From contig CALWSK010000005.1 of NCBI GenBank assembly GCA_944384195.1, positions 62,001 to 126,000 on the forward strand: a stretch of 64,000 bases of DNA. Direction: 5' to 3'. Source of the DNA: an uncultured Clostridia bacterium. GTDB taxonomy: Bacteria; Bacillota; Clostridia; Lachnospirales; CAG-274. Every line of letters starts with the position of its first letter. The first letter of the stretch is position 1. Below are positions 1 through 64,000 of the stretch, piece after piece. The translations under genes were made by a program, and so were the position numbers. The notes under the pieces are model-generated. The model did no database searches. It worked only from the letters and a program-made list of their open reading frames with translations, and had not been told where the DNA came from.

Positions 1-369
1 CCTAATAGTGTAAAAACTATAGGTTCTTATGCTTTTGAAGATAGCTCTATAGAAACTTTAGATACTAATAATGTAACTAAAATAGAAGGTAATGCCTTTT
101 TAGATTCTAAACTAAATACTATATCTATGCCTAAAGTAGAAACTATAGGCGTTAGTGCTTTTAGAGGTACTAAGCTTAAGAATTTAGAACTACCTAAAAA
201 TATCAAAAAAATAGATGATTATGCTTTTGCAGATTGTAAAAATCTTGAAAAAGTAGATATAAAAGCTAATTCATTTGAAAAGTTTAGCCAAACAGTATTT
301 TACAATAGCAATAATGTAAAAATAACTGTACCAACTTTAAGCTATAAATATTACAAAAAAATATTATAA
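1..369 (+). CDS. BspA-type leucine-rich repeat protein, 3' part only
   Basis: The frame is open from base 1 to a TAA at 367-369, so the gene begins before the window. The visible 122 residues are repeats of the LRR_5 (BspA) type, with phrases such as VKTIGSYAFEDSSIETL and IKKIDDYAFADCKNLEKVDI, each pairing an 'I..YAF' stretch with a short strand. Such proteins are usually secreted or surface-attached and bind host or matrix ligands, but the signal peptide and any anchor lie outside the window. The last 20 or so residues break the repeat pattern and close the domain. Only 19 bases separate it from the SseB-like gene downstream, so the two may be co-transcribed. The family call is firm; the ligand and location are not known. 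Confidence 0.8.
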   Translation, partial: PNSVKTIGSYAFEDSSIETLDTNNVTKIEGNAFLDSKLNTISMPKVETIGVSAFRGTKLKNLELPKNIKKIDDYAFADCKNLEKVDIKANSFEKFSQTVFYNSNNVKITVPTLSYKYYKKIL

Positions 370-388
370 TCTATAGGAGATAAATTTT

Positions 389-787
389 ATGAATGTTGTT
401 TCAAAAGAATTTTTAAAAAATATGCAAAATCTTATAAATAATAGAACAGAAGAAAATACTAAAATTTTTGAAGATTGTCTTAAAAATGAAAAATTCTTAT
501 GCCCTGTAGTTCTTTTAAATGATGATGCTGAAAAAAAAATAAATGATGAAAATACGAGCGTAGTTAGTTTACAAGATGCTAGCGGAGAATGGTTTTTTGT
601 GATTTTTACTGATTATGATAAATTTAATGTATTTATAAAAGATAATCCTTTTGTAGATGCAAAAATTGGTTTTCTAGAGCTTCAATATCTACTTACACAT
701 ATAAATAAAGAAGCTAAAGGAATAGTGCTAAATATAAAAGATGAAGCCTTACTTTTACCAAGAGAAGCTATTTTAGATATAAAATAA
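389..787 (+). CDS. SseB N-terminal domain-like protein
   Basis: A 132-residue soluble protein with no signal peptide or membrane segment. It resembles the N-terminal domain of SseB ('enhanced serine sensitivity'): a conserved strand near residues 64-72 (GEWFFVIFTD), then a helix, then the closing pattern GIVLNIKDEALLLPREAI, close to the family's G-hydrophobic-N-P...L pattern. The biochemical role of this domain is unknown. The start is supported by a purine-rich site (taggagat) just upstream of the ATG. It follows the leucine-rich repeat gene by 19 bases and ends in the terminator at 786-808. The family call rests on motif similarity alone. Confidence 0.6.
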   Translation: MNVVSKEFLKNMQNLINNRTEENTKIFEDCLKNEKFLCPVVLLNDDAEKKINDENTSVVSLQDASGEWFFVIFTDYDKFNVFIKDNPFVDAKIGFLELQYLLTHINKEAKGIVLNIKDEALLLPREAILDIK

Positions 788-808
788 AAGGGAGCAATGC
801 TCCCTTTT
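786..808. terminator. Bidirectional intrinsic terminator
   Basis: Perfect hairpin AAAAGGGAGC / AAT / GCTCCCTTTT with A and T tracts on both sides, between the convergent SseB-like gene and the ABC exporter operon. It can serve both strands. Confidence 0.85.
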
Positions 809-816
809 ATTTTAAT

Positions 817-2601
817 TTATTTTAAAAATTCATACTGTGACATATAAAGTTTATAATAAGCACCTTTTTTAGCTATTAACTCATTATGTGAACCCTTTTC
901 TACTATTTGTCCTTTATCTACATATAAAATACAATCGCTATTTTTTATAGTAGATAATCTATGAGCTATTATAAAAGAAGTCCTATTTTGTAAAAGTTTT
1001 TTAAGTCCTTCTTGTAATGCTATCTCTGTTTCTGTATCTATACTAGAAGTAGCTTCATCTAATATCAATATCTTAGGATTTGCAAGTAAAGCTCTAGCAA
1101 AAGATATAAGTTGTTTTTGTCCTGTTGATAACCCTGCTCCTCTTTCCTTTACTACTGTATTATAACCATTTTCCATCTGCATAATAAAGTCGTGAGCACA
1201 TACTGTCTTACTAGCTCTTATTACTTCTTCATCTGTAGCATCTTTATTTCCATATCTTATATTATCCATAATAGTCCCCGAGAATATAAAGCTTTCTTGC
1301 ATCATAACGCCCATTTGCTTTCTTAAAGATTTTATAGTTACATTTTCTATATCTATGCCATCTATATAAATATGCCCAGAGTTTATATTATAAAATCTGC
1401 TAAGTAAATTTACTATTGTAGTTTTTCCAGCTCCCGTAGGGCCTACTATAGCAAAGCTTTGCCCTGATTTTACCTCAAAGCTAATATCTTTTAATACATA
1501 AGCTCCTTCTTCATAGGAAAAACACACTTTGTCAAATACTACATTTCCATCTATTTTAGGCATATCTTTAGCATCTTCTTTATCTTTTATTTCTATAGGT
1601 TCGTCTATAGTTTCAAAAATTCTCTCAAGATAAGAAAGAGAAGTTAAGATAGTATTATAAAAACTTACTATAGTATTTATAGGTGCCCAAAATCTTCCTA
1701 TATAAGAAGTAAAGGCTACTATAGCTCCTGCAGTTAGCATAGTCTTATCATTAATAATAAGATAGACGCTTAGTACATATATAAAAGAAGTGCTAAAAGC
1801 AGAAATATTTTCTACTATAGGTCCTAAAAGAAAGTTATATTTAACAGCCTGCATCCAACTATCTCTATAGTTTCCGCTAAGACGATTAAATATTTTCATA
1901 TTTTCTTCTTCTCTTACAAAAGATTGTGTTATTCTTATACCATTTATACTCTCAGATATATAAGCATTTAAGTTAGACTGTTTATTGCTCGCTTTTTGCC
2001 AAGCCTTTCTTTGTTTAGAATTTATAATGCATATTATAAATATTAAAACTGGCAACCCTATCATAGATATAATAGTAAATTTTACATCTATATATAACAT
2101 AAAACAAACTATAAATACTATAGATCCGGCCTCTGTAAGAACATTTACAAGCCCTGTAGATAATAAATCGCTAAGATTATTTACATAATTTACAACTCTA
2201 ACTTGTATTTTACCGTGTGGCCTACTATCAAAATAGCTAAAAGGTAGGTTTTGTATATGCGTAAATATATCTTTTCTTATCTCATATATTATATTTTGCC
2301 CCATCTTAGTCATAACTCTAGAACGAATTTTTAATACTATAGACACATATATAGATATGGCTAAAATATCTATACCAAGCCTTACTATTTGGCTCATATC
2401 CTTTTGAGGTATAGCACTATTCATAGCTTCCATAAATATAATAGGTATAAACATTGTAGCAATGCTAGAAGTAGCCATTAAAAATAATATCCAAAATATA
2501 GTCTTTTTATAAGGTTTTAGGTATATACTTATTCTTTTTAACTTTTCTATATCAAACCCTGTTTCTAGTTCTTCATCTACTTCATAGGTATTTCTAGCCA
2601 T
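817..2601 (-). CDS. ABC exporter half-transporter, subunit with degenerate signature motif
   Basis: A 594-residue type IV ABC exporter subunit: a six-helix membrane domain (about 30-315) followed by an ATPase domain. Walker A is GPTGAGKTT (387-395), Walker B ends in the normal catalytic Asp-Glu (ILILDE, 511-516) and the switch His is present (AHRLS, H547). The signature loop is LSTGQ (491-495) instead of LSGGQ. The partner encoded just upstream carries the complementary defects, so the pair should form an asymmetric heterodimer like LmrCD, BmrCD or TM287/288, usually linked to multidrug or lipid export. The ATG overlaps the end of the partner gene by 8 bases, which implies translational coupling. 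The substrate cannot be told from sequence. Confidence 0.9.
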   Translation of the reverse strand: MARNTYEVDEELETGFDIEKLKRISIYLKPYKKTIFWILFLMATSSIATMFIPIIFMEAMNSAIPQKDMSQIVRLGIDILAISIYVSIVLKIRSRVMTKMGQNIIYEIRKDIFTHIQNLPFSYFDSRPHGKIQVRVVNYVNNLSDLLSTGLVNVLTEAGSIVFIVCFMLYIDVKFTIISMIGLPVLIFIICIINSKQRKAWQKASNKQSNLNAYISESINGIRITQSFVREEENMKIFNRLSGNYRDSWMQAVKYNFLLGPIVENISAFSTSFIYVLSVYLIINDKTMLTAGAIVAFTSYIGRFWAPINTIVSFYNTILTSLSYLERIFETIDEPIEIKDKEDAKDMPKIDGNVVFDKVCFSYEEGAYVLKDISFEVKSGQSFAIVGPTGAGKTTIVNLLSRFYNINSGHIYIDGIDIENVTIKSLRKQMGVMMQESFIFSGTIMDNIRYGNKDATDEEVIRASKTVCAHDFIMQMENGYNTVVKERGAGLSTGQKQLISFARALLANPKILILDEATSSIDTETEIALQEGLKKLLQNRTSFIIAHRLSTIKNSDCILYVDKGQIVEKGSHNELIAKKGAYYKLYMSQYEFLK

Positions 2602-4345
2602 TTAACTCACCTGCCTCCCTAAAATCTCCATATTGATGATAAAATACATTATAATAATAACCTTTTTTATCTAATAATTCTTTATGAGTTCCTTGTTCTA
2701 TTATTTTACCTTTATCAAGTACTAATATAGTATCTGCTTCCATTATAGAAGAAATTCTATAGGCTATTAATATTTTAGTACATTTTTTATCTAGTTTTTT
2801 GAGATTTTCTTGTATTATATGTTCTGTTTCCATATCTAAAGCAGAAGTTGTATCATCTAATATTAATATAGATGGTTGTTTTAATAAGGCTCTAGCTAGA
2901 GATATCCTTTGTTTTTGTCCACCAGATAAACCAACTCCCCTCTCTCCTACTATAGTGTCATACCCCTCTGGCATTTGGTTTATAAAATCATCTGCACCTG
3001 CTAGCTTAGATGCCCACTTAACTTTTTCAAAATCGCATTCTGGCTCGCCATAAGCTATATTTCCCTCTATAGTATCAGAAAATAAAAATACATCTTGCAT
3101 AGCCATACCTATGTTATCTCTTAGCCAATATAAATCTACATTTTTTATAGGTATTCCATCTATTGTTATATCCCCACCTGTAGAGTCATAAAACCTACAA
3201 AGTAAGTTTACTATAGTAGATTTACCTGCTCCTGTAGCTCCTATTATCCCTAAAGTTTGCCCTGCTTTTATAGAAAAACTTACATCTTTTAGAATATCTA
3301 AGTTTTTATCGTCTTCTGGTACATAGCAAACATTTTTAAACTCTATATTACCTTCTAAATTTAGATTAGATATAGCATTTTCTGGCTTTGATATGCTAGG
3401 TTCATCTTTTATACTTTTATATATTTTATCAAGAGAAGTTAAAAATCTTTGCGTATCATTTATATACCAACCAGACATTCTAAGAGGATAGTTTAGCATC
3501 CATAGATAGTTATATACTACTATTAAATCCCCTGCCGTAATTTGCCCATCTACTGCCATCTTACCACCTACAAACATAAGAACAACAGTAAGGGCATTAG
3601 ATAAAAATTCAAATATAGGAACATAATTGCTCCATACTCTAGTAGCTTCTAGTTGACTTTGTCTGTAGTTTTCATTTTTTTCGGCAAATCTTTCTATCTC
3701 ATAATCTTCTTTAGAAAAAGCTCTTACCATACGATTACCGCTTATATTTTCTTGAACATAGCTATTTAAAGCAGAAAAGCTATCTCTTATCCTTTCAAAA
3801 CCCTTTTGAACGTGTTTAAACTGGAACATAGCTAATATAAGGGTAAAAGGCAATACAGTAAGCATATACATACCTATTTTAGTATTTACTGTAAAACACA
3901 TAATAAGAGCAAATACAAAATAAATTATAGCCTCATAATATTGAAAAAATGTAGCTGAAAAATGCCTTATAGCGTCCATATCGCCAATTTGCCTTGACAT
4001 TAAGTCCCCTGTTTGATTTTGATTAAAAAACATAAAATCTTTTCTAAGAAATTTTTTATAAACGCCTTCTCTCATATTATATAAAATATCTTGAGAACAT
4101 TTTTCAAATAAAACTAAATATATCCATCTTATGCTAGTTTTTATTATAGTAGAGCCTAAAAGCCCAATTAGGACATATTTTAAAAAACTATAGTTTTGCT
4201 CTTTTATAACATCATCTACAAATATGCCTATTACATAAGGATTAACAAAAGATAGCAAAGTAGCAATAGTAACCAAAAATAATCCCAATATATACCTTTT
4301 TTTATAAGGCTTAAAAAATGAATAAAACCATTTTAAAGCTTCCAT
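2594..4345 (-). CDS. ABC exporter half-transporter, subunit with degenerate catalytic site
   Basis: A 583-residue exporter subunit with six membrane helices (about 15-300) and an ATPase domain. Walker A is GATGAGKST (369-377) and the signature is canonical (LSGGQ, 473-477). Walker B ends in Asp-Asp (ILILDD, 493-498), and the switch His is replaced by Tyr (AYRIS, Y529). Its own Walker site is therefore the non-hydrolysing one, and it pairs with the altered signature of the downstream subunit. The ATG is preceded by AGGAGGGAGATAA, a strong ribosome binding site. This is the first gene of the two-gene operon and is divergent from an AraC-type regulator that is a natural candidate controller. Confidence 0.9.
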   Translation of the reverse strand: MEALKWFYSFFKPYKKRYILGLFLVTIATLLSFVNPYVIGIFVDDVIKEQNYSFLKYVLIGLLGSTIIKTSIRWIYLVLFEKCSQDILYNMREGVYKKFLRKDFMFFNQNQTGDLMSRQIGDMDAIRHFSATFFQYYEAIIYFVFALIMCFTVNTKIGMYMLTVLPFTLILAMFQFKHVQKGFERIRDSFSALNSYVQENISGNRMVRAFSKEDYEIERFAEKNENYRQSQLEATRVWSNYVPIFEFLSNALTVVLMFVGGKMAVDGQITAGDLIVVYNYLWMLNYPLRMSGWYINDTQRFLTSLDKIYKSIKDEPSISKPENAISNLNLEGNIEFKNVCYVPEDDKNLDILKDVSFSIKAGQTLGIIGATGAGKSTIVNLLCRFYDSTGGDITIDGIPIKNVDLYWLRDNIGMAMQDVFLFSDTIEGNIAYGEPECDFEKVKWASKLAGADDFINQMPEGYDTIVGERGVGLSGGQKQRISLARALLKQPSILILDDTTSALDMETEHIIQENLKKLDKKCTKILIAYRISSIMEADTILVLDKGKIIEQGTHKELLDKKGYYYNVFYHQYGDFREAGELNG

Positions 4346-4426
4346 TTATCTCCCTCCTATTTTATTTATATTCTTAAATTATATAGATTTAAAAAAATAT
4401 TAAAATGTATATTTTTGTTATTGTAA

Positions 4427-4464
4427 TGTAATATATTGTTACATATAATATATTATTATATAAT
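4427..4464 (+). promoter_or_regulatory. Promoter and palindromic operator upstream of the AraC-type gene
   Basis: A sigma-A-like promoter, TTGTTA (4436-4441), 17 bases, TATAAT (4459-4464), precedes the AraC-type gene. The palindrome TGTAA-N7-TTACA (4427-4443) overlaps its -35 box and lies between the divergent regulator and exporter genes, where autoregulation would act. Prediction only. Confidence 0.5.
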
Positions 4465-4492
4465 GTAAATAAAAAATCTTAAAGGTGATTAT

Positions 4493-5320
4493 ATGAATAT
4501 AACTAATATAGATTTTACAAATTTTAACCCTCATCTTACCTTTTGTGTAAAAGGTAAAAGCTTAGAGGCCAATCCTCATAGTCATAGCCATATGGAGCTT
4601 TGTTATGTACTATCTGGCAAAGTAATATTTAATATAGAAAATAATATCTACACAGTAGAAGAAGGAGATATTATAATAATAAATCCAGATGAAATACACT
4701 ACGAAAGCCCCTTATCTATAGACAAACTAAACCTTCTCTTCTTTGTAGGTATAACAAATTTTCAATTTAAAAATAATAAAGAGGATACACTTTTTAAAAA
4801 TGAAATGCCTATAATAAAAACTAGTCTACCATCTAGAAAAAAATTTACAGACTTAATAGATAATATATATTTAGAAAATCAACAACAACAAACCGGTAAA
4901 GCTTTTATGCTACAAGCATATCTTACACAATTTTTACTCCTTATAATAAGAGAAAAACAAAAAGAGCTCCCTTATGAAGAACTATCTAAAAGCAAGTCTA
5001 TAGCAAAAGAGCTAAAAAATTATTTTTATAACCACTATAACGAAAAAATATCCTTAGAAAAAATAGCAAAAAAACTATACATAAGCCCTTTTTATATATC
5101 TAAAGTATTTAAAGAAGAATTTGGACAAACGCCTATAAACTTTCTTATAAAAATAAGGCTAGAAAAAGCAAAAATATTACTATCTACTAAAAAAGAACTA
5201 TCCATAAAAGAGGTTGCATATCTTGTAGGATATGAAGATGAATTTTATTTTAGCAAAAGCTTTAAAAAATTTTATGGAATATCACCTACAGAATTTAAAA
5301 ATACTTCTTATAAAACTTAA
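4493..5320 (+). CDS. AraC-family transcriptional regulator with cupin sensor domain
   Basis: A 275-residue regulator. The N-terminal half is a cupin-type ligand domain, with a His-rich strand around residues 25-32 (NPHSHSHMEL) and the turn EEGDIIIINPDEIHY. The C-terminal 100 residues hold the double helix-turn-helix of AraC proteins, ending in the typical GYEDEFYFSKSFKKFYGISPTEFK. The ligand is probably a sugar or small metabolite but is not identifiable. The gene is divergent from the ABC exporter and 81 bases ahead of the oxidoreductase genes, so either could be its target. The start at 4493 follows an AAAGGTGAT ribosome site. Confidence 0.88.
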   Translation: MNITNIDFTNFNPHLTFCVKGKSLEANPHSHSHMELCYVLSGKVIFNIENNIYTVEEGDIIIINPDEIHYESPLSIDKLNLLFFVGITNFQFKNNKEDTLFKNEMPIIKTSLPSRKKFTDLIDNIYLENQQQQTGKAFMLQAYLTQFLLLIIREKQKELPYEELSKSKSIAKELKNYFYNHYNEKISLEKIAKKLYISPFYISKVFKEEFGQTPINFLIKIRLEKAKILLSTKKELSIKEVAYLVGYEDEFYFSKSFKKFYGISPTEFKNTSYKT

Positions 5321-5401
5321 ACTTAATAAATAATAATATGTATAAAACTTCTTTTTAAAATAAATACTAAACTTAAGATTTATTTTAGAAAGGGGTTTTT
5401 T

Positions 5402-6409
5402 ATGATTTTAAAAAAAGATTTATTTGAAATACGCATAGAAAGTTTTGGTGGACTTGGAGCTAGCCTTTTCGGAAAAATCCTTGGAGAACTTGGCGCTTTA
5501 TATCTTGGACTAAATGCTAGTTGTTTCTCAAGTTATGGTTGTGAAAAAAATATAGCTCCTGTCAAAGCTTATGTAAGATATGCTAAAGAAACTGTGCCTA
5601 TAAGAGATACAAACCCTGTAAAAATCCCTGATTTACTAGTTATATTTCATCTAGAACTAGCCAAAAATAAGGACGTATTAAAGGGGGTAGGCGAAAACAC
5701 AAAGATAGTTATAAATACAGATAAAGATATAGAAAATATAAGAGATGAGCTAGAGCTATACGCTGGAGACATATATTGCATAGATGCTTTAAAAATATCT
5801 TTAGAAACAAAAAGTGATATAAATATAGCTATGCTAGGAGCTGTATCTAAAGCAGTAGATTTTATAAAACTAGAAAAAATAGAGGAACTTTTAAAAGATA
5901 GTCATAAATATGATGAAAATCTTAAAAATCATATAAATGCAATAAACTTAGCATATGAAAATACAAAATATAAAGAAATAAAACCAGATGGAAAATATCA
6001 TTATATAGTAGACAAACCTATAAATACAAGCTTAGGTTATAAAAACGCTTCTATAGGTGGAATTAATAAGATAATAGGTAGTAGTATATCTAATGATTTA
6101 TCCCCTACAAGACGTGGATATGTTCCTGTTATATTAAAAGACAAATGTACACATTGTGGATATTGCGACTTATTCTGTCCTGATATGGCGTTTAAATTTG
6201 TAGATGGAAAAAATTTAGGTATAGACTATCACTATTGTAAAGGTTGTATGCGTTGTGTATCTATCTGTAAAGAAAAAGCAATAATTAAAATGTCTGAAAA
6301 AGATAAACCAGAAAATGTAAATATTATAGATAAAAATATAAAATATGATAAAGTAGGAGAAAATTCTCTTGTTACTTCTGAAAGCTTTTTAGAAGATATA
6401 AATATTTAA
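5402..6409 (+). CDS. 2-oxoacid:ferredoxin oxidoreductase, fused gamma-delta subunit
   Basis: A 335-residue fusion. Residues 1-190 match the gamma (POR/KOR catalytic) domain, including ESFGGLGASLFGKIL near the start. The C-terminal part is a two-cluster ferredoxin (delta) domain with C-x2-C-x2-C-x3-C motifs: CTHCGYCDLFC and CKGCMRCVSIC. With the alpha-beta protein 11 bases downstream it would oxidise a 2-oxoacid, most likely pyruvate, with CoA and thiamine diphosphate to acyl-CoA and CO2, passing electrons to ferredoxin. The ribosome site is GAAAGGGG. The exact 2-oxoacid cannot be fixed from sequence; an aromatic or branched-chain substrate is possible. Confidence 0.85.
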   Translation: MILKKDLFEIRIESFGGLGASLFGKILGELGALYLGLNASCFSSYGCEKNIAPVKAYVRYAKETVPIRDTNPVKIPDLLVIFHLELAKNKDVLKGVGENTKIVINTDKDIENIRDELELYAGDIYCIDALKISLETKSDINIAMLGAVSKAVDFIKLEKIEELLKDSHKYDENLKNHINAINLAYENTKYKEIKPDGKYHYIVDKPINTSLGYKNASIGGINKIIGSSISNDLSPTRRGYVPVILKDKCTHCGYCDLFCPDMAFKFVDGKNLGIDYHYCKGCMRCVSICKEKAIIKMSEKDKPENVNIIDKNIKYDKVGENSLVTSESFLEDINI

Positions 6410-6420
6410 GGAGGAAACTT

Positions 6421-8583
6421 ATGTTAAAGCAAAAAATGGTTTTTCAAAGTGGAGATGAACTAGTGGCTACTGCGTGTAAACAAATAAATTATGATATAAT
6501 GCCATACTATCCTATAACAGCATCTACACAAATAGCAGAAAACATAGATATATTAAAAGGAAAAGAAAATTTTGATACAAAGCTTGTCTTGGCAGATGGA
6601 GAGCATAGCGCTTTTGGTATGTGTTATGGGGCTAGTATATCTGGAGGACGTGTACTTACTGCTACTAGCGGAAATGGACTTTTATATGCACTAGAGCAGA
6701 TGCCTGTACAATCTGGAACCAGATTTCCTATGGTTTTAAATGTAGCCTGTACTAGCGTTAGTGCTCCTATGTCTATAAAATGTGAACATAGTGATATTAT
6801 GTATGCTTTAAATACTGGCTTTATTATATTATTTGCTAAAGATAACCAAGAAGTTTATGATTTTAATATAATGGGACTTAAGCTTGCTGAAAAAGTAAAT
6901 TTACCAGTTATAATAGCATTTGACGGATTTTTTGTAAGTCATCAAAAAAAGAATGTTCATATATTTGAAGATGATAAAAATATACTAGATTTTATAGGTG
7001 AAAAAAACCCTTTATATAATGTATTAGATACTAAAAATCCTATTAGTATAGGCTCTTATATGACTGAACTAGATATGATAAATAATAAATATCAGATCCA
7101 TCAAGCTATGGAAGAGGCTAAAGAATATATACCTATTCTTTTTAAAGAATATTGTGAAATATCTGGAAGAAATTATACTCCTATAGAAAGCTATATGGCA
7201 AAAGATGCCGAAGTTATAATATTTGCTCTTGGATCTACCTATGAAGCCATAAAAGATGGAGTAGAAATGCTAAGAAAAGATGGAAAAAAAGTAGGTGTAT
7301 TTACTACTAAAGTATTGCGTCCATCGATGCTAGATATAGAAAATATATGTAAAGAAGCAAAAATTATTATATGTCTTGATAGACAAGATAGCTATGGAGC
7401 AAATGGTGGTAATATGAGCCTTGAGCTAAAAGCTAGCTTACAAGAAAAAGATTTAGATGCAAAGGTTATAACAAGAATATATGGACTTAGTGGCAAAAAT
7501 TTTTATAAGGAAGATGCTATAAATCTTTTTAATGAAGCTCTTAATTGTCTTGAAGGACAAGAAATAAAACGATTTGACTATTATGGAAAATATGAAGGTG
7601 ATGAAAACTTTATTCCTACTACTTATTTTGAGCCTATATCGTCTGATAAGCTAGATATAGATTTTGGAAAAGATAATATAGATATAAATAAATTAACATC
7701 TATGCCAAGAAGAATAGTAGGAGGGCACGGAGCTTGTGCTGGTTGTGGTATATTCCCAAATCTAAATATGCTATTAAAAGCTATAAAAACTCCTGTAGTT
7801 CTTCTTTTTCAAACTGGTTGTGGTAGCATAGTATCTAGTGCATATCCTAAGACTAGCTTTAGGACTAGCTATGTTCATAATCTTTTGCAAAATGGCGCAC
7901 CTACCTTAGAAGGTATAGTTTATATGTATCTAAAAGATGCTAAAGAAGATATAACTTTTGTTATGGTTACTGGTGATGGAGGACTTGATATAGGACTTGG
8001 TTCTTGTCTTTCTAGTGGTATAAGAAAAGCTAAATTTATAATATTTGAATATGACAACTGTGGATATATGACAACTGGTAATCAAAATTCTTATTCTTCA
8101 TTTTTAGGAGCAAAAACTGGCACTAGCTCAAGTTTTGGCAGTCCTTTTATTCCAAGAGATACTCCTATGCTATTTGATGCTATAAATATCCCTTATATAG
8201 CTACTGTATGCGAAAGTTATCCAGAAGATTTTATAAAAAAATCAGATAAAGCCTTTAAATATTCAAAAGAAGGTCTTGTTTTTATAAAATGTTTATCTGC
8301 TTGCCCTTTAAACTGGAATATAAATCCAGAAGATGAAATAAAACTACTAGAAAATAGTGTAAAAAGTTGTTATTTTCCTTTATATGAAATAGAAAATGGA
8401 AAAACTAAAATAACATACAATCCAGAAGATAAAAACGAAAAAATAGATATAGAAGATTTTATATTAAATATAGGCTCTATGAAACACCTAAAGGATAAAA
8501 AAGAAACATTAGATAAAATTAGACAAGAAACTAATAGAAAATGGGAAAGACTGAAAGAAAAAGATAAAAGCAAATATTTATAA
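6421..8583 (+). CDS. 2-oxoacid:ferredoxin oxidoreductase, fused alpha-beta subunit
   Basis: A 720-residue cytosolic fusion. Residues 1-385 are the alpha (POR_N and domain II) part, with the conserved YYPITASTQIAE and the His of DGEHSAFG. Residues 420-720 are the thiamine diphosphate-binding beta part, with GGHGACAGCGIFPN and the ThDP motif starting GDGGLDIGLG. Cys residues in ACAGCG and the later Cys of FQTGCG fit the ligands of the beta-subunit [4Fe-4S] cluster. Together with the preceding gamma-delta protein, all four functional domains are present. A GGAGG site lies just before the ATG. The alpha-beta fusion with a separate gamma-delta fusion is less common than four separate subunits or a single-chain PFOR. 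Confidence 0.85.
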   Translation: MLKQKMVFQSGDELVATACKQINYDIMPYYPITASTQIAENIDILKGKENFDTKLVLADGEHSAFGMCYGASISGGRVLTATSGNGLLYALEQMPVQSGTRFPMVLNVACTSVSAPMSIKCEHSDIMYALNTGFIILFAKDNQEVYDFNIMGLKLAEKVNLPVIIAFDGFFVSHQKKNVHIFEDDKNILDFIGEKNPLYNVLDTKNPISIGSYMTELDMINNKYQIHQAMEEAKEYIPILFKEYCEISGRNYTPIESYMAKDAEVIIFALGSTYEAIKDGVEMLRKDGKKVGVFTTKVLRPSMLDIENICKEAKIIICLDRQDSYGANGGNMSLELKASLQEKDLDAKVITRIYGLSGKNFYKEDAINLFNEALNCLEGQEIKRFDYYGKYEGDENFIPTTYFEPISSDKLDIDFGKDNIDINKLTSMPRRIVGGHGACAGCGIFPNLNMLLKAIKTPVVLLFQTGCGSIVSSAYPKTSFRTSYVHNLLQNGAPTLEGIVYMYLKDAKEDITFVMVTGDGGLDIGLGSCLSSGIRKAKFIIFEYDNCGYMTTGNQNSYSSFLGAKTGTSSSFGSPFIPRDTPMLFDAINIPYIATVCESYPEDFIKKSDKAFKYSKEGLVFIKCLSACPLNWNINPEDEIKLLENSVKSCYFPLYEIENGKTKITYNPEDKNEKIDIEDFILNIGSMKHLKDKKETLDKIRQETNRKWERLKEKDKSKYL

Positions 8584-8617
8584 AAGTAAAAACTATTATT
8601 ATATTAATTCTATAAAT

Positions 8618-8648
8618 AAAAAGGATAGATTAAATCTATCCCTTTTTT
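8618..8648. terminator. Bidirectional intrinsic terminator between oxidoreductase and recA
   Basis: Hairpin GGATAGAT / TAA / ATCTATCC (8623-8641), with A5 before and T6 after, between convergent genes. Confidence 0.85.
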
Positions 8649-8657
8649 ATATTAATA

Positions 8658-9827
8658 TTAATCTTCTAAAAGCTCAATATCTAAATCATCTTCGCCAAAA
8701 TCTGCTTTAAATTCTCCATCTTCCATAGCAAGTTTAACATCTTCATCATCTAAAGGATTTGCCTCTGTGTTTGCTATTTCGCTTTCTATCGTTTCAAGTT
8801 CTGGCATATTATAATGCTTTCTAACAGCATTTTCAATAGTTCTTAATAGAAACGGACTTTCTTTTAAATATTTCTTAGCATTTTCTCTACCTTGCCCAAG
8901 ACGTATATCTTCATAAGAATACCAAGCCCCGCCTTTATTTATTATTCCAAGCTCTGTCCCAAGGTCTAATACATCACCAACATGAGATATGCCCTCTCCA
9001 TATATTATGTCAAATTCTGCAGTTTTAAAAGGAGGAGCTATTTTATTTTTAGCAATTTTTGCCTTAGTCCTAGAGCCTATAATATCTGTACCACTTTTTA
9101 TAGCCTCTCCTTTTCTTATATCTATCCTAACACTTGCATAAAATTTTAAAGCACGTCCACCAGTAGTAGTTTCTGGGCTACCATAGCTTATACCTATTTT
9201 TTCTCTAAGCTGATTTATAAATACTACTATACATTTGCTTTTTGCCGTTATAGCTGTAAGTTTTCTTAAAGCTTGGCTCATAAGCCTAGCTTGTACCCCC
9301 ATATGAGAATCGCCCATTTCTCCGTCTATTTCAGATTTAGGCACTAAAGCCGCAACCGAGTCTACAATTATTATATCTATAGCCCCAGAACGAACCATAG
9401 TTTCTGTAATATCTAAAGCTTGCTCTCCATCATCTGGTTGTGATATATAAAGCTCATCTATATTAACACCTATTTTTTTAGCATAAACTGGGTCTAGGGC
9501 GTGCTCTGCATCTACAAAACCCGCAATACCTCCTGCTTTTTGTACTTCTGCCACCATATGAAGAGCAACAGTAGTCTTACCACTAGATTCTGGCCCAAAT
9601 ATTTCTATTATTCTTCCCTTAGGAACACCACCAGCTCCAAGAGCAACATCAAGGCTTAAAGAGCCTGTAGGAACAACTTCCACAGCTTTATCACTTGTTT
9701 CTCCAAGCTTCATAACTGCTCCTTTTCCAAATTGTTTTTCTATTTGAGCAAGTGCATTCTTTAAGGCTTGTTCTTTTCCTTTTGCTATATTATCTACAAC
9801 ACTATCTTTAGACTTTTTATCTGCCAT
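8658..9827 (-). CDS. recA: Recombinase RecA
   Basis: A 389-residue RecA: the ATP-dependent strand-exchange protein of homologous recombination, which also triggers the SOS response. Walker [10 protein letters not shown] spans 78-86. The [19 protein letters not shown] stretch (Walker B and L1 region), the MSQALRKLT loop and the QLREKIG region are all intact, and the tail is acidic as usual. The start ATG lies two bases after the stop of the GGDEF-EAL gene, with a GGAGGG site inside that gene's last codons, so translation is probably coupled. No LexA-type box was identified directly upstream, and the gene seems to be expressed from the operon starting at folD. Confidence 0.98.
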
Positions 9828-9829
9828 TT

Positions 9830-12133
9830 CTAACCCTCCATTAACTTATTTTTAAATTCTTCTTCTAATAAAGGTTTACTAAAATAGTATCCTTGTATAT
9901 AGTCTATACCCATTCCTATCATCTTGTCAAATTGTTCTTGAGTTTCAATACCTTCAATGACTACTTTCATTTTTAAAATATGAGCAAGAGATTTTATTTG
10001 ATTTATAATTTTTAAATCTGTTTCTTCCAAGTTCCTTAAAAAACTCTTATCTATTTTTAATACATCAAAATTATATATTCTTAAATAATTAAATGATGAA
10101 TAGCCTGTTCCAAAATCATCAAGACTTATATTAATTCCTAATCTTTTTATTTCTTCTATATTATTAGACACATGACTTTTTTCTTCTAAAAGAACAGTTT
10201 CCGTTATTTCAAAACACAATAAATTATAATCTACATTATACCTTTCCACAATTTCTTTGGTTCTTAATACAAAGTCTTTTAACATCCATTGTACTGGAGA
10301 AATATTTACACTTATTTCTACCTTTTTACCAATACTTTCGAAGTTTTTTATAGTTTTACAAACTGTTTCTATTATCCAATATCCAACATCTATTATTTGC
10401 CTTGTTTCTTCTAGATATTTTATAAACTTATCCGGAGCTATAAATCCAAGTTCTTTGCTATTCCATCTTATAAGAGCTTCTGCTTTTAATATATTTTTAT
10501 CTTTATCTACTATAGGTTGATAATTTAGATAAAATTCTTCTTTATCAAGAGCATACTTAAGCTCTAATTTTATTTTTTCTGTTTCTAAAAGCTCTGAATA
10601 TATTTCTTCATTAAAGAAAGCTAATTGATTATCTTTAAACCTTTTCTTGTTTACATACATCATAAAATCACTTTTATTTATAAGATCTTCAAAATCTGTA
10701 GCGTCTTCTGGATATATAGCAACACCAGCTGAAAAACTTATCTCTGTTTCAAGCATAGAATTTATTTTTACTGGTTTTAAAAAAGCTTTTTTAATTTCTT
10801 GATTGTAAAATTCTAAAAGAGATTTTTTATCTATATATTTTTCATAAACTATAATAAATTCGTCACCAGAATATCTAGTTAATATACCATCATCTTTTAT
10901 ACAACTTTTCATCTTTTTACTAAACTTTATTAAAAACTCATCACCTACAGTATGCCCAAATACATCATTTATATATTTAAATTTATTAAGGTCTATAAAC
11001 AAAAGCGCAAAAGGTTTTTTCATTTGTATATTTTTGGTACATATATTCTCTAACATCTTTCTATTTGGTAATTCTGTTAATTCATCATAATATATAAGCT
11101 CTTGAATTTTATCATCAAAAGATTTATTAAGCGTATCTGCTAATATTTCAAGCTGTCTAAATTCATTATTTTTTTCTCCTACAAAATAACTATCTTTATT
11201 TAATTTTTCTAAAATAGATTTTAGCTTATCTATAGACATAAGAGCTGCTCTAAAAAACATACGTATAGAAGCAAAAAGTAAAATAGATATAATTATTGCT
11301 ATTGTCCATATTACAAATTTCATTTGTGTTAAAGAATCTCTTACCATCTCATCTTCTATAAGAGAAGCTTTATCAAACTTAAATACTAAATACTCTCCAT
11401 TATTTAATATATCTTGATTTACATAAATATTATAATCATCTTTATAATCTTCAAGTTTAGAAACATCAAAATCTGTTCCATATATTTCTGTTTTTAATAC
11501 TCCAGAATAAAAAGAACTATCTATATAATTTAACAGCTCATCTATATATACATCTAATACTGCTGCCCCTATAATATTTTGTGGAATATGTTCTTTGTCT
11601 TTATATATTAAAGTTACTATAGACATAGTAGATTTACCTGTTGTATAGTCAAGATGCTTCTTTGTTAGTTGCGATTCTTTGGAGGAAACAGTAAATATTT
11701 CTTCTTTATACCAAGGTCTATTTGTTATATCAAAAAATGAAATTTCTAAACCTTTAGAAAATAATATCTTATTTCTTAAATCTATTATGTTAATAGAATC
11801 TACAAAACTAACTGTTTCTAATACTTTTTCTATATTCTGAATTTCTTTTAAAATAGCTTCTTTCTCTTCTTCAGAATGTTTAATTTTCTGGTCTGGATTT
11901 CTTATATATTCTATTATTACTTCATTTTTAGCTAAATATTCATTTGCCGATTTTAAAAGCATTATATCATTTATTACCTTTGAAGAAATTTGCTTATAAT
12001 ATACATCACAAACTAATTTCATATTGGATTCTAATATCCTAGAAACCATTATATTACAGAAAAATCCAAAAACTAAAGTAAAACTTATGCATATTGTTAA
12101 TAACTTAAGATATGTCCTGTTAAAAACTTTCAT
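9830..12133 (-). CDS. Membrane-bound GGDEF-EAL cyclic di-GMP enzyme with extracellular sensor
   Basis: A 767-residue protein: a membrane helix at 11-33, an extracytoplasmic sensor of about 235 residues (Cache-like, with [10 protein letters not shown]), a second helix at 273-292, a linker, GGDEF (345-510) and EAL (515-765). The GGDEF signature is SGDEF (422-426), a variant usually still active. No RxxD inhibitory site is visible, since a Lys stands at the Arg position. The EAL domain has EAL (552-554), NISPVQW, the Glu of [27 protein letters not shown] and the Glu of VIEGIE, so phosphodiesterase activity is likely. Net activity is uncertain. It sits between pgsA and recA in the same direction, an unusual place for a signalling gene. 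Confidence 0.9.
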
Positions 12134-12151
12134 AATTTATCCCTTGCTTTC

Positions 12152-12709
12152 TTAGTCTTTTAAAACATTTTTGTTTTTTAATATATATTCTAATAAAGAA
12201 TATATCGTTAATACAACTGATATAAATATTAATATATAACTAATACATATAAAGAAAGTATTATTTATATTAAGCAATAGACAAATTATCATAAGCATTT
12301 GAAATATTGTCTTTAATTTGCCAGATTTACCTGCAGCTATAACTACATTTTTTTCTACAGCTATAGTCCTAAATCCTGTCATAAAAAATTCTCTAGCAAT
12401 TATAATTATAACAACCCAAGACTCAAGTGGTACAACTGCATCTTCCATACTAATAAGCGCTATCATAGTTGAAGTAACTAAAAGCTTATCTGCTAAAGGA
12501 TCCATAAACTTTCCAAAATTAGTAATAAGGTTATATTTCCTAGCTATATGACCATCTATAGCGTCTGTTATAGAAGCTATTATAAATATTGCAGTAGCTA
12601 TATATCTTCTAGTTTGCAAATCTAAAGGTATAAAATCAAATAATATAAATATTAATAAAAAAGGTATTAATATAATTCTAAAAATAGTTAATTTGTTTGG
12701 TAAATTCAT
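12152..12709 (-). CDS. pgsA: CDP-diacylglycerol-glycerol-3-phosphate 3-phosphatidyltransferase
   Basis: Makes phosphatidylglycerophosphate, the committed step to phosphatidylglycerol, in the membrane. The CDP-alcohol phosphotransferase signature D-x2-DG-x2-AR-x8-G-x3-D-x3-D is complete, running from DAIDGHIAR to GKFMDPLADK, and the protein has several membrane helices. An in-frame ATG exists four codons upstream at 12721, but only the ATG at 12709 has a ribosome site (GGGGGA, six bases away). It also begins MNLPNKLTIFRI as homologues do, so 12709 is preferred (185 residues). The rimO-pgsA-recA order is common in Clostridia. Confidence 0.93.
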   Translation of the reverse strand: MNLPNKLTIFRIILIPFLLIFILFDFIPLDLQTRRYIATAIFIIASITDAIDGHIARKYNLITNFGKFMDPLADKLLVTSTMIALISMEDAVVPLESWVVIIIIAREFFMTGFRTIAVEKNVVIAAGKSGKLKTIFQMLMIICLLLNINNTFFICISYILIFISVVLTIYSLLEYILKNKNVLKD

Positions 12710-12741
12710 TTTTTCCCCCATTATAAAAATATAAATTAGCT

Positions 12742-14097
12742 TTAAGGCTCAATTTCTCCTATTAAGTCATATTCATAAGCATCTGTTATTTTTATGTTGT
12801 AAAAATCCCCTGCTATAACTTCCATATTTTCTGGAACTTTAAAAAATACAAATCCATCTATTTCATAACAATCTCTATAACTTCTTCCACAATATACATT
12901 ATCTTCTCCTTCTATACGTCCTTCTACTATAACTTTGAGAGTCTTACCTAAAAACTTTTTACATATTTCAGAAGAAATATCCTTTTGTGAAAGCATAAGC
13001 TTTTCTTTTCTTTCTTCTTTTATATCTTCATCTATCTGATTTTGCATATCATAAGCAACAGTTCCTTCTTCTCTAGAATAAGTAAAAATACCTAATCTAT
13101 CAAACTTAGTTTTTTCCACAAAATCATAAAGATTATAAAAAGCCTCTTCTGTTTCATTAGGAAATCCTACAATAAAAGTTGTTCTTATACATATATCTGG
13201 CATTTTAGCTCTAAGTTTATCTATAGTTTCTTCAAGCTTAGCTCTTGTACTTGCCCTTCCCATAAGCTTTAATATATTATCATCAGCATGTTGTATAGGC
13301 ATATCTATATATTTACAAATTTTCTCATTTTTTGCCATAGTATCTATAAGTTTATCATCTATATGTTCTGGATAGCAATATAATATTCTTATCCACTCTA
13401 TACCCTCTATTTCTGAAAGCCTATCTAAAAGCTCTGATAATTTTTTCTCTCCATAAATGTCAGTTCCATATAAAGAACAGTCTTGAGCTACTAATATAAT
13501 TTCTTTTATATCTTGGCTAGCTAAAAGCTTTGCCTCTTCTATAAGACTTTCTATACTTCTACTTCTAAACTTACCTCTTATAGATGGTATAGTGCAATAT
13601 GTACATTTTTTGTCACAACCTTCTGCTATTTTAAGATAAGCAAATCCTCCAGTTGTAGTAACTACTCTTTTAAGAGAATTTTTTTCATCTAAAGCTTTAT
13701 TATTATCTGTTATAAGCTTTACTTGCTTTTCTCCTCTTAATATCTCTTTTATTACATCACCTATTTGCTCAAAATCACCTGTTCCAACAACAGCATCTAC
13801 TTCTGGTAAAGAATCAAAAATCTCTTCCTTATATCTTTGAGCCATACAACCTGTTACTATAATACCTTTACATCTTCCGGTTTCTTTAAAATCTGCTACT
13901 CTTAAAATATTTTCTATACCTTCTTCACTAGCATCTATTTTAAATCCACAACTATTTATTATTATAATGTCTGCTTGCTCTTCATCCTGTGTAACTATAT
14001 AACCTTCTTCTTTTATAAGCCCAAGCATTATTTCGCTATCCATAAGGTTTTTATCACAACCTAAAGATACAAAAGCAATTTTTATTTGTTCTTTCAT
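12742..14097 (-). CDS. rimO: Ribosomal protein S12 methylthiotransferase
   Basis: A 451-residue radical SAM enzyme that adds a methylthio group to an aspartate of ribosomal protein S12. The N-terminal UPF0004 domain has its three cluster cysteines in SLGCDKN, NSCGF and TGCMAQRY. The radical SAM motif is C-x3-C-x2-C (CDKKCTYC). A C-terminal TRAM domain closes the protein. The opening VSLGCDKNLMDSE separates RimO from MiaB and MtaB. The ATG is directly adjacent to the stop of folD, in the folD-rimO-pgsA run. Confidence 0.95.
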   Translation of the reverse strand: MKEQIKIAFVSLGCDKNLMDSEIMLGLIKEEGYIVTQDEEQADIIIINSCGFKIDASEEGIENILRVADFKETGRCKGIIVTGCMAQRYKEEIFDSLPEVDAVVGTGDFEQIGDVIKEILRGEKQVKLITDNNKALDEKNSLKRVVTTTGGFAYLKIAEGCDKKCTYCTIPSIRGKFRSRSIESLIEEAKLLASQDIKEIILVAQDCSLYGTDIYGEKKLSELLDRLSEIEGIEWIRILYCYPEHIDDKLIDTMAKNEKICKYIDMPIQHADDNILKLMGRASTRAKLEETIDKLRAKMPDICIRTTFIVGFPNETEEAFYNLYDFVEKTKFDRLGIFTYSREEGTVAYDMQNQIDEDIKEERKEKLMLSQKDISSEICKKFLGKTLKVIVEGRIEGEDNVYCGRSYRDCYEIDGFVFFKVPENMEVIAGDFYNIKITDAYEYDLIGEIEP

Positions 14098-14943
14098 TTA
14101 TTTCTCCTTTTGTTTGTTTTGTAATTTGTAAGCATAAAGACAATTTCTAACAAGCATAGCTATAGTCATAGGACCAACCCCTCCTGGTACTGGAGTTATA
14201 AGCTTTGCTTTTTTCATACATTCTTTGTCTATATCACCATAAAGCTTACCTTCTATCCTATTCATACCAACATCTATAAGCACAACATCATCTTTTATCA
14301 TATTAGGCTTTAAAAAGTTAGCAACACCAGTAGCCACAATAATAATATCTGCTTGTTTAGTATAAATTTCTAAATTTTGTGTTTTAGTATGAGCTACTGT
14401 TACTGTAGCATCTTTATTTAAAAGCATCATATATGTTGGTTTTCCTACAATATTACTTCTACCTATTACAAGAGCATTCTTCCCCTTAATATCAACATTA
14501 TAAGATTTTAAAAGCTCCATTATACCATATGGAGTACAAGCTTTTAAACCATCACTATTTGTAGATAACATACCTATGTTATAAGGATGAAGACCATCAA
14601 CATCTTTTATAGGATTTATCCTAAGAGCTATCTCTTTTTCATTTATATGACTTGGCAACGGTAACTGAACTAAAATACCATTTACTTCTTCATCTTCATT
14701 AAGTTTATCTATAAGAGCCATAAGCTCTTCATGGCTTGTTTCTTCTTTTAAATGATAGTCTGTATATTTTATGCCTACATATTCACAGGCTAAGGCCTTA
14801 TTTTTAACATAAATAGTACTCGCAACATCTTCTCCAACTAAAACAACTGCAAGACTTGGTTTTTTATCCAAACTATCTATTTCTAATTTGATTTTATCTT
14901 TTATATCATCAGCAATTTTTTTCCCATCTATTAAATTATTCAT
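14098..14943 (-). CDS. folD: Bifunctional methylenetetrahydrofolate dehydrogenase/cyclohydrolase
   Basis: A 281-residue enzyme of one-carbon metabolism that interconverts 5,10-methylene-, methenyl- and 10-formyl-tetrahydrofolate using NAD(P). Family landmarks are the YVKNKALACEYVGI helix with the catalytic Tyr and Lys, VQLPLP, the cofactor loop GRSNIVGKP and PGGVGPMT near the end. It is the first gene of the minus-strand operon, and a near-perfect promoter lies 32 bases upstream. The last bases abut rimO. Confidence 0.96.
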   Translation of the reverse strand: MNNLIDGKKIADDIKDKIKLEIDSLDKKPSLAVVLVGEDVASTIYVKNKALACEYVGIKYTDYHLKEETSHEELMALIDKLNEDEEVNGILVQLPLPSHINEKEIALRINPIKDVDGLHPYNIGMLSTNSDGLKACTPYGIMELLKSYNVDIKGKNALVIGRSNIVGKPTYMMLLNKDATVTVAHTKTQNLEIYTKQADIIIVATGVANFLKPNMIKDDVVLIDVGMNRIEGKLYGDIDKECMKKAKLITPVPGGVGPMTIAMLVRNCLYAYKLQNKQKEK

Positions 14944-14974
14944 AATAAACCTTTCTAAAAAAATCTTTTTATAT

Positions 14975-15003
14975 ATTATATTATTAATAATTTACTTTGT
15001 CAA
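14975..15003 (-). promoter_or_regulatory. Sigma-A promoter of the folD-rimO-pgsA operon
   Basis: On the minus strand, TTGACA (15003-14998), a 17-base spacer and TATAAT (14980-14975): exact consensus hexamers at ideal spacing, 32 bases before the folD ATG. Confidence 0.8.
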
Positions 15004-15209
15004 CGACAAGGGCATTTGCTATATACAAACTCTATACAAGTTAAATATGTTATATAAATTTTTTATATTTTAAATAATTAAATAATAATTTTAATATTAT
15101 TTAATTAAATTTTTACTATTATTTTCTTAATATACCAACGTTTTAATATGGTATTAAATATTAAAAATGATATAATTTTATTTATAATAATATAGAAAAG
15201 AGGAGTATT

Positions 15210-15605
15210 ATGAAAAACCAAAGACCACTAGATATATATAATAAAAAAATTATTCCAAAAATAAAAGAAATAGATTTATTTTTAAAAACAAATAAAGTAT
15301 TAGATATAGAAAAAACTGCAAATATTTTAGAAATATCAAGCGATGAATTATTAAAAATTTTAAAAACACTAAATATAAAAACTATAGATGAAAATAATTT
15401 TTTAAAAATTATGATAAATGGGAGTAGCTTTATATGTAAACTTTTAAGACGTGAAATAGAATGTGGTTCTCCATATTTTTATACTCCCAAAGATTTATCT
15501 TACATATATCAGCTAGATTATGATAAAGTTTTTGACGCCTTTAATTTTTTAGAGCTAAAAACTATAACAACTTCACAAATCCCAAGTATACTTATACAAA
15601 TATAA
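15210..15605 (+). CDS. Small protein of unknown function
   Basis: A 131-residue, Lys/Ile-rich soluble protein that is not recognised. It contains two stretches that could form helix-turn-helix units: about 31-56 (IEKTANILEISSDELLKIL) and about 95-115 (PKDLSYIYQLDYDKVFDAF). A small DNA-binding or adaptor protein is therefore possible, but this is a guess. A GAGGAG ribosome site precedes the ATG, and an extended -10 (TG-A-TATAAT, 15168-15176) lies 33 bases upstream. The 266-base gap between folD and this gene holds only the two divergent promoters and very AT-rich sequence. It may be expressed with the phosphofructokinase gene 86 bases downstream, though that gene has its own promoter. Confidence 0.6.
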   Translation: MKNQRPLDIYNKKIIPKIKEIDLFLKTNKVLDIEKTANILEISSDELLKILKTLNIKTIDENNFLKIMINGSSFICKLLRREIECGSPYFYTPKDLSYIYQLDYDKVFDAFNFLELKTITTSQIPSILIQI

Positions 15606-15626
15606 GATTGTTTTGATTTTTCTTTG

Positions 15627-15655
15627 TTGTAATGTTATTATATATTTGATATAAT
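15627..15655 (+). promoter_or_regulatory. Promoter of the phosphofructokinase gene
   Basis: TTGTAA (15627-15632), 17 bases, TATAAT (15650-15655) preceded by TG (extended -10), 36 bases before the ATG at 15692. Confidence 0.65.
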
Positions 15656-15691
15656 TAAATGCAACATAAGAAAACTTAGGAGGACTTTACA

Positions 15692-16912
15692 ATGGGAAAT
15701 ATCATAGTTGGACAATCGGGTGGGCCAACTGCTGTTATAAATGCTAGTTTAGCTGGTGTTTTTAAAGCTGGACTTGATAATAACATTACAGTATATGGAA
15801 TGATAAATGGAATACAAGGACTTTTAGAAGAAAAATATGTAAATCTAAATGAAGAAATAACTAATAATCTGGATATTGAGCTTCTTAAGAGAACACCATC
15901 TTCTTATCTTGGCTCTTGTAGATTTAAACTACCAAACCCAGATACAAATACTGCTATATACGAAAAAATCTTCTCTATATTAGAAAAATTAAATATAGAT
16001 AAATTTTTCTACATAGGCGGTAACGACTCTATGGATACTATCAAAAAGCTACATACATATGCTACAAAAAATAGCAAGAATATAAAATTTATAGGAGTTC
16101 CTAAAACTATAGATAATGACCTTGCTATAACAGACCATACACCAGGTTTTGGAAGCGCTTGTAAATATATAGCAACAACTGTAAAAGAAATTATAAAAGA
16201 TGCTACTGTTTATGACGCTAAAAATGTTACTATTATAGAAATTATGGGAAGAAATGCTGGTTGGCTAACTGCATCTTCAGCTCTTACAAAATCTGATGAT
16301 TGTGATGGAATAGATTTTATTTATCTCCCAGAAGTTACATTTGATATGAACGACTTCATAAAAAAAGTAGAAAATCTTCAAAAAACTAAAAAAAGTATAG
16401 TTATTGCCGTTTCTGAAGGTATAAAAAATAAAGATGGTATAAATATATGTGAATTAGAAGAAGAATATACATTACTTGATAGCTTTGGACATAAATCTCT
16501 TAGTGGCACTGCTAGCAAACTTGCTTCTGTTTTACACGAAAATTTACATTGCAAAACAAGAGCTATAGAACTTAACACAACTCAACGTTGTGCTAGCCAT
16601 TTTATGTCGCTTACAGATATGGAAGAAAGCTTTTTAGCTGGTATATATGCCGTAGAACTTGCTATTAAAGGAGAAAATGGTAAAGTAGTTACTTTTAAAA
16701 GAGTTAGCTCTTCTCCATATGAAATGAAACTAGAATCTCATAGCGTGTATGATATAGCAAATCTTGAAAAATTAGTGCCTTTGGACTGGATAGACGAAAA
16801 AAATGCTAATATAACTAAAGAATTTATAAGCTATCTAAAACCTCTTATACAAGGCGAGGTATATCCTATTATGGTGGATGGTTTGCCAAAACATCTAAAG
16901 CTTAATAAATAA
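15692..16912 (+). CDS. pfp: Pyrophosphate-dependent 6-phosphofructokinase
   Basis: A 406-residue cytosolic glycolytic enzyme phosphorylating fructose 6-phosphate. Two positions decide the donor: the nucleotide loop reads IGGNDS, with Asp where ATP enzymes have Gly, and the substrate loop is PKTIDND, with Lys where ATP enzymes have Gly. Both mark the PPi-dependent type, which is reversible and common in anaerobic Clostridia. MGRNAGWL further confirms the family. The ATG follows a TTAGGAGGAC site. The HxlR regulator begins one base after the stop. Confidence 0.93.
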   Translation: MGNIIVGQSGGPTAVINASLAGVFKAGLDNNITVYGMINGIQGLLEEKYVNLNEEITNNLDIELLKRTPSSYLGSCRFKLPNPDTNTAIYEKIFSILEKLNIDKFFYIGGNDSMDTIKKLHTYATKNSKNIKFIGVPKTIDNDLAITDHTPGFGSACKYIATTVKEIIKDATVYDAKNVTIIEIMGRNAGWLTASSALTKSDDCDGIDFIYLPEVTFDMNDFIKKVENLQKTKKSIVIAVSEGIKNKDGINICELEEEYTLLDSFGHKSLSGTASKLASVLHENLHCKTRAIELNTTQRCASHFMSLTDMEESFLAGIYAVELAIKGENGKVVTFKRVSSSPYEMKLESHSVYDIANLEKLVPLDWIDEKNANITKEFISYLKPLIQGEVYPIMVDGLPKHLKLNK

Positions 16913-16913
16913 T

Positions 16914-17270
16914 ATGAAGTTAAGAAAAGATTATACCTGCCCCTTAGAGCTTGTCCACGATATGCTAAGAGGCAAGTGGAAATGTATAATAATATGGCGT
17001 CTTAGGCTTGGTGCTACTATGCCCTCATCTCTTTTAAGAGATATAGCTGGCATAACAGAGAAAATGCTACATCAACATCTAAACGAACTTATATCTTATG
17101 GTTTTGTAGATAAAAAGACTACAGATACCTACCCTCTAAAAACAGAATATTTTCTCACACAAAGTGGAGAACAAATACTAAAAGCACTAGAAATATATCA
17201 AAAAGTAGGCATAGAATATATGATAAATAATGGACAAGAACAAGTCTTAAAAGAAAAAGGGCTAATATAA
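16914..17270 (+). CDS. HxlR-family transcriptional regulator
   Basis: A 118-residue winged-helix protein with the HxlR pattern: a Cys near the start (YTCPLELVHDMLRGKWK) and the recognition region ITEKMLHQHLNELISYGFVDKK. Members often sense redox or electrophile stress through that Cys or regulate a neighbouring gene. There is no clear Shine-Dalgarno site. The ATG lies one base after the phosphofructokinase stop (TAATATG), so it is probably translated by coupling and co-transcribed. A strong terminator follows. Its target is unknown. Confidence 0.85.
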   Translation: MKLRKDYTCPLELVHDMLRGKWKCIIIWRLRLGATMPSSLLRDIAGITEKMLHQHLNELISYGFVDKKTTDTYPLKTEYFLTQSGEQILKALEIYQKVGIEYMINNGQEQVLKEKGLI

Positions 17271-17304
17271 AAAATAGACTATAGATTTATCTATAGTCTA
17301 TTTT
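17271..17304. terminator. Bidirectional intrinsic terminator
   Basis: Perfect palindrome of 16 + 16 bases, AAAATAGACTATAGAT and its complement, with A and T tracts. It lies between the convergent HxlR and lipoprotein genes. Confidence 0.85.
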
Positions 17305-17356
17305 AATATATAAATAAAAAATTATTTAATAAATATAAATTATATTTAAGTATACT

Positions 17357-17827
17357 TTAACTTTTTATACTATCTTTTATTTTTTGATAAGCTTCTTTAC
17401 TATTATCTTTTACATCTTCATAGCTCTCTTTAGCCTTATCTTTTATATCTTCATATCCTTCTTTTGTCTTATCCTTTATATCTTCATAATTTTCTTTGGT
17501 ATTATTTTTTATATCTTCCATTTTATCTTTTATAATATTTTCATCATTGCCATATATATTCTCTGCACCCTTCATACCCTCACCAAAACGAGAATTATTA
17601 GGATTTGTTATTTGATATCCATTTCTAGTATTTATATCCTCTGTAGTTTCCATATACTCGTCCATATTATACTGATACCCATCAAATGCCCCATTTATAC
17701 TATTTGATACTGGAGACTGAGTTGTCATCTCTGTTGTATTATCATAGCTTGTATTATCAGAGCCACAACCAACAAGTCCTATAAAAGAGCAAAATATACT
17801 AAAAGCTAATATTCTTTTAATAAGCAT
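17357..17827 (-). CDS. Small lipoprotein with LEA-like 11-residue repeats
   Basis: A 156-residue protein with a lipoprotein signal peptide: basic start, hydrophobic core, and lipobox L-V-G-C with Cys21. It should be anchored on the outer face of the membrane. A Ser/Thr/Asn-rich linker (22-95) leads to a charged C-terminal third built of four or more 11-residue units of the form Y-E-D-I-K-D-K-T-K-E-G. These give a continuous amphipathic helix, as in LEA or apolipoprotein-like repeats. Such helices often bind membranes or protect proteins under stress, but the role here is unknown. The ATG has an AGGAGGTAG site. It stands alone between HxlR and rnr. Confidence 0.75.
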   Translation of the reverse strand: MLIKRILAFSIFCSFIGLVGCGSDNTSYDNTTEMTTQSPVSNSINGAFDGYQYNMDEYMETTEDINTRNGYQITNPNNSRFGEGMKGAENIYGNDENIIKDKMEDIKNNTKENYEDIKDKTKEGYEDIKDKAKESYEDVKDNSKEAYQKIKDSIKS

Positions 17828-17903
17828 ATAAACTACCTCCTAAAAACTTTTATAAAGATAGTTTAATCAAGATAAAAGAAAAAATACTGAAATATAATGT
17901 CAA

Positions 17904-20048
17904 TTATTCTAATACAAACTTAAAATCTATAGTACGCTCATACATATTAGTAGCGATAAGCTCTACTTTTACGCTCTGTCCTAGAGTATATATCTTTCCT
18001 GTTTTCTCTCCAAAATATTGCATATTTTTTTCATCATAGTAATAATAGTCATCTTCTATAGCTTTTACATTTACCATACCTTCTACAGTATTAGGAAGTT
18101 CTACATATATGCCCCAACTAGTAACCCCAGATATAACACCATCAAATATTTGTCCTATCTTATCTTGCATATACTCAACTTTCTTAACAAGGTTTGTTTC
18201 TCTTTCTGCCTCTTCTGCCACTCTTTCTCTATTAGAACATTTAAGACAAATATCTGGCATTTTTTTATTAAGATTTAATATTCTTTTTTGACTAAGTTTT
18301 CCGTCTATATCCTCTTTTATTATTCTATGAATTTGTAAATCTGGATAACGTCTTATAGGCGAAGTAAAATGACAATAATATTTTGCTCCAAGTCCAAAAT
18401 GACCCTCATTTTTAGGTGTATATCTCGCTTGCTTAAAGCTTCTTAAAATCACTCTATTTATTATCATTTCTTCCTTTGTGCCTCTAGCTTTTAATAATAT
18501 TTTTTGAAAAGCCTTAGGGTGAATATTACTTCCCTTTAGTCTATATCCAAATTTTGAAATAAATTCGGACATTTCTTCTACTCTCTCCAAATCTGGCTCT
18601 TGATGAGAGCGATATACAAAAGGAAATTCTAGCCAAAAATAATGTTCTGCTACTGTCTCATTTGCCACAAGCATAAATTCTTCTATTATACTAGTAGCAA
18701 TATTTCTTTCATATAGCTTTATATCCTTAGGTTTTCTGTCTTCTCCTAAAATAATCTTAGCTTCTTTAAAATCAAATTCTATAGCCCCTCTTTTTATACG
18801 TTTATTAAAAAGTATATCTCTAAGCTCTTGCATAGTAAAAAACATATTTAAAAACTCTTTATTATCTTCTATGAATTGGCTATTTTCATTAATTAATATA
18901 TCATTTACTATAGTATAGCTCATTCTCTTATCTACATTTATAATAGTTTTTTCTATTTTATGTGAACATACCTGACCATTGTTATCTATTTCCATAATAC
19001 AGCTAAGAGCTAACCTATCAACTCCCGCATTTAAAGAACAAATTCCATTAGATAATTTATGTGGTAACATAGGGATAACTCTATCTACAAGATATACGCT
19101 TGTCCCTCTTTTTATCGCCTCTCTATCTAGCGGCGTACCTTCTTTTACATAATGCGTTACATCTGCTATATGCACCCCTAAACTATAGTTGCCATTTTCT
19201 AGCTTTTCTATAGTTATGGCATCATCTAAATCTTTAGCATCTTCGCCATCTATAGTTACAGTTTGTATATTCCTTAAATCTAGCCTATCTTTTTTCTCTT
19301 CTTCTAATACTTCAAGAGGAATATCTTCTATTTGCTTATAAACTAAATCATCAAAATCAGTAGGAAGTTCAAACTGTTTTATTATAGATAATATATCTAC
19401 ACCTGGTTCGTTTATGTGCCCTAGTATCTCTGTTATCTTACCTTCCGGCTTTTTATCTTGCTCTGCCTGCTTTATTATTTCTACCACAACTTTATGCCCA
19501 GATACTGCACCCATAGTATATTTTTTAGGTATAAATATATCCTTATAAATTCTCTTTTCATCTGGAATAACAAAACCAAAATTTTTGCTCTGTTCAAATG
19601 TTCCTACTATAAATTTATAGCCACGTTCTAATACTTTTACTATAACGCCCTCTTGTCTTTTTCCTGAAGTATTAGGTTTTATCTCACATAATACCCTATC
19701 TTTATGGTTTGCTCCGTTTGTATCTTTCTCACTTATAAATATATCCTTTTTTTCCTCACTATCATTATCTACTACTACAAATCCAAATCCCCTAGAAGTG
19801 CTAAGATATGTCCCATATACTATATTTAAATCTTCTGGGAGCATAAGCTTTCCTCTTTTAGTAAGAACTACTTTTCCTTCTTTTATAAGATTTTCTACTA
19901 TGCTAAAAAACATATCTCTATCTTCTATAGGTACTTCCATAAATAACATTATATCATTTATCTTCATAGGCTTATATTCATCAGAGGATATAAAACCTAA
20001 TATCTTTTCTTTTTTTTCTTCTAAAATGTTAATGTCTACCTCTTCCAT
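17904..20048 (-). CDS. rnr: Ribonuclease R
   Basis: A 3'-5' exoribonuclease of the RNase II/RNB family that degrades structured RNA. Domain order: winged helix (1-65), cold-shock OB domains (about 65-210), RNB catalytic domain with the metal ligands in DGEDAKDLDDAI, and an S1 domain at the end. The open frame reaches 20144, but the ATG at 20048 has a GTGGAGGATAAT ribosome site and starts the conserved part (714 residues), so it is chosen. The upstream NYN gene ends in its own terminator (20113-20139), so rnr probably has its own promoter in 20049-20112. smpB, often next to rnr, is not in this window. Confidence 0.94.
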   Translation of the reverse strand: MEEVDINILEEKKEKILGFISSDEYKPMKINDIMLFMEVPIEDRDMFFSIVENLIKEGKVVLTKRGKLMLPEDLNIVYGTYLSTSRGFGFVVVDNDSEEKKDIFISEKDTNGANHKDRVLCEIKPNTSGKRQEGVIVKVLERGYKFIVGTFEQSKNFGFVIPDEKRIYKDIFIPKKYTMGAVSGHKVVVEIIKQAEQDKKPEGKITEILGHINEPGVDILSIIKQFELPTDFDDLVYKQIEDIPLEVLEEEKKDRLDLRNIQTVTIDGEDAKDLDDAITIEKLENGNYSLGVHIADVTHYVKEGTPLDREAIKRGTSVYLVDRVIPMLPHKLSNGICSLNAGVDRLALSCIMEIDNNGQVCSHKIEKTIINVDKRMSYTIVNDILINENSQFIEDNKEFLNMFFTMQELRDILFNKRIKRGAIEFDFKEAKIILGEDRKPKDIKLYERNIATSIIEEFMLVANETVAEHYFWLEFPFVYRSHQEPDLERVEEMSEFISKFGYRLKGSNIHPKAFQKILLKARGTKEEMIINRVILRSFKQARYTPKNEGHFGLGAKYYCHFTSPIRRYPDLQIHRIIKEDIDGKLSQKRILNLNKKMPDICLKCSNRERVAEEAERETNLVKKVEYMQDKIGQIFDGVISGVTSWGIYVELPNTVEGMVNVKAIEDDYYYYDEKNMQYFGEKTGKIYTLGQSVKVELIATNMYERTIDFKFVLE

Positions 20049-20112
20049 ATTATCCTCCACAATACTAAATACTTTATAATATTTTATCATATATATCAAA
20101 GTCATATACTTA

Positions 20113-20139
20113 TAAAAAATGTGCCAAATATATGGCACA
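20113..20139 (-). terminator. Intrinsic terminator after the NYN-domain gene
   Basis: On the minus strand, hairpin TGTGCCA / TATATT / TGGCACA is followed by T6. It separates the cysS-to-NYN gene run from rnr. Confidence 0.75.
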
Positions 20140-20162
20140 CTCAAAATAAACTATATAAGGGA

Positions 20163-20690
20163 CTAGCAATTTTTATCTTGTCTCATTTTTTCAAACCACT
20201 TTGCAGTTTCCGGGTCTAAATTGTCAAAAAGCATATTCTTTTTAATAGGTTTTATCTCCTCCATATACTTTCTAGTTTTCCTTGCAGTAAATCTAACATC
20301 TTCTCTAAGCTCTGTAGCAGATATTCTTATAGCTCCAGAACCCATTATTATAATTTGCTCTAATCTATCAGAAGTAGCTACTTTAACTATATAATCTTTT
20401 ACTAAATCTTTAGTTATTCTCTCTATATAGTTATCCGCCGTTTCTGCCTCTTTTGTGTATACTATGTAAGTTTTACCTATTTTTTCTACACTTCCTCTAT
20501 TTCCTTTTACTAGGTGGGCATCAAACACAATAATAAGCTCTATACCCTTAGCCCCTTGATAATTTGACAAGATAGAAATTAGCTTATCTCTAGCATCTTC
20601 TAAGCTCTGCTCTTCTAAAATTTTTTTAGTATCCGCCCAAGCATAGATTATATTATAGCCATCTACTAATAAATATTCCCTTTTTTTCAT
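20163..20690 (-). CDS. NYN-domain ribonuclease, YacP/Rae1 type
   Basis: A 175-residue PIN-like (NYN) protein. Acidic metal ligands sit in LLVDGYNII (D10), in VFDAH and in the ETADNYIE/ATSD region. This matches YacP, named Rae1 in Bacillus subtilis, a ribosome-associated endonuclease. The position after cysS-mrnC-rlmB is the same as in Bacillus and many Clostridia and strongly supports the call. The start follows a weak AGGATAGACT site 10 bases after the end of rlmB. An intrinsic terminator lies just downstream. Confidence 0.88.
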   Translation of the reverse strand: MKKREYLLVDGYNIIYAWADTKKILEEQSLEDARDKLISILSNYQGAKGIELIIVFDAHLVKGNRGSVEKIGKTYIVYTKEAETADNYIERITKDLVKDYIVKVATSDRLEQIIIMGSGAIRISATELREDVRFTARKTRKYMEEIKPIKKNMLFDNLDPETAKWFEKMRQDKNC

Positions 20691-20700
20691 AGTCTATCCT

Positions 20701-21534
20701 CTATAAAAACTTTCTTTGTCTTACAACCTCGTACATTAATACTCCGCTAGCAACAGAAGCATTTAAAGATTCTATGTTTCCATACATAGGTATTTTAACG
20801 CTATAATCACAGCTTTCTTTAACAAGGCGAGAAACTCCTGCTCCTTCATTTCCTATTACAAGACCTATAGGGCCTTTAAGGTCTGCTTTAAAACATTCTG
20901 TCCCCTTAAGGTCAGCACAAGCTATCCAAAGCCCATTTTTTTTAAGCTTTTCTATTTCTTTTGTTATATTATTTACTCTAGCTACTGGTACATATTCTAA
21001 CGCACCAGAAGAAGTCTTGCTTACTATAGCAGTAAGAGAAGCAGCTCTTCTTTTTGGAATGATAACTCCGTGAGCTCCTGCTATATCTGCCGTTCTTATT
21101 ATAGCTCCTAAGTTATGAGGGTCTGTTATCTCATCTAATATTATAACAAAAGGTTCTTCACCTCTTTTTTTAGCATTTTCTAATATATCTTCTACTTCAC
21201 AATATTCGTGAGCCGGACAAAGAGCTATAATACCTTGTGGATTGTTAGTCCTTTTCATCTGCTCCATTCTTATCTTATCTATCTCTTGAACTATTATCCC
21301 ACGTTCTAATGCCTTAGCTACTATTACTTTTAAAGTCCCTTCTATTTCTCCTTTTTTTACAAAAATTTTATCTATAGTTTTATTATGGTTTAAAGCTTCT
21401 AATACGCTATTTCTACCCTCAAGTTGAAAACCATCTTCTTCAAAATCATCAAAACGTCTTGGTTTTTGCATAGGTTTTGTTTGCTTTTTCTTATTACTTG
21501 TTTTTTTATTTTTTTTATTTTTAGTATTTTTCAT
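20701..21534 (-). CDS. rlmB: 23S rRNA (guanosine-2'-O-)-methyltransferase RlmB-type
   Basis: A SPOUT (TrmH) family methyltransferase that modifies a 23S rRNA guanosine with SAM. A Lys/Asn-rich leader of about 30 residues precedes the substrate-binding domain (LEGRNSVLEAL). The knot motifs follow: LDEITDPHNLGAIIRTADIAG, GLVIGNEGAGVS and IPMYGNIESLNASVASGVL. The frame is open to 21570, but the ATG at 21534 has a TTAGGAGGAATAAT site, while the upstream ATG lies within mrnC without one, so 21534 is used (277 residues). It belongs to the cysS-mrnC-rlmB-NYN cluster. Confidence 0.93.
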   Translation of the reverse strand: MKNTKNKKNKKTSNKKKQTKPMQKPRRFDDFEEDGFQLEGRNSVLEALNHNKTIDKIFVKKGEIEGTLKVIVAKALERGIIVQEIDKIRMEQMKRTNNPQGIIALCPAHEYCEVEDILENAKKRGEEPFVIILDEITDPHNLGAIIRTADIAGAHGVIIPKRRAASLTAIVSKTSSGALEYVPVARVNNITKEIEKLKKNGLWIACADLKGTECFKADLKGPIGLVIGNEGAGVSRLVKESCDYSVKIPMYGNIESLNASVASGVLMYEVVRQRKFL

Positions 21535-21545
21535 TATTATTCCTC

Positions 21546-21944
21546 CTAATTGTCTATTATCTCTAGGCAAAGTTTAAATAGCTCTTGTATTCTTTTGTTT
21601 TCGCCCTTTAAATATAAATATCCAAAAAGAGCCTCAAGCCCTGTAGCATTTTTATAATCTGCAAGGCTAGAGTTTTTAGCTTTAGTATTAGAGTTTGCAT
21701 TTCTGCCTCTTTTTAATACTGCTCTTTCTTCTTCACTAACTATATCAAATATAGCCTTATACATTATAGATTGGCTAGTTGCATTAACTAGCCTTTTGGA
21801 CATACTATGCAATTTATTAACCTGTGTATCCCCCTTACTTAATAAATAAGTTCTTACACAAAGGTCAAAAATACAATCTCCCATATATGCAAGAGAAAGC
21901 GGAGAATACTCTCTTATATCTATATTTTTTAAATTTTGCTCCAT
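21546..21944 (-). CDS. mrnC: Mini-ribonuclease III
   Basis: A 132-residue RNase III catalytic domain without a double-stranded RNA-binding domain. It matures 23S rRNA ends in Firmicutes. The signature is SPLSLAYMGDCIFDLCVR with the catalytic Asp, and a second acidic patch lies near LEALFGYLYL. Its start overlaps the end of cysS by 16 bases, which implies translational coupling. Confidence 0.93.
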   Translation of the reverse strand: MEQNLKNIDIREYSPLSLAYMGDCIFDLCVRTYLLSKGDTQVNKLHSMSKRLVNATSQSIMYKAIFDIVSEEERAVLKRGRNANSNTKAKNSSLADYKNATGLEALFGYLYLKGENKRIQELFKLCLEIIDN

Positions 21945-23323
21945 ATTACACCTGCCGAAGTATCTTGCAATAATATCCCTTTTTCTTTTAAACTATCTCT
22001 TATCTCATCTGCTAATTTATAATCTTTGTTTTTCTTAGCTTCTTGCCTTTTATTTATTAATTCTTGTATTTCCCCCTTATCTATAGAGCTTTCTTCATAT
22101 TCATATAAAATACCTAAAATATTGCAAAGCTCTAAAAGCTCTGATAATGCTTTTTCTAAATAAGATTTAGAAGATTTTTCACTAACTTTGCTATTTATAA
22201 GCCTTACTATTTCAAATATAGAAGTTATAGCATTTGCTGTATTAAAATCATTATCCATCTCTTCTATAAAATCTTTTTTATGTTTTTCTATTTCATCAAA
22301 AAGGCTATTATCATCTTCACCTTGTTCTTTAGCATTAGCTATAAGATGATTTAAATTTTTATGGCAATTTTTTATTCTATCTAAACTTTTTTTGCTAGAT
22401 TCTAAAGTTTCCTTGCTAAAATTTATAGGTGCTCTATAATGGCCACAAAGTATAAAAAATCTTATAACATCATAAGGAATGCTCTTTGATATATCCCTAA
22501 CAGTAAAGAAATTCCCCTTAGATTTACTCATCTTTTCGTTATCTACATTTATAAAGCCATTATGTAGCCAATATTTAGCAAATTGTTTTTCGTTACAACA
22601 TTCACTTTGAGCTACCTCGTTTTCGTGGTGAGGAAATACTAAATCTTCTCCCCCTGCGTGTATATCTATTTCTTCTCCTAAATATTTTTTAGCCATAACA
22701 GAACATTCTATATGCCACCCTGGGCGTCCTTCTCCCCAAGGAGATTCCCAAGCTGGTTCGCCCTCCTTTTTAGGTTTCCAAAGAACAAAGTCTGTTTCAT
22801 TTTTCTTAGCCTCATCTAGCTTAATTCTAGAACCTATCTCAAGTTCTTCTAGCTTTTTACCAGAAAGCTTACCATATTCTGAAAAGCTTTTAGTATCAAA
22901 AAATACATTACCATTTTTTTCATATGCGTGCCCTTTTTCTATAAGAGTTTGTATCATTTCTATTATTTCTTTTATTTCATTAGTAACTCTAGGAGCATAG
23001 CTTGGCTGTTTTACATTTAATGCTTTAGCATCTTTTAGAGCTTCTTCTATATATCTATTAGATATAACTTCCATAGAAACGCCTTCTTCATTTGCTCTTT
23101 TTATTATTTTGTCATCAACATCAGTAAAGTTTTGTACATAAGTTACTTCATATCCTTTATATTCTAAGTATCTTCTTATAGTATCAAAAACAACATAAGG
23201 TCTTGCATTTCCTATGTGTATATAATCATAAACAGTAGGTCCACAAACATACATTTTAACCTTATTTTCATCAAGTGGTATAAATTCTTCTTTTTTTCTA
23301 GTAAGCGTGTTATATAGTTTCAT
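21929..23323 (-). CDS. cysS: Cysteinyl-tRNA synthetase
   Basis: A class I aminoacyl-tRNA synthetase charging tRNA-Cys. Landmarks are YIHIGNARP (HIGH motif), the zinc ligands CGPTVYDY and ECSVMAKK with HHENEVAQSE, and KMSKSKGN. The frame is open to an ATG at 23356, but that ATG has no ribosome site. Homologues start at MKLYNTLTRKKE, which is the ATG at 23323 (464 residues). A good AGGAG (23351-23347) lies 23 bases before that ATG, and a small hairpin fills the gap and would bring it to a normal distance. No T-box leader is visible; the gene follows ispF by a few bases. Confidence 0.95.
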   Translation of the reverse strand: MKLYNTLTRKKEEFIPLDENKVKMYVCGPTVYDYIHIGNARPYVVFDTIRRYLEYKGYEVTYVQNFTDVDDKIIKRANEEGVSMEVISNRYIEEALKDAKALNVKQPSYAPRVTNEIKEIIEMIQTLIEKGHAYEKNGNVFFDTKSFSEYGKLSGKKLEELEIGSRIKLDEAKKNETDFVLWKPKKEGEPAWESPWGEGRPGWHIECSVMAKKYLGEEIDIHAGGEDLVFPHHENEVAQSECCNEKQFAKYWLHNGFINVDNEKMSKSKGNFFTVRDISKSIPYDVIRFFILCGHYRAPINFSKETLESSKKSLDRIKNCHKNLNHLIANAKEQGEDDNSLFDEIEKHKKDFIEEMDNDFNTANAITSIFEIVRLINSKVSEKSSKSYLEKALSELLELCNILGILYEYEESSIDKGEIQELINKRQEAKKNKDYKLADEIRDSLKEKGILLQDTSAGVIWSKI

Positions 23324-23351
23324 ATTTATATTGCCAGTTTTGGCATCTCCT
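23324..23351 (-). promoter_or_regulatory. cysS: Hairpin-spaced ribosome binding site of cysS
   Basis: On the minus strand the order is AGGAG (23351-23347), a 5-bp hairpin TGCCA-AAAC-TGGCA (23345-23332), then ATATAAAT and the ATG at 23323. Folding removes 14 bases and leaves an effective spacing of 9. Inferred from sequence only. Confidence 0.45.
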
Positions 23352-23360
23352 TTCATATAT

Positions 23361-23843
23361 TTATTTTATCTTTTCTAAAAGACAAACAGACATAGAGCTA
23401 ATACCTTCTTTAGCACCTGTAAACCCTAAGCCTTCTTCTGTTGTTGCTTTTATATTTATCCTATCTAAATCAATCTTAAGACACATAGCTATATTTTCTT
23501 CCATCTTTTCTATATATGGAGAAAGCTTAGGAGCTTGTGCCACAACAGTAGCATCTATATTTATTATCCTATATCCATCTTCTTCTAATAGCTCATATAC
23601 CTTTTTTAAAAGCTCAAGACTACATATATTTTTATATTTATTATCTGTATCTGGAAAGAGCTTTCCTATATCTCCTTTTTTAGTAGCCCCTAATAAACTA
23701 TCCATTATAGAATGAACCAAAACATCGGCATCAGAATGCCCCAAAAGCCCCTTTTCATATGGTATATATACACCACCTAAAATAAGCTCTCTGCCTTCTA
23801 CAAGCCTATGCACATCATATCCATTGCCTATTCTAATGTTCAT
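23361..23843 (-). CDS. ispF: 2-C-methyl-D-erythritol 2,4-cyclodiphosphate synthase
   Basis: A 160-residue enzyme of the MEP isoprenoid pathway forming the cyclic diphosphate, active as a zinc-dependent trimer. The opening [12 protein letters not shown] carries the metal-binding Asp and His, and [21 protein letters not shown] and FPDTDNKYK are family signatures. The C-terminal [13 protein letters not shown] is also typical. Its stop lies just before cysS. IspD, sometimes fused or adjacent, is not here. Confidence 0.96.
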
Positions 23844-23911
23844 AAATCCACCCCATCTTTATATAGTTTATATAGATTATACATTAATTTATCTTAGTTT
23901 TCAACATATTA

Positions 23912-25933
23912 TTAAAAAGCTAAATTTATAAACACACATAAACAAAATCCTATAAAAGTAGGTAAGGCTATAGAAATAAATGTCCATTTTAGGCTATTTG
24001 TTTCTTTTTTGATAGTAAGGCTTGTTGTAGAGCAAGGCCAATGAAATACGCAAAATATAAGAGTGCATATAGCAGTTTTTAAAGTCCAACCATTTTGTAT
24101 AAATAATGCTTTAAGCTCATTTAGATTATCTATTTCTATAAGTGTATTAGTCCCAAGATATGTCATTATGATTATAGGTAATACTATCTCATTAGCCGGA
24201 GAACCTAAAATAAAAGCAAGTAAAATAACTCCGTCTAATCCCATAAATTCTCCTAAAGGGTTTAGTATATATACAAAATGATTAAGTATACTAACGCCAT
24301 TTATACTTATATTTGCCATAGTCCATATAACTATACCCGCCGGTATAGAAACTAAAATAGCTCTTCCTAATATATAAATAGTTTTATCAAAAATACTTCT
24401 AATAATAGTTTTTCTTATTTCTGGTTTTCTATATGGTGGCAATTCTAATATAAAATTTGATTTTTCTTCTTTTCCTATAAATTTTGAAAAAATAAAACAT
24501 ACTAAAAATGTCATAAATATTCCAAAACCTATTATAAAAGCTAATATACCCGCAGATAAAATCCCACCTAATAAAGCCGGTAAACTAGCTATAAAAAACA
24601 TTGATATTATAGCTATAAGAGTAGGAAATCTACCATTACACGGCATAAAATTATTAGTTATTATAGCTAGTAGTCTTTCTTTATCAGAACCTATTATCTT
24701 ACTCCCACTTATAGCACAAGCATTACAACCAAACCCCATACACATAGTAAGAGCCTGTTTTCCACAACTATTACATTTTTTAAAAATCCTATCCATATTA
24801 AAAGCAAGGCGTGGCAAATACCCTAAATCTTCTAATATACTAAAAAGTGGGAAAAATATAGCCATAGGAGGAAGCATAACAGCTATAACCCAAGTAACAA
24901 CTTTATAAACTCCATCTATAGACAAAGATACAATACTTTCTTTTACGCCAAAATCTAATAGCATATCTCTTAATATATTTTCCAAATATAAAAATGTATT
25001 AGATAATATTTGTGATGGATAATTTGCAAAAACTATAGTTATCCAAAAGACTAAAAATAATAACATTATCATTATTGGTATACCATATTTTTTGCTAGTT
25101 ATTATTTTATCTATCTTTAGAGTTTTTTTATAATTTTTTTCTTCTCTATTTTTTACTACAAGACTAGCCATATCTTTACAAACCTTTGCCCTAGTTTTTA
25201 TAATTTCTTCTTCTAAATTTTCATTTTCTATAATATCTCTTATTTTTATATTTTTTAATAAATTATAGCCTATATATTCTTCTATATCTCTTATAAATTT
25301 TGTATCATTTTCTAAAAGCTTAATAGCTAGCCATCTTTTATCTAAATTTTTAATATCTATATCGCCTATAAGTTCTCCTATATTAGAAATTTTACTCTCT
25401 ATATGTTTATCATAAGTTAATCTATATTTCCTATCTTTTATCTCTTCTAAACACATATTTTCTTTTAAATTATCTAAATTATATTTCTTTCTAGCACTAA
25501 CTAGCAACACCGGAATATTTAATATTTTTTCTAATCTATCTTTATCTATATATAAACCATTTTTTTCTGCTTCATCTATAAGATTTATACATAAAATCAC
25601 ATCTTTTCTACATTCTAAGACTTGAAAAAATAAATTTAAATTTCTCTCAAGAGCCATAGCATCACAAACAACCACTATTTTATCTGCCTCTTTAAAACAA
25701 ATAAAATCTCTTGCCACTATCTCATCTTCCGATTGCCCATAAAGAGAATAAGTCCCCGGAATATCAAATATTTCTATAATACTATCCTTATGTTTTATAC
25801 CACCTTTTGCTATTTTAGTAGTCTTACCTATCCAGTTGCCTGTATGTTGTTTCATACCAGTAAGGGCATTAAATAAACTGCTCTTTCCCACATTAGGATT
25901 GCCCGCAAGAATTATACTTTTATTCTTTGTCAT
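23912..25933 (-). CDS. feoB: Ferrous iron transport protein B
   Basis: A 673-residue membrane transporter for Fe(II). The N-terminal GTPase domain has GNPNVGKS (G1), a switch region with GNWIGKT, DIPGTYSLYG (G3) and NLIDEA (G4, Asn in place of the common Asn-Met). A helical linker and eleven or so membrane segments with paired gate domains follow. CMGFGCNACAISGS is the conserved Cys-containing gate. It lies 3 bases after feoA and shares its promoter. Some FeoB-like proteins move manganese, and the facing regulator is of MntR type, so the metal is not fully certain. Confidence 0.93.
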   Translation of the reverse strand: MTKNKSIILAGNPNVGKSSLFNALTGMKQHTGNWIGKTTKIAKGGIKHKDSIIEIFDIPGTYSLYGQSEDEIVARDFICFKEADKIVVVCDAMALERNLNLFFQVLECRKDVILCINLIDEAEKNGLYIDKDRLEKILNIPVLLVSARKKYNLDNLKENMCLEEIKDRKYRLTYDKHIESKISNIGELIGDIDIKNLDKRWLAIKLLENDTKFIRDIEEYIGYNLLKNIKIRDIIENENLEEEIIKTRAKVCKDMASLVVKNREEKNYKKTLKIDKIITSKKYGIPIMIMLLFLVFWITIVFANYPSQILSNTFLYLENILRDMLLDFGVKESIVSLSIDGVYKVVTWVIAVMLPPMAIFFPLFSILEDLGYLPRLAFNMDRIFKKCNSCGKQALTMCMGFGCNACAISGSKIIGSDKERLLAIITNNFMPCNGRFPTLIAIISMFFIASLPALLGGILSAGILAFIIGFGIFMTFLVCFIFSKFIGKEEKSNFILELPPYRKPEIRKTIIRSIFDKTIYILGRAILVSIPAGIVIWTMANISINGVSILNHFVYILNPLGEFMGLDGVILLAFILGSPANEIVLPIIIMTYLGTNTLIEIDNLNELKALFIQNGWTLKTAICTLIFCVFHWPCSTTSLTIKKETNSLKWTFISIALPTFIGFCLCVFINLAF

Positions 25934-25936
25934 AGC

Positions 25937-26170
25937 CTATATCCTTTCAACTAAAATATTTTTTGTTATTTCTTTTCTAAGAGCAATTGTGGTATCTTTA
26001 ATTCTATATGCTCTTGGTTCTTTAAAGGGGCCTTCTAAAACACATTTTACAAGACTTTTTTCTAAAAATCCAAGCTCGGCAAGTCTTCTTTTTATTTCCT
26101 TTTCTAAAAATATATCTATTATATAACAGTTCTCTCCTACATTTATCATATCTAAAGTAGCTTTATTCAT
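25937..26170 (-). CDS. feoA: Ferrous iron transport protein A
   Basis: A 77-residue SH3-like protein that assists FeoB. It shows the family pattern of a Leu-rich start, RRLAELGFLEKSLVKCVLEGPF and a closing strand IALRKEITKNILV. The ribosome site TAAGGGGGATATATT precedes the ATG. It is the first gene of the feoAB operon, divergent from the MntR/DtxR-type gene across an operator-like palindrome. Confidence 0.92.
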   Translation of the reverse strand: MNKATLDMINVGENCYIIDIFLEKEIKRRLAELGFLEKSLVKCVLEGPFKEPRAYRIKDTTIALRKEITKNILVERI

Positions 26171-26195
26171 AATATATCCCCCTTATAATATATTT

Positions 26196-26209
26196 AGTTT
26201 AAGGAAACT
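26196..26209. promoter_or_regulatory. MntR/DtxR-type operator between feoA and the regulator gene
   Basis: The palindrome AGTTT-AAGG-AAACT lies between the divergent genes, downstream of a TATAAT-like stretch for feoA. Its half TTAAGGAAACT matches the Bacillus MntR operator as I remember it. This is the expected position for metal-dependent repression of feoAB. Confidence 0.55.
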
Positions 26210-26261
26210 TTTTATATATTATATTAATATAAATAAAATGTGTTACAAAAAAGGGGAATTT

Positions 26262-26678
26262 ATGGAAATTAAAGGATTTAAAACACAAAAAGGATATGAC
26301 TTAGAACGAAAAGAAAAAATAACTTTTGCAATGGAAGATTATATAGAAATGATATATAGACTAGAAGAAGAAACAACCAAAATAACTACTCTAGCAAATC
26401 TTTTAAATATAAAACCATCTTCTGTTAGCAAAATGATAGATAAGCTAAAAGATTTAAATCTTGTAGATAAAGAAAAATATGGTTCTATCTCTTTAACACA
26501 AGAAGGTAAAATATTAGGAAGTTATTTACTAAATAGACATAATATTTTATGTAGATTTTTCAAGAAAATAAACGGATATGAAAACCTATATTTAGTAGAA
26601 CAAATAGAACATTTTTTTGATAAAAAAACTATTAAAAATATAGAAAAATTTTTAGATAAGGAGAATATAAATGATTAA
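26262..26678 (+). CDS. MntR/DtxR-family metal-dependent repressor
   Basis: A 138-residue regulator with an N-terminal winged helix (ITTLANLLNIKPSSVSKMIDKLKDLNLV) and a dimerisation domain, without the SH3-like third domain, as in MntR. The Mn site residues of Bacillus MntR have counterparts: D26 and E29 (in MEDYIEMIY), H93 (in NRHNIL), and E113, E116 and H117 (in VEQIEH). An upstream in-frame ATG at 26238 lacks a ribosome site, and AAAGGGGAATTT precedes the chosen ATG. It is divergent from feoAB and presumably represses it when Mn or Fe is plentiful. The deacetylase gene overlaps its 3' end by 8 bases. Confidence 0.88.
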   Translation: MEIKGFKTQKGYDLERKEKITFAMEDYIEMIYRLEEETTKITTLANLLNIKPSSVSKMIDKLKDLNLVDKEKYGSISLTQEGKILGSYLLNRHNILCRFFKKINGYENLYLVEQIEHFFDKKTIKNIEKFLDKENIND

Positions 26679-27534
26679 ACATTTTATAAAATATATATTT
26701 ATATTTGTTGTTTTAATAAGTCTTTGCTTTATTAGTTTTAGATATTTATATACTAAAACAACTCCTTGTTATAGCAAGGAAGACGGAAAAGCGCTACCTA
26801 TAATAATGTATCATCATATTTCTAGCGATAATACAAAATTAAATAATTATGTAATAAGCCCTAAACAGTTTGAAGAAGATATGCTATATATAAAAAGCAA
26901 AGGATATGAGCCTATACTTATTAAAGACTTATTAGAATATGTATATCAAGGAAAACCCATTCCAGAAAAACCTATAATAATAACTTTTGATGATGGAAAC
27001 GAGAGCTTTTATCATTATGCCTATCCTATCTTAAAACAACATAATATGAAAGCGGTATTATCTATTGTTGGTTCTTTTACAGATACTTATAGCAAAAATG
27101 AAGACCACAATATAAATTATTCTTATCTTACTTGGAAACAAATAAACGAACTTAGTAAAAGTTCCTATGTAGAAATAGCAAACCATACATACAATTTACA
27201 TAATAACGAAAAAGGAAGACAAGGCTGTTTACCAAAAGCTAATGAAAATAAAGAAGAATATAAAAATATATTAGAAAAAGACATAAAAAAATTACAAGAA
27301 GATATAACAAAATATACTGCTAAAACTCCTACTACTTTTACATATCCTTTTGGTAAATTTAATAAAGATACAGAAAAAATAGTAAAAGATATGGGGTTTT
27401 CTGCTATACTAACTTGTGAAGAAAGAATAAATATTATAGATATTAATAACAAAGACTTTTTATATAGACTAGGAAGATTTAATCGCCCTCATAATATAAC
27501 AACAGAAGAATTTTTCAAAAACATATTAAAATAG
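26671..27534 (+). CDS. Membrane-anchored polysaccharide deacetylase
   Basis: A 287-residue protein with an N-terminal membrane segment (7-27) and an extracellular NodB-type domain. Motif 1 is ITFDDGNESFYHYAYPIL, with catalytic and metal Asp. Motif 2 is ANHTYNLHN, with the His metal ligands. TYPFGKFN is motif 3. It probably removes acetyl groups from peptidoglycan or another cell-wall glycan. The start overlaps the end of the MntR-like gene by 8 bases, so it may be co-transcribed with the regulator. A two-part hairpin terminator follows. Confidence 0.87.
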   Translation: MIKHFIKYIFIFVVLISLCFISFRYLYTKTTPCYSKEDGKALPIIMYHHISSDNTKLNNYVISPKQFEEDMLYIKSKGYEPILIKDLLEYVYQGKPIPEKPIIITFDDGNESFYHYAYPILKQHNMKAVLSIVGSFTDTYSKNEDHNINYSYLTWKQINELSKSSYVEIANHTYNLHNNEKGRQGCLPKANENKEEYKNILEKDIKKLQEDITKYTAKTPTTFTYPFGKFNKDTEKIVKDMGFSAILTCEERINIIDINNKDFLYRLGRFNRPHNITTEEFFKNILK

Positions 27535-27540
27535 TACAAC

Positions 27541-27590
27541 AAAAATGCACTCTAAGTATTAGACAATCTAATATTAAAAGTGCATTTTTT
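27541..27590. terminator. Bidirectional terminator with nested stem
   Basis: Outer stem AAAAATGCACT / AGTGCATTTTT with an inner TATTAGA / CAA / TCTAATA stem and a T6 run, between the convergent deacetylase and TPR genes. Confidence 0.8.
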
Positions 27591-27599
27591 ATAGATATA

Positions 27600-29456
27600 T
27601 TATTTTTTATTCATTTTCTTTAAAAGATTATCTCTTTTTTCAAAAACTTCTTCGTCTTCTATGCCAAGTTCTATAGATTTATTATAACATTCAAGAGCTT
27701 TTTGATATTCTCCTAAATTTTCATATAATTCGCCTTTTCCATCATAAGCTTCACAACCATTAGGATTTATTTCTAATGCTTTTTCATAATCTTTCATAGC
27801 TTTTTCATTTTCTCCAAGTTTCATATATGAAAATCCTCTATTTGTAGTAGCCTCATAGTATTCTGGTCTTAATTCTAAAGCTTTATTATAACATTCAAGA
27901 GCCTCTTCATATTTTTTAAGTTCATAATAGTCCCACCCTTTATTATAATGAAAGTCAGCATTTTCTTCTATCTCTAATGCTCTATTGCAAATTTCTATAG
28001 CTTTTTCATGTTGTCCCATTTTGCCATAAGCATTACTTAAATTTAAGTAGCTTCCCATATATGAAGGATTTACTTTTAAAGACATTTCATAATCTTTTAT
28101 AGCTTTTTCATATTCTTCTAATTCTGAATAAACATAACCTCTATTAAAATATACTGTTTCATGTTCTTCTATTTCTAAAGATTTTGTAAAATATTCTAAA
28201 GCCTCTTTATATTCATCTAAATGACAATATGAAACTCCTACCTTAAAATAAAAATTAGGATTATTCTCATCTATTTTTAAACCTTCTAAATATGTATCTA
28301 GAGCTTTTTTATAGTCACCTATCTCTTCATATGCTTCGCCTTTGTAGGTATATACAATTACAATTTCATTATCAATTTCTAAAATTTTATCATATATTTC
28401 TATAGCCTTCTCATAATTTTCTAAACTTTTATAAACATCAGATATATAAAAATGTCCTAATATATCATTAGGTTCAAATTCTAAAAATTTATTATAATTT
28501 TCTAAAGATTTTTCATATTCTTTTAGTCCATAATAACTAGACCCTTTATATAAATAAGCTTTTGAACTATTATTGTCAATCTGTAAAATTCTATTACATA
28601 TATCTATAGCTTTATTATATTCTTGCATATTATTATATTCAAAAGCTATATTTTCTAGTGTATTTAACTCATCTAGGTCTAATTCTAACACTTTATTATA
28701 GTTTTCTAAAGCTTTTTCATTCTCATTTAATTCACTATATATATAAGCTTTTTTAAAATATCCAAAAATAGATTTATTATCAATTTCTAAAATCTTATCA
28801 CATATATTTAAAGCTTTATCATATAACTCTAAATGTGTATATAGATTAGCCATACCCATTTTAATACTTATATTATCAGGGTCTAATTCTAATGCTTTAT
28901 TATATATTTTTAATGATTTTTCATACTCTCCTAATCTAGAATACATTTTAGCTATATCATCATATACAAATATATCATTAATTTTAGCATCTTCAATAAT
29001 CTCAAAGAATTTATTACATATTTCCAAAGCTTTTTTATCTTGTCCAAGATTTATATAAGTAGCAACTATACTAGAATATATATCTCTGCCTAAAGGTTCA
29101 AGCTCTAAAGCCTTAGTATAAAATTCTAAAGCCTTAACATATTCGCCCAGTCTACTATATATATCACCTACATTTAAGTAAGTAGAAATATTACTAGGTT
29201 CAAGCTCTATAACTTTTCTATATATCTCTAAAGATTTGTCATATTCTTCTAATTCATCATATATAAATGCCTTATAAAAATATGCTTCAGCATTTTTGTC
29301 GTCTATTTCTATAGCTTTTTCATATACTTCTAAAGCCTTTTCATAATCTTCTAATTCTCTATATACTATTCCTAAGTTTAAATATGTTCCTATAGCATTT
29401 GGATAAAGCTTTATAAGCTTTTCACTCTCACTTATAGATTTTTCATAATCTCCCAT
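27600..29456 (-). CDS. TPR-repeat protein, part after an in-frame stop
   Basis: A 618-residue stretch made almost entirely of tetratricopeptide repeats, about 17-18 units of 34 residues of the type AYFYKAFIYDELEEYDKSLEIYRKVIELEPSN. It is in the same frame as, and directly continuous with, the 193-residue stretch upstream. One TAA (29459-29457) separates them in the middle of a repeat. The ATG that follows the stop has no ribosome site, so independent translation is doubtful. The intact ancestor would be about 812 residues and probably a cytosolic scaffold, as no signal peptide is seen. It ends in the terminator at 27541-27590. Confidence 0.75.
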   Translation of the reverse strand: MGDYEKSISESEKLIKLYPNAIGTYLNLGIVYRELEDYEKALEVYEKAIEIDDKNAEAYFYKAFIYDELEEYDKSLEIYRKVIELEPSNISTYLNVGDIYSRLGEYVKALEFYTKALELEPLGRDIYSSIVATYINLGQDKKALEICNKFFEIIEDAKINDIFVYDDIAKMYSRLGEYEKSLKIYNKALELDPDNISIKMGMANLYTHLELYDKALNICDKILEIDNKSIFGYFKKAYIYSELNENEKALENYNKVLELDLDELNTLENIAFEYNNMQEYNKAIDICNRILQIDNNSSKAYLYKGSSYYGLKEYEKSLENYNKFLEFEPNDILGHFYISDVYKSLENYEKAIEIYDKILEIDNEIVIVYTYKGEAYEEIGDYKKALDTYLEGLKIDENNPNFYFKVGVSYCHLDEYKEALEYFTKSLEIEEHETVYFNRGYVYSELEEYEKAIKDYEMSLKVNPSYMGSYLNLSNAYGKMGQHEKAIEICNRALEIEENADFHYNKGWDYYELKKYEEALECYNKALELRPEYYEATTNRGFSYMKLGENEKAMKDYEKALEINPNGCEAYDGKGELYENLGEYQKALECYNKSIELGIEDEEVFEKRDNLLKKMNKK

Positions 29457-30038
29457 TTAAAAATATATAAAAGCTTTTCTATTTATAGCCTCATAATCAT
29501 CAGGAGCTATATTTTGTATTTTTTCACATTCTTTTATAGCATTATTATAGTCTTTAATACTAAAATAGAAATCTGCTTTTAAACTATATATTCCTAAATC
29601 TTCAGGATTTATTTCTAAAGCTTTATTATATTCTTCTAAAGATTTTTCATATTGCTCAAGCTTTTTGTATATAGAAGCTTTTAACACGTATATAGGTATA
29701 AAATTTTGATTTATTTTTAAAGCCTTATCAAGATTTTCAAAGGCATCATCATATCGCTCCATAGAATAATATGTAATAGAAATATTATAGTAAACTATAA
29801 AATCATCTTCTAAACTTAATTCTATAGCCTCTTTAGAAACTTCTAAAGATTCTTCAAATCTACGAAGATTATAAAGAGCACTTGCTTTTAATACATAAGG
29901 AATAGCTGAATTTTCATCAATTTTTATAGCATTATCAAAACTTTTTATGGCTTTTTCAAACTCACCTCCATCCATATAGTCTTCTCCTTCTCTTATATAA
30001 GTTTCAAAATCTTTCTTTTTAAAATTAAAAAGTTTCAT
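29457..30038 (-). CDS. TPR-repeat protein, N-terminal part ending at an in-frame stop
   Basis: 193 residues: a short basic start (MKLFNFKKKDFE) and about five TPR units, ending abruptly in KAFIYF before a TAA. In the neighbouring repeats this place reads KAFIYDELEEYDKS. Here it reads KAFIYF-stop-MGDYEKS, so the stop occupies a normal residue position and one base change would restore the frame. A good ribosome site (AGAAGGGAA) precedes the ATG. Unless the stop is read through, only this short form would be made. It may still be a folded TPR protein. Confidence 0.75.
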   Translation of the reverse strand: MKLFNFKKKDFETYIREGEDYMDGGEFEKAIKSFDNAIKIDENSAIPYVLKASALYNLRRFEESLEVSKEAIELSLEDDFIVYYNISITYYSMERYDDAFENLDKALKINQNFIPIYVLKASIYKKLEQYEKSLEEYNKALEINPEDLGIYSLKADFYFSIKDYNNAIKECEKIQNIAPDDYEAINRKAFIYF

Positions 30039-30138
30039 AATAAAATTTCCCTTCTAAGTATAAATAATTAAAAATATTATACCATATAATTACTAAAATT
30101 AAAATACAATATGTATAATTTTTATACTTCTTGTAACT

Positions 30139-30167
30139 AAAAAAGGTTATAGAAAATCTATAACCTT
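30139..30167 (-). terminator. Intrinsic terminator after the PAP2 gene
   Basis: Perfect stem AAGGTTATAGA / TTT / TCTATAACCTT followed on the minus strand by T6. Confidence 0.85.
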
Positions 30168-30172
30168 AAAGT

Positions 30173-30712
30173 TTATATTCTTTTATCGCTAAGTTTGTCA
30201 AATATAAATTTAACCAAAAATGCAATAGCTATGCCTATCAAAGCTCCTACTAGTACATCACTAGGATAATGTACTGTTAGGACAACTCTTGATATAGTTA
30301 TTAAAAGAGCTAAAATAATAGATATTATACCCCACTTTTTATAAAAAAAGAATATGGAAAAAGATGCAGTAAAAGAGCTAAGAGTATGTCCAGATGGGAA
30401 GGAATAGTCTGTAGGTGGTGTTATTATAAAAGGTGCAAAATCTAAAGCATCAAATGGCCTAGGTCTTGCTATTATATTTTTAAGTCCTATATTTCCTATA
30501 ATAAATCCTAAAACTAAAGATGATAAAACTACTATACCACATTTTCTAGTTTTAGGTACTAAAAGAAGCCATATCCCAGTAACTATCCATATAGCTCCAC
30601 CATTTCCAAAAGTAGTAATAAAAGCAAAAACCTTTTGAATTAAAATATGATTTTGCATAAGATTATGTATGGTTAACATAATTTCTTTATCTAAATTTAA
30701 AATAAAATCCAT
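30173..30712 (-). CDS. PAP2-family membrane phosphatase
   Basis: A 179-residue membrane protein with about five or six helices. All three phosphatase motifs are present: KNIIARPRP (K-x6-RP), YSFPSGHTLSS (PSGH) and SRVVLTVHYPSDV (SR-x5-H-x3-D). Relatives dephosphorylate undecaprenyl pyrophosphate, phosphatidylglycerophosphate or other lipid phosphates; the substrate here is not decided by sequence. It is monocistronic, with a weak ribosome site (AGAGGGAAAAT) and its own terminator. Confidence 0.9.
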   Translation of the reverse strand: MDFILNLDKEIMLTIHNLMQNHILIQKVFAFITTFGNGGAIWIVTGIWLLLVPKTRKCGIVVLSSLVLGFIIGNIGLKNIIARPRPFDALDFAPFIITPPTDYSFPSGHTLSSFTASFSIFFFYKKWGIISIILALLITISRVVLTVHYPSDVLVGALIGIAIAFLVKFIFDKLSDKRI

Positions 30713-30895
30713 AACATTTTCCCTCTAATATTAGTTTTTGAATATATAACAATAAAACCAAAAATTATTATATCTAAAATTTTATCTTTTATATAATTCA
30801 TAATAGAATTTTAAAATATTCATATATTATCTATTTTATATCTATTATAAAAATTAATTCTCATTATGTCAAATAATAAAATTTTTAAAAATTAA

Positions 30896-30923
30896 TTGAA
30901 AATATATAAATTAATGGTATAAT
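30896..30923 (+). promoter_or_regulatory. Promoter of pgi
   Basis: TTGAAA (30896-30901), 16 bases, TATAAT (30918-30923) with an extended -10 (TGGTATAAT), 54 bases before the pgi ATG. The rest of 30713-30895 is AT-rich and holds nothing I can name. Confidence 0.65.
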
Positions 30924-30977
30924 ATTCTTAAGTGTATATTGTTCTTACAATAAATCTATACTAAAAGGAGAACTTTT

Positions 30978-32369
30978 ATGAAAATACGTTTTGATTATAA
31001 TAATATGATGGAAGAATTTGTAGGAAAAACTGGTATATCTAAAGCAGATATAGATGCTCTTGATTTATCTTCTGCTAAAAAAAATATGGTAGATAAAAGA
31101 GCTAATGGCAAAATGGACTGGAGAGATTTACCATATAATCAAGAAGAAGTTTGTGATGATATTATCTCTTATGTAAACGAAGTTAAAGATAAATTTGATG
31201 CTTTTGTAGTTCTTGGTATAGGTGGTTCTGCTCTTGGCCCTATCTGTGTACAACAAGCTATAAATCATCCATACTACAACGAGTTACCTAGAGAAAAAAG
31301 AGGTGGTTTCCCTAAATTTTATGTAGCAGATAATGTTGACCCTGAAAAATTAGTATATCTTTTTGAAACAATAGATATTACTAAAACTTTATTTAATGTT
31401 ATATCAAAATCTGGTTCTACTTCTGAAACTATGAGCCAATTTATGATAATTAAAAAAATGCTTGAAGAAAAATTAGGAGATAAAGCAAGCGAAAATATCG
31501 TTTGTACAACAGATAAAGAAAACGGAAATCTTATAAAAATTGCTAAAGAAGAAAATTATAAAACATTTATTATACCTTCTGGTGTAGGCGGAAGATTTAG
31601 CGAGCTTACTCCTGTTGGACTTTTACCTGCTGCTTTTTGTGGAATAGATATTAAAGAACTTTTAAAAGGCGCGGCAGTTATGGACGAGATATGTAAAAAT
31701 GATGATATCTACAAAAACCCTGCTTATATGTATGCTATCTTAAATTATCTTAGCATCAAAAAAGGACAAAATATGTGCGTTATGATGCCTTATGCAGATT
31801 CTTTAAAATTTATATCTGATTGGTATGCACAACTTTGGGCAGAAAGTCTTGGTAAAAAATTTGACAATGAAGGTAATGCAGTACACGTAGGTTCTACTCC
31901 TGTTAAGGCTTTAGGTGTTACAGACCAACATTCTCAAGTACAACTTTATACAGAAGGACCTTTTGATAAAATTATAACTTTTATTGGTGTAGATAAATAT
32001 AAAAAATCTATCACTATACCTGAAATCTATCAAGATATCCCAAGTCTTGGTTTCCTTGCTGGTGTTACTCAAGATGACCTTATCAAAACAGAACAAATAG
32101 CTACAGAATTTGCTCTTTTAAAATCTGGTAAACCTAATATGACTATTACTTTACCAGAAGTAAATGAAAACACTTTAGGACAACTTTTATACTTATTTGA
32201 AGTTGCTACTGCATTTATGGGAGAACTTTTAAATATTAATGCATTTGACCAACCTGGCGTTGAAGAAGGTAAAAATGCAACTTATGCATACTTTGGTAGA
32301 CCTGGATATGAAGAAAAGAAAAAAGAACTTGATTCTATGCCTACTAAAAAAGCAGATTATCAAATGTAA
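30978..32369 (+). CDS. pgi: Glucose-6-phosphate isomerase
   Basis: A 463-residue glycolytic enzyme interconverting glucose 6-phosphate and fructose 6-phosphate. Landmarks are LGIGGSALGP, the phosphate loop SKSGSTSETMSQF, GGRFSELTPVGLLPA, the catalytic Glu region WAESLGKK and the QHSQVQLYTEGP stretch. The length fits the bacterial/archaeal short type found in Firmicutes. The AAAAGGAGAAC ribosome site supports the start. It is a single-gene unit with its own promoter and a terminator (32374-32398). Confidence 0.97.
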   Translation: MKIRFDYNNMMEEFVGKTGISKADIDALDLSSAKKNMVDKRANGKMDWRDLPYNQEEVCDDIISYVNEVKDKFDAFVVLGIGGSALGPICVQQAINHPYYNELPREKRGGFPKFYVADNVDPEKLVYLFETIDITKTLFNVISKSGSTSETMSQFMIIKKMLEEKLGDKASENIVCTTDKENGNLIKIAKEENYKTFIIPSGVGGRFSELTPVGLLPAAFCGIDIKELLKGAAVMDEICKNDDIYKNPAYMYAILNYLSIKKGQNMCVMMPYADSLKFISDWYAQLWAESLGKKFDNEGNAVHVGSTPVKALGVTDQHSQVQLYTEGPFDKIITFIGVDKYKKSITIPEIYQDIPSLGFLAGVTQDDLIKTEQIATEFALLKSGKPNMTITLPEVNENTLGQLLYLFEVATAFMGELLNINAFDQPGVEEGKNATYAYFGRPGYEEKKKELDSMPTKKADYQM

Positions 32370-32370
32370 T

Positions 32371-32399
32371 TTTAAGGTGGACTTTGTCCACCTTTTTTA
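32371..32399 (+). repeat. 29-bp direct repeat, copy 1, also the pgi terminator
   Basis: AAGGTGGAC / TTT / GTCCACCTT followed by T6 is an intrinsic terminator for pgi. The same 29 bases recur at 37035-37063, just after the type III restriction gene. Confidence 0.85.
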
Positions 32400-32473
32400 A
32401 ATTTAATATTGAAATATTTAATACTATTTATTATAATTAATGTAAAATTTTATGATATGGAGAATTTTTAATT

Positions 32474-34396
32474 ATGAATAATATTTATGAAAAAATCGAA
32501 AACTTATTTAAACAAAATTCAGAATATTTAACAGAAGATAATACACTTCTAAAAACTAAAATATATGAAGACTGTCAAAATTTAGAACCTAAATTTATAA
32601 AAATATTACTTACAGATGATTATATTAAAAAATATTTTTTTATTAAAATAAATGATGTTTTAGTCTTTAATAAAGAAAAATTTGTTTCTATTATAAATTA
32701 TAAAAACTTTTTACCAGATAGTTACACTAAATATTGTAATAAAATAGGCTTAACACATAATAATAAATTTATTTCTAAAAGTAATGATGTAGTACTTGAT
32801 TTTCCTTATAAAGATTGTGTTTTAGCAGGTGGTCAAACAAAAGAAGACCAAAAAAGAGAAGATTGTAAAGAAGTAGTATTTAATGAATTAATAGCAAGTG
32901 ATGAAATAACAAGAATGTTAGCTCCTAAAGTATTTACTAATGCTAAAAGATATACAAAAGATGCTATAGAAGAAGATATAACATTTAATGAAGATGATAA
33001 TTTAATAATTAAAGGTAATAATTTAATTGCTCTTTCATCAATATTGGAAAAATATGAAGGAAAGGTTAAATGTATTTATATAGACCCACCATATTATTTT
33101 AAGATAAATAAACCATCAAATACATTTAGTTACAATTCAAATTTTAAACTTAGTTCTTGGCTTTTATTTATTAAAAATCGTTTAGAATACGCCAGAAAAT
33201 TATTATCAAATGATGGTATTATTTTTTGTCATATTAATGAAGAAGGAATTCACTATTTAAAATTATTAATTGAAGAAATTTTTGGAAAAGAAAATTTTAT
33301 TGAAACATTTATTTGGAAAAATACAGATAATCCAGATTCTATATCTAAAAAGTCTAGATCATCTGTTGAGTATATTATTTGTTATGAAAAAGTTAAAGAT
33401 TTAAATAAAAAATATATTGGTAAAATTTCTGAAAATTGCGATACACCATTATTAAATACAGGTAATAATATTAAAGAATTAAGATTCCCGAAAGGAACAA
33501 TAAAATTTAATATTGATGATGGATTTTATGATTCAGAAATAAAAGAAAAAGTCGAGTTATTAACACCTTTTTATGTTAAGGATGGATTAAATGATAGAGA
33601 TATAATACTAAAGGGTGAATTTAGATGGAGTCAAGAAAATTTAGATAAAGAAATAAAACTTGGAACATATTTTATAGTAAAATCTGAAAAATTTTCTATA
33701 CGTTTTCAAAAACCATCAGGTAATATAATGGCACCTGAAAAATACTTAGAGGAAAAATATCTATCAAAAGTTTTAGGAGTTGGAACAAATGAAGATGCAA
33801 ACTCCCATTTAAAAAGTATGAAAATAGATTTTTCTTATTCTAAGCCAGAAACAATAGTTTCATTTTTTATAAATGCAGTAACTAATAAAAATGATTTAGT
33901 ATTAGATTTTTTTGTTGGAAGTGGAACAACTTGTGCTGTTGCTCATAAAATGGGAAGAAGGTATATAGGTATAGAACAAATGGACTATATTAATGATATT
34001 ACTGTTGCTAGGCTAGAAAAAGTAATACAAGGTGAACAAGGGGGCATATCTAAATCTGCAAATTGGCAAGGTGGTGGCTCTTTTGTATATTGTGAGTTAA
34101 AAGAAAATGCTTATTCGCTTATTGAACTTGTGAAAAGTACAACAGAAGAAAACATAGATAAAATAAAAGAAAAAATTTTTAATGATGATAGAATAGTACC
34201 ATATATAAGAAAAGAAGATTTAGAAAAAGCAAGCAAAGAATTTGAAGAAAATTCTTTAGATGAAAAGAAGAAAGCTCTTATTACTTTAATAGATAAAAAT
34301 AAATTATATGTAAACTTTAGTGATATAAATGATGAAGATTATAAAATTACTGAAAGCGAAAGAAAATTTACTAATTCTTTTTATAAAGGGGTGTAA
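32474..34396 (+). CDS. mod: Type III restriction-modification system, DNA methyltransferase (Mod)
   Basis: A 640-residue adenine-N6 DNA methyltransferase of the beta class. The catalytic motif DPPY is at 204-207 (YIDPPYYF), and the SAM-binding motif follows it (DFFVGSGTT, 479-486, then GRRYIGIEQM). The region between them (about 290-440) should be the target-recognition domain that sets the methylated sequence. Mod alone methylates one strand of the recognition site, and with Res it forms the restriction complex. The stop lies three bases before res. The TRD cannot be matched to a known specificity by eye. No simple-sequence repeat suggesting phase variation was seen. Confidence 0.93.
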   Translation: MNNIYEKIENLFKQNSEYLTEDNTLLKTKIYEDCQNLEPKFIKILLTDDYIKKYFFIKINDVLVFNKEKFVSIINYKNFLPDSYTKYCNKIGLTHNNKFISKSNDVVLDFPYKDCVLAGGQTKEDQKREDCKEVVFNELIASDEITRMLAPKVFTNAKRYTKDAIEEDITFNEDDNLIIKGNNLIALSSILEKYEGKVKCIYIDPPYYFKINKPSNTFSYNSNFKLSSWLLFIKNRLEYARKLLSNDGIIFCHINEEGIHYLKLLIEEIFGKENFIETFIWKNTDNPDSISKKSRSSVEYIICYEKVKDLNKKYIGKISENCDTPLLNTGNNIKELRFPKGTIKFNIDDGFYDSEIKEKVELLTPFYVKDGLNDRDIILKGEFRWSQENLDKEIKLGTYFIVKSEKFSIRFQKPSGNIMAPEKYLEEKYLSKVLGVGTNEDANSHLKSMKIDFSYSKPETIVSFFINAVTNKNDLVLDFFVGSGTTCAVAHKMGRRYIGIEQMDYINDITVARLEKVIQGEQGGISKSANWQGGGSFVYCELKENAYSLIELVKSTTEENIDKIKEKIFNDDRIVPYIRKEDLEKASKEFEENSLDEKKKALITLIDKNKLYVNFSDINDEDYKITESERKFTNSFYKGV

Positions 34397-34399
34397 TAT

Positions 34400-37039
34400 A
34401 TGAATGAAAAATATTTGTATGAAGATTTAGAGTCCCTTGAAAAAGCAGGAATGTTGAAAGAAATACCAGAAATTATAGAAAATGGACTATCAAATAAAAT
34501 AGAACTTAGAGAATATCAAAAACTAGCTTTTAGATATTTTATTACATATTTTGAAAATGAAAATTTAAAGAAAAATAAGCAAGTGCATACATTATTTCAT
34601 ATGGCTACTGGTAGTGGTAAAACAGTTATAATGGCAGGACTTATATTATATTTATATACAAAAGGATATAATAAATTTTTATTTTTTGTTAATACAAAAA
34701 CTATAATTGAAAAAACAAAGGAAAATTTTATAAATTCTACATCAAACAAATATTTATTTAATAATAACATAAACTATTTAGGCAATAATATAAAAATTAA
34801 AATAGTATATAATTTTACAACAGATTGTTTATCAAATGATATAGAAATATGCTTTACTTCAACTCAAAAGCTACATAATGATTTATTTGAACCCAAAGAG
34901 AATAGCTTAAATTATAGAGATTTTGAAGATAATAAAATAGTATTTATATCAGATGAAAGTCATCATATAAATACACTTACTAAAAAGAATTTATCTAAAA
35001 AAGAATTTGAAAACAAAGAGAAAGATTTAAAACATTGGGAATATTCTGTTACAAGGGCTTTACATAGTAATAAAGATAGTATAATGTTAGAATTTACAGC
35101 TACTGCAAATTTAAAAGATAAAAATGTAGCGCAAAAATATAAAGATAAAATTATTTTTGATTATCCTTTAAGAAAGTTTAGGGAAAGTGGATATACAAAA
35201 GATTTTAAAAATTTTGCAACTATAAGTGAACTATGGGATAGAACCTTAATGGCATTAATAATAAGTGAATATAGAAAATTTCTTTTTTCAGATTTAAAAC
35301 TTGATATAAAACCTGTTATAATGCTAAAATCTAAAAAAGTAAAAGAATCTCAAGCTTTTTATGATATGTTTTTTGATAAAATAGAAAACTTATCTATTGA
35401 TGAAATTAATAAGTTTTACAATATAAATACACAAGAAGATAATAAAAAAGATAATATTTTAGATACAAAAAAATTTATTACTAAAGTATTAAATTATTTT
35501 AAAAATAAAGATGAAAGTTTAAATTTATTATTAAATAGTATAAAAAACTCGTTTACAAAAGAAACAAGTATCATTATTAATAATGATATTAAAGATAAAA
35601 AAGATATTCAAGTATTAATAAATTCTCTTGAAGATAAAAATAATATAATTAGAGTTATTTTTGCTGTTGATATGCTTAATGAAGGTTGGGATGTATTAAA
35701 TCTTTTTGATATAGTTAGGTTATATGATACGGGTTCTAAAGATTATACAACAAAAGAAGCTCAATTAATAGGGCGTGGTGCAAGATATTGTCCTTTTAAA
35801 TTAAATGATGAACAAGATAAATTTAAAAGAAAATTTGATTTTGATTTAGATAATGATTATAGAATATTAGAAACTATGTTATTTCATAGCCAAGATGATT
35901 CTAAATACATAAAAGAATTAAGACAAGCTCTTATAGAAAGTGGTTTAGAAGAAGAAACTAGAATAGAATTAAACTATATATTAAAAGAAGAGTTTAAAGA
36001 AACTAATTTTTATAAAACAACTTATGTATATTCTAATGAAAGAAAAATTAAATCTAGAGAAGATGTTGTAAGTATTGAAGAAAATTTTAAAAATAAAACA
36101 TTTTCTTATACAGTAAAAGAAAATCAAGGACATATTTATAGTATTATTGATGAAAATGAAAATGTTAGTTATAAAGAAGAAACTATACCATTAAAATTCA
36201 AAGATATAGATTACAATATTTTACTTGGTGCTTCTGAAAAATATAGTGCTCTTAAATTTGATGTTATAAAAAACAAATACCCTAATGTTAAAACTATGAG
36301 AGAATTTTTAACATCAGATGCTTATTTAGGTAATATCAGATTAAAAATAAATTATTTGCATAAATTAACTGGAAAAGATATTTTTGATGCTTGCGTTGAT
36401 GCTTTTGATAAAATATCTAATTATATAATATCTATAAAAGAAGAATTTGAAGGAACAAAAGAATTTAAACCTAGTCAATTAAAAAATGTTATAAAAGATA
36501 AAAAAATATATATTTCTTCTAAAGAGGGTACTGCAGGAAAAGGAAATTCTCAAAATACTTGTATAGATAGAGAATATGCTTTAGATTTATCAAAAGAAGA
36601 TTGGTATGTTTTTAATGATAATTATGGAACAAGCGAAGAAAAAGCATTTATTAAATATTTTAAAACAGATATAGCTCCTAAATTAGAAGAAAAAAACTTA
36701 GAATTTTATGTTATACGAAATGAACGAATAAGCCAATTAGCTATATATAATTTTGCTAATGGAGAAAGATTTGAACCAGACTATTTATTGTTTATTAAAA
36801 AGAAAAATACTGATAACTTTACAATTAATCAAATATATGCAGAGCCTAAAGGAAGCCATTTATTACTTAATGATAGTTGGAAAGAAGAGTTTTTATTAAG
36901 CATAAATGATGAAAGTAAAATAGATAATGTTTTTAATGGTGGTAATAATTATAAAGTTATAGGACTACCATTTTTCAATAAAACTGAAAGAATAAAAGAA
37001 TTTGATAAAGCTATTAACAATTTAATTGATAATATTTAA
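34400..37039 (+). CDS. res: Type III restriction-modification system, endonuclease (Res)
   Basis: An 879-residue ATP-dependent restriction subunit. The superfamily 2 helicase-like motor has ATGSGKT (69-75), DESHH (185-189), FTATAN (motif III) and a late motif LIGRGARYCPF. The C-terminal nuclease domain has the PD-x-E-x-K pattern P793-D794 ... E815-x-K817 (ERFEPDYLLFI, AEPKG). All catalytic residues appear intact, so the system should cut DNA carrying unmethylated sites. A GGGGTG ribosome site lies before the ATG, and the pair forms one transcript ending in copy 2 of the 29-bp repeat terminator, of which its stop codon is part. Confidence 0.93.
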   Translation: MNEKYLYEDLESLEKAGMLKEIPEIIENGLSNKIELREYQKLAFRYFITYFENENLKKNKQVHTLFHMATGSGKTVIMAGLILYLYTKGYNKFLFFVNTKTIIEKTKENFINSTSNKYLFNNNINYLGNNIKIKIVYNFTTDCLSNDIEICFTSTQKLHNDLFEPKENSLNYRDFEDNKIVFISDESHHINTLTKKNLSKKEFENKEKDLKHWEYSVTRALHSNKDSIMLEFTATANLKDKNVAQKYKDKIIFDYPLRKFRESGYTKDFKNFATISELWDRTLMALIISEYRKFLFSDLKLDIKPVIMLKSKKVKESQAFYDMFFDKIENLSIDEINKFYNINTQEDNKKDNILDTKKFITKVLNYFKNKDESLNLLLNSIKNSFTKETSIIINNDIKDKKDIQVLINSLEDKNNIIRVIFAVDMLNEGWDVLNLFDIVRLYDTGSKDYTTKEAQLIGRGARYCPFKLNDEQDKFKRKFDFDLDNDYRILETMLFHSQDDSKYIKELRQALIESGLEEETRIELNYILKEEFKETNFYKTTYVYSNERKIKSREDVVSIEENFKNKTFSYTVKENQGHIYSIIDENENVSYKEETIPLKFKDIDYNILLGASEKYSALKFDVIKNKYPNVKTMREFLTSDAYLGNIRLKINYLHKLTGKDIFDACVDAFDKISNYIISIKEEFEGTKEFKPSQLKNVIKDKKIYISSKEGTAGKGNSQNTCIDREYALDLSKEDWYVFNDNYGTSEEKAFIKYFKTDIAPKLEEKNLEFYVIRNERISQLAIYNFANGERFEPDYLLFIKKKNTDNFTINQIYAEPKGSHLLLNDSWKEEFLLSINDESKIDNVFNGGNNYKVIGLPFFNKTERIKEFDKAINNLIDNI

Positions 37040-37063
37040 GGTGGACTTTGTCCACCTTTTTTA
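37035..37063 (+). repeat. 29-bp direct repeat, copy 2, also the res terminator
   Basis: Identical to 32371-32399. It includes the res stop codon (37037-37039) and the same AAGGTGGAC / TTT / GTCCACCTT hairpin with T6. The two copies are in the same orientation, 4664 bases apart, and bracket the type III genes. Confidence 0.85.
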
Positions 37064-37150
37064 TATATCCATACTTACAAATAAGTTAGTAATTTACATT
37101 TATAAAATATATAGTATAATAAAAATATAAAATCTAAGGAGGTTATATTT

Positions 37151-37648
37151 ATGAAAATAACTAGTAGCGGTATTGTAAATGGAATAATTGATAAAAAATA
37201 TGGTCAAGATGGAGAAACAAATGATTTTGGTATGCCAGTTTGTTCTCTTCCTTTAAAATTTGAAGATGCTCCAGAAGGAACTGTTAGCTATGCTATCTTT
37301 TTAGAAGATAAAGATGCATATCCTATTAGCGGTGGATTCTCTTGGGTACATTGGCTTGCTTGTGATATAACAAAAAATGAAGTTTTAGAAAATGAAAGCC
37401 AAAATGCCGAATTTAAACAAGGTGCTAATAGCTGGATAAGTATCCAAGGCGGTAAACAACCTATAGAGCTTTGCTCTGTTTATGGGGGTATGGCTCCACC
37501 AGATAAAACTCATACTTATGAGATAAATGTATATGCTCTTGATTGTATGTTAAATTTAGAAAATGGCTTCTTATTAAATGATATGTTTAATAAAATGGAA
37601 GGCCATATCTTAGCACATTCTGTTTTAAAAGGTAAATATATAAAATAA
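37151..37648 (+). CDS. PEBP-family protein (YbhB/YbcL type)
   Basis: A 165-residue phosphatidylethanolamine-binding-protein fold. The family signature is the ligand-site region SYAIFLEDKDAY with FSWVHWLACDI, and later APPDKTHTYEINVYAL. Bacterial members are cytosolic and of unknown physiological role. No signal peptide is seen. An AAGGAGG site precedes the ATG. It is a single gene with its own terminator. Confidence 0.9.
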   Translation: MKITSSGIVNGIIDKKYGQDGETNDFGMPVCSLPLKFEDAPEGTVSYAIFLEDKDAYPISGGFSWVHWLACDITKNEVLENESQNAEFKQGANSWISIQGGKQPIELCSVYGGMAPPDKTHTYEINVYALDCMLNLENGFLLNDMFNKMEGHILAHSVLKGKYIK

Positions 37649-37659
37649 TATTTAGTTAT

Positions 37660-37692
37660 AAAACTTCCTAAATTTGTTTTGGGAAGTTTTTT
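37660..37692 (+). terminator. Intrinsic terminator after the PEBP gene
   Basis: Stem AAAACTTCC / GGAAGTTTT with a 13-base loop and a T-rich tail. Confidence 0.75.
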
Positions 37693-37701
37693 ATTTATAT
37701 A

Positions 37702-37738
37702 TAAAAATGAGTACTGAAAAATTTTTCAATACTCATTT
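37702..37738 (-). terminator. Intrinsic terminator after spoIIID
   Basis: Near-perfect long hairpin (ATGAGTA, one mismatch, TGAAAAA and complement at 37707-37736) followed on the minus strand by T5. Confidence 0.7.
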
Positions 37739-37759
37739 AAAATAAAGCTTAAAATTAGT

Positions 37760-38029
37760 TTATATACCTTTTTTTATATCTATTGTCTTTAAATATTTTT
37801 CCTTTGTAGCTAAACCGCCCCTTATATGTCTTTCGGACTTATTTAGCTCTAGAACCATTTTAGCTTTATTAGCTAAATTAGGATTTACTGATAGTAAACG
37901 TTCTGTTACATCTTTATGTACAGTACTTTTACTAATACCAAATTTTTTAGCCGTTTCTCTAACCGTAGCATTTTTATTTATAATAAAATTGGCCACATCA
38001 ACGGCTCTTTGTTCTATATAAGGTTTCAA
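37760..38029 (-). CDS. spoIIID: Stage III sporulation transcriptional regulator SpoIIID
   Basis: An 89-residue DNA-binding protein that adjusts the sigma-E regulon in the mother cell. It matches the family almost end to end: YIEQRAVDVANFIINKNATVRETAKKFGISKSTVHKDV (the helix-turn-helix), RLLSVNP, and the basic tail HIRGGLATKEKYL. An AGGAGGAGTTC-like ribosome site precedes the ATG. Its presence shows that the organism is, or recently was, a spore former. It stands alone between the PEBP and SLOG genes. Confidence 0.96.
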   Translation of the reverse strand: MKPYIEQRAVDVANFIINKNATVRETAKKFGISKSTVHKDVTERLLSVNPNLANKAKMVLELNKSERHIRGGLATKEKYLKTIDIKKGI

Positions 38030-38157
38030 AAAGAACTCCTCCTAAAAAACTAACCTGTTTAATTATATGAGAAAGTTCCTATTTTATTACATTTATTTAG
38101 TCTATATTTTTTAGTAATATTTTATATAATTTTTGTTAATACATATTTTATTTTAAA

Positions 38158-38691
38158 TTATATATATTTTCTAATTTTAGTAATCTCAAAACTATTACTA
38201 TTAATATATATTATATTTTTATTTTCTTTTAAAGCATAGTTTAAAGTAAAATATGTTCCACTATTTTTATCAATACCATTATATATACCTAATAATGTAG
38301 TACATTTATCTACTAAAAATTTATTTCTTTTTAAATAACAATCTTTTGTAAACTCTTTTTGTAAAGTTATTTTAGCTGTACAATTACTAATTAAATTATT
38401 GTACCTAAACTTATAACTATCATTCCATCTTTCTATTTGATTTTCAAAAGGTATTATACAATATAATTTTATATCATCATATTTTTCCTTTAAATTTAAA
38501 ATAATTTCTCCCAACCAAGTATCTACACCTATTGCACAACCTGTTAAAAAAATTTTATTACCATCTAAATATAATTTTATAATTTCTTCTATAAGTAAAT
38601 ACTTTAATCTAATACAATCTATATGATTTTCATTATTTTTAAAATGAAATTTATTAGGCCTATGTCCAGTAAACGAACAAATCTTTTCCAT
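38158..38691 (-). CDS. SLOG-family (DUF1273/YpsA-like) protein
   Basis: A 177-residue protein starting SFTGHRPNKF, the hallmark of DUF1273, a SLOG (Rossmann-like nucleotide-binding) family. FLTGCAIGVDTWLGEIIL is the glycine-rich loop, and LLGIYNGIDKNSGTYFTLNYA matches the later conserved segment. SLOG proteins are thought to bind or make nucleotide signals, and some occur in defence systems. The B. subtilis relative YpsA affects cell division. The frame is open to 38709, but the ATG at 38691 has an AAGGAGAATTTT site and is chosen. It is divergent from an XRE regulator and close to restriction genes. Confidence 0.8.
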   Translation of the reverse strand: MEKICSFTGHRPNKFHFKNNENHIDCIRLKYLLIEEIIKLYLDGNKIFLTGCAIGVDTWLGEIILNLKEKYDDIKLYCIIPFENQIERWNDSYKFRYNNLISNCTAKITLQKEFTKDCYLKRNKFLVDKCTTLLGIYNGIDKNSGTYFTLNYALKENKNIIYINSNSFEITKIRKYI

Positions 38692-38799
38692 AAAATTCTC
38701 CTTATACATAATTATAAATTAGTATTAAATACAATTATTATTATATTAATTTTAGTTTAATTATAATGCATAATATTAGTAATGTAAAGGGGTGTTTTT

Positions 38800-39111
38800 A
38801 TGAATATAGGTTCAAAATTAAATTTTATAAGAGAAACTAAAAAAATTAGTGTCTATAAATTATCAAAATTAACTGATATTTCAGAAAATCATATTCATAA
38901 TATTGAAAAAGGCATTACTCAACCTTCTGTTTTGATTTTAGAAAAACTTTTATCTGCTCTTGGTACAAATCTTTCAGAATTTTTTAATGAAAATAATGAT
39001 ATTGTCTCTTTAAATAAATTTGAAACAGAGCTTATTCAAAGTATTAGATTGCTTGATGATGAAAAATCAGATGCTATCTTAAAAATAATTAAATTGATGA
39101 ATAATAAATAA
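38800..39111 (+). CDS. XRE-family transcriptional regulator
   Basis: A 103-residue protein with a Cro/C1 helix-turn-helix (6-60): FIRETKKISVYKLSKLTDI and NHIHNIEKGITQPSVLILEKLLSALG. A short C-terminal helix pair follows (LIQSIRLLDDEKSDAILKII). Similar small XRE proteins control stress, toxin or defence genes. The AAAGGGGTG site and a TATAAT at 38762-38767 lie upstream. It is divergent from the SLOG gene and followed by the convergent DUF262 gene; either could be its target. Confidence 0.87.
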   Translation: MNIGSKLNFIRETKKISVYKLSKLTDISENHIHNIEKGITQPSVLILEKLLSALGTNLSEFFNENNDIVSLNKFETELIQSIRLLDDEKSDAILKIIKLMNNK

Positions 39112-39124
39112 ATTATTTTAATAT

Positions 39125-39158
39125 AAAAAAGTGTGAAATACAATATTCACACTTTTTT
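39125..39158. terminator. Bidirectional intrinsic terminator
   Basis: Stem AAAAAAGTGTGAA / TTCACACTTTTTT with an 8-base loop, between the convergent XRE and DUF262 genes. Confidence 0.85.
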
Positions 39159-39161
39159 ATA

Positions 39162-41216
39162 TTATTTCAACCTAAACGTTATATCATCTTCAAACCCATA
39201 TTTTTCTGCTATAAGCTTAGATATACTAAGAAGATAATTAGCATTAAAATTAGTTTCTATATATAATCCTTCATCTATTTGAAAAGGAGATATCATTTTT
39301 AAACCATTATTATCTATTATTTTCCTTGTATTAGGACAAAAATCTTTATCCGAAATAAAACTTCTAAAAATACTCTTATCAAGTTTATAAAAATATTTAC
39401 AAATAATCTTTAAAAAATCTTTCCAAGAATCTATATTATACGTAACATTATATATAGTTATATTTTTAGGTTTTGTACTTGTAAAGTTTATATCATCGCT
39501 TAAATAGTACTCTATATTTACATCTGCTTTTTCATAATCTTTATTATATTGATCATCTAAAAACCATATCTTCTCCGCTATTTTATAAAAATCTTTAGCT
39601 CTAGCTTCTATACTTTCTCTATCCCAATTATCAAATCTACATATATCCCTTGTTATACTAAAATTAGAGTCTTTATATTCAAAAACTTTATTATCAAAGC
39701 TATTGTTAGAAAGTTTAGCATTATATCCAGTAAGTGTAAGATTTCCTATAGTATTTATATATTCTTTATATATTTTTTCATAATCTTTTCCAAGAGCTAT
39801 TTCCCAGCTAGAATTTAATTTTTGAGGCATAATATGTTCTATTTGTATTTCTTCTGTATCTTCTAAAAATTCTTTATTATTTTTAAATTTTTCTATTTCA
39901 AAAAGTATATATCTGCAAAACTCTCTAGATTTATACAAATTATACTTAACAAATTTTTCTTTAAATTCTTTATTTTTAGGAAATGAGGAATTATTTATAT
40001 CTCTTATTAAAATATGTATAAGCTTTTGCTTATAATCTGTTCCTTTTTCTTTTTCATTTTGAATTTTAACTGGTATACTACAAAATATAGATTTTAATTG
40101 ATTACTCTTATACTCACATATCTTTCTTCTTACAAGATATGTTATAATAGTTTTTAAAATCTCTTCTAATTCATTAATAGATATATTTTTATATTCAAAA
40201 GTTTCTTCAAAAAAATATAAAAGAGTAGGATATACAACTGTTGATTTTAATGTTTCTATATTATTAAGCAAGTAATTTATATTTTCATAAGGACAATCTA
40301 TATTTATAAACCAACTATAATATTTAGAATATAATAAAAGCTCTTCTAAAAAATATTCTTCATCAAGATTTTCTTCTTTTAAAATCTTTTTAGTTTTAAA
40401 TTCTCTAAACTTCTCATAAAGTTCATTTTCCTTTACACTTTTTCCTGTTTTCATAGATAAATAAGTAGATATAAAATTAGATATTTCAATATTCCCTATT
40501 TTCTTTTCTATCTTATACCAATAATTTAAATATAATCTAGTTTGTTTTTCATATTCGTGGTTCATAAGAAGATAATTTCTTATTAAATCTCCTTGTGTTA
40601 GAGATAGTCCTGTAGAATTAAGGCTTTCAAATATAAGCTGTGGATTTTCTGTTTTTTCTAACATAATATAAACAAGCTCAAGATTATTAAGAGCTTTAAA
40701 AATATCTTCACAAGAAAATTTACTTTCACTAATTAACTTTTTAAAAAGAATATAGTTTTGATAAATACAAGATGCCTTATCCACTTCTTCAAAATCATTA
40801 TTTAAAATTTTCTTCCAATTATCAAAATCATCTTTACAAAGAATAAGCCTTGTATTTTCTCCTTCTTTATATTTATGCACTAAGTAACTATCATATATTT
40901 GCTCTTTTTTTATCTTCTTATCTTCTGCTAAAGTATCCATTATAGCTTTTAATATAAGAGTTAATGTTGTTATTCTTTGTTGTCCATCTACTATAACACA
41001 GTCTTCAAATTCATAATTTTTAACTCCTTCTACATATACAACAGTCCCTATAAAATGTGTTATATTAAAATTATTTATTACTATATTTTCTATATCTTCA
41101 AATAGTTTTATACATTGTCTTTCTTGCCAATTATAATTTCTTTGATAAACCGGAATTTTAAAAGTTTTACCTGTTGCATCAAGAAACCTTAGAGCCTGTA
41201 TTTTATCAGCTTTCAT
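39162..41216 (-). CDS. DUF262-DUF1524 protein, GmrSD-like
   Basis: A protein of about 684 residues. The N-terminal DUF262 (ParB/Srx-like nucleotide-binding) domain shows IPVYQRNYNW and VDGQQRITTLTLIL. Residues around 450-520 form a DUF1524 HNH-type nuclease domain with the His-containing QIEHIMPQKLNSSW and NTIGNLTLTGYNAKLSN. This pairing is that of GmrSD/BrxU-like type IV restriction enzymes that attack modified phage DNA, though related proteins of unknown role exist. The C-terminal 120 residues form an additional unassigned domain. The frame opens with a TTG at 41228, but the ATG at 41216 has a TTGGAGGAAATT site. It is a single gene divergent from the two-component system. Confidence 0.82.
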   Translation of the reverse strand: MKADKIQALRFLDATGKTFKIPVYQRNYNWQERQCIKLFEDIENIVINNFNITHFIGTVVYVEGVKNYEFEDCVIVDGQQRITTLTLILKAIMDTLAEDKKIKKEQIYDSYLVHKYKEGENTRLILCKDDFDNWKKILNNDFEEVDKASCIYQNYILFKKLISESKFSCEDIFKALNNLELVYIMLEKTENPQLIFESLNSTGLSLTQGDLIRNYLLMNHEYEKQTRLYLNYWYKIEKKIGNIEISNFISTYLSMKTGKSVKENELYEKFREFKTKKILKEENLDEEYFLEELLLYSKYYSWFINIDCPYENINYLLNNIETLKSTVVYPTLLYFFEETFEYKNISINELEEILKTIITYLVRRKICEYKSNQLKSIFCSIPVKIQNEKEKGTDYKQKLIHILIRDINNSSFPKNKEFKEKFVKYNLYKSREFCRYILFEIEKFKNNKEFLEDTEEIQIEHIMPQKLNSSWEIALGKDYEKIYKEYINTIGNLTLTGYNAKLSNNSFDNKVFEYKDSNFSITRDICRFDNWDRESIEARAKDFYKIAEKIWFLDDQYNKDYEKADVNIEYYLSDDINFTSTKPKNITIYNVTYNIDSWKDFLKIICKYFYKLDKSIFRSFISDKDFCPNTRKIIDNNGLKMISPFQIDEGLYIETNFNANYLLSISKLIAEKYGFEDDITFRLK

Positions 41217-41312
41217 AATTTCCTCCAAAATATAACAATTTATGTAAATTTTATCATATAAAATACAAATTGTAAATAAAGTTATAAATTTAAAGTTATT
41301 TTAAAATTTTTA

Positions 41313-41321
41313 TGATATAAT
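41313..41321 (+). promoter_or_regulatory. Extended -10 promoter of the two-component operon
   Basis: TGATATAAT (TG-A-TATAAT), 18 bases before the response regulator ATG. No good -35 box is seen, as is usual for extended -10 promoters. Confidence 0.5.
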
Positions 41322-41339
41322 ATAATAAGAGGTGATATT

Positions 41340-42008
41340 ATGAAAATTCTTTTAGTTGAAGACGAAAAAAAGCTATCTCAAGCAGTAAAATATATATTAA
41401 CTAAAAATGAATATACTGTTGATACTGTTTTTGATGGTGAAGAAGGTTTAGCTTATTCTTTACTAAAAATATATGATTTAATTATATTAGATATAATGCT
41501 TCCTAAAATAGATGGTATTAAAATATTAAAAACTATTAGAGAAAAAAAGATAAATACTCCAGTTTTACTCCTTACAGCTAAAACAACAACAGAAGATAAA
41601 GTTTTGGGATTAGATTGTGGAGCAGATGATTACTTAACAAAACCTTTTGAAACAAAAGAACTTCTAGCTAGAGTAAGAGCTCTATTAAGAAGAAAAGGAG
41701 AAATAATAGAAGATATTATAAATTTGCATGATATATCATTAAATAATAATAATCATATTTTATCATCAAATAATCTAGATATTACTCTTTCTCCTAAAGA
41801 ATTTGATATAATAAAAATATTAATGTTAAATAATAAAAATATAGTTACAAAAGAGTTTTTAATAGAAAAGGTGTGGGGATTTGATAAAGATACAGATTAT
41901 AATAATCTAGAAGTTTATATTTCATTTCTAAGAAAAAAATTAAACTTTCTAAACTCTAAAGTTTATATAAAAACTATTAGAGGAGTAGGATATTGCTTGG
42001 GTATATAA
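41340..42008 (+). CDS. OmpR/PhoB-family response regulator
   Basis: A 222-residue two-component response regulator. The receiver domain (1-115) has the acidic pair at residues 7-9, phospho-acceptor D51 (LIILDIMLPKIDG), the T of LLTAK and K in LTKPF. A winged-helix trans_reg_C domain (about 128-220) follows, ending in IKTIRGVGYCLG. The stop TAA is immediately followed by the kinase ATG, so the two are coupled. The target is unknown; the decayed DUF4405 gene and the CoA-disulfide reductase lie downstream on the other strand. Confidence 0.95.
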   Translation: MKILLVEDEKKLSQAVKYILTKNEYTVDTVFDGEEGLAYSLLKIYDLIILDIMLPKIDGIKILKTIREKKINTPVLLLTAKTTTEDKVLGLDCGADDYLTKPFETKELLARVRALLRRKGEIIEDIINLHDISLNNNNHILSSNNLDITLSPKEFDIIKILMLNNKNIVTKEFLIEKVWGFDKDTDYNNLEVYISFLRKKLNFLNSKVYIKTIRGVGYCLGI

Positions 42009-43247
42009 ATGATAAAAAAATTAAAATTAAAGTTTATATCTATAATAGTATTTATAATTTCAGTTTTACTTATAATAATTCTTTTAATTATAAATATAAT
42101 TATGATTAACGATATAAATAAAAAAATATTTAATTCCCTAAAATCTATATCTATGTCAAATCATGAAAATATAAATCCTAATCATTCGCCTAATAAGAAG
42201 CATAAACCACAAAATAAACAATACTTATCTTCTTCTAATTTTGTAGTAAAATTAGATAAAAATAATAACTTGATAGAAATTATATATCCTCCAAATACTA
42301 ACTTTTCTAATTTCAATATAAATAAAAAAAATATAAAAAATAAACTAATATCATCAAAATTTTCATATGAAAATAAAATATTTTTTAAAGAAAATAATTT
42401 TGCTTATATTATAGTACCAAAACCTTTTGGTAAAATGATTGTATTTGAAGATATATCTAGTTTTCATGAAACTAAAGAAAAATTGATATATGTGTCTATT
42501 ATAGTTTATATATTTGGTATAGGTATTATCATTATTATTTCCTATTTTCTTACAGAGTGGATTACAAAACCTGTTAAGGAAAATTTTGATATGCAAAAGG
42601 AATTTATAGCAAATGCAAGCCATGAGCTAAAAACTCCACTTAGTATAATCTCTACAAACTTATCTATTTTAAAATCTGAAGTAGATAATAAAGACATTAT
42701 TTGGTATGATAATATTAATGATGAAGTTTTTAAAATGAATAAACTTATAAACCAACTTTTAGTCTTGTCAAAATCAGAAATATTAGAAGAATATAATTTT
42801 AAAGATAATTTAGACTTATCTTCTATTGTAAAAAATATAGTCTATCAGTATGACGCCATTTGCTTTGAAAAAAATAAAATTTTATCTCATAACATAGAAG
42901 AAAATATATACTTATATGCGAATAAAGAAAATATAACAACAATACTAAAAATATTTATAGACAATGCAATAAAATATAGTAATAAAAATGGAAATATAAA
43001 AGTAGAATTAATAAAAAATAAAAATAAAATTTATCTCTCTTTTTTTAATACTGGTATAGGTATAGAAGAAAAATATAAAGAAAAAATATTTGATAGGTTT
43101 TTTAGAGTGGATACTTCTAGAAATAAAGAAATAGAAGGATATGGACTAGGCCTATCTATAGCCAGTAAAATAATATCTAATAATAAATGGCAAATTAAAG
43201 TAGATAGCAAATATCAAGAATGGATAGAATTTACCATAATAATATAA
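42009..43247 (+). CDS. Membrane sensor histidine kinase
   Basis: A 412-residue kinase with membrane helices at 9-33 and 161-183 framing an extracytoplasmic loop of about 125 residues. Its first part is rich in Asn, His and Lys (NHENINPNHSPNKKHKP), which might bind metal, but this is speculative. The dimerisation domain has H205 (NASHELKTPLS). The ATPase domain has IFIDNAIKYSN (N box), NTGIGI (G1 box with Asn for the usual Asp), DRFFRVDTSR (F box) and GYGLGLSIA (G2 box). It is co-transcribed with the response regulator just upstream and ends in a hairpin terminator. Confidence 0.93.
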   Translation: MIKKLKLKFISIIVFIISVLLIIILLIINIIMINDINKKIFNSLKSISMSNHENINPNHSPNKKHKPQNKQYLSSSNFVVKLDKNNNLIEIIYPPNTNFSNFNINKKNIKNKLISSKFSYENKIFFKENNFAYIIVPKPFGKMIVFEDISSFHETKEKLIYVSIIVYIFGIGIIIIISYFLTEWITKPVKENFDMQKEFIANASHELKTPLSIISTNLSILKSEVDNKDIIWYDNINDEVFKMNKLINQLLVLSKSEILEEYNFKDNLDLSSIVKNIVYQYDAICFEKNKILSHNIEENIYLYANKENITTILKIFIDNAIKYSNKNGNIKVELIKNKNKIYLSFFNTGIGIEEKYKEKIFDRFFRVDTSRNKEIEGYGLGLSIASKIISNNKWQIKVDSKYQEWIEFTIII

Positions 43248-43274
43248 AAAGAGCCTATAAATAGGCTCCTTTTA
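43246..43274. terminator. Intrinsic terminator after the histidine kinase gene
   Basis: Stem GAGCCTAT / AA / ATAGGCTC (43251-43268) with flanking A and T tracts. It lies at the meeting point of the kinase gene and the remnant DUF4405 frame. Confidence 0.75.
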
Positions 43275-44075
43275 TATCAAAAAATATTTACTTAAATAAT
43301 ATGCTATTATTGAAAAAACTAAAGAAATAGATATAAATCTTAATCCGCTAATAATAGCTTTTAAAATATTTATATTATCTTTTCTATCTTTTTTATGTGT
43401 ATTTTCTATATCATGATTATCCGGATTATTAATCACTTTTTTATCATTATTTGTTGTTTCCTTATTTCTCCCTTTTTCAACTTCTTACATTTTACCTTTA
43501 AACTGTGGAGATGACGAAATATTTATCCATCTTGAAAACTTCGTTGTATTCATATTAAATATACCTATACCTAATACAAATATAAGTCCAAAGGTAGTAG
43601 CTATTTTATTAATCTTAAAATCATTAGGTATTTTGAATATTTTCTTAAATATTGATACAATCCAATTCCAATGTAAACCAATATGTATACCTATAAGTAT
43701 AATAAATAAAGAAGATGAAAAGAAATGCAATCTTTTTGCTAATCTAAAATCTGGTAAATTAAATATATCAAATACTATTTTAGATATAAAAATACCACTA
43801 ATCATTATTAATAACATATCTATTAATAGTAAAAAATTAACTATATAATTAACTTTTGTTTTAATAGGTATTTGCTTACTAAATAATTTTTTAGTTACAC
43901 TTATTACCCATTTTCTATTTATTATTATATGAGTAAAAAATAATAAAAATAAAACTAAACCTGCTATCTCATGAAATTTCAATCCTAATGCCATTTTATC
44001 AAACATTAAAAATAATATGATAGCCATTAATAAATCAAAAATTCCTTTAAATATACTCTTTTTAATAATAATCAC
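43272..44075 (-). pseudogene. DUF4405 membrane protein gene with an in-frame stop and no good start codon
   Basis: Residues encoded by 44075-43488 give a four-helix DUF4405 protein (cytochrome-b-like fold, with paired histidines in LKFHEIAG, FTHIIINRKW and GIHIGLHWNW). A TAA at 43487-43485 stops it after FKGKM. The same frame continues for 70 clearly protein-like residues: a charged linker, then a membrane helix (LRFISISLVFSIIAYYLSKY), to a TAA at 43274-43272. At the 5' end the only standard start is a GTG that overlaps the AGGAG site. The natural start by spacing and homology (KKSIFKGIFDLL) is an ATT at 44066. Two lesions suggest decay, although AUU initiation and a shortened product cannot be excluded. 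Confidence 0.65.
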
Positions 44076-44147
44076 TCCTAAAGTTTTTTTTATTATATCT
44101 TATAAACCTTAAAATTATCTTAAAATTAGTATATTTTTTTAATATTT

Positions 44148-45842
44148 CTATTTAGGATTTATACAAGCAGAATTTACATCTATATTTGTTTTATTATGTA
44201 TAGTATTATACAGTCTGTAGCCTCCGCTAAGATTGTAACATTTATAACCTTTTTGAGTTAATATATTATATGCTATATATCCTCTTAGTCCTATCTGGCA
44301 AGTTATATATATTTTCTTATCTTTATCTATCTTACCAAGATTTTCTCTTAACTCATCAAGCGGTATATTTATAAAATTTTCTATATGACCTCTTTTATAT
44401 TCTTTCTCTGTTCTTACATCTAATAAAAATACATCTTTATCGTTTTGTAAATTTTCTATATCTTCCCAATAAAAATTTTCTACACCATTTTCTAAAATAT
44501 TTTCTATAACAAATCCCACCATATTTACTGGGTCCTTAGCAGAAGAATATGGGGGCGCATAACAAAGTTCAAGCTTAGTCAAATCTTTGGCATAAGCTCC
44601 AAATCTTATAGCAGTAGCTAATACATCACAACGTTTGTCTACCCCTTCAAATCCTACTATTTGAGCCCCTAATATTTTACCATCTTTCTTATTATATATA
44701 GTCTTAATAGACATATTCTCACTATTAGGATAATAGCTTGCGTGATTTCCAGAATAAGTAAATACTTTATCATAGTTTAATCCTAAACTTTTTGCCATCT
44801 TTTCATTTATACCTGTTATAGCTACAGTCATGTTAAAAACTTTTAATATGGAACTTCCTTGAGTACCATCATATATACTATTTTTATTGCATATATTATC
44901 TGCTACTATTCTTCCTTGTTTATTAGCTGGTCCTGCAAGAGGTATAAATCCTTTTTTATTAGTTACAAAATTAGTTATTTCTACTGCATCTCCAACAGCA
45001 TAAATATCTTTGTCATTAGTAAGCATATTATCAGATATAACAATGCTCCCTCTTTCATTTAGTTCTATACCAGTATTTTCCAAAAATTTAGTATCTGGTA
45101 TTACTCCAATAGCTAATATAATTAAATCAACTTGTCTTTCTTCTCCATTTATAGTAGCTAATAATCCTTTATCTATCTTAGCTATCTTTTCTAAACTACT
45201 TTCTAGCTTAATTTCTACCCCTTTATCTTCTATATAGTTTCTAACTTCACAAGCCATATCAAAATCTAATGGTGCTATTATCTGATTAGCATTTTCTAAT
45301 ATACAAACATTAAGCCCTATGTTATATAAATTTTCTGCCATCTCAATACCTATATATCCACCACCTACTATAAGAGCATTCTTAGCTTTATTCTTTTGTA
45401 TATAATCTTTAATTTTATAAGTATCTGGAATATTTCTAAGACTAAATACTCCCTCAAGCTCTATACCCTCTATATTAGGCTTAAAAGGTTTTACTCCTGG
45501 AACTAAAATAAGTTTATCATAGCTTTCTTCATATATATTATCTGTTTTTAAATCTCTTACCTTTACTTTTTTATTATTTCTATCTATATCTATAACTTCA
45601 TTAAAAATTCTAACATCTATATTAAAACGTTTTCTAAAACTTTCTGGTGTTTGCAGAGTTAATTTATTTTTATCTTTTATTTTATCACCTATATAATATG
45701 GAAGTCCACAATTTGCAAAAGATATATATTCTCCTCTTTCAAACATAATTATTTCACATTCTTCATCAAGTCTTCTAAGCCTTGCTCCGGCGGAAGCACC
45801 TCCGGCTACTCCCCCTACTATTAAAACTTTTTGTTTTGACAT
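44148..45842 (-). CDS. CoA-disulfide reductase with C-terminal rhodanese domain
   Basis: A 564-residue fusion. Residues 1-445 are an FAD/NAD(P)H pyridine-nucleotide disulfide oxidoreductase: VGGVAGGASAGARLRR dinucleotide fold, active-site Cys in SFANCGLPYYIG, second nucleotide fold ALIVGGGYIGIEMAE and AVGDAVE. The C-terminal 100 residues are a rhodanese domain (DVRTEKEYKRGHIENF) with its sulfur-accepting Cys in TCQIGLRGY. The class (CoADR-RHD) reduces CoA disulfide, CoA persulfide or polysulfide and helps keep the thiol pool reduced. An AAGGAG site precedes the ATG. The DUF4405 remnant lies 72 bases downstream in the same direction. Confidence 0.92.
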   Translation of the reverse strand: MSKQKVLIVGGVAGGASAGARLRRLDEECEIIMFERGEYISFANCGLPYYIGDKIKDKNKLTLQTPESFRKRFNIDVRIFNEVIDIDRNNKKVKVRDLKTDNIYEESYDKLILVPGVKPFKPNIEGIELEGVFSLRNIPDTYKIKDYIQKNKAKNALIVGGGYIGIEMAENLYNIGLNVCILENANQIIAPLDFDMACEVRNYIEDKGVEIKLESSLEKIAKIDKGLLATINGEERQVDLIILAIGVIPDTKFLENTGIELNERGSIVISDNMLTNDKDIYAVGDAVEITNFVTNKKGFIPLAGPANKQGRIVADNICNKNSIYDGTQGSSILKVFNMTVAITGINEKMAKSLGLNYDKVFTYSGNHASYYPNSENMSIKTIYNKKDGKILGAQIVGFEGVDKRCDVLATAIRFGAYAKDLTKLELCYAPPYSSAKDPVNMVGFVIENILENGVENFYWEDIENLQNDKDVFLLDVRTEKEYKRGHIENFINIPLDELRENLGKIDKDKKIYITCQIGLRGYIAYNILTQKGYKCYNLSGGYRLYNTIHNKTNIDVNSACINPK

Positions 45843-46032
45843 AATAAAAACTCCTTAATTTTTTACTTATTTTTTCACTATACATGTTATATAAAACTAT
45901 AAATTTATTTAAATAACAAAATATTAAAGATTATATCTTTGCCTTAAAATATAACTATTATAAAATATTAAAATTATTTTTTCTGTGATTAAATCACATA
46001 TAATAAATATTCATTTTAATTTCAATTTTAGC

Positions 46033-46061
46033 TTGAAATTTATATCAAAAAAAGGCATAAT
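46033..46061 (+). promoter_or_regulatory. Promoter of the flagellin gene
   Basis: TTGAAA (46033-46038), 17 bases, CATAAT (46056-46061), 21 bases before the ATG. This fits sigma-A. A sigma-D (sigma-28) type flagellar promoter was looked for and not convincingly seen. The remaining 45843-46032 is AT-rich with nothing identifiable. Confidence 0.5.
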
Positions 46062-46082
46062 ATAAGAAGGGAGGTGTTTATT

Positions 46083-46880
46083 ATGAAAATTAATGAACCA
46101 AAAATTAATTCTCTTTCTAATAATTTAAATCAAGTAGATAAAAAAGAGAAAAAACAAGAAGAGCGTATATCTTCAGGCAAAAAAATCAACTCTGCCGCTG
46201 ATGATGCTGCTGGTCTTGCTATGGCAGAAAAAATGACTGCTCTTATTAACGGTATAGGAAAAGGTATAAACAATACATATGATATGCAAAACGCAATAAA
46301 AACTGCTGATGGAGCTCTATCTGGTATTAGTGATGGACTAAATCGTATTAGAGAACTTGGCGTTCAAGCTTCTAGTGGTATCCTTAGCAAAGATGATAAA
46401 GCATTAATTCAAGAAGAAATAAATCAAACTCTACAAGGCATAAATGATATAGCAAAAAATACACAATTTAATGGACAAAATCTTTTAGATGGTAGCTTTA
46501 AAGATAAACAAGTAGCTATGAATTCTAATGGCTCTGGAACTACTGTTTCCATAGGAGCAGCTTCTACTGATGCTCTTGGTATATCTGGATTTGACGTTAC
46601 TGGAGATAGTATAGACTTTAGCGCTTTAGACAAAGCTATAGATAGTGTTTCTACTGCTAGGACAAAAATAGGTGCTCAAATAAATCGTTTTGACCACGCA
46701 ATAGGAAGCAATACAACAACAGCTCTTAATCAACTAGCTTCTAGAAGCAAAATAGAAGATGCAGATATTGCTAAAGAAAGTATGGATATGCAAAAAAATC
46801 AAGCTCTTTCACAATATGGTATTTTCGCTCAAAAAAATGAAGCTCAAACTCAATATAATATGCTTAATGTATTATTCTAA
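46083..46880 (+). CDS. Flagellin
   Basis: A 265-residue flagellin, the secreted filament subunit. The N-terminal D0/D1 region shows RISSGKKINSAADDAAGLAMAEKM, DGALSGISDGLNRIRELGVQAS and NTQFNGQNLLDG. The C-terminal part has IDSVSTARTKIGAQINRFDHAI and ends with AQTQYNMLNVLF. The central domain is short, as in small Clostridial flagellins. The first 25 residues are Lys/Glu-rich rather than the common Asn-Leu-rich form, which makes this copy somewhat unusual. The frame opens at a GTG (46074), but the ATG at 46083 has the better spacing from GGGAGG. No other obvious flagellar gene lies nearby. Confidence 0.92.
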   Translation: MKINEPKINSLSNNLNQVDKKEKKQEERISSGKKINSAADDAAGLAMAEKMTALINGIGKGINNTYDMQNAIKTADGALSGISDGLNRIRELGVQASSGILSKDDKALIQEEINQTLQGINDIAKNTQFNGQNLLDGSFKDKQVAMNSNGSGTTVSIGAASTDALGISGFDVTGDSIDFSALDKAIDSVSTARTKIGAQINRFDHAIGSNTTTALNQLASRSKIEDADIAKESMDMQKNQALSQYGIFAQKNEAQTQYNMLNVLF

Positions 46881-46884
46881 TAAT

Positions 46885-46918
46885 AAAAAGGCGATAGATT
46901 TTATTCTACGCCTTTTTT
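46885..46918 (+). terminator. Intrinsic terminator after flagellin
   Basis: Stem AAAAAGGCG / CGCCTTTTT with an inner TAGA / TCTA pairing and T6. Confidence 0.8.
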
Positions 46919-47048
46919 ATTTTATCTCTAATAATTATAAACATGTAGAATTTTTATTAACAACAATTATTATTTTAAATATTTTCTCTCTTGCATAATC
47001 AGTTTATTTGTTGTAATCTTATACTAACAATATTTAAGGAGGGATTTT

Positions 47049-49433
47049 ATGAATAAAACTTTATACATAAAAGGTATGTCTTGTATGGGCTGTGCTAACA
47101 GTCTAGAAAAAGCTGTATCTAAACAAAATGGTATAGAAAAAGCTAGTGTGAACTTTGTAAAAGAAAGCCTTTTTATAGAATATAATAATGATTTAGATAT
47201 GAATACTATCTACAAGACTATAGAAAATCTAGGTTTTAAAGTAGTTGAAGATTTTAAAAAAATAAATCTTTTAGTTGATGGTATGTCTTGTGCTAGTTGT
47301 GTAAATTCATTAGAAAATACTTTATTAAAACAAGATGGTATAAAAGAAGTATCTGCTAATCTTACTACTAAAAAATGTCTTATTATATATGAAGATAATA
47401 TAAATATTGGTGAGATAATAAAAATAATAGAAAATTTAGGCTTTAAAGTTTTAGATGAAGAAATTGAAACTAAGCAGAATAAAGAAAAGAAAAGCTTTAA
47501 AAATATGTTATATAAACTAATATCTATAGGCATTTTTGCTATACCTTTATTTTTTATAGCTATGTTTCCTAATAATTTTATGAAACAAAATATGAAACTC
47601 TATTCTCTAGTTCAACTTTTCCTTACAATACCTATTATGGCTATAGGCTATAAATTTTATTTAAAAGGATTTAAACTTCTTTTTAAGGGGCATCCTAATA
47701 TGGATAGTCTTATAGCAGTTAGTACCTTTTCTGCTTTTATATATAGCTTATACAATACATTTTTAGTATTTAGAGACAATCTTGGTTTTAGCCATATGCT
47801 ATATTATGAAACAGTTGGAGTTATTATATTTCTTATAAGCTTTGGTAAATATCTAGAAACAATTTCTAAAGATAGAACTTCAAATGCTATAAAAAAACTT
47901 ATGGAACTTTGCCCAAAAGTTGCAACTGTACTTATAGATGGAACTGAAGTAATAATGGATATAAATAAAATAATGCCAAATGATATAGTTATATGTAAAG
48001 CAGGAGAAAAATTAGCTGTAGATGGAATTATAATAGAAGGCAGTAGTAATATAGACGAAAGTATGCTAACAGGAGAAAGCCTACCTTGTTTTAAAAAAGT
48101 AAACGATGAAGTATTTGCCGGCACTATAAACCAAGATGGATATATAAAAATAAAAGCAACTAAACCATATAAAGAAAGCTTTTTATCAAACATAATAAAA
48201 CTTGTGGAAGATGCTCAAGGAACAAAAGCACCTATAGCTAAAATAGCAGATAAAGTATCTGGATATTTTGTTCCAGTTGTTATACTTATAGCAATAGTAA
48301 GTGCTATAATATGGTATATCGTAAATAAAGATATAGAATTTTCTCTTAAAATATTTGTATCAGTCCTTGTTATAGCTTGTCCTTGTGCTCTTGGGCTTGC
48401 TACACCAACTGCTATAATGGTATCAACTGGTAAAGGAGCAGAAAATGGTATACTTATAAAAAGTGGAGAAGCCCTAGAACTAGCACATAAATTAGATGCT
48501 ATAGTATTTGATAAAACAGGAACTATAACAGAAGGAAAACCTACAGTAGTTGATATATTAGCTATAGATTTAGAAGATGAAATGCTTTTACAACTTACGG
48601 CTAGTTTAGAAAAATATTCTGAACACATATTAGCAAAAGCTATATTAAATAAAGCTAATGCAAAAAATATAAATCTTTATGATGCTAAAAATGTAGAAAT
48701 AAAAATGGGAAAAGGCATAAAAGGAAAAATAAATGACGAAGAAATTATAGCAGGCAATTTAGCTCTAATGCAAGATGAAAATATATCTATAAAAGAAAAT
48801 ATTAAAATAGATAAAACAAATACTCTTATTTATGTTGCTAAAAATAAAACTCTTGTTGGCATAATAAGTATAGCAGATGTTATAAAACAAAATAGTAAAA
48901 ATGCTATAGAAAAATTATCTAGTCTTGGTATAGAAACATATATGCTAACTGGTGATAATAAAGATGTAGCAGAATATATAGCTAAAGAAGTATCTATAAA
49001 AAATATATATGCTCAAGTTATGCCAGATGAAAAAGCAAGCTATATAGAAAGGATAAAAAATGAAGGTAAAAAAGTAGCTATGGTAGGAGATGGAATAAAT
49101 GATGCCCCTGCCCTTGCTAGCGCTAATATCGGCTTTGCTATAGGCTCTGGAACAGATATAGCTATAGATTCAGCAGATATTGTGCTTATAAAAAATGATA
49201 TAAAAGGTGTTATAGAAGCTATAGAACTTAGCAAAAAAACTATAAAAAATATTAAGCAAAATCTTTTTTGGGCATTTATATATAATATAATAGGTATACC
49301 ATTTGCTAGTGGAGTATTTTATGCCTTTGGAGGTAGTTTATTAAATCCTATGATTTGTGCTCTTGCTATGAGTCTTAGTTCTGTTTGTGTTATCTTAAAT
49401 GCTCTTAGGCTAAAAAAGGTAACTTTAGAATAA
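47049..49433 (+). CDS. copA: Copper-exporting P1B-type ATPase with two HMA domains
   Basis: A 794-residue heavy-metal pump. Two N-terminal metal-binding domains carry GMSCMGC (about 9-15) and GMSCASC (about 79-85). The membrane metal site is CPC in IACPCALGLATPTA. The phosphorylation motif is FDKTGTITEGKP, and the hinge is GDGINDAPALASANIG. The last helices carry IYNIIGIPFA and MSLSSVCVILNALRL, the Tyr-Asn and Met-Ser-Ser patterns that mark Cu(I) pumps. The nucleotide-site dipeptide is His-Ile (YSEHILAKA) instead of His-Pro; the His is kept. An AAGGAGGGA site precedes the ATG. No CsoR or CopZ gene is adjacent. Confidence 0.92.
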   Translation: MNKTLYIKGMSCMGCANSLEKAVSKQNGIEKASVNFVKESLFIEYNNDLDMNTIYKTIENLGFKVVEDFKKINLLVDGMSCASCVNSLENTLLKQDGIKEVSANLTTKKCLIIYEDNINIGEIIKIIENLGFKVLDEEIETKQNKEKKSFKNMLYKLISIGIFAIPLFFIAMFPNNFMKQNMKLYSLVQLFLTIPIMAIGYKFYLKGFKLLFKGHPNMDSLIAVSTFSAFIYSLYNTFLVFRDNLGFSHMLYYETVGVIIFLISFGKYLETISKDRTSNAIKKLMELCPKVATVLIDGTEVIMDINKIMPNDIVICKAGEKLAVDGIIIEGSSNIDESMLTGESLPCFKKVNDEVFAGTINQDGYIKIKATKPYKESFLSNIIKLVEDAQGTKAPIAKIADKVSGYFVPVVILIAIVSAIIWYIVNKDIEFSLKIFVSVLVIACPCALGLATPTAIMVSTGKGAENGILIKSGEALELAHKLDAIVFDKTGTITEGKPTVVDILAIDLEDEMLLQLTASLEKYSEHILAKAILNKANAKNINLYDAKNVEIKMGKGIKGKINDEEIIAGNLALMQDENISIKENIKIDKTNTLIYVAKNKTLVGIISIADVIKQNSKNAIEKLSSLGIETYMLTGDNKDVAEYIAKEVSIKNIYAQVMPDEKASYIERIKNEGKKVAMVGDGINDAPALASANIGFAIGSGTDIAIDSADIVLIKNDIKGVIEAIELSKKTIKNIKQNLFWAFIYNIIGIPFASGVFYAFGGSLLNPMICALAMSLSSVCVILNALRLKKVTLE

Positions 49434-49580
49434 ATATATAATATTTACAAAAAATTAAATAAATAATAGTTGAAGAAATTATGCAAAATGTATATAATAT
49501 AAATAAAATCATAAATTATTTATTTAGTAAAAATTATGCCATAAATAATCTATGAAAAGCCTAGCGAAAGGAAGGTGTTT

Positions 49581-51644
49581 ATGGAAAATAATACAAACCA
49601 ACAAAACAACAATAATAATCCACAAAATAATAACAAAAAACCAAATAAAAATACTGGTTTTACAATACTTATAATAGCTATAATTCTTACTGTTTTAGTA
49701 AATTTTGCTAGTGTATATATGTTTACAAAAACAACTCAAGAAATAAGTTATAGTAAGTTCTTATCTATGGTAAAAGAAGGTAAGGTAGAAAAAGTAGAAG
49801 TACAATCTGGTAAAATAATAATATATCCAAAAGATAAAGCTCCAGATGAAAATAATGTCTTTAAAATAGGTTCTCCTAAACAAAAACCTTTTTATACTGG
49901 AAGATTTCCAGACTTAACTTTAAAGGAAGATTTAGAAAAATATGGCGTAGAATTTAAAGCTCCTATAGTAGAAAATAATAGCTTTTTAAATTTCTTTATG
50001 TACTATATATTCCCTATTTTATTTACTTATCTTATACTTAGTTTGTTATTTAGAGGACTTAGTAAGAAAATGGGTGGCGGAGGCGGACTTTTTGGCATGA
50101 ATAAAAGTAACGCTAAAGTATATATGCAAAAAGAAACAGGAGTTACATTTAAAGATGTAGCTGGACAAGAAGAAGCTAAAGAATCCTTAAAAGAAATTGT
50201 AGATTTTTTAAATAATCCAGATAAATATGTTAAAATAGGTGCAGTACAACCTAAAGGTGCTCTTTTAGTTGGCCCTCCTGGTACTGGTAAAACTATGCTT
50301 GCTAAAGCAGTAGCCGGAGAAGCAAATGTTACATTCTTATCCATATCCGGTTCTGACTTTGTAGAAATGTATGTAGGTCTTGGTGCATCTAGGGTAAGAA
50401 GCTTATATAAACAAGCTATGGAAAATACTCCTTGTATAGTATTTATAGATGAGATAGACGCTATAGGAAAAAGAAGAGATAATGGAATGGGCGGAAATGA
50501 CGAAAGAGAGCAAACTCTTAATCAGCTTCTTTCTGAAATGGACGGCTTTGACTCTTCTAAAGGAATAGTAATATTAGCTGCTACAAATAGACCAGAAATA
50601 CTAGACAAAGCCTTATTAAGACCAGGGCGTTTTGATAGAAGAATTATAGTAGAAAGACCAGACCTTAAAGGAAGAGAAGATATCCTTAAAGTACACGCTA
50701 AAAAAGTTAAGCTAGGCAATGATGTAGACCTTAAAAAGATTGCTCTTGCAACTAGTGGAAGTGTTGGAGCTGACCTTGCTAATATGGTAAATGAGGCAGC
50801 TCTTAGAGCAGTAAGATGCGGTAGAGAAGTAGTAAAACAAGAAGACCTTATGGAGGCTGTAGAAGTAGTTATAGCCGGTAAAGAGAAAAAAGATAGGATA
50901 ATGTCTGAAAAAGAAAGAAAGATAGTAGCATATCACGAGATAGGACACGCTCTTGTATCTGCTATGTTAAAAAATACAGAACCTATCCAAAAAATTACTA
51001 TAGTTCCTAGGACTATGGGCTCTTTAGGATATACTATGCAAGTCCCAGAACAAGATAAATATTTAAATAGCAATGAAGAAATGCTAGAAGAAATTATGGT
51101 GCTTCTTGGTGGACGTTGTGCCGAAGAAGTAGAATTTAAAACAGTTACTACAGGCGCTAGTAACGATATACAAAGAGCTACTAAAATAGCTAGAAGTATG
51201 GTTACTTTATATGGTATGTCATCTAAATTTGATATGGTTGCTCTTGAAGATATAGAAAATAGATATTTAGATGGCAGAATGGTTTCAAATTGTTCTGAAC
51301 AAACTCAAAAGGAAATAGACCAAGAAGTACAATCTATTATAAAACAATGCCATATAAGAGCTAGAAAAATATTAGAAGATAACAAAAAAGCCCTTGATGA
51401 GCTTTCTGCTTATCTTATTTCTAAAGAAAATATTACTGGCGAAGAATTTATGAAAATATTAAATAAAGTAAATGGCACAAATATAATAAACGAAGGAAAA
51501 ACTAAAAAGCTACAAGAGGCAGAATATAAAAAAGACTATGACTTTAGCTATATGAAAGAAAAGAAAAATAAAAGAGCTTTAACAGATAAAAGACAAAGAA
51601 AGCTCCAAAACTTTAAACTTAGAAAAAAAAGAAAAAAAGTATAA
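49581..51644 (+). CDS. ftsH: ATP-dependent zinc metalloprotease FtsH
   Basis: A 687-residue membrane AAA+ protease that degrades membrane and regulatory proteins. An Asn-rich cytosolic start is followed by a membrane helix (about 25-48), an external domain, a second helix (about 136-158), the AAA module with Walker A GPPGTGKT (231-238), IVFIDEIDAIG and the second region of homology (NRPEILDKALLRPGRFDRR), and the zinc protease motif HEIGH (452-456). The tail is strongly basic. The frame opens at a GTG (49575), but the ATG at 49581 with GAAAGGAAGG is preferred. It is a single gene with its own terminator. Confidence 0.96.
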   Translation: MENNTNQQNNNNNPQNNNKKPNKNTGFTILIIAIILTVLVNFASVYMFTKTTQEISYSKFLSMVKEGKVEKVEVQSGKIIIYPKDKAPDENNVFKIGSPKQKPFYTGRFPDLTLKEDLEKYGVEFKAPIVENNSFLNFFMYYIFPILFTYLILSLLFRGLSKKMGGGGGLFGMNKSNAKVYMQKETGVTFKDVAGQEEAKESLKEIVDFLNNPDKYVKIGAVQPKGALLVGPPGTGKTMLAKAVAGEANVTFLSISGSDFVEMYVGLGASRVRSLYKQAMENTPCIVFIDEIDAIGKRRDNGMGGNDEREQTLNQLLSEMDGFDSSKGIVILAATNRPEILDKALLRPGRFDRRIIVERPDLKGREDILKVHAKKVKLGNDVDLKKIALATSGSVGADLANMVNEAALRAVRCGREVVKQEDLMEAVEVVIAGKEKKDRIMSEKERKIVAYHEIGHALVSAMLKNTEPIQKITIVPRTMGSLGYTMQVPEQDKYLNSNEEMLEEIMVLLGGRCAEEVEFKTVTTGASNDIQRATKIARSMVTLYGMSSKFDMVALEDIENRYLDGRMVSNCSEQTQKEIDQEVQSIIKQCHIRARKILEDNKKALDELSAYLISKENITGEEFMKILNKVNGTNIINEGKTKKLQEAEYKKDYDFSYMKEKKNKRALTDKRQRKLQNFKLRKKRKKV

Positions 51645-51677
51645 AAAAATCCTCTTAATATTAAGAGGATTTTTCTA
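51645..51677 (+). terminator. Intrinsic terminator after ftsH
   Basis: Perfect palindrome AAAATCCTCTTAAT and its complement (51646-51673) directly after the stop codon, with a T-run. It may also serve the facing small membrane gene. Confidence 0.85.
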
Positions 51678-51713
51678 TTGTAATTAAATTTAGTTTTAAT
51701 TTATAATATAAAA

Positions 51714-51989
51714 CTATTTATTTTTTTTAAATAAAGATACACTATTTATTAATATTGATATTATAGTAAGTATAAATAAGGTTTTTGATAATGATGGAAC
51801 GATATCCATTAAAGCATTTAAATCTCCTTTTAAAACAAATTCTATATTAGCACTATAAAATGAACATATAGTCAAAGCCGTAAAAGACATACTAATAAAT
51901 CTAAACCATTTTGCATCTTTATTTAAAAAAGTAAAAACTAAATTTGATATAGCAGTAATAATTGCTATAATACCTAATAAGATACACAT
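51714..51989 (-). CDS. Small membrane protein of unknown function
   Basis: A 91-residue protein with three likely membrane helices: about 2-22 (ILLGIIAIITAISNLVF), about 31-48 (ISMSFTALTICSFYSA) and about 67-86 (LSKTLFILTIISILINSV). It ends in a basic tail, LFKKNK. It is not recognised; similar short proteins are widespread and unnamed in Clostridia. TAGGAGTATCCTT gives a well-spaced ribosome site, which supports a real gene. It stands alone, convergent with ftsH. Confidence 0.65.
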   Translation of the reverse strand: MCILLGIIAIITAISNLVFTFLNKDAKWFRFISMSFTALTICSFYSANIEFVLKGDLNALMDIVPSLSKTLFILTIISILINSVSLFKKNK

Positions 51990-52352
51990 AAGGATACTCC
52001 TAAATTATATATTTTATTAATAATATCATATATAAATCTATTTTTCAAATATTTATAAAAAGAAGTATTGAAAAGTTTCAATACTTCTTTTATCTTACTT
52101 TTGAATATGTTTTTTATTACTTATTAAACTCCATAATTATTAAAGTAATTTTAATTATAAATTTCTACAGAAGGTAATACAATAGCTACTATATAAGCGA
52201 TAATTAAAGCTATTTTCTTCTAAATTTATATTACAACTAATATAATATATAACTATATTTTATTTTATTAATAACTATAACATATTATATTCTTTATATT
52301 TTATAAATAAGGTATATTATAATATTTTTGATTTTTATATAGTATATTTTTT
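51990..52352. other. Non-coding stretch between the small membrane gene and the SpoIID gene
   Basis: No gene with a usable start was found here. The stretch holds one strong hairpin (52057-52092) and very AT-rich sequence with weak dyads. A 12-base word, GGTAATACAATA (52173-52184), recurs at 53428-53439 in the other non-coding stretch on the far side of the SpoIID gene. A long untranslated 3' end of the SpoIID transcript or a small RNA are both possible. Confidence 0.4.
52057..52092 (-). terminator. Intrinsic terminator on the minus strand
   Basis: Stem AGAAGTATTGAAA and its complement with a two-base centre (52061-52088), followed on the minus strand by T5. It would end transcripts coming from the SpoIID gene or from the non-coding stretch next to it. 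Confidence 0.7.
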
Positions 52353-53303
52353 CTAATATACCTTTTGTAAGCTTATTCCATCATAATAATGCATGAGTAT
52401 TTCTTGATATGTTTTTCCCTCTTGTGCCATAAAGTTTGCTCCATACTGGCTCATACCCGCTCCATGTCCATATCCTTTAGTTGTAAAATCTATACTATTT
52501 TTAGTTTTATTTATAGTAAAATTAGTAGAACGAAGCCCGAATAATGTTCTTATTTCTCTTGCGCTTATATTTTTGCCACATATACTAACGTTTAATACAT
52601 ATCCCGCATCAGAACGCTTTCCTATTTGAAATGTTTCTATAATCTTATTTTTATCTAATCCATATTCTTTATTAATCTTATCTACTATTTGGCTATTTGG
52701 TATTGAAGTAGTATATACAAAATTTGGTGCTTTTTCATCTACCTTACTATCAACACTTTTTATATATGGTAAACTTTTTCCCCATATATTTTCAGATACC
52801 TCTGTTTGTCCGGCACTAGTAGAATGAAACACTGCTTCTATAGGCTCATTATTATAAGTCATAATCTCTCCTTTAGTACTATATACGGCATCTTTTACCT
52901 TATTATAATATGTATCAAAATTACTTCCCCATTTTTGTTTCATCTGCTCAACGCTATTATAGGCTTGTCCTATAGATTTATAATCTACTGGCTTATTTAT
53001 ATCATCAACCCTTTTATAAGCATATGTCCTAGCTGCTACTGCTTGGGCTTTTAATGCCTCTGTTTCAAAACTAATAGGCATTTCTGCTCCAACTACTCCT
53101 ACTATATAATCTTCAAAAACATTATTCTTAACATCTTTATTTTTTATTTCATCTTGTTCTACAAGTTCTATCTTATCTATAATTTCTTCTTTTTCTTCTT
53201 GGTTTTCCTTAAATCCACTAGCATTTATATAAACAACAATACTTGGTATTAAAAAAACTATAGAAATCATATATGAAAAATACACTAATAAGTTTTTCAA
53301 CAT
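52353..53303 (-). CDS. SpoIID/LytB-domain protein
   Basis: A 316-residue protein with an N-terminal membrane helix (about 2-28) and an external SpoIID domain. The catalytic region is VFEDYIVGVVGAEMP, with the Glu needed for cutting glycan strands in SpoIID, followed by ETEALKAQAVAARTYAYKR. The end carries GHGAGMSQYGANFMA. SpoIID is the lytic transglycosylase that drives engulfment with SpoIIP and SpoIIM; LytB-like amidase modifiers share the domain, so the gene symbol is left open. The frame opens upstream at 53351, but the ATG at 53303 has a TTGAGGTGATTTTT site. Confidence 0.88.
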   Translation of the reverse strand: MLKNLLVYFSYMISIVFLIPSIVVYINASGFKENQEEKEEIIDKIELVEQDEIKNKDVKNNVFEDYIVGVVGAEMPISFETEALKAQAVAARTYAYKRVDDINKPVDYKSIGQAYNSVEQMKQKWGSNFDTYYNKVKDAVYSTKGEIMTYNNEPIEAVFHSTSAGQTEVSENIWGKSLPYIKSVDSKVDEKAPNFVYTTSIPNSQIVDKINKEYGLDKNKIIETFQIGKRSDAGYVLNVSICGKNISAREIRTLFGLRSTNFTINKTKNSIDFTTKGYGHGAGMSQYGANFMAQEGKTYQEILMHYYDGISLQKVY

Positions 53304-53337
53304 AAAAATCACCTCAAAAAAATATATGCAAAAGTAC

Positions 53338-53368
53338 AAAAAAAATGCCAAAGGAAAACCTTTGGCAT
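53338..53368 (-). terminator. Strong intrinsic terminator upstream of the SpoIID gene
   Basis: Stem ATGCCAAAGG / TTTT / CCTTTGGCAT followed on the minus strand by T8. It lies only about 35 bases before the SpoIID ATG, so it must end a separate upstream transcript or act as an attenuator. Confidence 0.85.
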
Positions 53369-53496
53369 AAGTAGATAAAATCTACAGATTATTTTTAGTA
53401 TTGCTTTACAATAATTTGTTGTTAGGGGGTAATACAATATACTTAACTTCTTGTTAAAATATATTCATAGGTTAGTAAATTAATATTGCTAACAAC
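53345..53496 (-). ncRNA. Candidate small RNA between yajC and the SpoIID gene
   Basis: On the minus strand a promoter-like pair, TTGAAT (53528-53523), 17 bases, TATTAT (53505-53500), precedes about 150 bases without a usable reading frame that end in the strong terminator at 53368-53338. Inside, GTTGTTAG (53496-53489) can pair with CTAACAAC (53425-53418). Between them lies a TTAAC-AAGAA-GTTAA hairpin extended by AATATA/TATATT, and a GTAGAT-TTT-ATCTAC hairpin precedes the terminator. The expected transcription start near 53493 would trim three bases from the closing stem. It matches no RNA family that I recognise. It could also be a regulated leader of the SpoIID gene. Confidence 0.4.
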
Positions 53497-53537
53497 TAAA
53501 TAATACAACAAAATTAATAGGAATTCAAGTAAAAAAT

Positions 53538-53587
53538 ACTAAAAAAATAGGATTTGTTAATTTTGCATAACAAAGCCTATTTTTATA
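53538..53587 (-). terminator. Intrinsic terminator after yajC
   Basis: Hairpin with AAAAATAGG, one mismatch, TTTGTTA and their complements around an 8-base loop (53543-53585). On the minus strand it is followed by a T-rich tail. Confidence 0.7.
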
Positions 53588-53615
53588 GAAATATTATAAA
53601 CAAAATATATAATTA

Positions 53616-54056
53616 TTACTCTGTTTTACCTTTATTTTCTTTACTTTCTACTTTTTCCACATTAGCAACTTTAGAAAAATTAGGTTCTCCTTTTGCTACA
53701 ATTCTTTGTTTTACAACAGGAATTAAAACAGTTTTATTAGAGCCAAACTCTATAGTAAACACTTGGTCTGATATATCAGCTACTTTTCCATACATACCGC
53801 TATCTAATAAAACCCAATCACCAACTTTAATTTGAGATTGAAGTTCTACCATTTTTTTCTCACGTTTTTTCTGTGGTCTTATACCTATAAAATAAAAAAT
53901 TAAAACTATAAATAAAATATAAACTACAAGTCCAAGAGGAGTAGCAAAAAAGCCTAAACCACCGCCACTACTTGTCGCTTCTGTAGCCGCGCTTGTCGCA
54001 TTTGCAGCCGCATTTGAGCCTCCTGTAATAACTGTATTTAAAAATAAGTATTTCAT
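53616..54056 (-). CDS. yajC: Preprotein translocase subunit YajC
   Basis: A 146-residue single-span protein that associates with SecDF in protein export. An unusually long Ala/Gly/Ser-rich N-terminus (about 12-35) precedes the membrane helix (about 40-62) and the family signature FYFIGIRPQKKREKKMVELQSQIKVGDWVLLDSGMYGKV. The C-terminal tail is highly charged. AGGAGGTGTTATT is an ideal ribosome site. secDF and tgt/queA, the common neighbours, are not present. Confidence 0.93.
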   Translation of the reverse strand: MKYLFLNTVITGGSNAAANATSAATEATSSGGGLGFFATPLGLVVYILFIVLIFYFIGIRPQKKREKKMVELQSQIKVGDWVLLDSGMYGKVADISDQVFTIEFGSNKTVLIPVVKQRIVAKGEPNFSKVANVEKVESKENKGKTE

Positions 54057-54121
54057 AATAACACCTCCTATATTAAAATCAGGCTTTGCCCATTAAATAA
54101 ATTATATAATAATATAAATAT

Positions 54122-54733
54122 TTAGTCAACACTTGTATCTAAGTATGTATTAGGCACTTGCCCATTAAACACTGTATTTAATAACATTAGCTTTCTTGAT
54201 ATATCTATATCCTTTTTATACATAGGATTTATTATACTTACACTAGCTTCCACATTTAAATAGGCCTGAAAATTTATCTGGTTTATTCCTACTGACTGAA
54301 AATTTGTCTCATAATCTACTTTAGCATCTCCTATAGAACTTATATATACCGTAAAAGACGGTCCAAGTTCAGAAAAAGCACTTATCCCAGAAAATACTCC
54401 TACTGGCATTTCTATTTTTGTATCATTAATATTTTTTAACCTATTTGAAAGCTCTAAAGATATTAAAGAACATATCCTATTTATAAGCATTGTATCTACT
54501 TCAAGATATATATTATTTGTTTTACTATCTGTTGTTTTTATAAAAAAATCTGAAGTTGAAAGATTTTCATCTTTTATAACCTTTTCCACGCTTTTACTTA
54601 TTTCTTGACTTATCATATTTGTAGCATATTTTTGGCTTACCTTGATAGCAGTAGGCAATACCTCTTTTTCAAATTGTAAAGCAAAAAAATATATAAATCC
54701 TACTATTATTGCTAAAATTAAAAGCACAAACAT
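54122..54733 (-). CDS. yunB: Sporulation protein YunB, probable 5' frame problem
   Basis: 203 readable residues of a YunB-type sporulation protein: a membrane helix at the start (about 2-20), FEKEVLPTAIKVSQKYATNMIS, and the conserved IEMPVGVFSGISAFSELGP. The ATG used here (54733) has no ribosome site and begins inside the helix. Upstream, AGGAGGTAAAA-ATG (ATG at 54789) is an ideal start followed by a Lys/Arg-rich leader as in homologues, but an A9 run (54780-54772) puts it one base out of frame. One extra A would join them into about 222 residues. The family call is good; the true start depends on slippage or a sequence error. Confidence 0.8.
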   Translation of the reverse strand: MFVLLILAIIVGFIYFFALQFEKEVLPTAIKVSQKYATNMISQEISKSVEKVIKDENLSTSDFFIKTTDSKTNNIYLEVDTMLINRICSLISLELSNRLKNINDTKIEMPVGVFSGISAFSELGPSFTVYISSIGDAKVDYETNFQSVGINQINFQAYLNVEASVSIINPMYKKDIDISRKLMLLNTVFNGQVPNTYLDTSVD

Positions 54734-54858
54734 ATTTAACTTAAATTTTTTTCTTTTTGTAAATTTTATTCTTTTTTTTTACATATCATTTTTACCTCCT
54801 CATTTTATTACAATAATATAAAATTTTTATTTTTATACTTTATTAATTTATTTATATT

Positions 54859-54867
54859 TGGTATAAT
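54859..54867 (+). promoter_or_regulatory. Extended -10 promoter of the penicillin-binding protein gene
   Basis: TGGTATAAT (54859-54867), 26 bases before the ATG. The -35 region is weak. Confidence 0.5.
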
Positions 54868-54892
54868 ATATGCTTGAAAAGGAGTCGATTTA

Positions 54893-57754
54893 ATGAGTCA
54901 ATTAAATAATAATAATAATAATCAAAGACAAAATAATGTTAAAGGCCCTAGAACGACTAATAATATAAAGCAAAATCCTCCACCTAAAGATAATCCTAAA
55001 GGTAAAAAGAAATCTTCTAAAAAGAAAAAAAAGAAAAAAGGTAAATTTAAACGTACTTGCCTAGGATTTCTTCTTACTATGATTATAGTTACTGCTATGA
55101 TAGGTGGTATAGGGGCTGGTATCTTTGTAAAAATAATACAAAATGCACCAACTCTTGACCTTATCTCTATTGAGCCTAATGTTTATACCTCTATAGTGTA
55201 TGATAAAAACGGTGTAGAATCTGACCGCTTTCACGGAAAAGAAAACAGAGAATATGTTCCCCTAAATGAAATATCTCCTTATCTTCAAAACGCTATAGTA
55301 TCTGTAGAAGATGAAAGATTTTATAGCCATTTTGGTATAGATATAAAAGGTATAGTAAGAGCCGGTGTTACTGCTATTAAAAATGCTATCACTGGAAGCT
55401 CTGGTGTACAAGGTGCTAGTACTATAACTCAACAGCTTATAAAAAATAATGTTACTAAAGTTACTAGAAACTCTATAGTTACCAAAATACAAGAGCAATA
55501 TCTTGCCGTAGCATATGAAAAAGAGCTTGAGAAAAAACTAGGTAGCAAACAAAAAGCAAAACAATACATACTAGAACTATATCTTAATACTATAGCTCTT
55601 GGCCACGGCTATAATGGGGTACAAGCTGCATCTCTTGGATATTTTAATAAAGATGCAAAAGACTTAACTCTTGCCGAAAGTGCTTGTATAGCCGCTATAA
55701 CTAACAACCCTTCTTTGTACTCTCCAAGGACAAATCCAGAAAATAACAAAAAAAGGGTAACTAAAATTTTAAACCATATGATAGAACAAGGTATGATAAC
55801 ACAAGCCCAATATAACGAGGCTATGGCAGAAGATATCTACTCTAAAATATCAGATGGAAATGCTAAAAAGAAAGTAGAAGGTAATGTAATACACGGTTAT
55901 TTTGAAGATGCTTTATTTGAACAAGTATCTAAAGACCTTCAAGATAAACACAATATAAGCGAAGCTCAAGCAGTAAACCTTATATATAATGCTGGATTAC
56001 AAATATATTCTACAAAAGATCCAGCTATACAAAAAATAGTAGAAGATGTAATAACAAATGACGACAACTTCCCTAATGTTGTATATAAATATGATGTTAC
56101 TTATACTGTTTCCGTAGAAGACTCTTCTACTGGAAAGCAAAAACATTCTGAATATAGAAAATTTGTAAAGACAAAAGAACAAGGTGAACAGTTTGTTGCC
56201 GATAAAAAAGCAGAAATAGAAAAATCTCTTACATCTACTCAAAAAATTATAGCAGATAGAGTAGATTATTCTACACAGCCTCAAGCTTCTATGGTTATAA
56301 TAGACTATAAAAATGGCTATGTAAATGCTCTTATCGGTGGAAGAGATGAAAAAACTGTAAACCGTGGATTTAACAGAGCAACAGATGCTAAAAGACAACC
56401 CGGTTCTGTATTTAAAATATTAGCCGCTTATGCTCCTGCTATAGATACAAATGTTCTTATGCCAGGTAGCGTTATATTAGATGAACCTATCACTATAGGT
56501 AAATATAGCCCTAAAAACTGGTATGGTGAGGCTTACAGAGGTCCTAGCACAGTCCGTGAAGGTATAGAACAATCTATGAATATACTTGCAGTAAAAGCTA
56601 TGAATATGGTTGGTGTAGATACTGCTTATAAATATCTACTAAACTTTGGTTTTACAACTCTTGAAAATGATAATCACCTTTCAACTGCCCTAGGCGGTAT
56701 AACTTATGGTGTTACTCAAATGGAAGTTACAGCAGCTTATGCCTGTATAGCAAATGGCGGAAAATACTATGAACCTAAGCTATATACTAAAGTTTTAGAC
56801 CACGACGGAAATGTAATATTAGATAATACTAATAGAGAACCTAAACAAGTTTTAAAAGAAACTACTGCATATATGCTTACAGATATGATGGAAGATGTTG
56901 TTACTAAGGGAACAGGTACTGCTGCTAAATTTAAATCTATATCTATACCTATAGCCGGAAAAACCGGAACAACTCAAGATACTAGAGATTTAACTTTTGT
57001 AGGCTATACTCCTTATTATGCTGCTGGTATATGGTATGGATATGATAGATATGACAATGTTATTCCTAATATGTCTGCTAGAGTAGGTGGAAAAAGAGTT
57101 ATCCCTAACGAAAAAGACCATCTTGTGCTATGGCGAAAAGTTATGGAAGAAGTTCATAAAAACTTACCTAAAGCAAACTTTGGGCCAAGACCTAGTGGTA
57201 TTATAGACGTATCTATATGTTTAGATTCTGGACTTTTAGCAACAGAAGATTGCAAAAATGACCCTAGAGGAAATAGAGTTATTACTGATATGTTCCTTAA
57301 AGGTACAGAACCTAAAAAATATTGTGAAAAACACCAACTAATATCTATATGTAAAGATTCTGGAAAATTAGCCGGCGATTTCTGTCCTAAAGAAAGTATT
57401 ATAGTTAAATCTATTTACGATTTTACAGATGAAAATCCAGCTCCTACAGAAACTTGCGATATTCATTTAGAAGAAAATGTAATTATAGACCCAAATATCA
57501 CAGAATCTTCAACAGATTTACTAGAAAACACAGAAACAACTCAACATACAACAAATGAACCGGTTATAATTAATCCAAATCAAAACCATAAAGAACCTAC
57601 TAGTGTAGAAACAACATTTCCTAAAGAAATAGGAAATACTATACCTTCTACACCTCAAGAGCAGATAACAACTCAACATACAACTACAGAACAAACTACA
57701 ACACATGTAATAGTAGAAGAAACCGTAGGAGACCCAGTTTTTAACACTCCATAA
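54893..57754 (+). CDS. Class A penicillin-binding protein (PBP1A type)
   Basis: A 953-residue bifunctional peptidoglycan synthase. A Lys-rich cytosolic start and one membrane helix (about 56-82) precede the glycosyltransferase 51 domain (EDERFYSHFGID, catalytic Glu139; GASTITQQLIKN). The transpeptidase domain has the active Ser in SVFK (505-508), SMN (561-563) and KTGTTQ (690-695). After it come two short Cys-containing motifs (ICLDSGLLATEDC and ICKDSGKLAGDFC) and a Thr-rich disordered tail. The ribosome site is AAAGGAGTCG. It is a single gene with a terminator shared with clpC. Confidence 0.94.
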   Translation: MSQLNNNNNNQRQNNVKGPRTTNNIKQNPPPKDNPKGKKKSSKKKKKKKGKFKRTCLGFLLTMIIVTAMIGGIGAGIFVKIIQNAPTLDLISIEPNVYTSIVYDKNGVESDRFHGKENREYVPLNEISPYLQNAIVSVEDERFYSHFGIDIKGIVRAGVTAIKNAITGSSGVQGASTITQQLIKNNVTKVTRNSIVTKIQEQYLAVAYEKELEKKLGSKQKAKQYILELYLNTIALGHGYNGVQAASLGYFNKDAKDLTLAESACIAAITNNPSLYSPRTNPENNKKRVTKILNHMIEQGMITQAQYNEAMAEDIYSKISDGNAKKKVEGNVIHGYFEDALFEQVSKDLQDKHNISEAQAVNLIYNAGLQIYSTKDPAIQKIVEDVITNDDNFPNVVYKYDVTYTVSVEDSSTGKQKHSEYRKFVKTKEQGEQFVADKKAEIEKSLTSTQKIIADRVDYSTQPQASMVIIDYKNGYVNALIGGRDEKTVNRGFNRATDAKRQPGSVFKILAAYAPAIDTNVLMPGSVILDEPITIGKYSPKNWYGEAYRGPSTVREGIEQSMNILAVKAMNMVGVDTAYKYLLNFGFTTLENDNHLSTALGGITYGVTQMEVTAAYACIANGGKYYEPKLYTKVLDHDGNVILDNTNREPKQVLKETTAYMLTDMMEDVVTKGTGTAAKFKSISIPIAGKTGTTQDTRDLTFVGYTPYYAAGIWYGYDRYDNVIPNMSARVGGKRVIPNEKDHLVLWRKVMEEVHKNLPKANFGPRPSGIIDVSICLDSGLLATEDCKNDPRGNRVITDMFLKGTEPKKYCEKHQLISICKDSGKLAGDFCPKESIIVKSIYDFTDENPAPTETCDIHLEENVIIDPNITESSTDLLENTETTQHTTNEPVIINPNQNHKEPTSVETTFPKEIGNTIPSTPQEQITTQHTTTEQTTTHVIVEETVGDPVFNTP

Positions 57755-57758
57755 ATAT

Positions 57759-57792
57759 AAAAAGCTTGTAGATAAAATCTACAAGCTTTTTG
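57759..57792. terminator. Bidirectional intrinsic terminator
   Basis: Stem AAAAAGCTTGTAGAT / AAA / ATCTACAAGCTTTTT between the convergent PBP and clpC genes. Confidence 0.9.
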
Positions 57793-60249
57793 TTATATCT
57801 TATTAAATTTAAATTCTTCATCATAACAAATATTTAGCTTATCTCCAGATTGAAAATCTTTTTCTAAATATTTTTCTGCAAAAATATCTTCTATATTGCT
57901 TTGAATAGCTCTTCTTAAAGGTCTTGCTCCATAACTACTGTCATAGCCAAGCTCTGTTATTTTATCTATAGCTTTCTCATCAAAGCATAAAGAAATATTA
58001 AGGTTATTTTTAACTCTTTCTATTAGCTCCTCTAACATAAGATTTGCTATTTGTTTAACTTGTGCTTTATCAAGAGTATGGAACACTATAGTATCATCTA
58101 TTCTATTTAAAAATTCTGGCTTAAATACTTTTTTTACTTGCTCCATAACATTTTTCTTCATATCTTCATATTTTTTCTCTTGATTTTCTTTTGTAGCAAA
58201 ACCTAATTGTTTACTTTCTGTTATACTTCTAGCTCCAATATTAGAGGTCATTATTATAACAGTATTTTTAAAATCTACTTTTCTTCCCTTAGCATCTGTT
58301 ATATGTCCATCATCTAATACTTGTAATAAAAGATTAAATACATCTGGATGAGCTTTTTCTATTTCATCAAAAAGAACTACAGAATAAGGCTTTCTTCTTA
58401 TCTTTTCGCTAAGTTGTCCGCCTTCTTCATATCCTACATATCCAGGAGGCGCTCCTATAAGCTTAGCAGAACTATGCCTTTCCATAAATTCGCTCATATC
58501 TACTCTTATCATAGAATTTTCATCGCCAAAAAGTACTTCGCTAAGTGCCTTAGAAAGCTCTGTTTTTCCTACACCTGTTGGACCTAAAAATAAGAATGAA
58601 CCTATAGGTCTTTTAGGATTTTTAAGCCCTATTCTTCCTCTTCTTACTGCTTTAGCTATAGCTTTTACTGCATCATCTTGCCCTATTACTCTTTTATGCA
58701 AAATCTCTTCCATATTTCTAAGGCGTTCGCCCTCTTCTTCTTGCATTTTTTTAACTGGTATACCTGTCCAACTAGATATAACGTCGCATATCTCATCAAT
58801 AGTAACTACTTGGGCTTCTTTTATATTGTTATCTTTCCAAGAGTTTTTCTTTTCTTCAAGCTGATTTCTTAGCTCTTCTTCCTTAAGTTTTATCTCTCCT
58901 GCTATTTTATAATTTTCATTTTTTATAGCTTCTTCTTTCTCTTTTGATAAGTCTAAAAGTTCATCTTCTATAGCTTTAACTTCTGGTGGCATAGTAAATG
59001 TTGCAAGCCTAACTTTTGATGATGCCTCATCTAATATATCTATAGCTTTATCTGGCAAAAATCTATCTGTTATATATCTTGAAGAAAGCTTAACAGCAGA
59101 TACTATAGCTTCATCTGTTATTTTAACGCTATGATGCATTTCATATTTATCCTTTAAAGATTTTAACATTTTTATAGCATCTTCTTCTGTAGGTTCGTCA
59201 ACATTTACTGGTTGAAATCTTCTTTCTAAAGCCGTATCTTTTTCTATATATTTTCTGTATTCGTTTAGAGTAGTTGCTCCTACTATTTGTATTTCTCCTC
59301 TAGCTAAAGATGGCTTTAATATGTTAGAAGCATCTATAGCCCCTTCTGCTCCACCTGCTCCTATAATAGTGTGTATCTCGTCTATAAATAAAATTATATT
59401 ATTGCTATCTTTTACTTCTTTTAATAATTTTTTTACTCTATCTTCAAATTCTCCTCTATACTTAGAACCTGCCACAACAGAAGATATATCAAGGCAAACA
59501 ACCCTTTTATCTTTTAATATCTCCGGAACATCACCTTTTGATATTTTTTCTGCAAGCCCTTCTACTATAGCCGTTTTACCAACACCTGGCTCTCCTACAA
59601 GGCAAGGATTATTTTTTGTCCTTCTAGATAATATTTGTATAACACGCTCTATTTCCTTTTCTCTGCAATCTACTGGATCAAATTTATGTTCTATAGCAAG
59701 CTCTGTAAAATCTCTACTATATTTATCTAAAGTTGGAGTATTTCTATATCTTTTATTATTTGTATAAGGCTTTCCTATAGAATTTGCATTTTGATTTTCT
59801 CCTTCACCGAGCATAACCAAAATATCATTTAAAAGCGCTTGTGGACTTATATTTAAATTTTTTAATATCTTTATAGCAACGCTATCTCCATATATAGAAC
59901 TAGATTCTTTTATAAGAGCCATCAGAATATGTTCAGTCCCTATGTATCCTGTTCTCATAAGAAGGGCTTCATCACAACTCATATTTAATATACGTTTAAG
60001 CCTTGGTGTAAACTCTATAGCCCTTGTCATCTTTAAATTAGATATACCTAATATATTTATTATTTCATTTTCTATATTTTTGCTAGTAGCATTTTTCATC
60101 TCAAGCGCCTTGCTAGCAACACTATTTTTAACTTGAGAAAGAGCTAATAAAAGATGCTCTGTCCCTATATAATTATGATTAAAATTTGATGCATTTTTGC
60201 CCGAATTAGATATTACTTCTTCGGCTTTTTTTGTAAATTTTAATTGCAT
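57793..60249 (-). CDS. clpC: ATP-dependent Clp protease ATP-binding subunit ClpC
   Basis: An 818-residue AAA+ unfoldase working with ClpP. It has a double Clp_N repeat (1-145), first ATPase with GEPGVGKTAIVEGLA and LFIDEIHTIIGAGG, a UVR-type coiled segment (AIKNENYKIAGEIKLKEEE) characteristic of ClpC, and a second ATPase with GPTGVGKTELSKAL and LFDEIEKAHPDVFN. LGFATKENQEKK lies near the ClpP-contact region. AATAGGAGGCAAAATT precedes the ATG. The usual ctsR-mcsA-mcsB genes are absent here, and no CtsR tandem heptad was seen in the leader. Confidence 0.95.
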   Translation of the reverse strand: MQLKFTKKAEEVISNSGKNASNFNHNYIGTEHLLLALSQVKNSVASKALEMKNATSKNIENEIINILGISNLKMTRAIEFTPRLKRILNMSCDEALLMRTGYIGTEHILMALIKESSSIYGDSVAIKILKNLNISPQALLNDILVMLGEGENQNANSIGKPYTNNKRYRNTPTLDKYSRDFTELAIEHKFDPVDCREKEIERVIQILSRRTKNNPCLVGEPGVGKTAIVEGLAEKISKGDVPEILKDKRVVCLDISSVVAGSKYRGEFEDRVKKLLKEVKDSNNIILFIDEIHTIIGAGGAEGAIDASNILKPSLARGEIQIVGATTLNEYRKYIEKDTALERRFQPVNVDEPTEEDAIKMLKSLKDKYEMHHSVKITDEAIVSAVKLSSRYITDRFLPDKAIDILDEASSKVRLATFTMPPEVKAIEDELLDLSKEKEEAIKNENYKIAGEIKLKEEELRNQLEEKKNSWKDNNIKEAQVVTIDEICDVISSWTGIPVKKMQEEEGERLRNMEEILHKRVIGQDDAVKAIAKAVRRGRIGLKNPKRPIGSFLFLGPTGVGKTELSKALSEVLFGDENSMIRVDMSEFMERHSSAKLIGAPPGYVGYEEGGQLSEKIRRKPYSVVLFDEIEKAHPDVFNLLLQVLDDGHITDAKGRKVDFKNTVIIMTSNIGARSITESKQLGFATKENQEKKYEDMKKNVMEQVKKVFKPEFLNRIDDTIVFHTLDKAQVKQIANLMLEELIERVKNNLNISLCFDEKAIDKITELGYDSSYGARPLRRAIQSNIEDIFAEKYLEKDFQSGDKLNICYDEEFKFNKI

Positions 60250-60331
60250 AATTTTGCCTCCTATTAAATTATTTTTATTTATGTAAATTATAACCTGTTA
60301 TAAAAAATATATTCTATATTTTGGTATTTAT

Positions 60332-60360
60332 ATTATATCAATAGTAACTTATAAAGTCAA
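60332..60360 (-). promoter_or_regulatory. Sigma-A promoter of clpC
   Basis: Minus strand TTGACT (60360-60355), 17 bases, TATAAT (60337-60332), about 80 bases before the clpC ATG. Confidence 0.75.
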
Positions 60361-60390
60361 ATAATGCTAAATCTTATAGTTTTTAAATAT

Positions 60391-60418
60391 AAAAAGCCTG
60401 AGACATACCCACGCTTTT
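60391..60418 (-). terminator. Intrinsic terminator after the Zn/Cd ATPase gene
   Basis: Minus strand stem AAAAGC, one mismatch, TGGG / TATGT / CTCA, GCTTTT, followed by T5. It separates the metal ATPase operon from clpC. Confidence 0.6.
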
Positions 60419-60419
60419 C

Positions 60420-62678
60420 TTATTTTTTCTTCATAGCATTTAATATAGCTATTAATGATACCCCTACATCTGCAAATACTGCCACCCATATAGGAGCATT
60501 TCCAAATATAGCCCAAATAAGCACTGCAAATTTTATAGAAAGAGCCATAATTACATTAAAACGGACTGTAAACATAGTCTTTTTACTAATTCTTATAGCA
60601 TCATATATTTTATCCAAATCATCATTCATAATAACAACGTCTGATGCTTCTATAGCAATATCAGAACCTATACTCCCCATAGATATCCCAACATCTGCAA
60701 TAGATAAAATAGGAGCATCATTTATTCCATCTCCTACAAAACATACTGTGTTGTATTTATTTTTTATTTCTTTAAATTTTTCTACTTTATCTTGAGGTAA
60801 AAGCTCCCAATATACCTTATCTATACCTATCTTATTAGCTACAAATATAGCATTTTCTTTTTTATCCCCGCTTAACATAACAGTTTTTGTATCTAGATTA
60901 TTTATAAGAGCTTTTGCGTTTTCTTTTATAATATCAGATACAACCAAATATCCAAGATATTTTCCATTTTTTGCTATATGAACAACACTTCCATTTTTAT
61001 CAGTATTTCTAATTTGTATATCATTATTTAGCATTAGTTTTTCATTACCTACAAATATTTTGTCATCACCTATTTTAGCACTAATCCCAAGACCACTAAT
61101 TTCTTTAAAATCTTCCACTTCCAAATCATAAGGATTATAATTATCACTACAATATTTTACTATAGATTTTGCTATAGGATGAATAGAATATTTTTCTATA
61201 TTATAAAGATAATTTAACACCTGCTCTTTTTTATCTTCCTCTACATCTATATAATTTACTTCAAACACGCCTTTTGTAAGAGTTCCTGTTTTATCAAAAA
61301 TAATAGCATCTATATTGCTAAGATTTTGTATATATGTGCTTCCTTTGATTAATATTCCCTTTTTAGAAGCATATCCAAGTCCACTAAAAAAGCTAAGAGG
61401 AACAGATATGACAAGAGCACAAGGGCAAGAAGAAACTAAAAATACAAGACTTTTTTGTAACCAAAAAGAAAAATTATGACCCATTAATATAGGCATACAT
61501 ATAGCTAAAAATAAGGCAATAAAAACTACTACTGGAGTATATACTTTAGCAAATTTAGATATAAAATTTTCAGTTTTAGACTTTTGCATAGAAGAATTTT
61601 CTACTAAGTCTAATATTTTTGCAACTGTAGAATTTTTATATTCTGTTGTAGTTTTTATTTTTAATACTCCATTTGTATTTATACTACCACTAAGAACTAA
61701 ATCTCCCTTAGATACCTTTCTAGGTACGCTCTCTCCTATAAGAGCAGACATATCCAAAAATGCATCTCCAGATATAATCTCACCATCTAAAGCTATTTTC
61801 TCACCTGTTTTAACTACTATAATTTCGCCTTTTTCTATATTTTCTGGATAAACTACTGAACCATCTTCTAATGTTGCATATTCTGGTTTTAAGTTTAAAA
61901 GTTCTTTTATAGCATTTCTAGATTTACCAACTGCTCTTCTTTGAAAATATTCGCCTAGCTGATATAAAAACATTATAGCTACTGCCTCAGAATATTGTTT
62001 TATTATTATTGCACCTACTGTAGCAAGAGCCATAAGAAAATTTTCATCAAATATTTTACCTTTTAAAATATTTCTTAAAGATTTATATATTATATCATAT
62101 CCTAGTATAATATAAGCTATTAAAAATCCTAAATCAAATTTTAATATTAAAGATATCAAAAATATTGTTCCACCAGCAATTATTCTAGCTAAATCTTTAT
62201 TTTCTTTTTTATCATCATTTTTTCCCAAAGATTTATTTTCTTGTTTTATATATACATCTGGCTCTATTTTTTTTATTATATTAGTTACTTCTTCTAATAC
62301 TTTTTTCTCATTAGCTCCACTTGCTAGCTCCAAACTTAAGCTTTTATTTATAAAATTTAGGTTTGCTTGGTTTATGCTATCTTGATTATTTAGCTCTTCT
62401 TCTATAAGACTAGCACAATGTGAACAATCAAGATTTACTAGCTCAAACTTTAAAACCTTATCTTCTTGTTTTATATATACATCTGGCTCTATTTTTTTTA
62501 TTATGTTATTTATTTCTTCTAATACTTTTTTCTCATTAGCTCCACTTGCTAACTCCAAATTTAAGCTTTTATTTATAAAGTTTAGGTTTGCTTGGTTTAT
62601 ATTATCTAGCTTATTTATTTCTTCTTCTATAAGGCTAGCACAATGTGAACAATCAAGGTTTACTAATTCAAGTCTCAT
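60420..62678 (-). CDS. Zinc/cadmium-type P1B ATPase with duplicated HMA domain
   Basis: A 752-residue heavy-metal pump of the CadA/ZntA class. It has two N-terminal HMA-like domains with LDCSHCA (8-14 and 83-89), membrane CPC (SSCPCALVISVPLSF), FDKTGTLTKG, the nucleotide-site HP (SIHPIAKSI) and GDGINDAPILSIADVGISMG. The closing helices lack the Cu-type Tyr-Asn/Met-Ser-Ser pattern. The two HMA copies are nearly identical over 75 residues, a recent internal duplication. The ATG overlaps the ArsR gene's TGA (ATGA), so expression follows the metal sensor. The exported ion is most likely Zn, Cd or Pb. Confidence 0.92.
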   Translation of the reverse strand: MRLELVNLDCSHCASLIEEEINKLDNINQANLNFINKSLNLELASGANEKKVLEEINNIIKKIEPDVYIKQEDKVLKFELVNLDCSHCASLIEEELNNQDSINQANLNFINKSLSLELASGANEKKVLEEVTNIIKKIEPDVYIKQENKSLGKNDDKKENKDLARIIAGGTIFLISLILKFDLGFLIAYIILGYDIIYKSLRNILKGKIFDENFLMALATVGAIIIKQYSEAVAIMFLYQLGEYFQRRAVGKSRNAIKELLNLKPEYATLEDGSVVYPENIEKGEIIVVKTGEKIALDGEIISGDAFLDMSALIGESVPRKVSKGDLVLSGSINTNGVLKIKTTTEYKNSTVAKILDLVENSSMQKSKTENFISKFAKVYTPVVVFIALFLAICMPILMGHNFSFWLQKSLVFLVSSCPCALVISVPLSFFSGLGYASKKGILIKGSTYIQNLSNIDAIIFDKTGTLTKGVFEVNYIDVEEDKKEQVLNYLYNIEKYSIHPIAKSIVKYCSDNYNPYDLEVEDFKEISGLGISAKIGDDKIFVGNEKLMLNNDIQIRNTDKNGSVVHIAKNGKYLGYLVVSDIIKENAKALINNLDTKTVMLSGDKKENAIFVANKIGIDKVYWELLPQDKVEKFKEIKNKYNTVCFVGDGINDAPILSIADVGISMGSIGSDIAIEASDVVIMNDDLDKIYDAIRISKKTMFTVRFNVIMALSIKFAVLIWAIFGNAPIWVAVFADVGVSLIAILNAMKKK
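62229..62678 (-). repeat. Tandem 225-bp duplication inside the Zn/Cd ATPase gene
   Basis: Two adjacent 225-base units (62678-62454 and 62453-62229) encode HMA copies that differ at about a dozen of 75 residues and are close to 90 percent identical in DNA by eye. Several runs of more than 20 bases are exact. Confidence 0.85.
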
Positions 62679-63046
62679 AAAAATCTCCCCCTATGTAAAA
62701 GATGGGATAAACCTTGATTTAATATTTCAAAAACATGCTCATCATCTAAAGAATATATTATAGCCTTTCCTTCTCTTTTACATTTTACTAAATTATTTTG
62801 TCTTAACACCCTTAGCTGATGTGATACTGCCGATTGTGTCATATCTACTGCTTCTACTAAATCTCTTACACACATTTCAGTTTGCCAAAGAGTATATAAT
62901 ATTTTAAGTCTTGTAGAATCAGAAAAAACCTTAAAAAAATCTGCCATATCATAAATCATCTCTTCAGAAAGAGCTTCTTCCTTAATTTTGTTTACTTTAT
63001 CTATATTAAGACAATCACAAATTTCATTATTAAAATTATCTTCCAA
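62675..63046 (-). CDS. ArsR/SmtB-family metal sensor (CadC/SmtB-like)
   Basis: A 123-residue winged-helix repressor controlling the ATPase. The DNA-reading helix is MTQSAVSHQLRVLRQNNLV. The alpha-5 zinc site of SmtB is preserved (Asp and His of DDEH, two His of LSHLLH). The N-terminal/alpha-3 site has ICDC and CVR, so one of the CadC cysteines is missing. This points to zinc sensing more than cadmium. An ATG at 63079 is in frame, but it lies in the operator and lacks a ribosome site. TTG at 63046 follows TTGGAGG with 7-base spacing and is chosen. Confidence 0.88.
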   Translation of the reverse strand: MEDNFNNEICDCLNIDKVNKIKEEALSEEMIYDMADFFKVFSDSTRLKILYTLWQTEMCVRDLVEAVDMTQSAVSHQLRVLRQNNLVKCKREGKAIIYSLDDEHVFEILNQGLSHLLHRGRFL

Positions 63047-63060
63047 AATAACACCTCCAA

Positions 63061-63082
63061 TATATGAATATATGTTCATATA
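63061..63082. promoter_or_regulatory. ArsR/SmtB-type operator
   Basis: Dyad TATATGAA-TATATG-TTCATATA with the family core TGAA-N6-TTCA (63065-63078), just upstream of the regulator start. Minus-strand promoter elements TTGACA (63114-63109) and TATAAT (63093-63088) lie directly before it, at a short 15-base spacing. Confidence 0.7.
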
Positions 63083-63151
63083 TTTATATTATATCTTTTT
63101 GCTACAATTGTCAATATTTTTATAATTTAATATTTAAAATATTTTCTGTAT

Positions 63152-63182
63152 TAAAAAAAGGTGTAGACTAAGTCTACACCTT
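63152..63182 (-). terminator. Intrinsic terminator after the DUF5610-like gene
   Basis: Stem AAGGTGTAGAC / TTA / GTCTACACCTT followed on the minus strand by T7. Confidence 0.85.
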
Positions 63183-63187
63183 AAAAT

Positions 63188-63802
63188 TTAAGCTTCTTTT
63201 TTCTCTTCTTTTTTAATTCCTTGAAGTTCATCGAAAGTATCCATAACTTTATCATATGTTTGTTTTGATATTTCTGGAAGCTCTCCGCCCCACATATTTT
63301 CTGCTTGTTTAAAGCCTTTTTCTACTGCATTTCTCATCTCTTCTAATTTCTTAGGGTCATTTCCTGCTACAGCTTTAGCAAAGCTTACTATTCTTTCTGA
63401 AGTTTGTTTTACACCATAATATCCATCTTCTGATATATCTTCTTTAGCTTTAGCTATAGTTTTTGCATCTACAGTAAGATTTTTATAAAATTCTTTTAAG
63501 CCTCCAGTTTCAAATTTAGTAACAAGGCTAAATTTATTTGCTTGCTTATCAAACATACTGCTAACTAATTTTTCAAAATTTTTAGTTTGCAATTCTGCTT
63601 GTTTTAACATAGCATCTATATTTTGTTTTTCCTTATATGCGTCTATCTTTCTATCTTGCTCTGATATTTTTTCTTTTGAAGCCTCATATACCACGCCATC
63701 ATTTTCTTGTTTTGTTTCTGTTTTTTGTTTTGTTTCTTTTTTATCTTGCTTTATTTCATTTTTAGCATAAGTTTTTATATTATTAGAAATAGAATTTATC
63801 AT
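63188..63802 (-). CDS. DUF5610-like protein of unknown function
   Basis: A 204-residue soluble protein. The first 60 residues are Lys/Gln/Glu-rich and probably disordered (KQDKKETKQKTETKQENDG). A helical region follows, and the C-terminal half resembles DUF5610: QTSERIVSFAKAVAG, RNAVEKGFKQAENMWGGELPEISKQTYDKVMDTFDEL. The function is unknown; related proteins often occur near motility genes. An AGAGGTGATATAA site precedes the ATG. The family call is from memory of the pattern and is tentative; the gene itself is secure. Confidence 0.65.
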   Translation of the reverse strand: MINSISNNIKTYAKNEIKQDKKETKQKTETKQENDGVVYEASKEKISEQDRKIDAYKEKQNIDAMLKQAELQTKNFEKLVSSMFDKQANKFSLVTKFETGGLKEFYKNLTVDAKTIAKAKEDISEDGYYGVKQTSERIVSFAKAVAGNDPKKLEEMRNAVEKGFKQAENMWGGELPEISKQTYDKVMDTFDELQGIKKEEKKEA

Positions 63803-63850
63803 TTATATCACCTCTAAATTTATATCGACAATAAATAATAAAAACCTAAG

Positions 63851-64000
63851 CTAAAATATTACATCTCCTCTTGTAAAGTTAGAATCATATTCAAAAGTAT
63901 TTGTATAAGCATTTATATAAAATATACTTCCATCATCTAATAAAAACCTATAATAAGGATTAAATATAAAAGAAATATCTTCATTATAGTCTTTTAAATA
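63851..64000 (-). CDS. 3' end of an unidentified gene
   Basis: The minus strand is open from the window edge to a TAG at 63853-63851, encoding 49 residues that look like a real folded C-terminus (FNPYYRFLLDDGSIFYINA ... FTRGDVIF). The start lies outside the window. It is not recognised. The stop is 48 bases upstream of the DUF5610-like gene in the same direction, so they may be one operon. Confidence 0.6.
   Translation of the reverse strand, partial: YLKDYNEDISFIFNPYYRFLLDDGSIFYINAYTNTFEYDSNFTRGDVIF

What the first reader, a model, noticed from the sequence alone, without database searches (positions are those of the whole stretch)
32371..37063. Type III R-M genes bracketed by a 29-bp direct repeat that is also a terminator
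The terminator of pgi (32371-32399) and the terminator of res (37035-37063) are identical over 29 bases and in the same orientation. The second copy even includes the res stop codon. Between them lies exactly the mod-res pair. Other terminators in the window have different stems. This looks like a cassette boundary: the two genes may have entered by recombination within a terminator, or could be lost by recombination between the copies, leaving pgi with one intact terminator. It is a neat way to insert genes without harming the host gene. A widespread terminator repeat in this genome is the alternative.
Basis: partly seen in the sequence, partly recalled or inferred. Interest (0 to 1): 0.6.

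Follow-up and report, generated by a model that had tools for sequence, protein, structure and literature searches.

The report
Restriction genes bracketed by duplicated terminator
A pair of phage-defence (type III restriction-modification) genes sits between two identical 29-base copies of a transcription stop signal found nowhere else in this bacterium's genome, which looks like the scar of the genes' insertion next to a housekeeping gene; it is a clear example of a known kind of event, not a new system.

Summary
TTTAAGGTGGACTTTGTCCACCTTTTTTA lies at 32371-32399 and 37035-37063, same strand, exact. Both copies are good intrinsic terminators, and exactly mod-res lies between them. The sequence is not a common terminator: its 21-base core occurs twice in the 1.66 Mb genome, and core plus T run in none of 391 other genomes of the order. 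Among 42,486 terminator pairs in this genome only one other shares as long an identical stretch. The bracketed interval matches the unit that moves: a congener carries the same genes (res 92% identical) elsewhere, beside Gabija genes, with another 3' end; homology spans 32398-37038. The other six congeners lack res.

Cassette insertion is therefore well supported. How the repeat arose is not shown: no empty site (pgi-terminator-PEBP) exists in the held genomes, because PEBP sits elsewhere in six congeners and was not found in the seventh; a second rearrangement joint lies 7 bp beyond copy 2. Best explanation: insertion with duplication of the pgi terminator, akin to 'insertion with long target duplication' of restriction genes in Helicobacter. 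Excision between the copies is possible but untested. Two weaker cases of matching neighbouring terminators occur in this genome; the excess was not seen in 0.8 Mb of a congener.

The parts
30978..32369 (+). pgi (phosphoglucose isomerase), core gene upstream of the cassette
   Evidence: Pfam PGI E 4.6e-38; present in all 8 genomes of the genus
32371..32399 (+). repeat copy 1 = pgi terminator (hairpin 32374-32394 plus T run)
   Evidence: read directly; terminator scan; fold -13.1 kcal/mol, z -4.0
32409..32437 (+). promoter-like site of mod (TTGAAA-17-TATAAT), inside the bracketed unit
   Evidence: consensus match 11 of 12; a similar TTGAAA region lies upstream of mod in G003, though the AT-rich alignment is only moderately above shuffles
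32474..34396 (+). mod, type III DNA methyltransferase, 640 aa
   Evidence: Pfam; PADLOC MTase_III E 2.8e-160
33217..33880 (+). middle of mod (presumed target-recognition region), diverged from the congener's allele while the flanks are 79-92% identical at the DNA level
   Evidence: gap between the two BLAST segments
34400..37039 (+). res, type III restriction subunit, 879 aa; its stop codon lies in repeat copy 2
   Evidence: Pfam ResIII; PADLOC REase_III E 1.7e-109
37035..37063 (+). repeat copy 2 = res terminator (hairpin 37038-37058 plus T run)
   Evidence: read directly; terminator scan; fold -16 kcal/mol, z -5.8
37071..37150 (+). conserved PEBP promoter region; its left edge is a rearrangement joint 7 bp after copy 2
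   Evidence: aligns with the region directly after the 118-aa gene in congeners
37151..37648 (+). PEBP-family gene, relocated relative to six congeners
   Evidence: Pfam PBP E 6.1e-28; position in congeners

Best explanation
mod-res is a horizontally acquired defence module, probably with its own promoter, inserted immediately downstream of pgi; the event left a second copy of pgi's own terminator at the far end of the insert. Shown: two identical 29-bp terminators, unique in the genome, bracketing an interval that coincides with the homologous unit of a congener. Inferred: the copy went from pgi to res during insertion (target duplication, or copying primed by a short match such as TTTAA at the res stop). 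In effect pgi keeps a terminator, res gains one, and PEBP stays insulated. Recombination between the copies could remove the module and leave pgi with one intact terminator; this is untested.
For: Uniqueness of the sequence and rank among terminator pairs. Homology with the G003 module covers 32398-37038, i.e. the inter-repeat interval, while the G003 module ends differently after the res stop and lies in another place. res is found in only 2 of 8 congeners. mod and res have 23% and 21% GC against 31% for pgi and 32% for PEBP. pgi terminators of G001, G004 and G006 are hairpins of the related GTAGAY...RTCTAC style, which favours the terminator being native to pgi.
Against: No empty site seen; PEBP is itself relocated, so at least two events happened here and their order is unknown. 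pgi terminators turn over completely between species. The left edge of homology is AT-rich and only moderately above shuffles. Low GC is also usual for defence genes without recent transfer (own knowledge).
Confidence: 0.55

Rival explanations
1. mod-res was inserted with another 3' end, and the pgi terminator was later copied onto the end of res by local gene conversion or template switching, independent of the insertion.
For: Near terminator pairs in this genome share long stretches far more than distant ones (6 seen against 0.02 expected at 20 bp or more; three of the six are not trivial), including two pairs of hairpins with flipped loops, which suggests local copying of hairpins.
Against: The excess is not seen in 0.8 Mb of G001. 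It needs a separate event, and copy 2 begins exactly at the res stop, as an insertion joint would.
Confidence: 0.2
2. A circular or linear donor already carrying mod-res plus this terminator integrated by homologous recombination within the pgi terminator.
For: Gives the same map. 29 bp exceeds the 23-27 bp minimum quoted for RecA/RecBC recombination (PMC12074656).
Against: The terminator is unknown elsewhere in 391 genomes of the order, a 25-base stretch of it has no match in the viral contigs, and the only close relative of the module lacks it.
Confidence: 0.15
3. The two copies belong to a dispersed terminator repeat family of the genus and are alike only for that reason.
For: Congeners have a dispersed hairpin TTGTAGACAAAGTCTACAA (23 exact copies in G001), in G001 often part of a ~200-bp repeat. 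The pgi terminator of G001 is a member, and the window hairpin shares the inner GACTTTGTC.
Against: In the window's genome the family is nearly absent (4 forward and 2 reverse matches at up to 2 mismatches). The GGTGGAC...GTCCACC form occurs only at these two sites, and identity extends through the flanking TTTAA and T run.
Confidence: 0.07

Closest known systems
Insertion of restriction-modification genes with long target duplication (Helicobacter pylori; Nobusato et al. 2000, as summarised in PMC1643837, PMC3874152, PMC4978471)
   Same: Restriction-modification genes flanked by a direct repeat that looks like a duplicated target; no transposase inside the unit.
   Different: Repeat is 29 bp rather than on the order of 100 bp, and is a transcription terminator; no empty-site strain is available here; a type III rather than the more mobile type II system.
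Minimal mobile element (Neisseria; defined in PMC3898611 after Saunders and Snyder 2002)
   Same: A whole-gene cassette between two core-type genes, without mobility genes of its own.
   Different: There, entry is by homologous recombination in the flanking core genes and different strains hold different cassettes; strains could not be compared here.
Reversible excision of wzy between 113-bp perfect direct repeats in Salmonella (PMC12074656)
   Same: A phage-related locus lies between two perfect direct repeats in intergenic positions.
   Different: Excision was demonstrated there; here it is only possible, and the repeat is much shorter.
Repetitive extragenic palindromes as targets for insertion sequences (PMC1525189)
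   Same: An extragenic palindrome as a place where DNA is inserted.
   Different: No insertion sequence is present, and the 29-mer is not a repeated element in this genome.

Membership tests
Type III restriction-modification system | Mod subunit with N6/N4 methylase domain and type III N-terminal domain | tested here: met
   PF01555 E 9.6e-38, PF12564 E 1.4e-19; PADLOC MTase_III E 2.8e-160
Type III restriction-modification system | Res subunit with helicase and type III restriction profile, adjacent to mod | tested here: met
   PF04851 E 3.5e-30; PADLOC REase_III E 1.7e-109 over residues 11-870
Type III restriction-modification system | Methylation and restriction activity | not testable with these tools
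   sequence only
Insertion with long target duplication | Direct repeat at both ends of the unit | tested here: met
   29 of 29 bases, two copies only
[quoted passage not shown]
   gene order around pgi and PEBP differs in all congeners held
Insertion with long target duplication | Duplication on the order of 100 bp | tested here: not met
   29 bp; size range from PMC3874152
Minimal mobile element | Different gene cassettes at the same site between conserved genes in different strains | tested here: inconclusive
   downstream of pgi every congener differs, but the right-hand gene is not conserved either and no strains of one species are held
Transposon or insertion sequence | Transposase gene within the unit | tested here: not met
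   only mod and res lie between the repeats
Dispersed terminator repeat (REP-like) | Many copies of the sequence in the genome | tested here: not met
   two copies

The most novel reading that the evidence does not exclude
In this lineage intrinsic terminators act as general joining points for gene modules: genes are inserted or shuffled with duplication of the neighbouring terminator, so that host gene and newcomer are both insulated. Besides mod-res, two accessory-looking units (an acetyltransferase-like gene at G000 C4:17269-17904, and a membrane-protease-like gene with small neighbours at C4:47023-48603) lie between near-identical neighbouring terminators.
Probability: 0.13. Interest if true: 0.6.

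Novelty: new member of a known kind. Interest (0 to 1): 0.32.

Why it matters
It is a clean case of how a defence cassette can settle next to a core gene without harming it: the joint is a terminator, and both sides keep one. If same-species strains show the empty site, it would add a type III, terminator-based example to the restriction-modification insertions with target duplication, and make module exchange at terminators testable across genomes. As it stands it is a well-defined but ordinary trace of horizontal gene gain.

Tried and rejected
Common-terminator explanation: rejected by copy counts. Empty site in congeners: looked for at pgi and at PEBP, not found because of gene-order turnover. 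Viral-contig scan for a 25-base stretch: nothing. Flanking repeats at other type III loci: none in nine loci beyond two chance-like 14-mers. DNA-uptake-sequence idea for the GTAGAC hairpin: in the window's own genome the half-site is not enriched outside hairpins. General terminator-duplication idea: an excess in the window's genome but not in 0.8 Mb of G001; at the corresponding sites congeners lack the enclosed genes, which is uninformative because nothing downstream is conserved there. Rfam searches of the pgi 3' region of G003 and of one copy of the dispersed G001 repeat: no credible family. [quoted passage not shown]

Full report
Observation. The two 29-base copies are exactly as described. 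Copy 1 begins two bases after the pgi stop; copy 2 starts inside the last sense codon of res and supplies its TAA stop. Both are 9-bp stems with a 3-base loop and a T run, and both fold far better than shuffles. Only mod and res lie between them; a PEBP-family gene follows on the right.

Is it a common terminator? No. The 21-base core AAGGTGGACTTTGTCCACCTT occurs twice in the 1.66 Mb genome, both here. With up to 2 mismatches in the 17-base hairpin pattern the only further match is GGTGGAGGAAGTCCAGC on contig C13. The core is absent from the 47 other genomes of the family, and GGTGGACTTTGTCCACCTTTTTT is absent from 391 other genomes of the order. I read about 1.54 Mb of the genome in stretches and found 292 merged terminator-like hairpins (contig C13 left out). 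Of 42,486 pairs, only one shares a longer identical stretch (30 bp, inverted orientation, contig C4); the next value is 25. Among exact direct repeats of 22 bp or more, 150 bp to 20 kb apart, this is the one terminator pair that is not part of a gene duplication, by my reading of the list.

Is the bracketed interval the unit that moves? Yes, to the precision available. Of eight genomes in the genus only one other (G003; record CALWLD010000014.1, uncultured Clostridia bacterium) has res, 92% identical in protein. BLAST homology covers window 32398-33216 (79%) and 33881-37038 (92%), the gap being the diverged middle of mod. The right edge is sharp: it ends at the res stop, after which G003 reads ATAAATTTATAAAAATTT and the window enters the terminator. 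The left edge is less certain because the sequence is AT-rich. In G003 the genes lie at a contig end that shares about 75 bp with the start of another contig carrying GajA- and GajB-like genes. Its surroundings are unrelated to pgi, and the 29-mer is not part of the module there.

Empty site. pgi is present in all seven other congeners at 89-90% identity, but with a different 3' sequence and different neighbours from the window in each. PEBP was found in six of them, next to an ortholog of the 118-aa gene that in the window lies at 16914-17270. The conserved PEBP promoter region begins at 37071, seven bases after copy 2; in congeners it follows the stop of the 118-aa gene directly. The right neighbour of mod-res is thus itself a relocated module, and a clean pgi-terminator-PEBP empty site cannot be expected outside the species. 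The order of the two events is unknown.

Mechanism. The most economical account is that mod-res entered just downstream of pgi and that the pgi terminator was duplicated in the event. Three points favour the direction pgi to res: the G003 module has another 3' end; the 29-mer is otherwise unknown in the order; and pgi terminators of three congeners (G001, G004, G006) are hairpins of the related GTAGAY...RTCTAC style. TTTAA at the res stop could have served as a microhomology; this is inference. Integration by recombination inside a shared terminator would give the same map but needs a donor that already had this rare terminator. Later loss of the module between the copies is possible in principle, since 29 bp exceeds the 23-27 bp minimum quoted for RecA/RecBC recombination (PMC12074656), but no evidence for it was available.

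Comparison with known cases. Restriction-modification units flanked by direct repeats that represent duplicated targets are described in Helicobacter pylori (Nobusato et al. 2000, summarised in PMC1643837, PMC3874152 and PMC4978471), with long, variable duplications on the order of 100 bp; [quoted passage not shown] The minimal mobile element of Neisseria (PMC3898611) is the nearest concept for a cassette between core genes. The present case works like the former with a shorter repeat that is also a terminator. Strict membership in the long-duplication class fails on length and is inconclusive on the empty site, so I file it only as a further restriction-modification insertion with a probable target duplication.

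A wider pattern? Near terminator pairs (6 kb or less) share 20 bp or more six times where 0.02 is expected from distant pairs. Three of the six are trivial: two lie in one gene-duplication region on C1 and one is a pair of hairpins 29 bp apart on C6. The other three are mod-res, a pair around an acetyltransferase-like gene, and a pair around a membrane-protease-like gene with small neighbours (gene names from my reading of the sequences, not profile-tested). The last two match with flipped loops, so orientation is ambiguous. The same analysis in 0.8 Mb of G001 did not show it. I treat this as a lead only.

Limits.

Noticed in passing
G001 (same genus), e.g. L194:3864-4069; hairpin TTGTAGACAAAGTCTACAA: A dispersed structured repeat of about 200 bp in a congener, starting with a terminator-like hairpin: 53 profile matches in 0.8 Mb, counting both strands of the palindromic part and fragments. 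The hairpin alone recurs genus-wide with species-specific variants, e.g. CTGTAGACAAAGTCTACAG in G004. No Rfam match.
   Followed up: partly
window's genome, 292 terminator-like hairpins: About 10% of terminators share a GTAGAY...RTCTAC core; the inverted GTAGAC pair is about 118 times more frequent than expected from hexamer counts.
   Followed up: partly
G003: L042 1-200 and L044 1-260: Two different res 3' ends share about 75 identical bases across a contig break, suggesting two res alleles or strains at one place beside Gabija-like genes; mod of G003 is split into two overlapping frames.
   Followed up: partly
L032, L033, L037 (Vagococcus, Haloimpatiens, Clostridium), after res at about 10610: Nearly identical DNA follows a related res gene in three genera, pointing to recent transfer of one element carrying a type III system.
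   Followed up: no
window 38158-41228: A YpsA-family gene, a small helix-turn-helix gene and a GmrSD-like (type IV restriction) gene lie close to the cassette, so the region holds a second defence-like gene.
   Followed up: no
G000 C2:341296-342256: A CRISPR-like array with a 37-bp repeat, GTCTGAAAAGACGTTCCAATATAACAAGGATTGAGAC.
   Followed up: no
L012:8390-8570 (G003, 3' of pgi): The pgi terminator region of G003 looks interrupted by about 150 bp, with AGAGTGAAGA on both sides.
   Followed up: no
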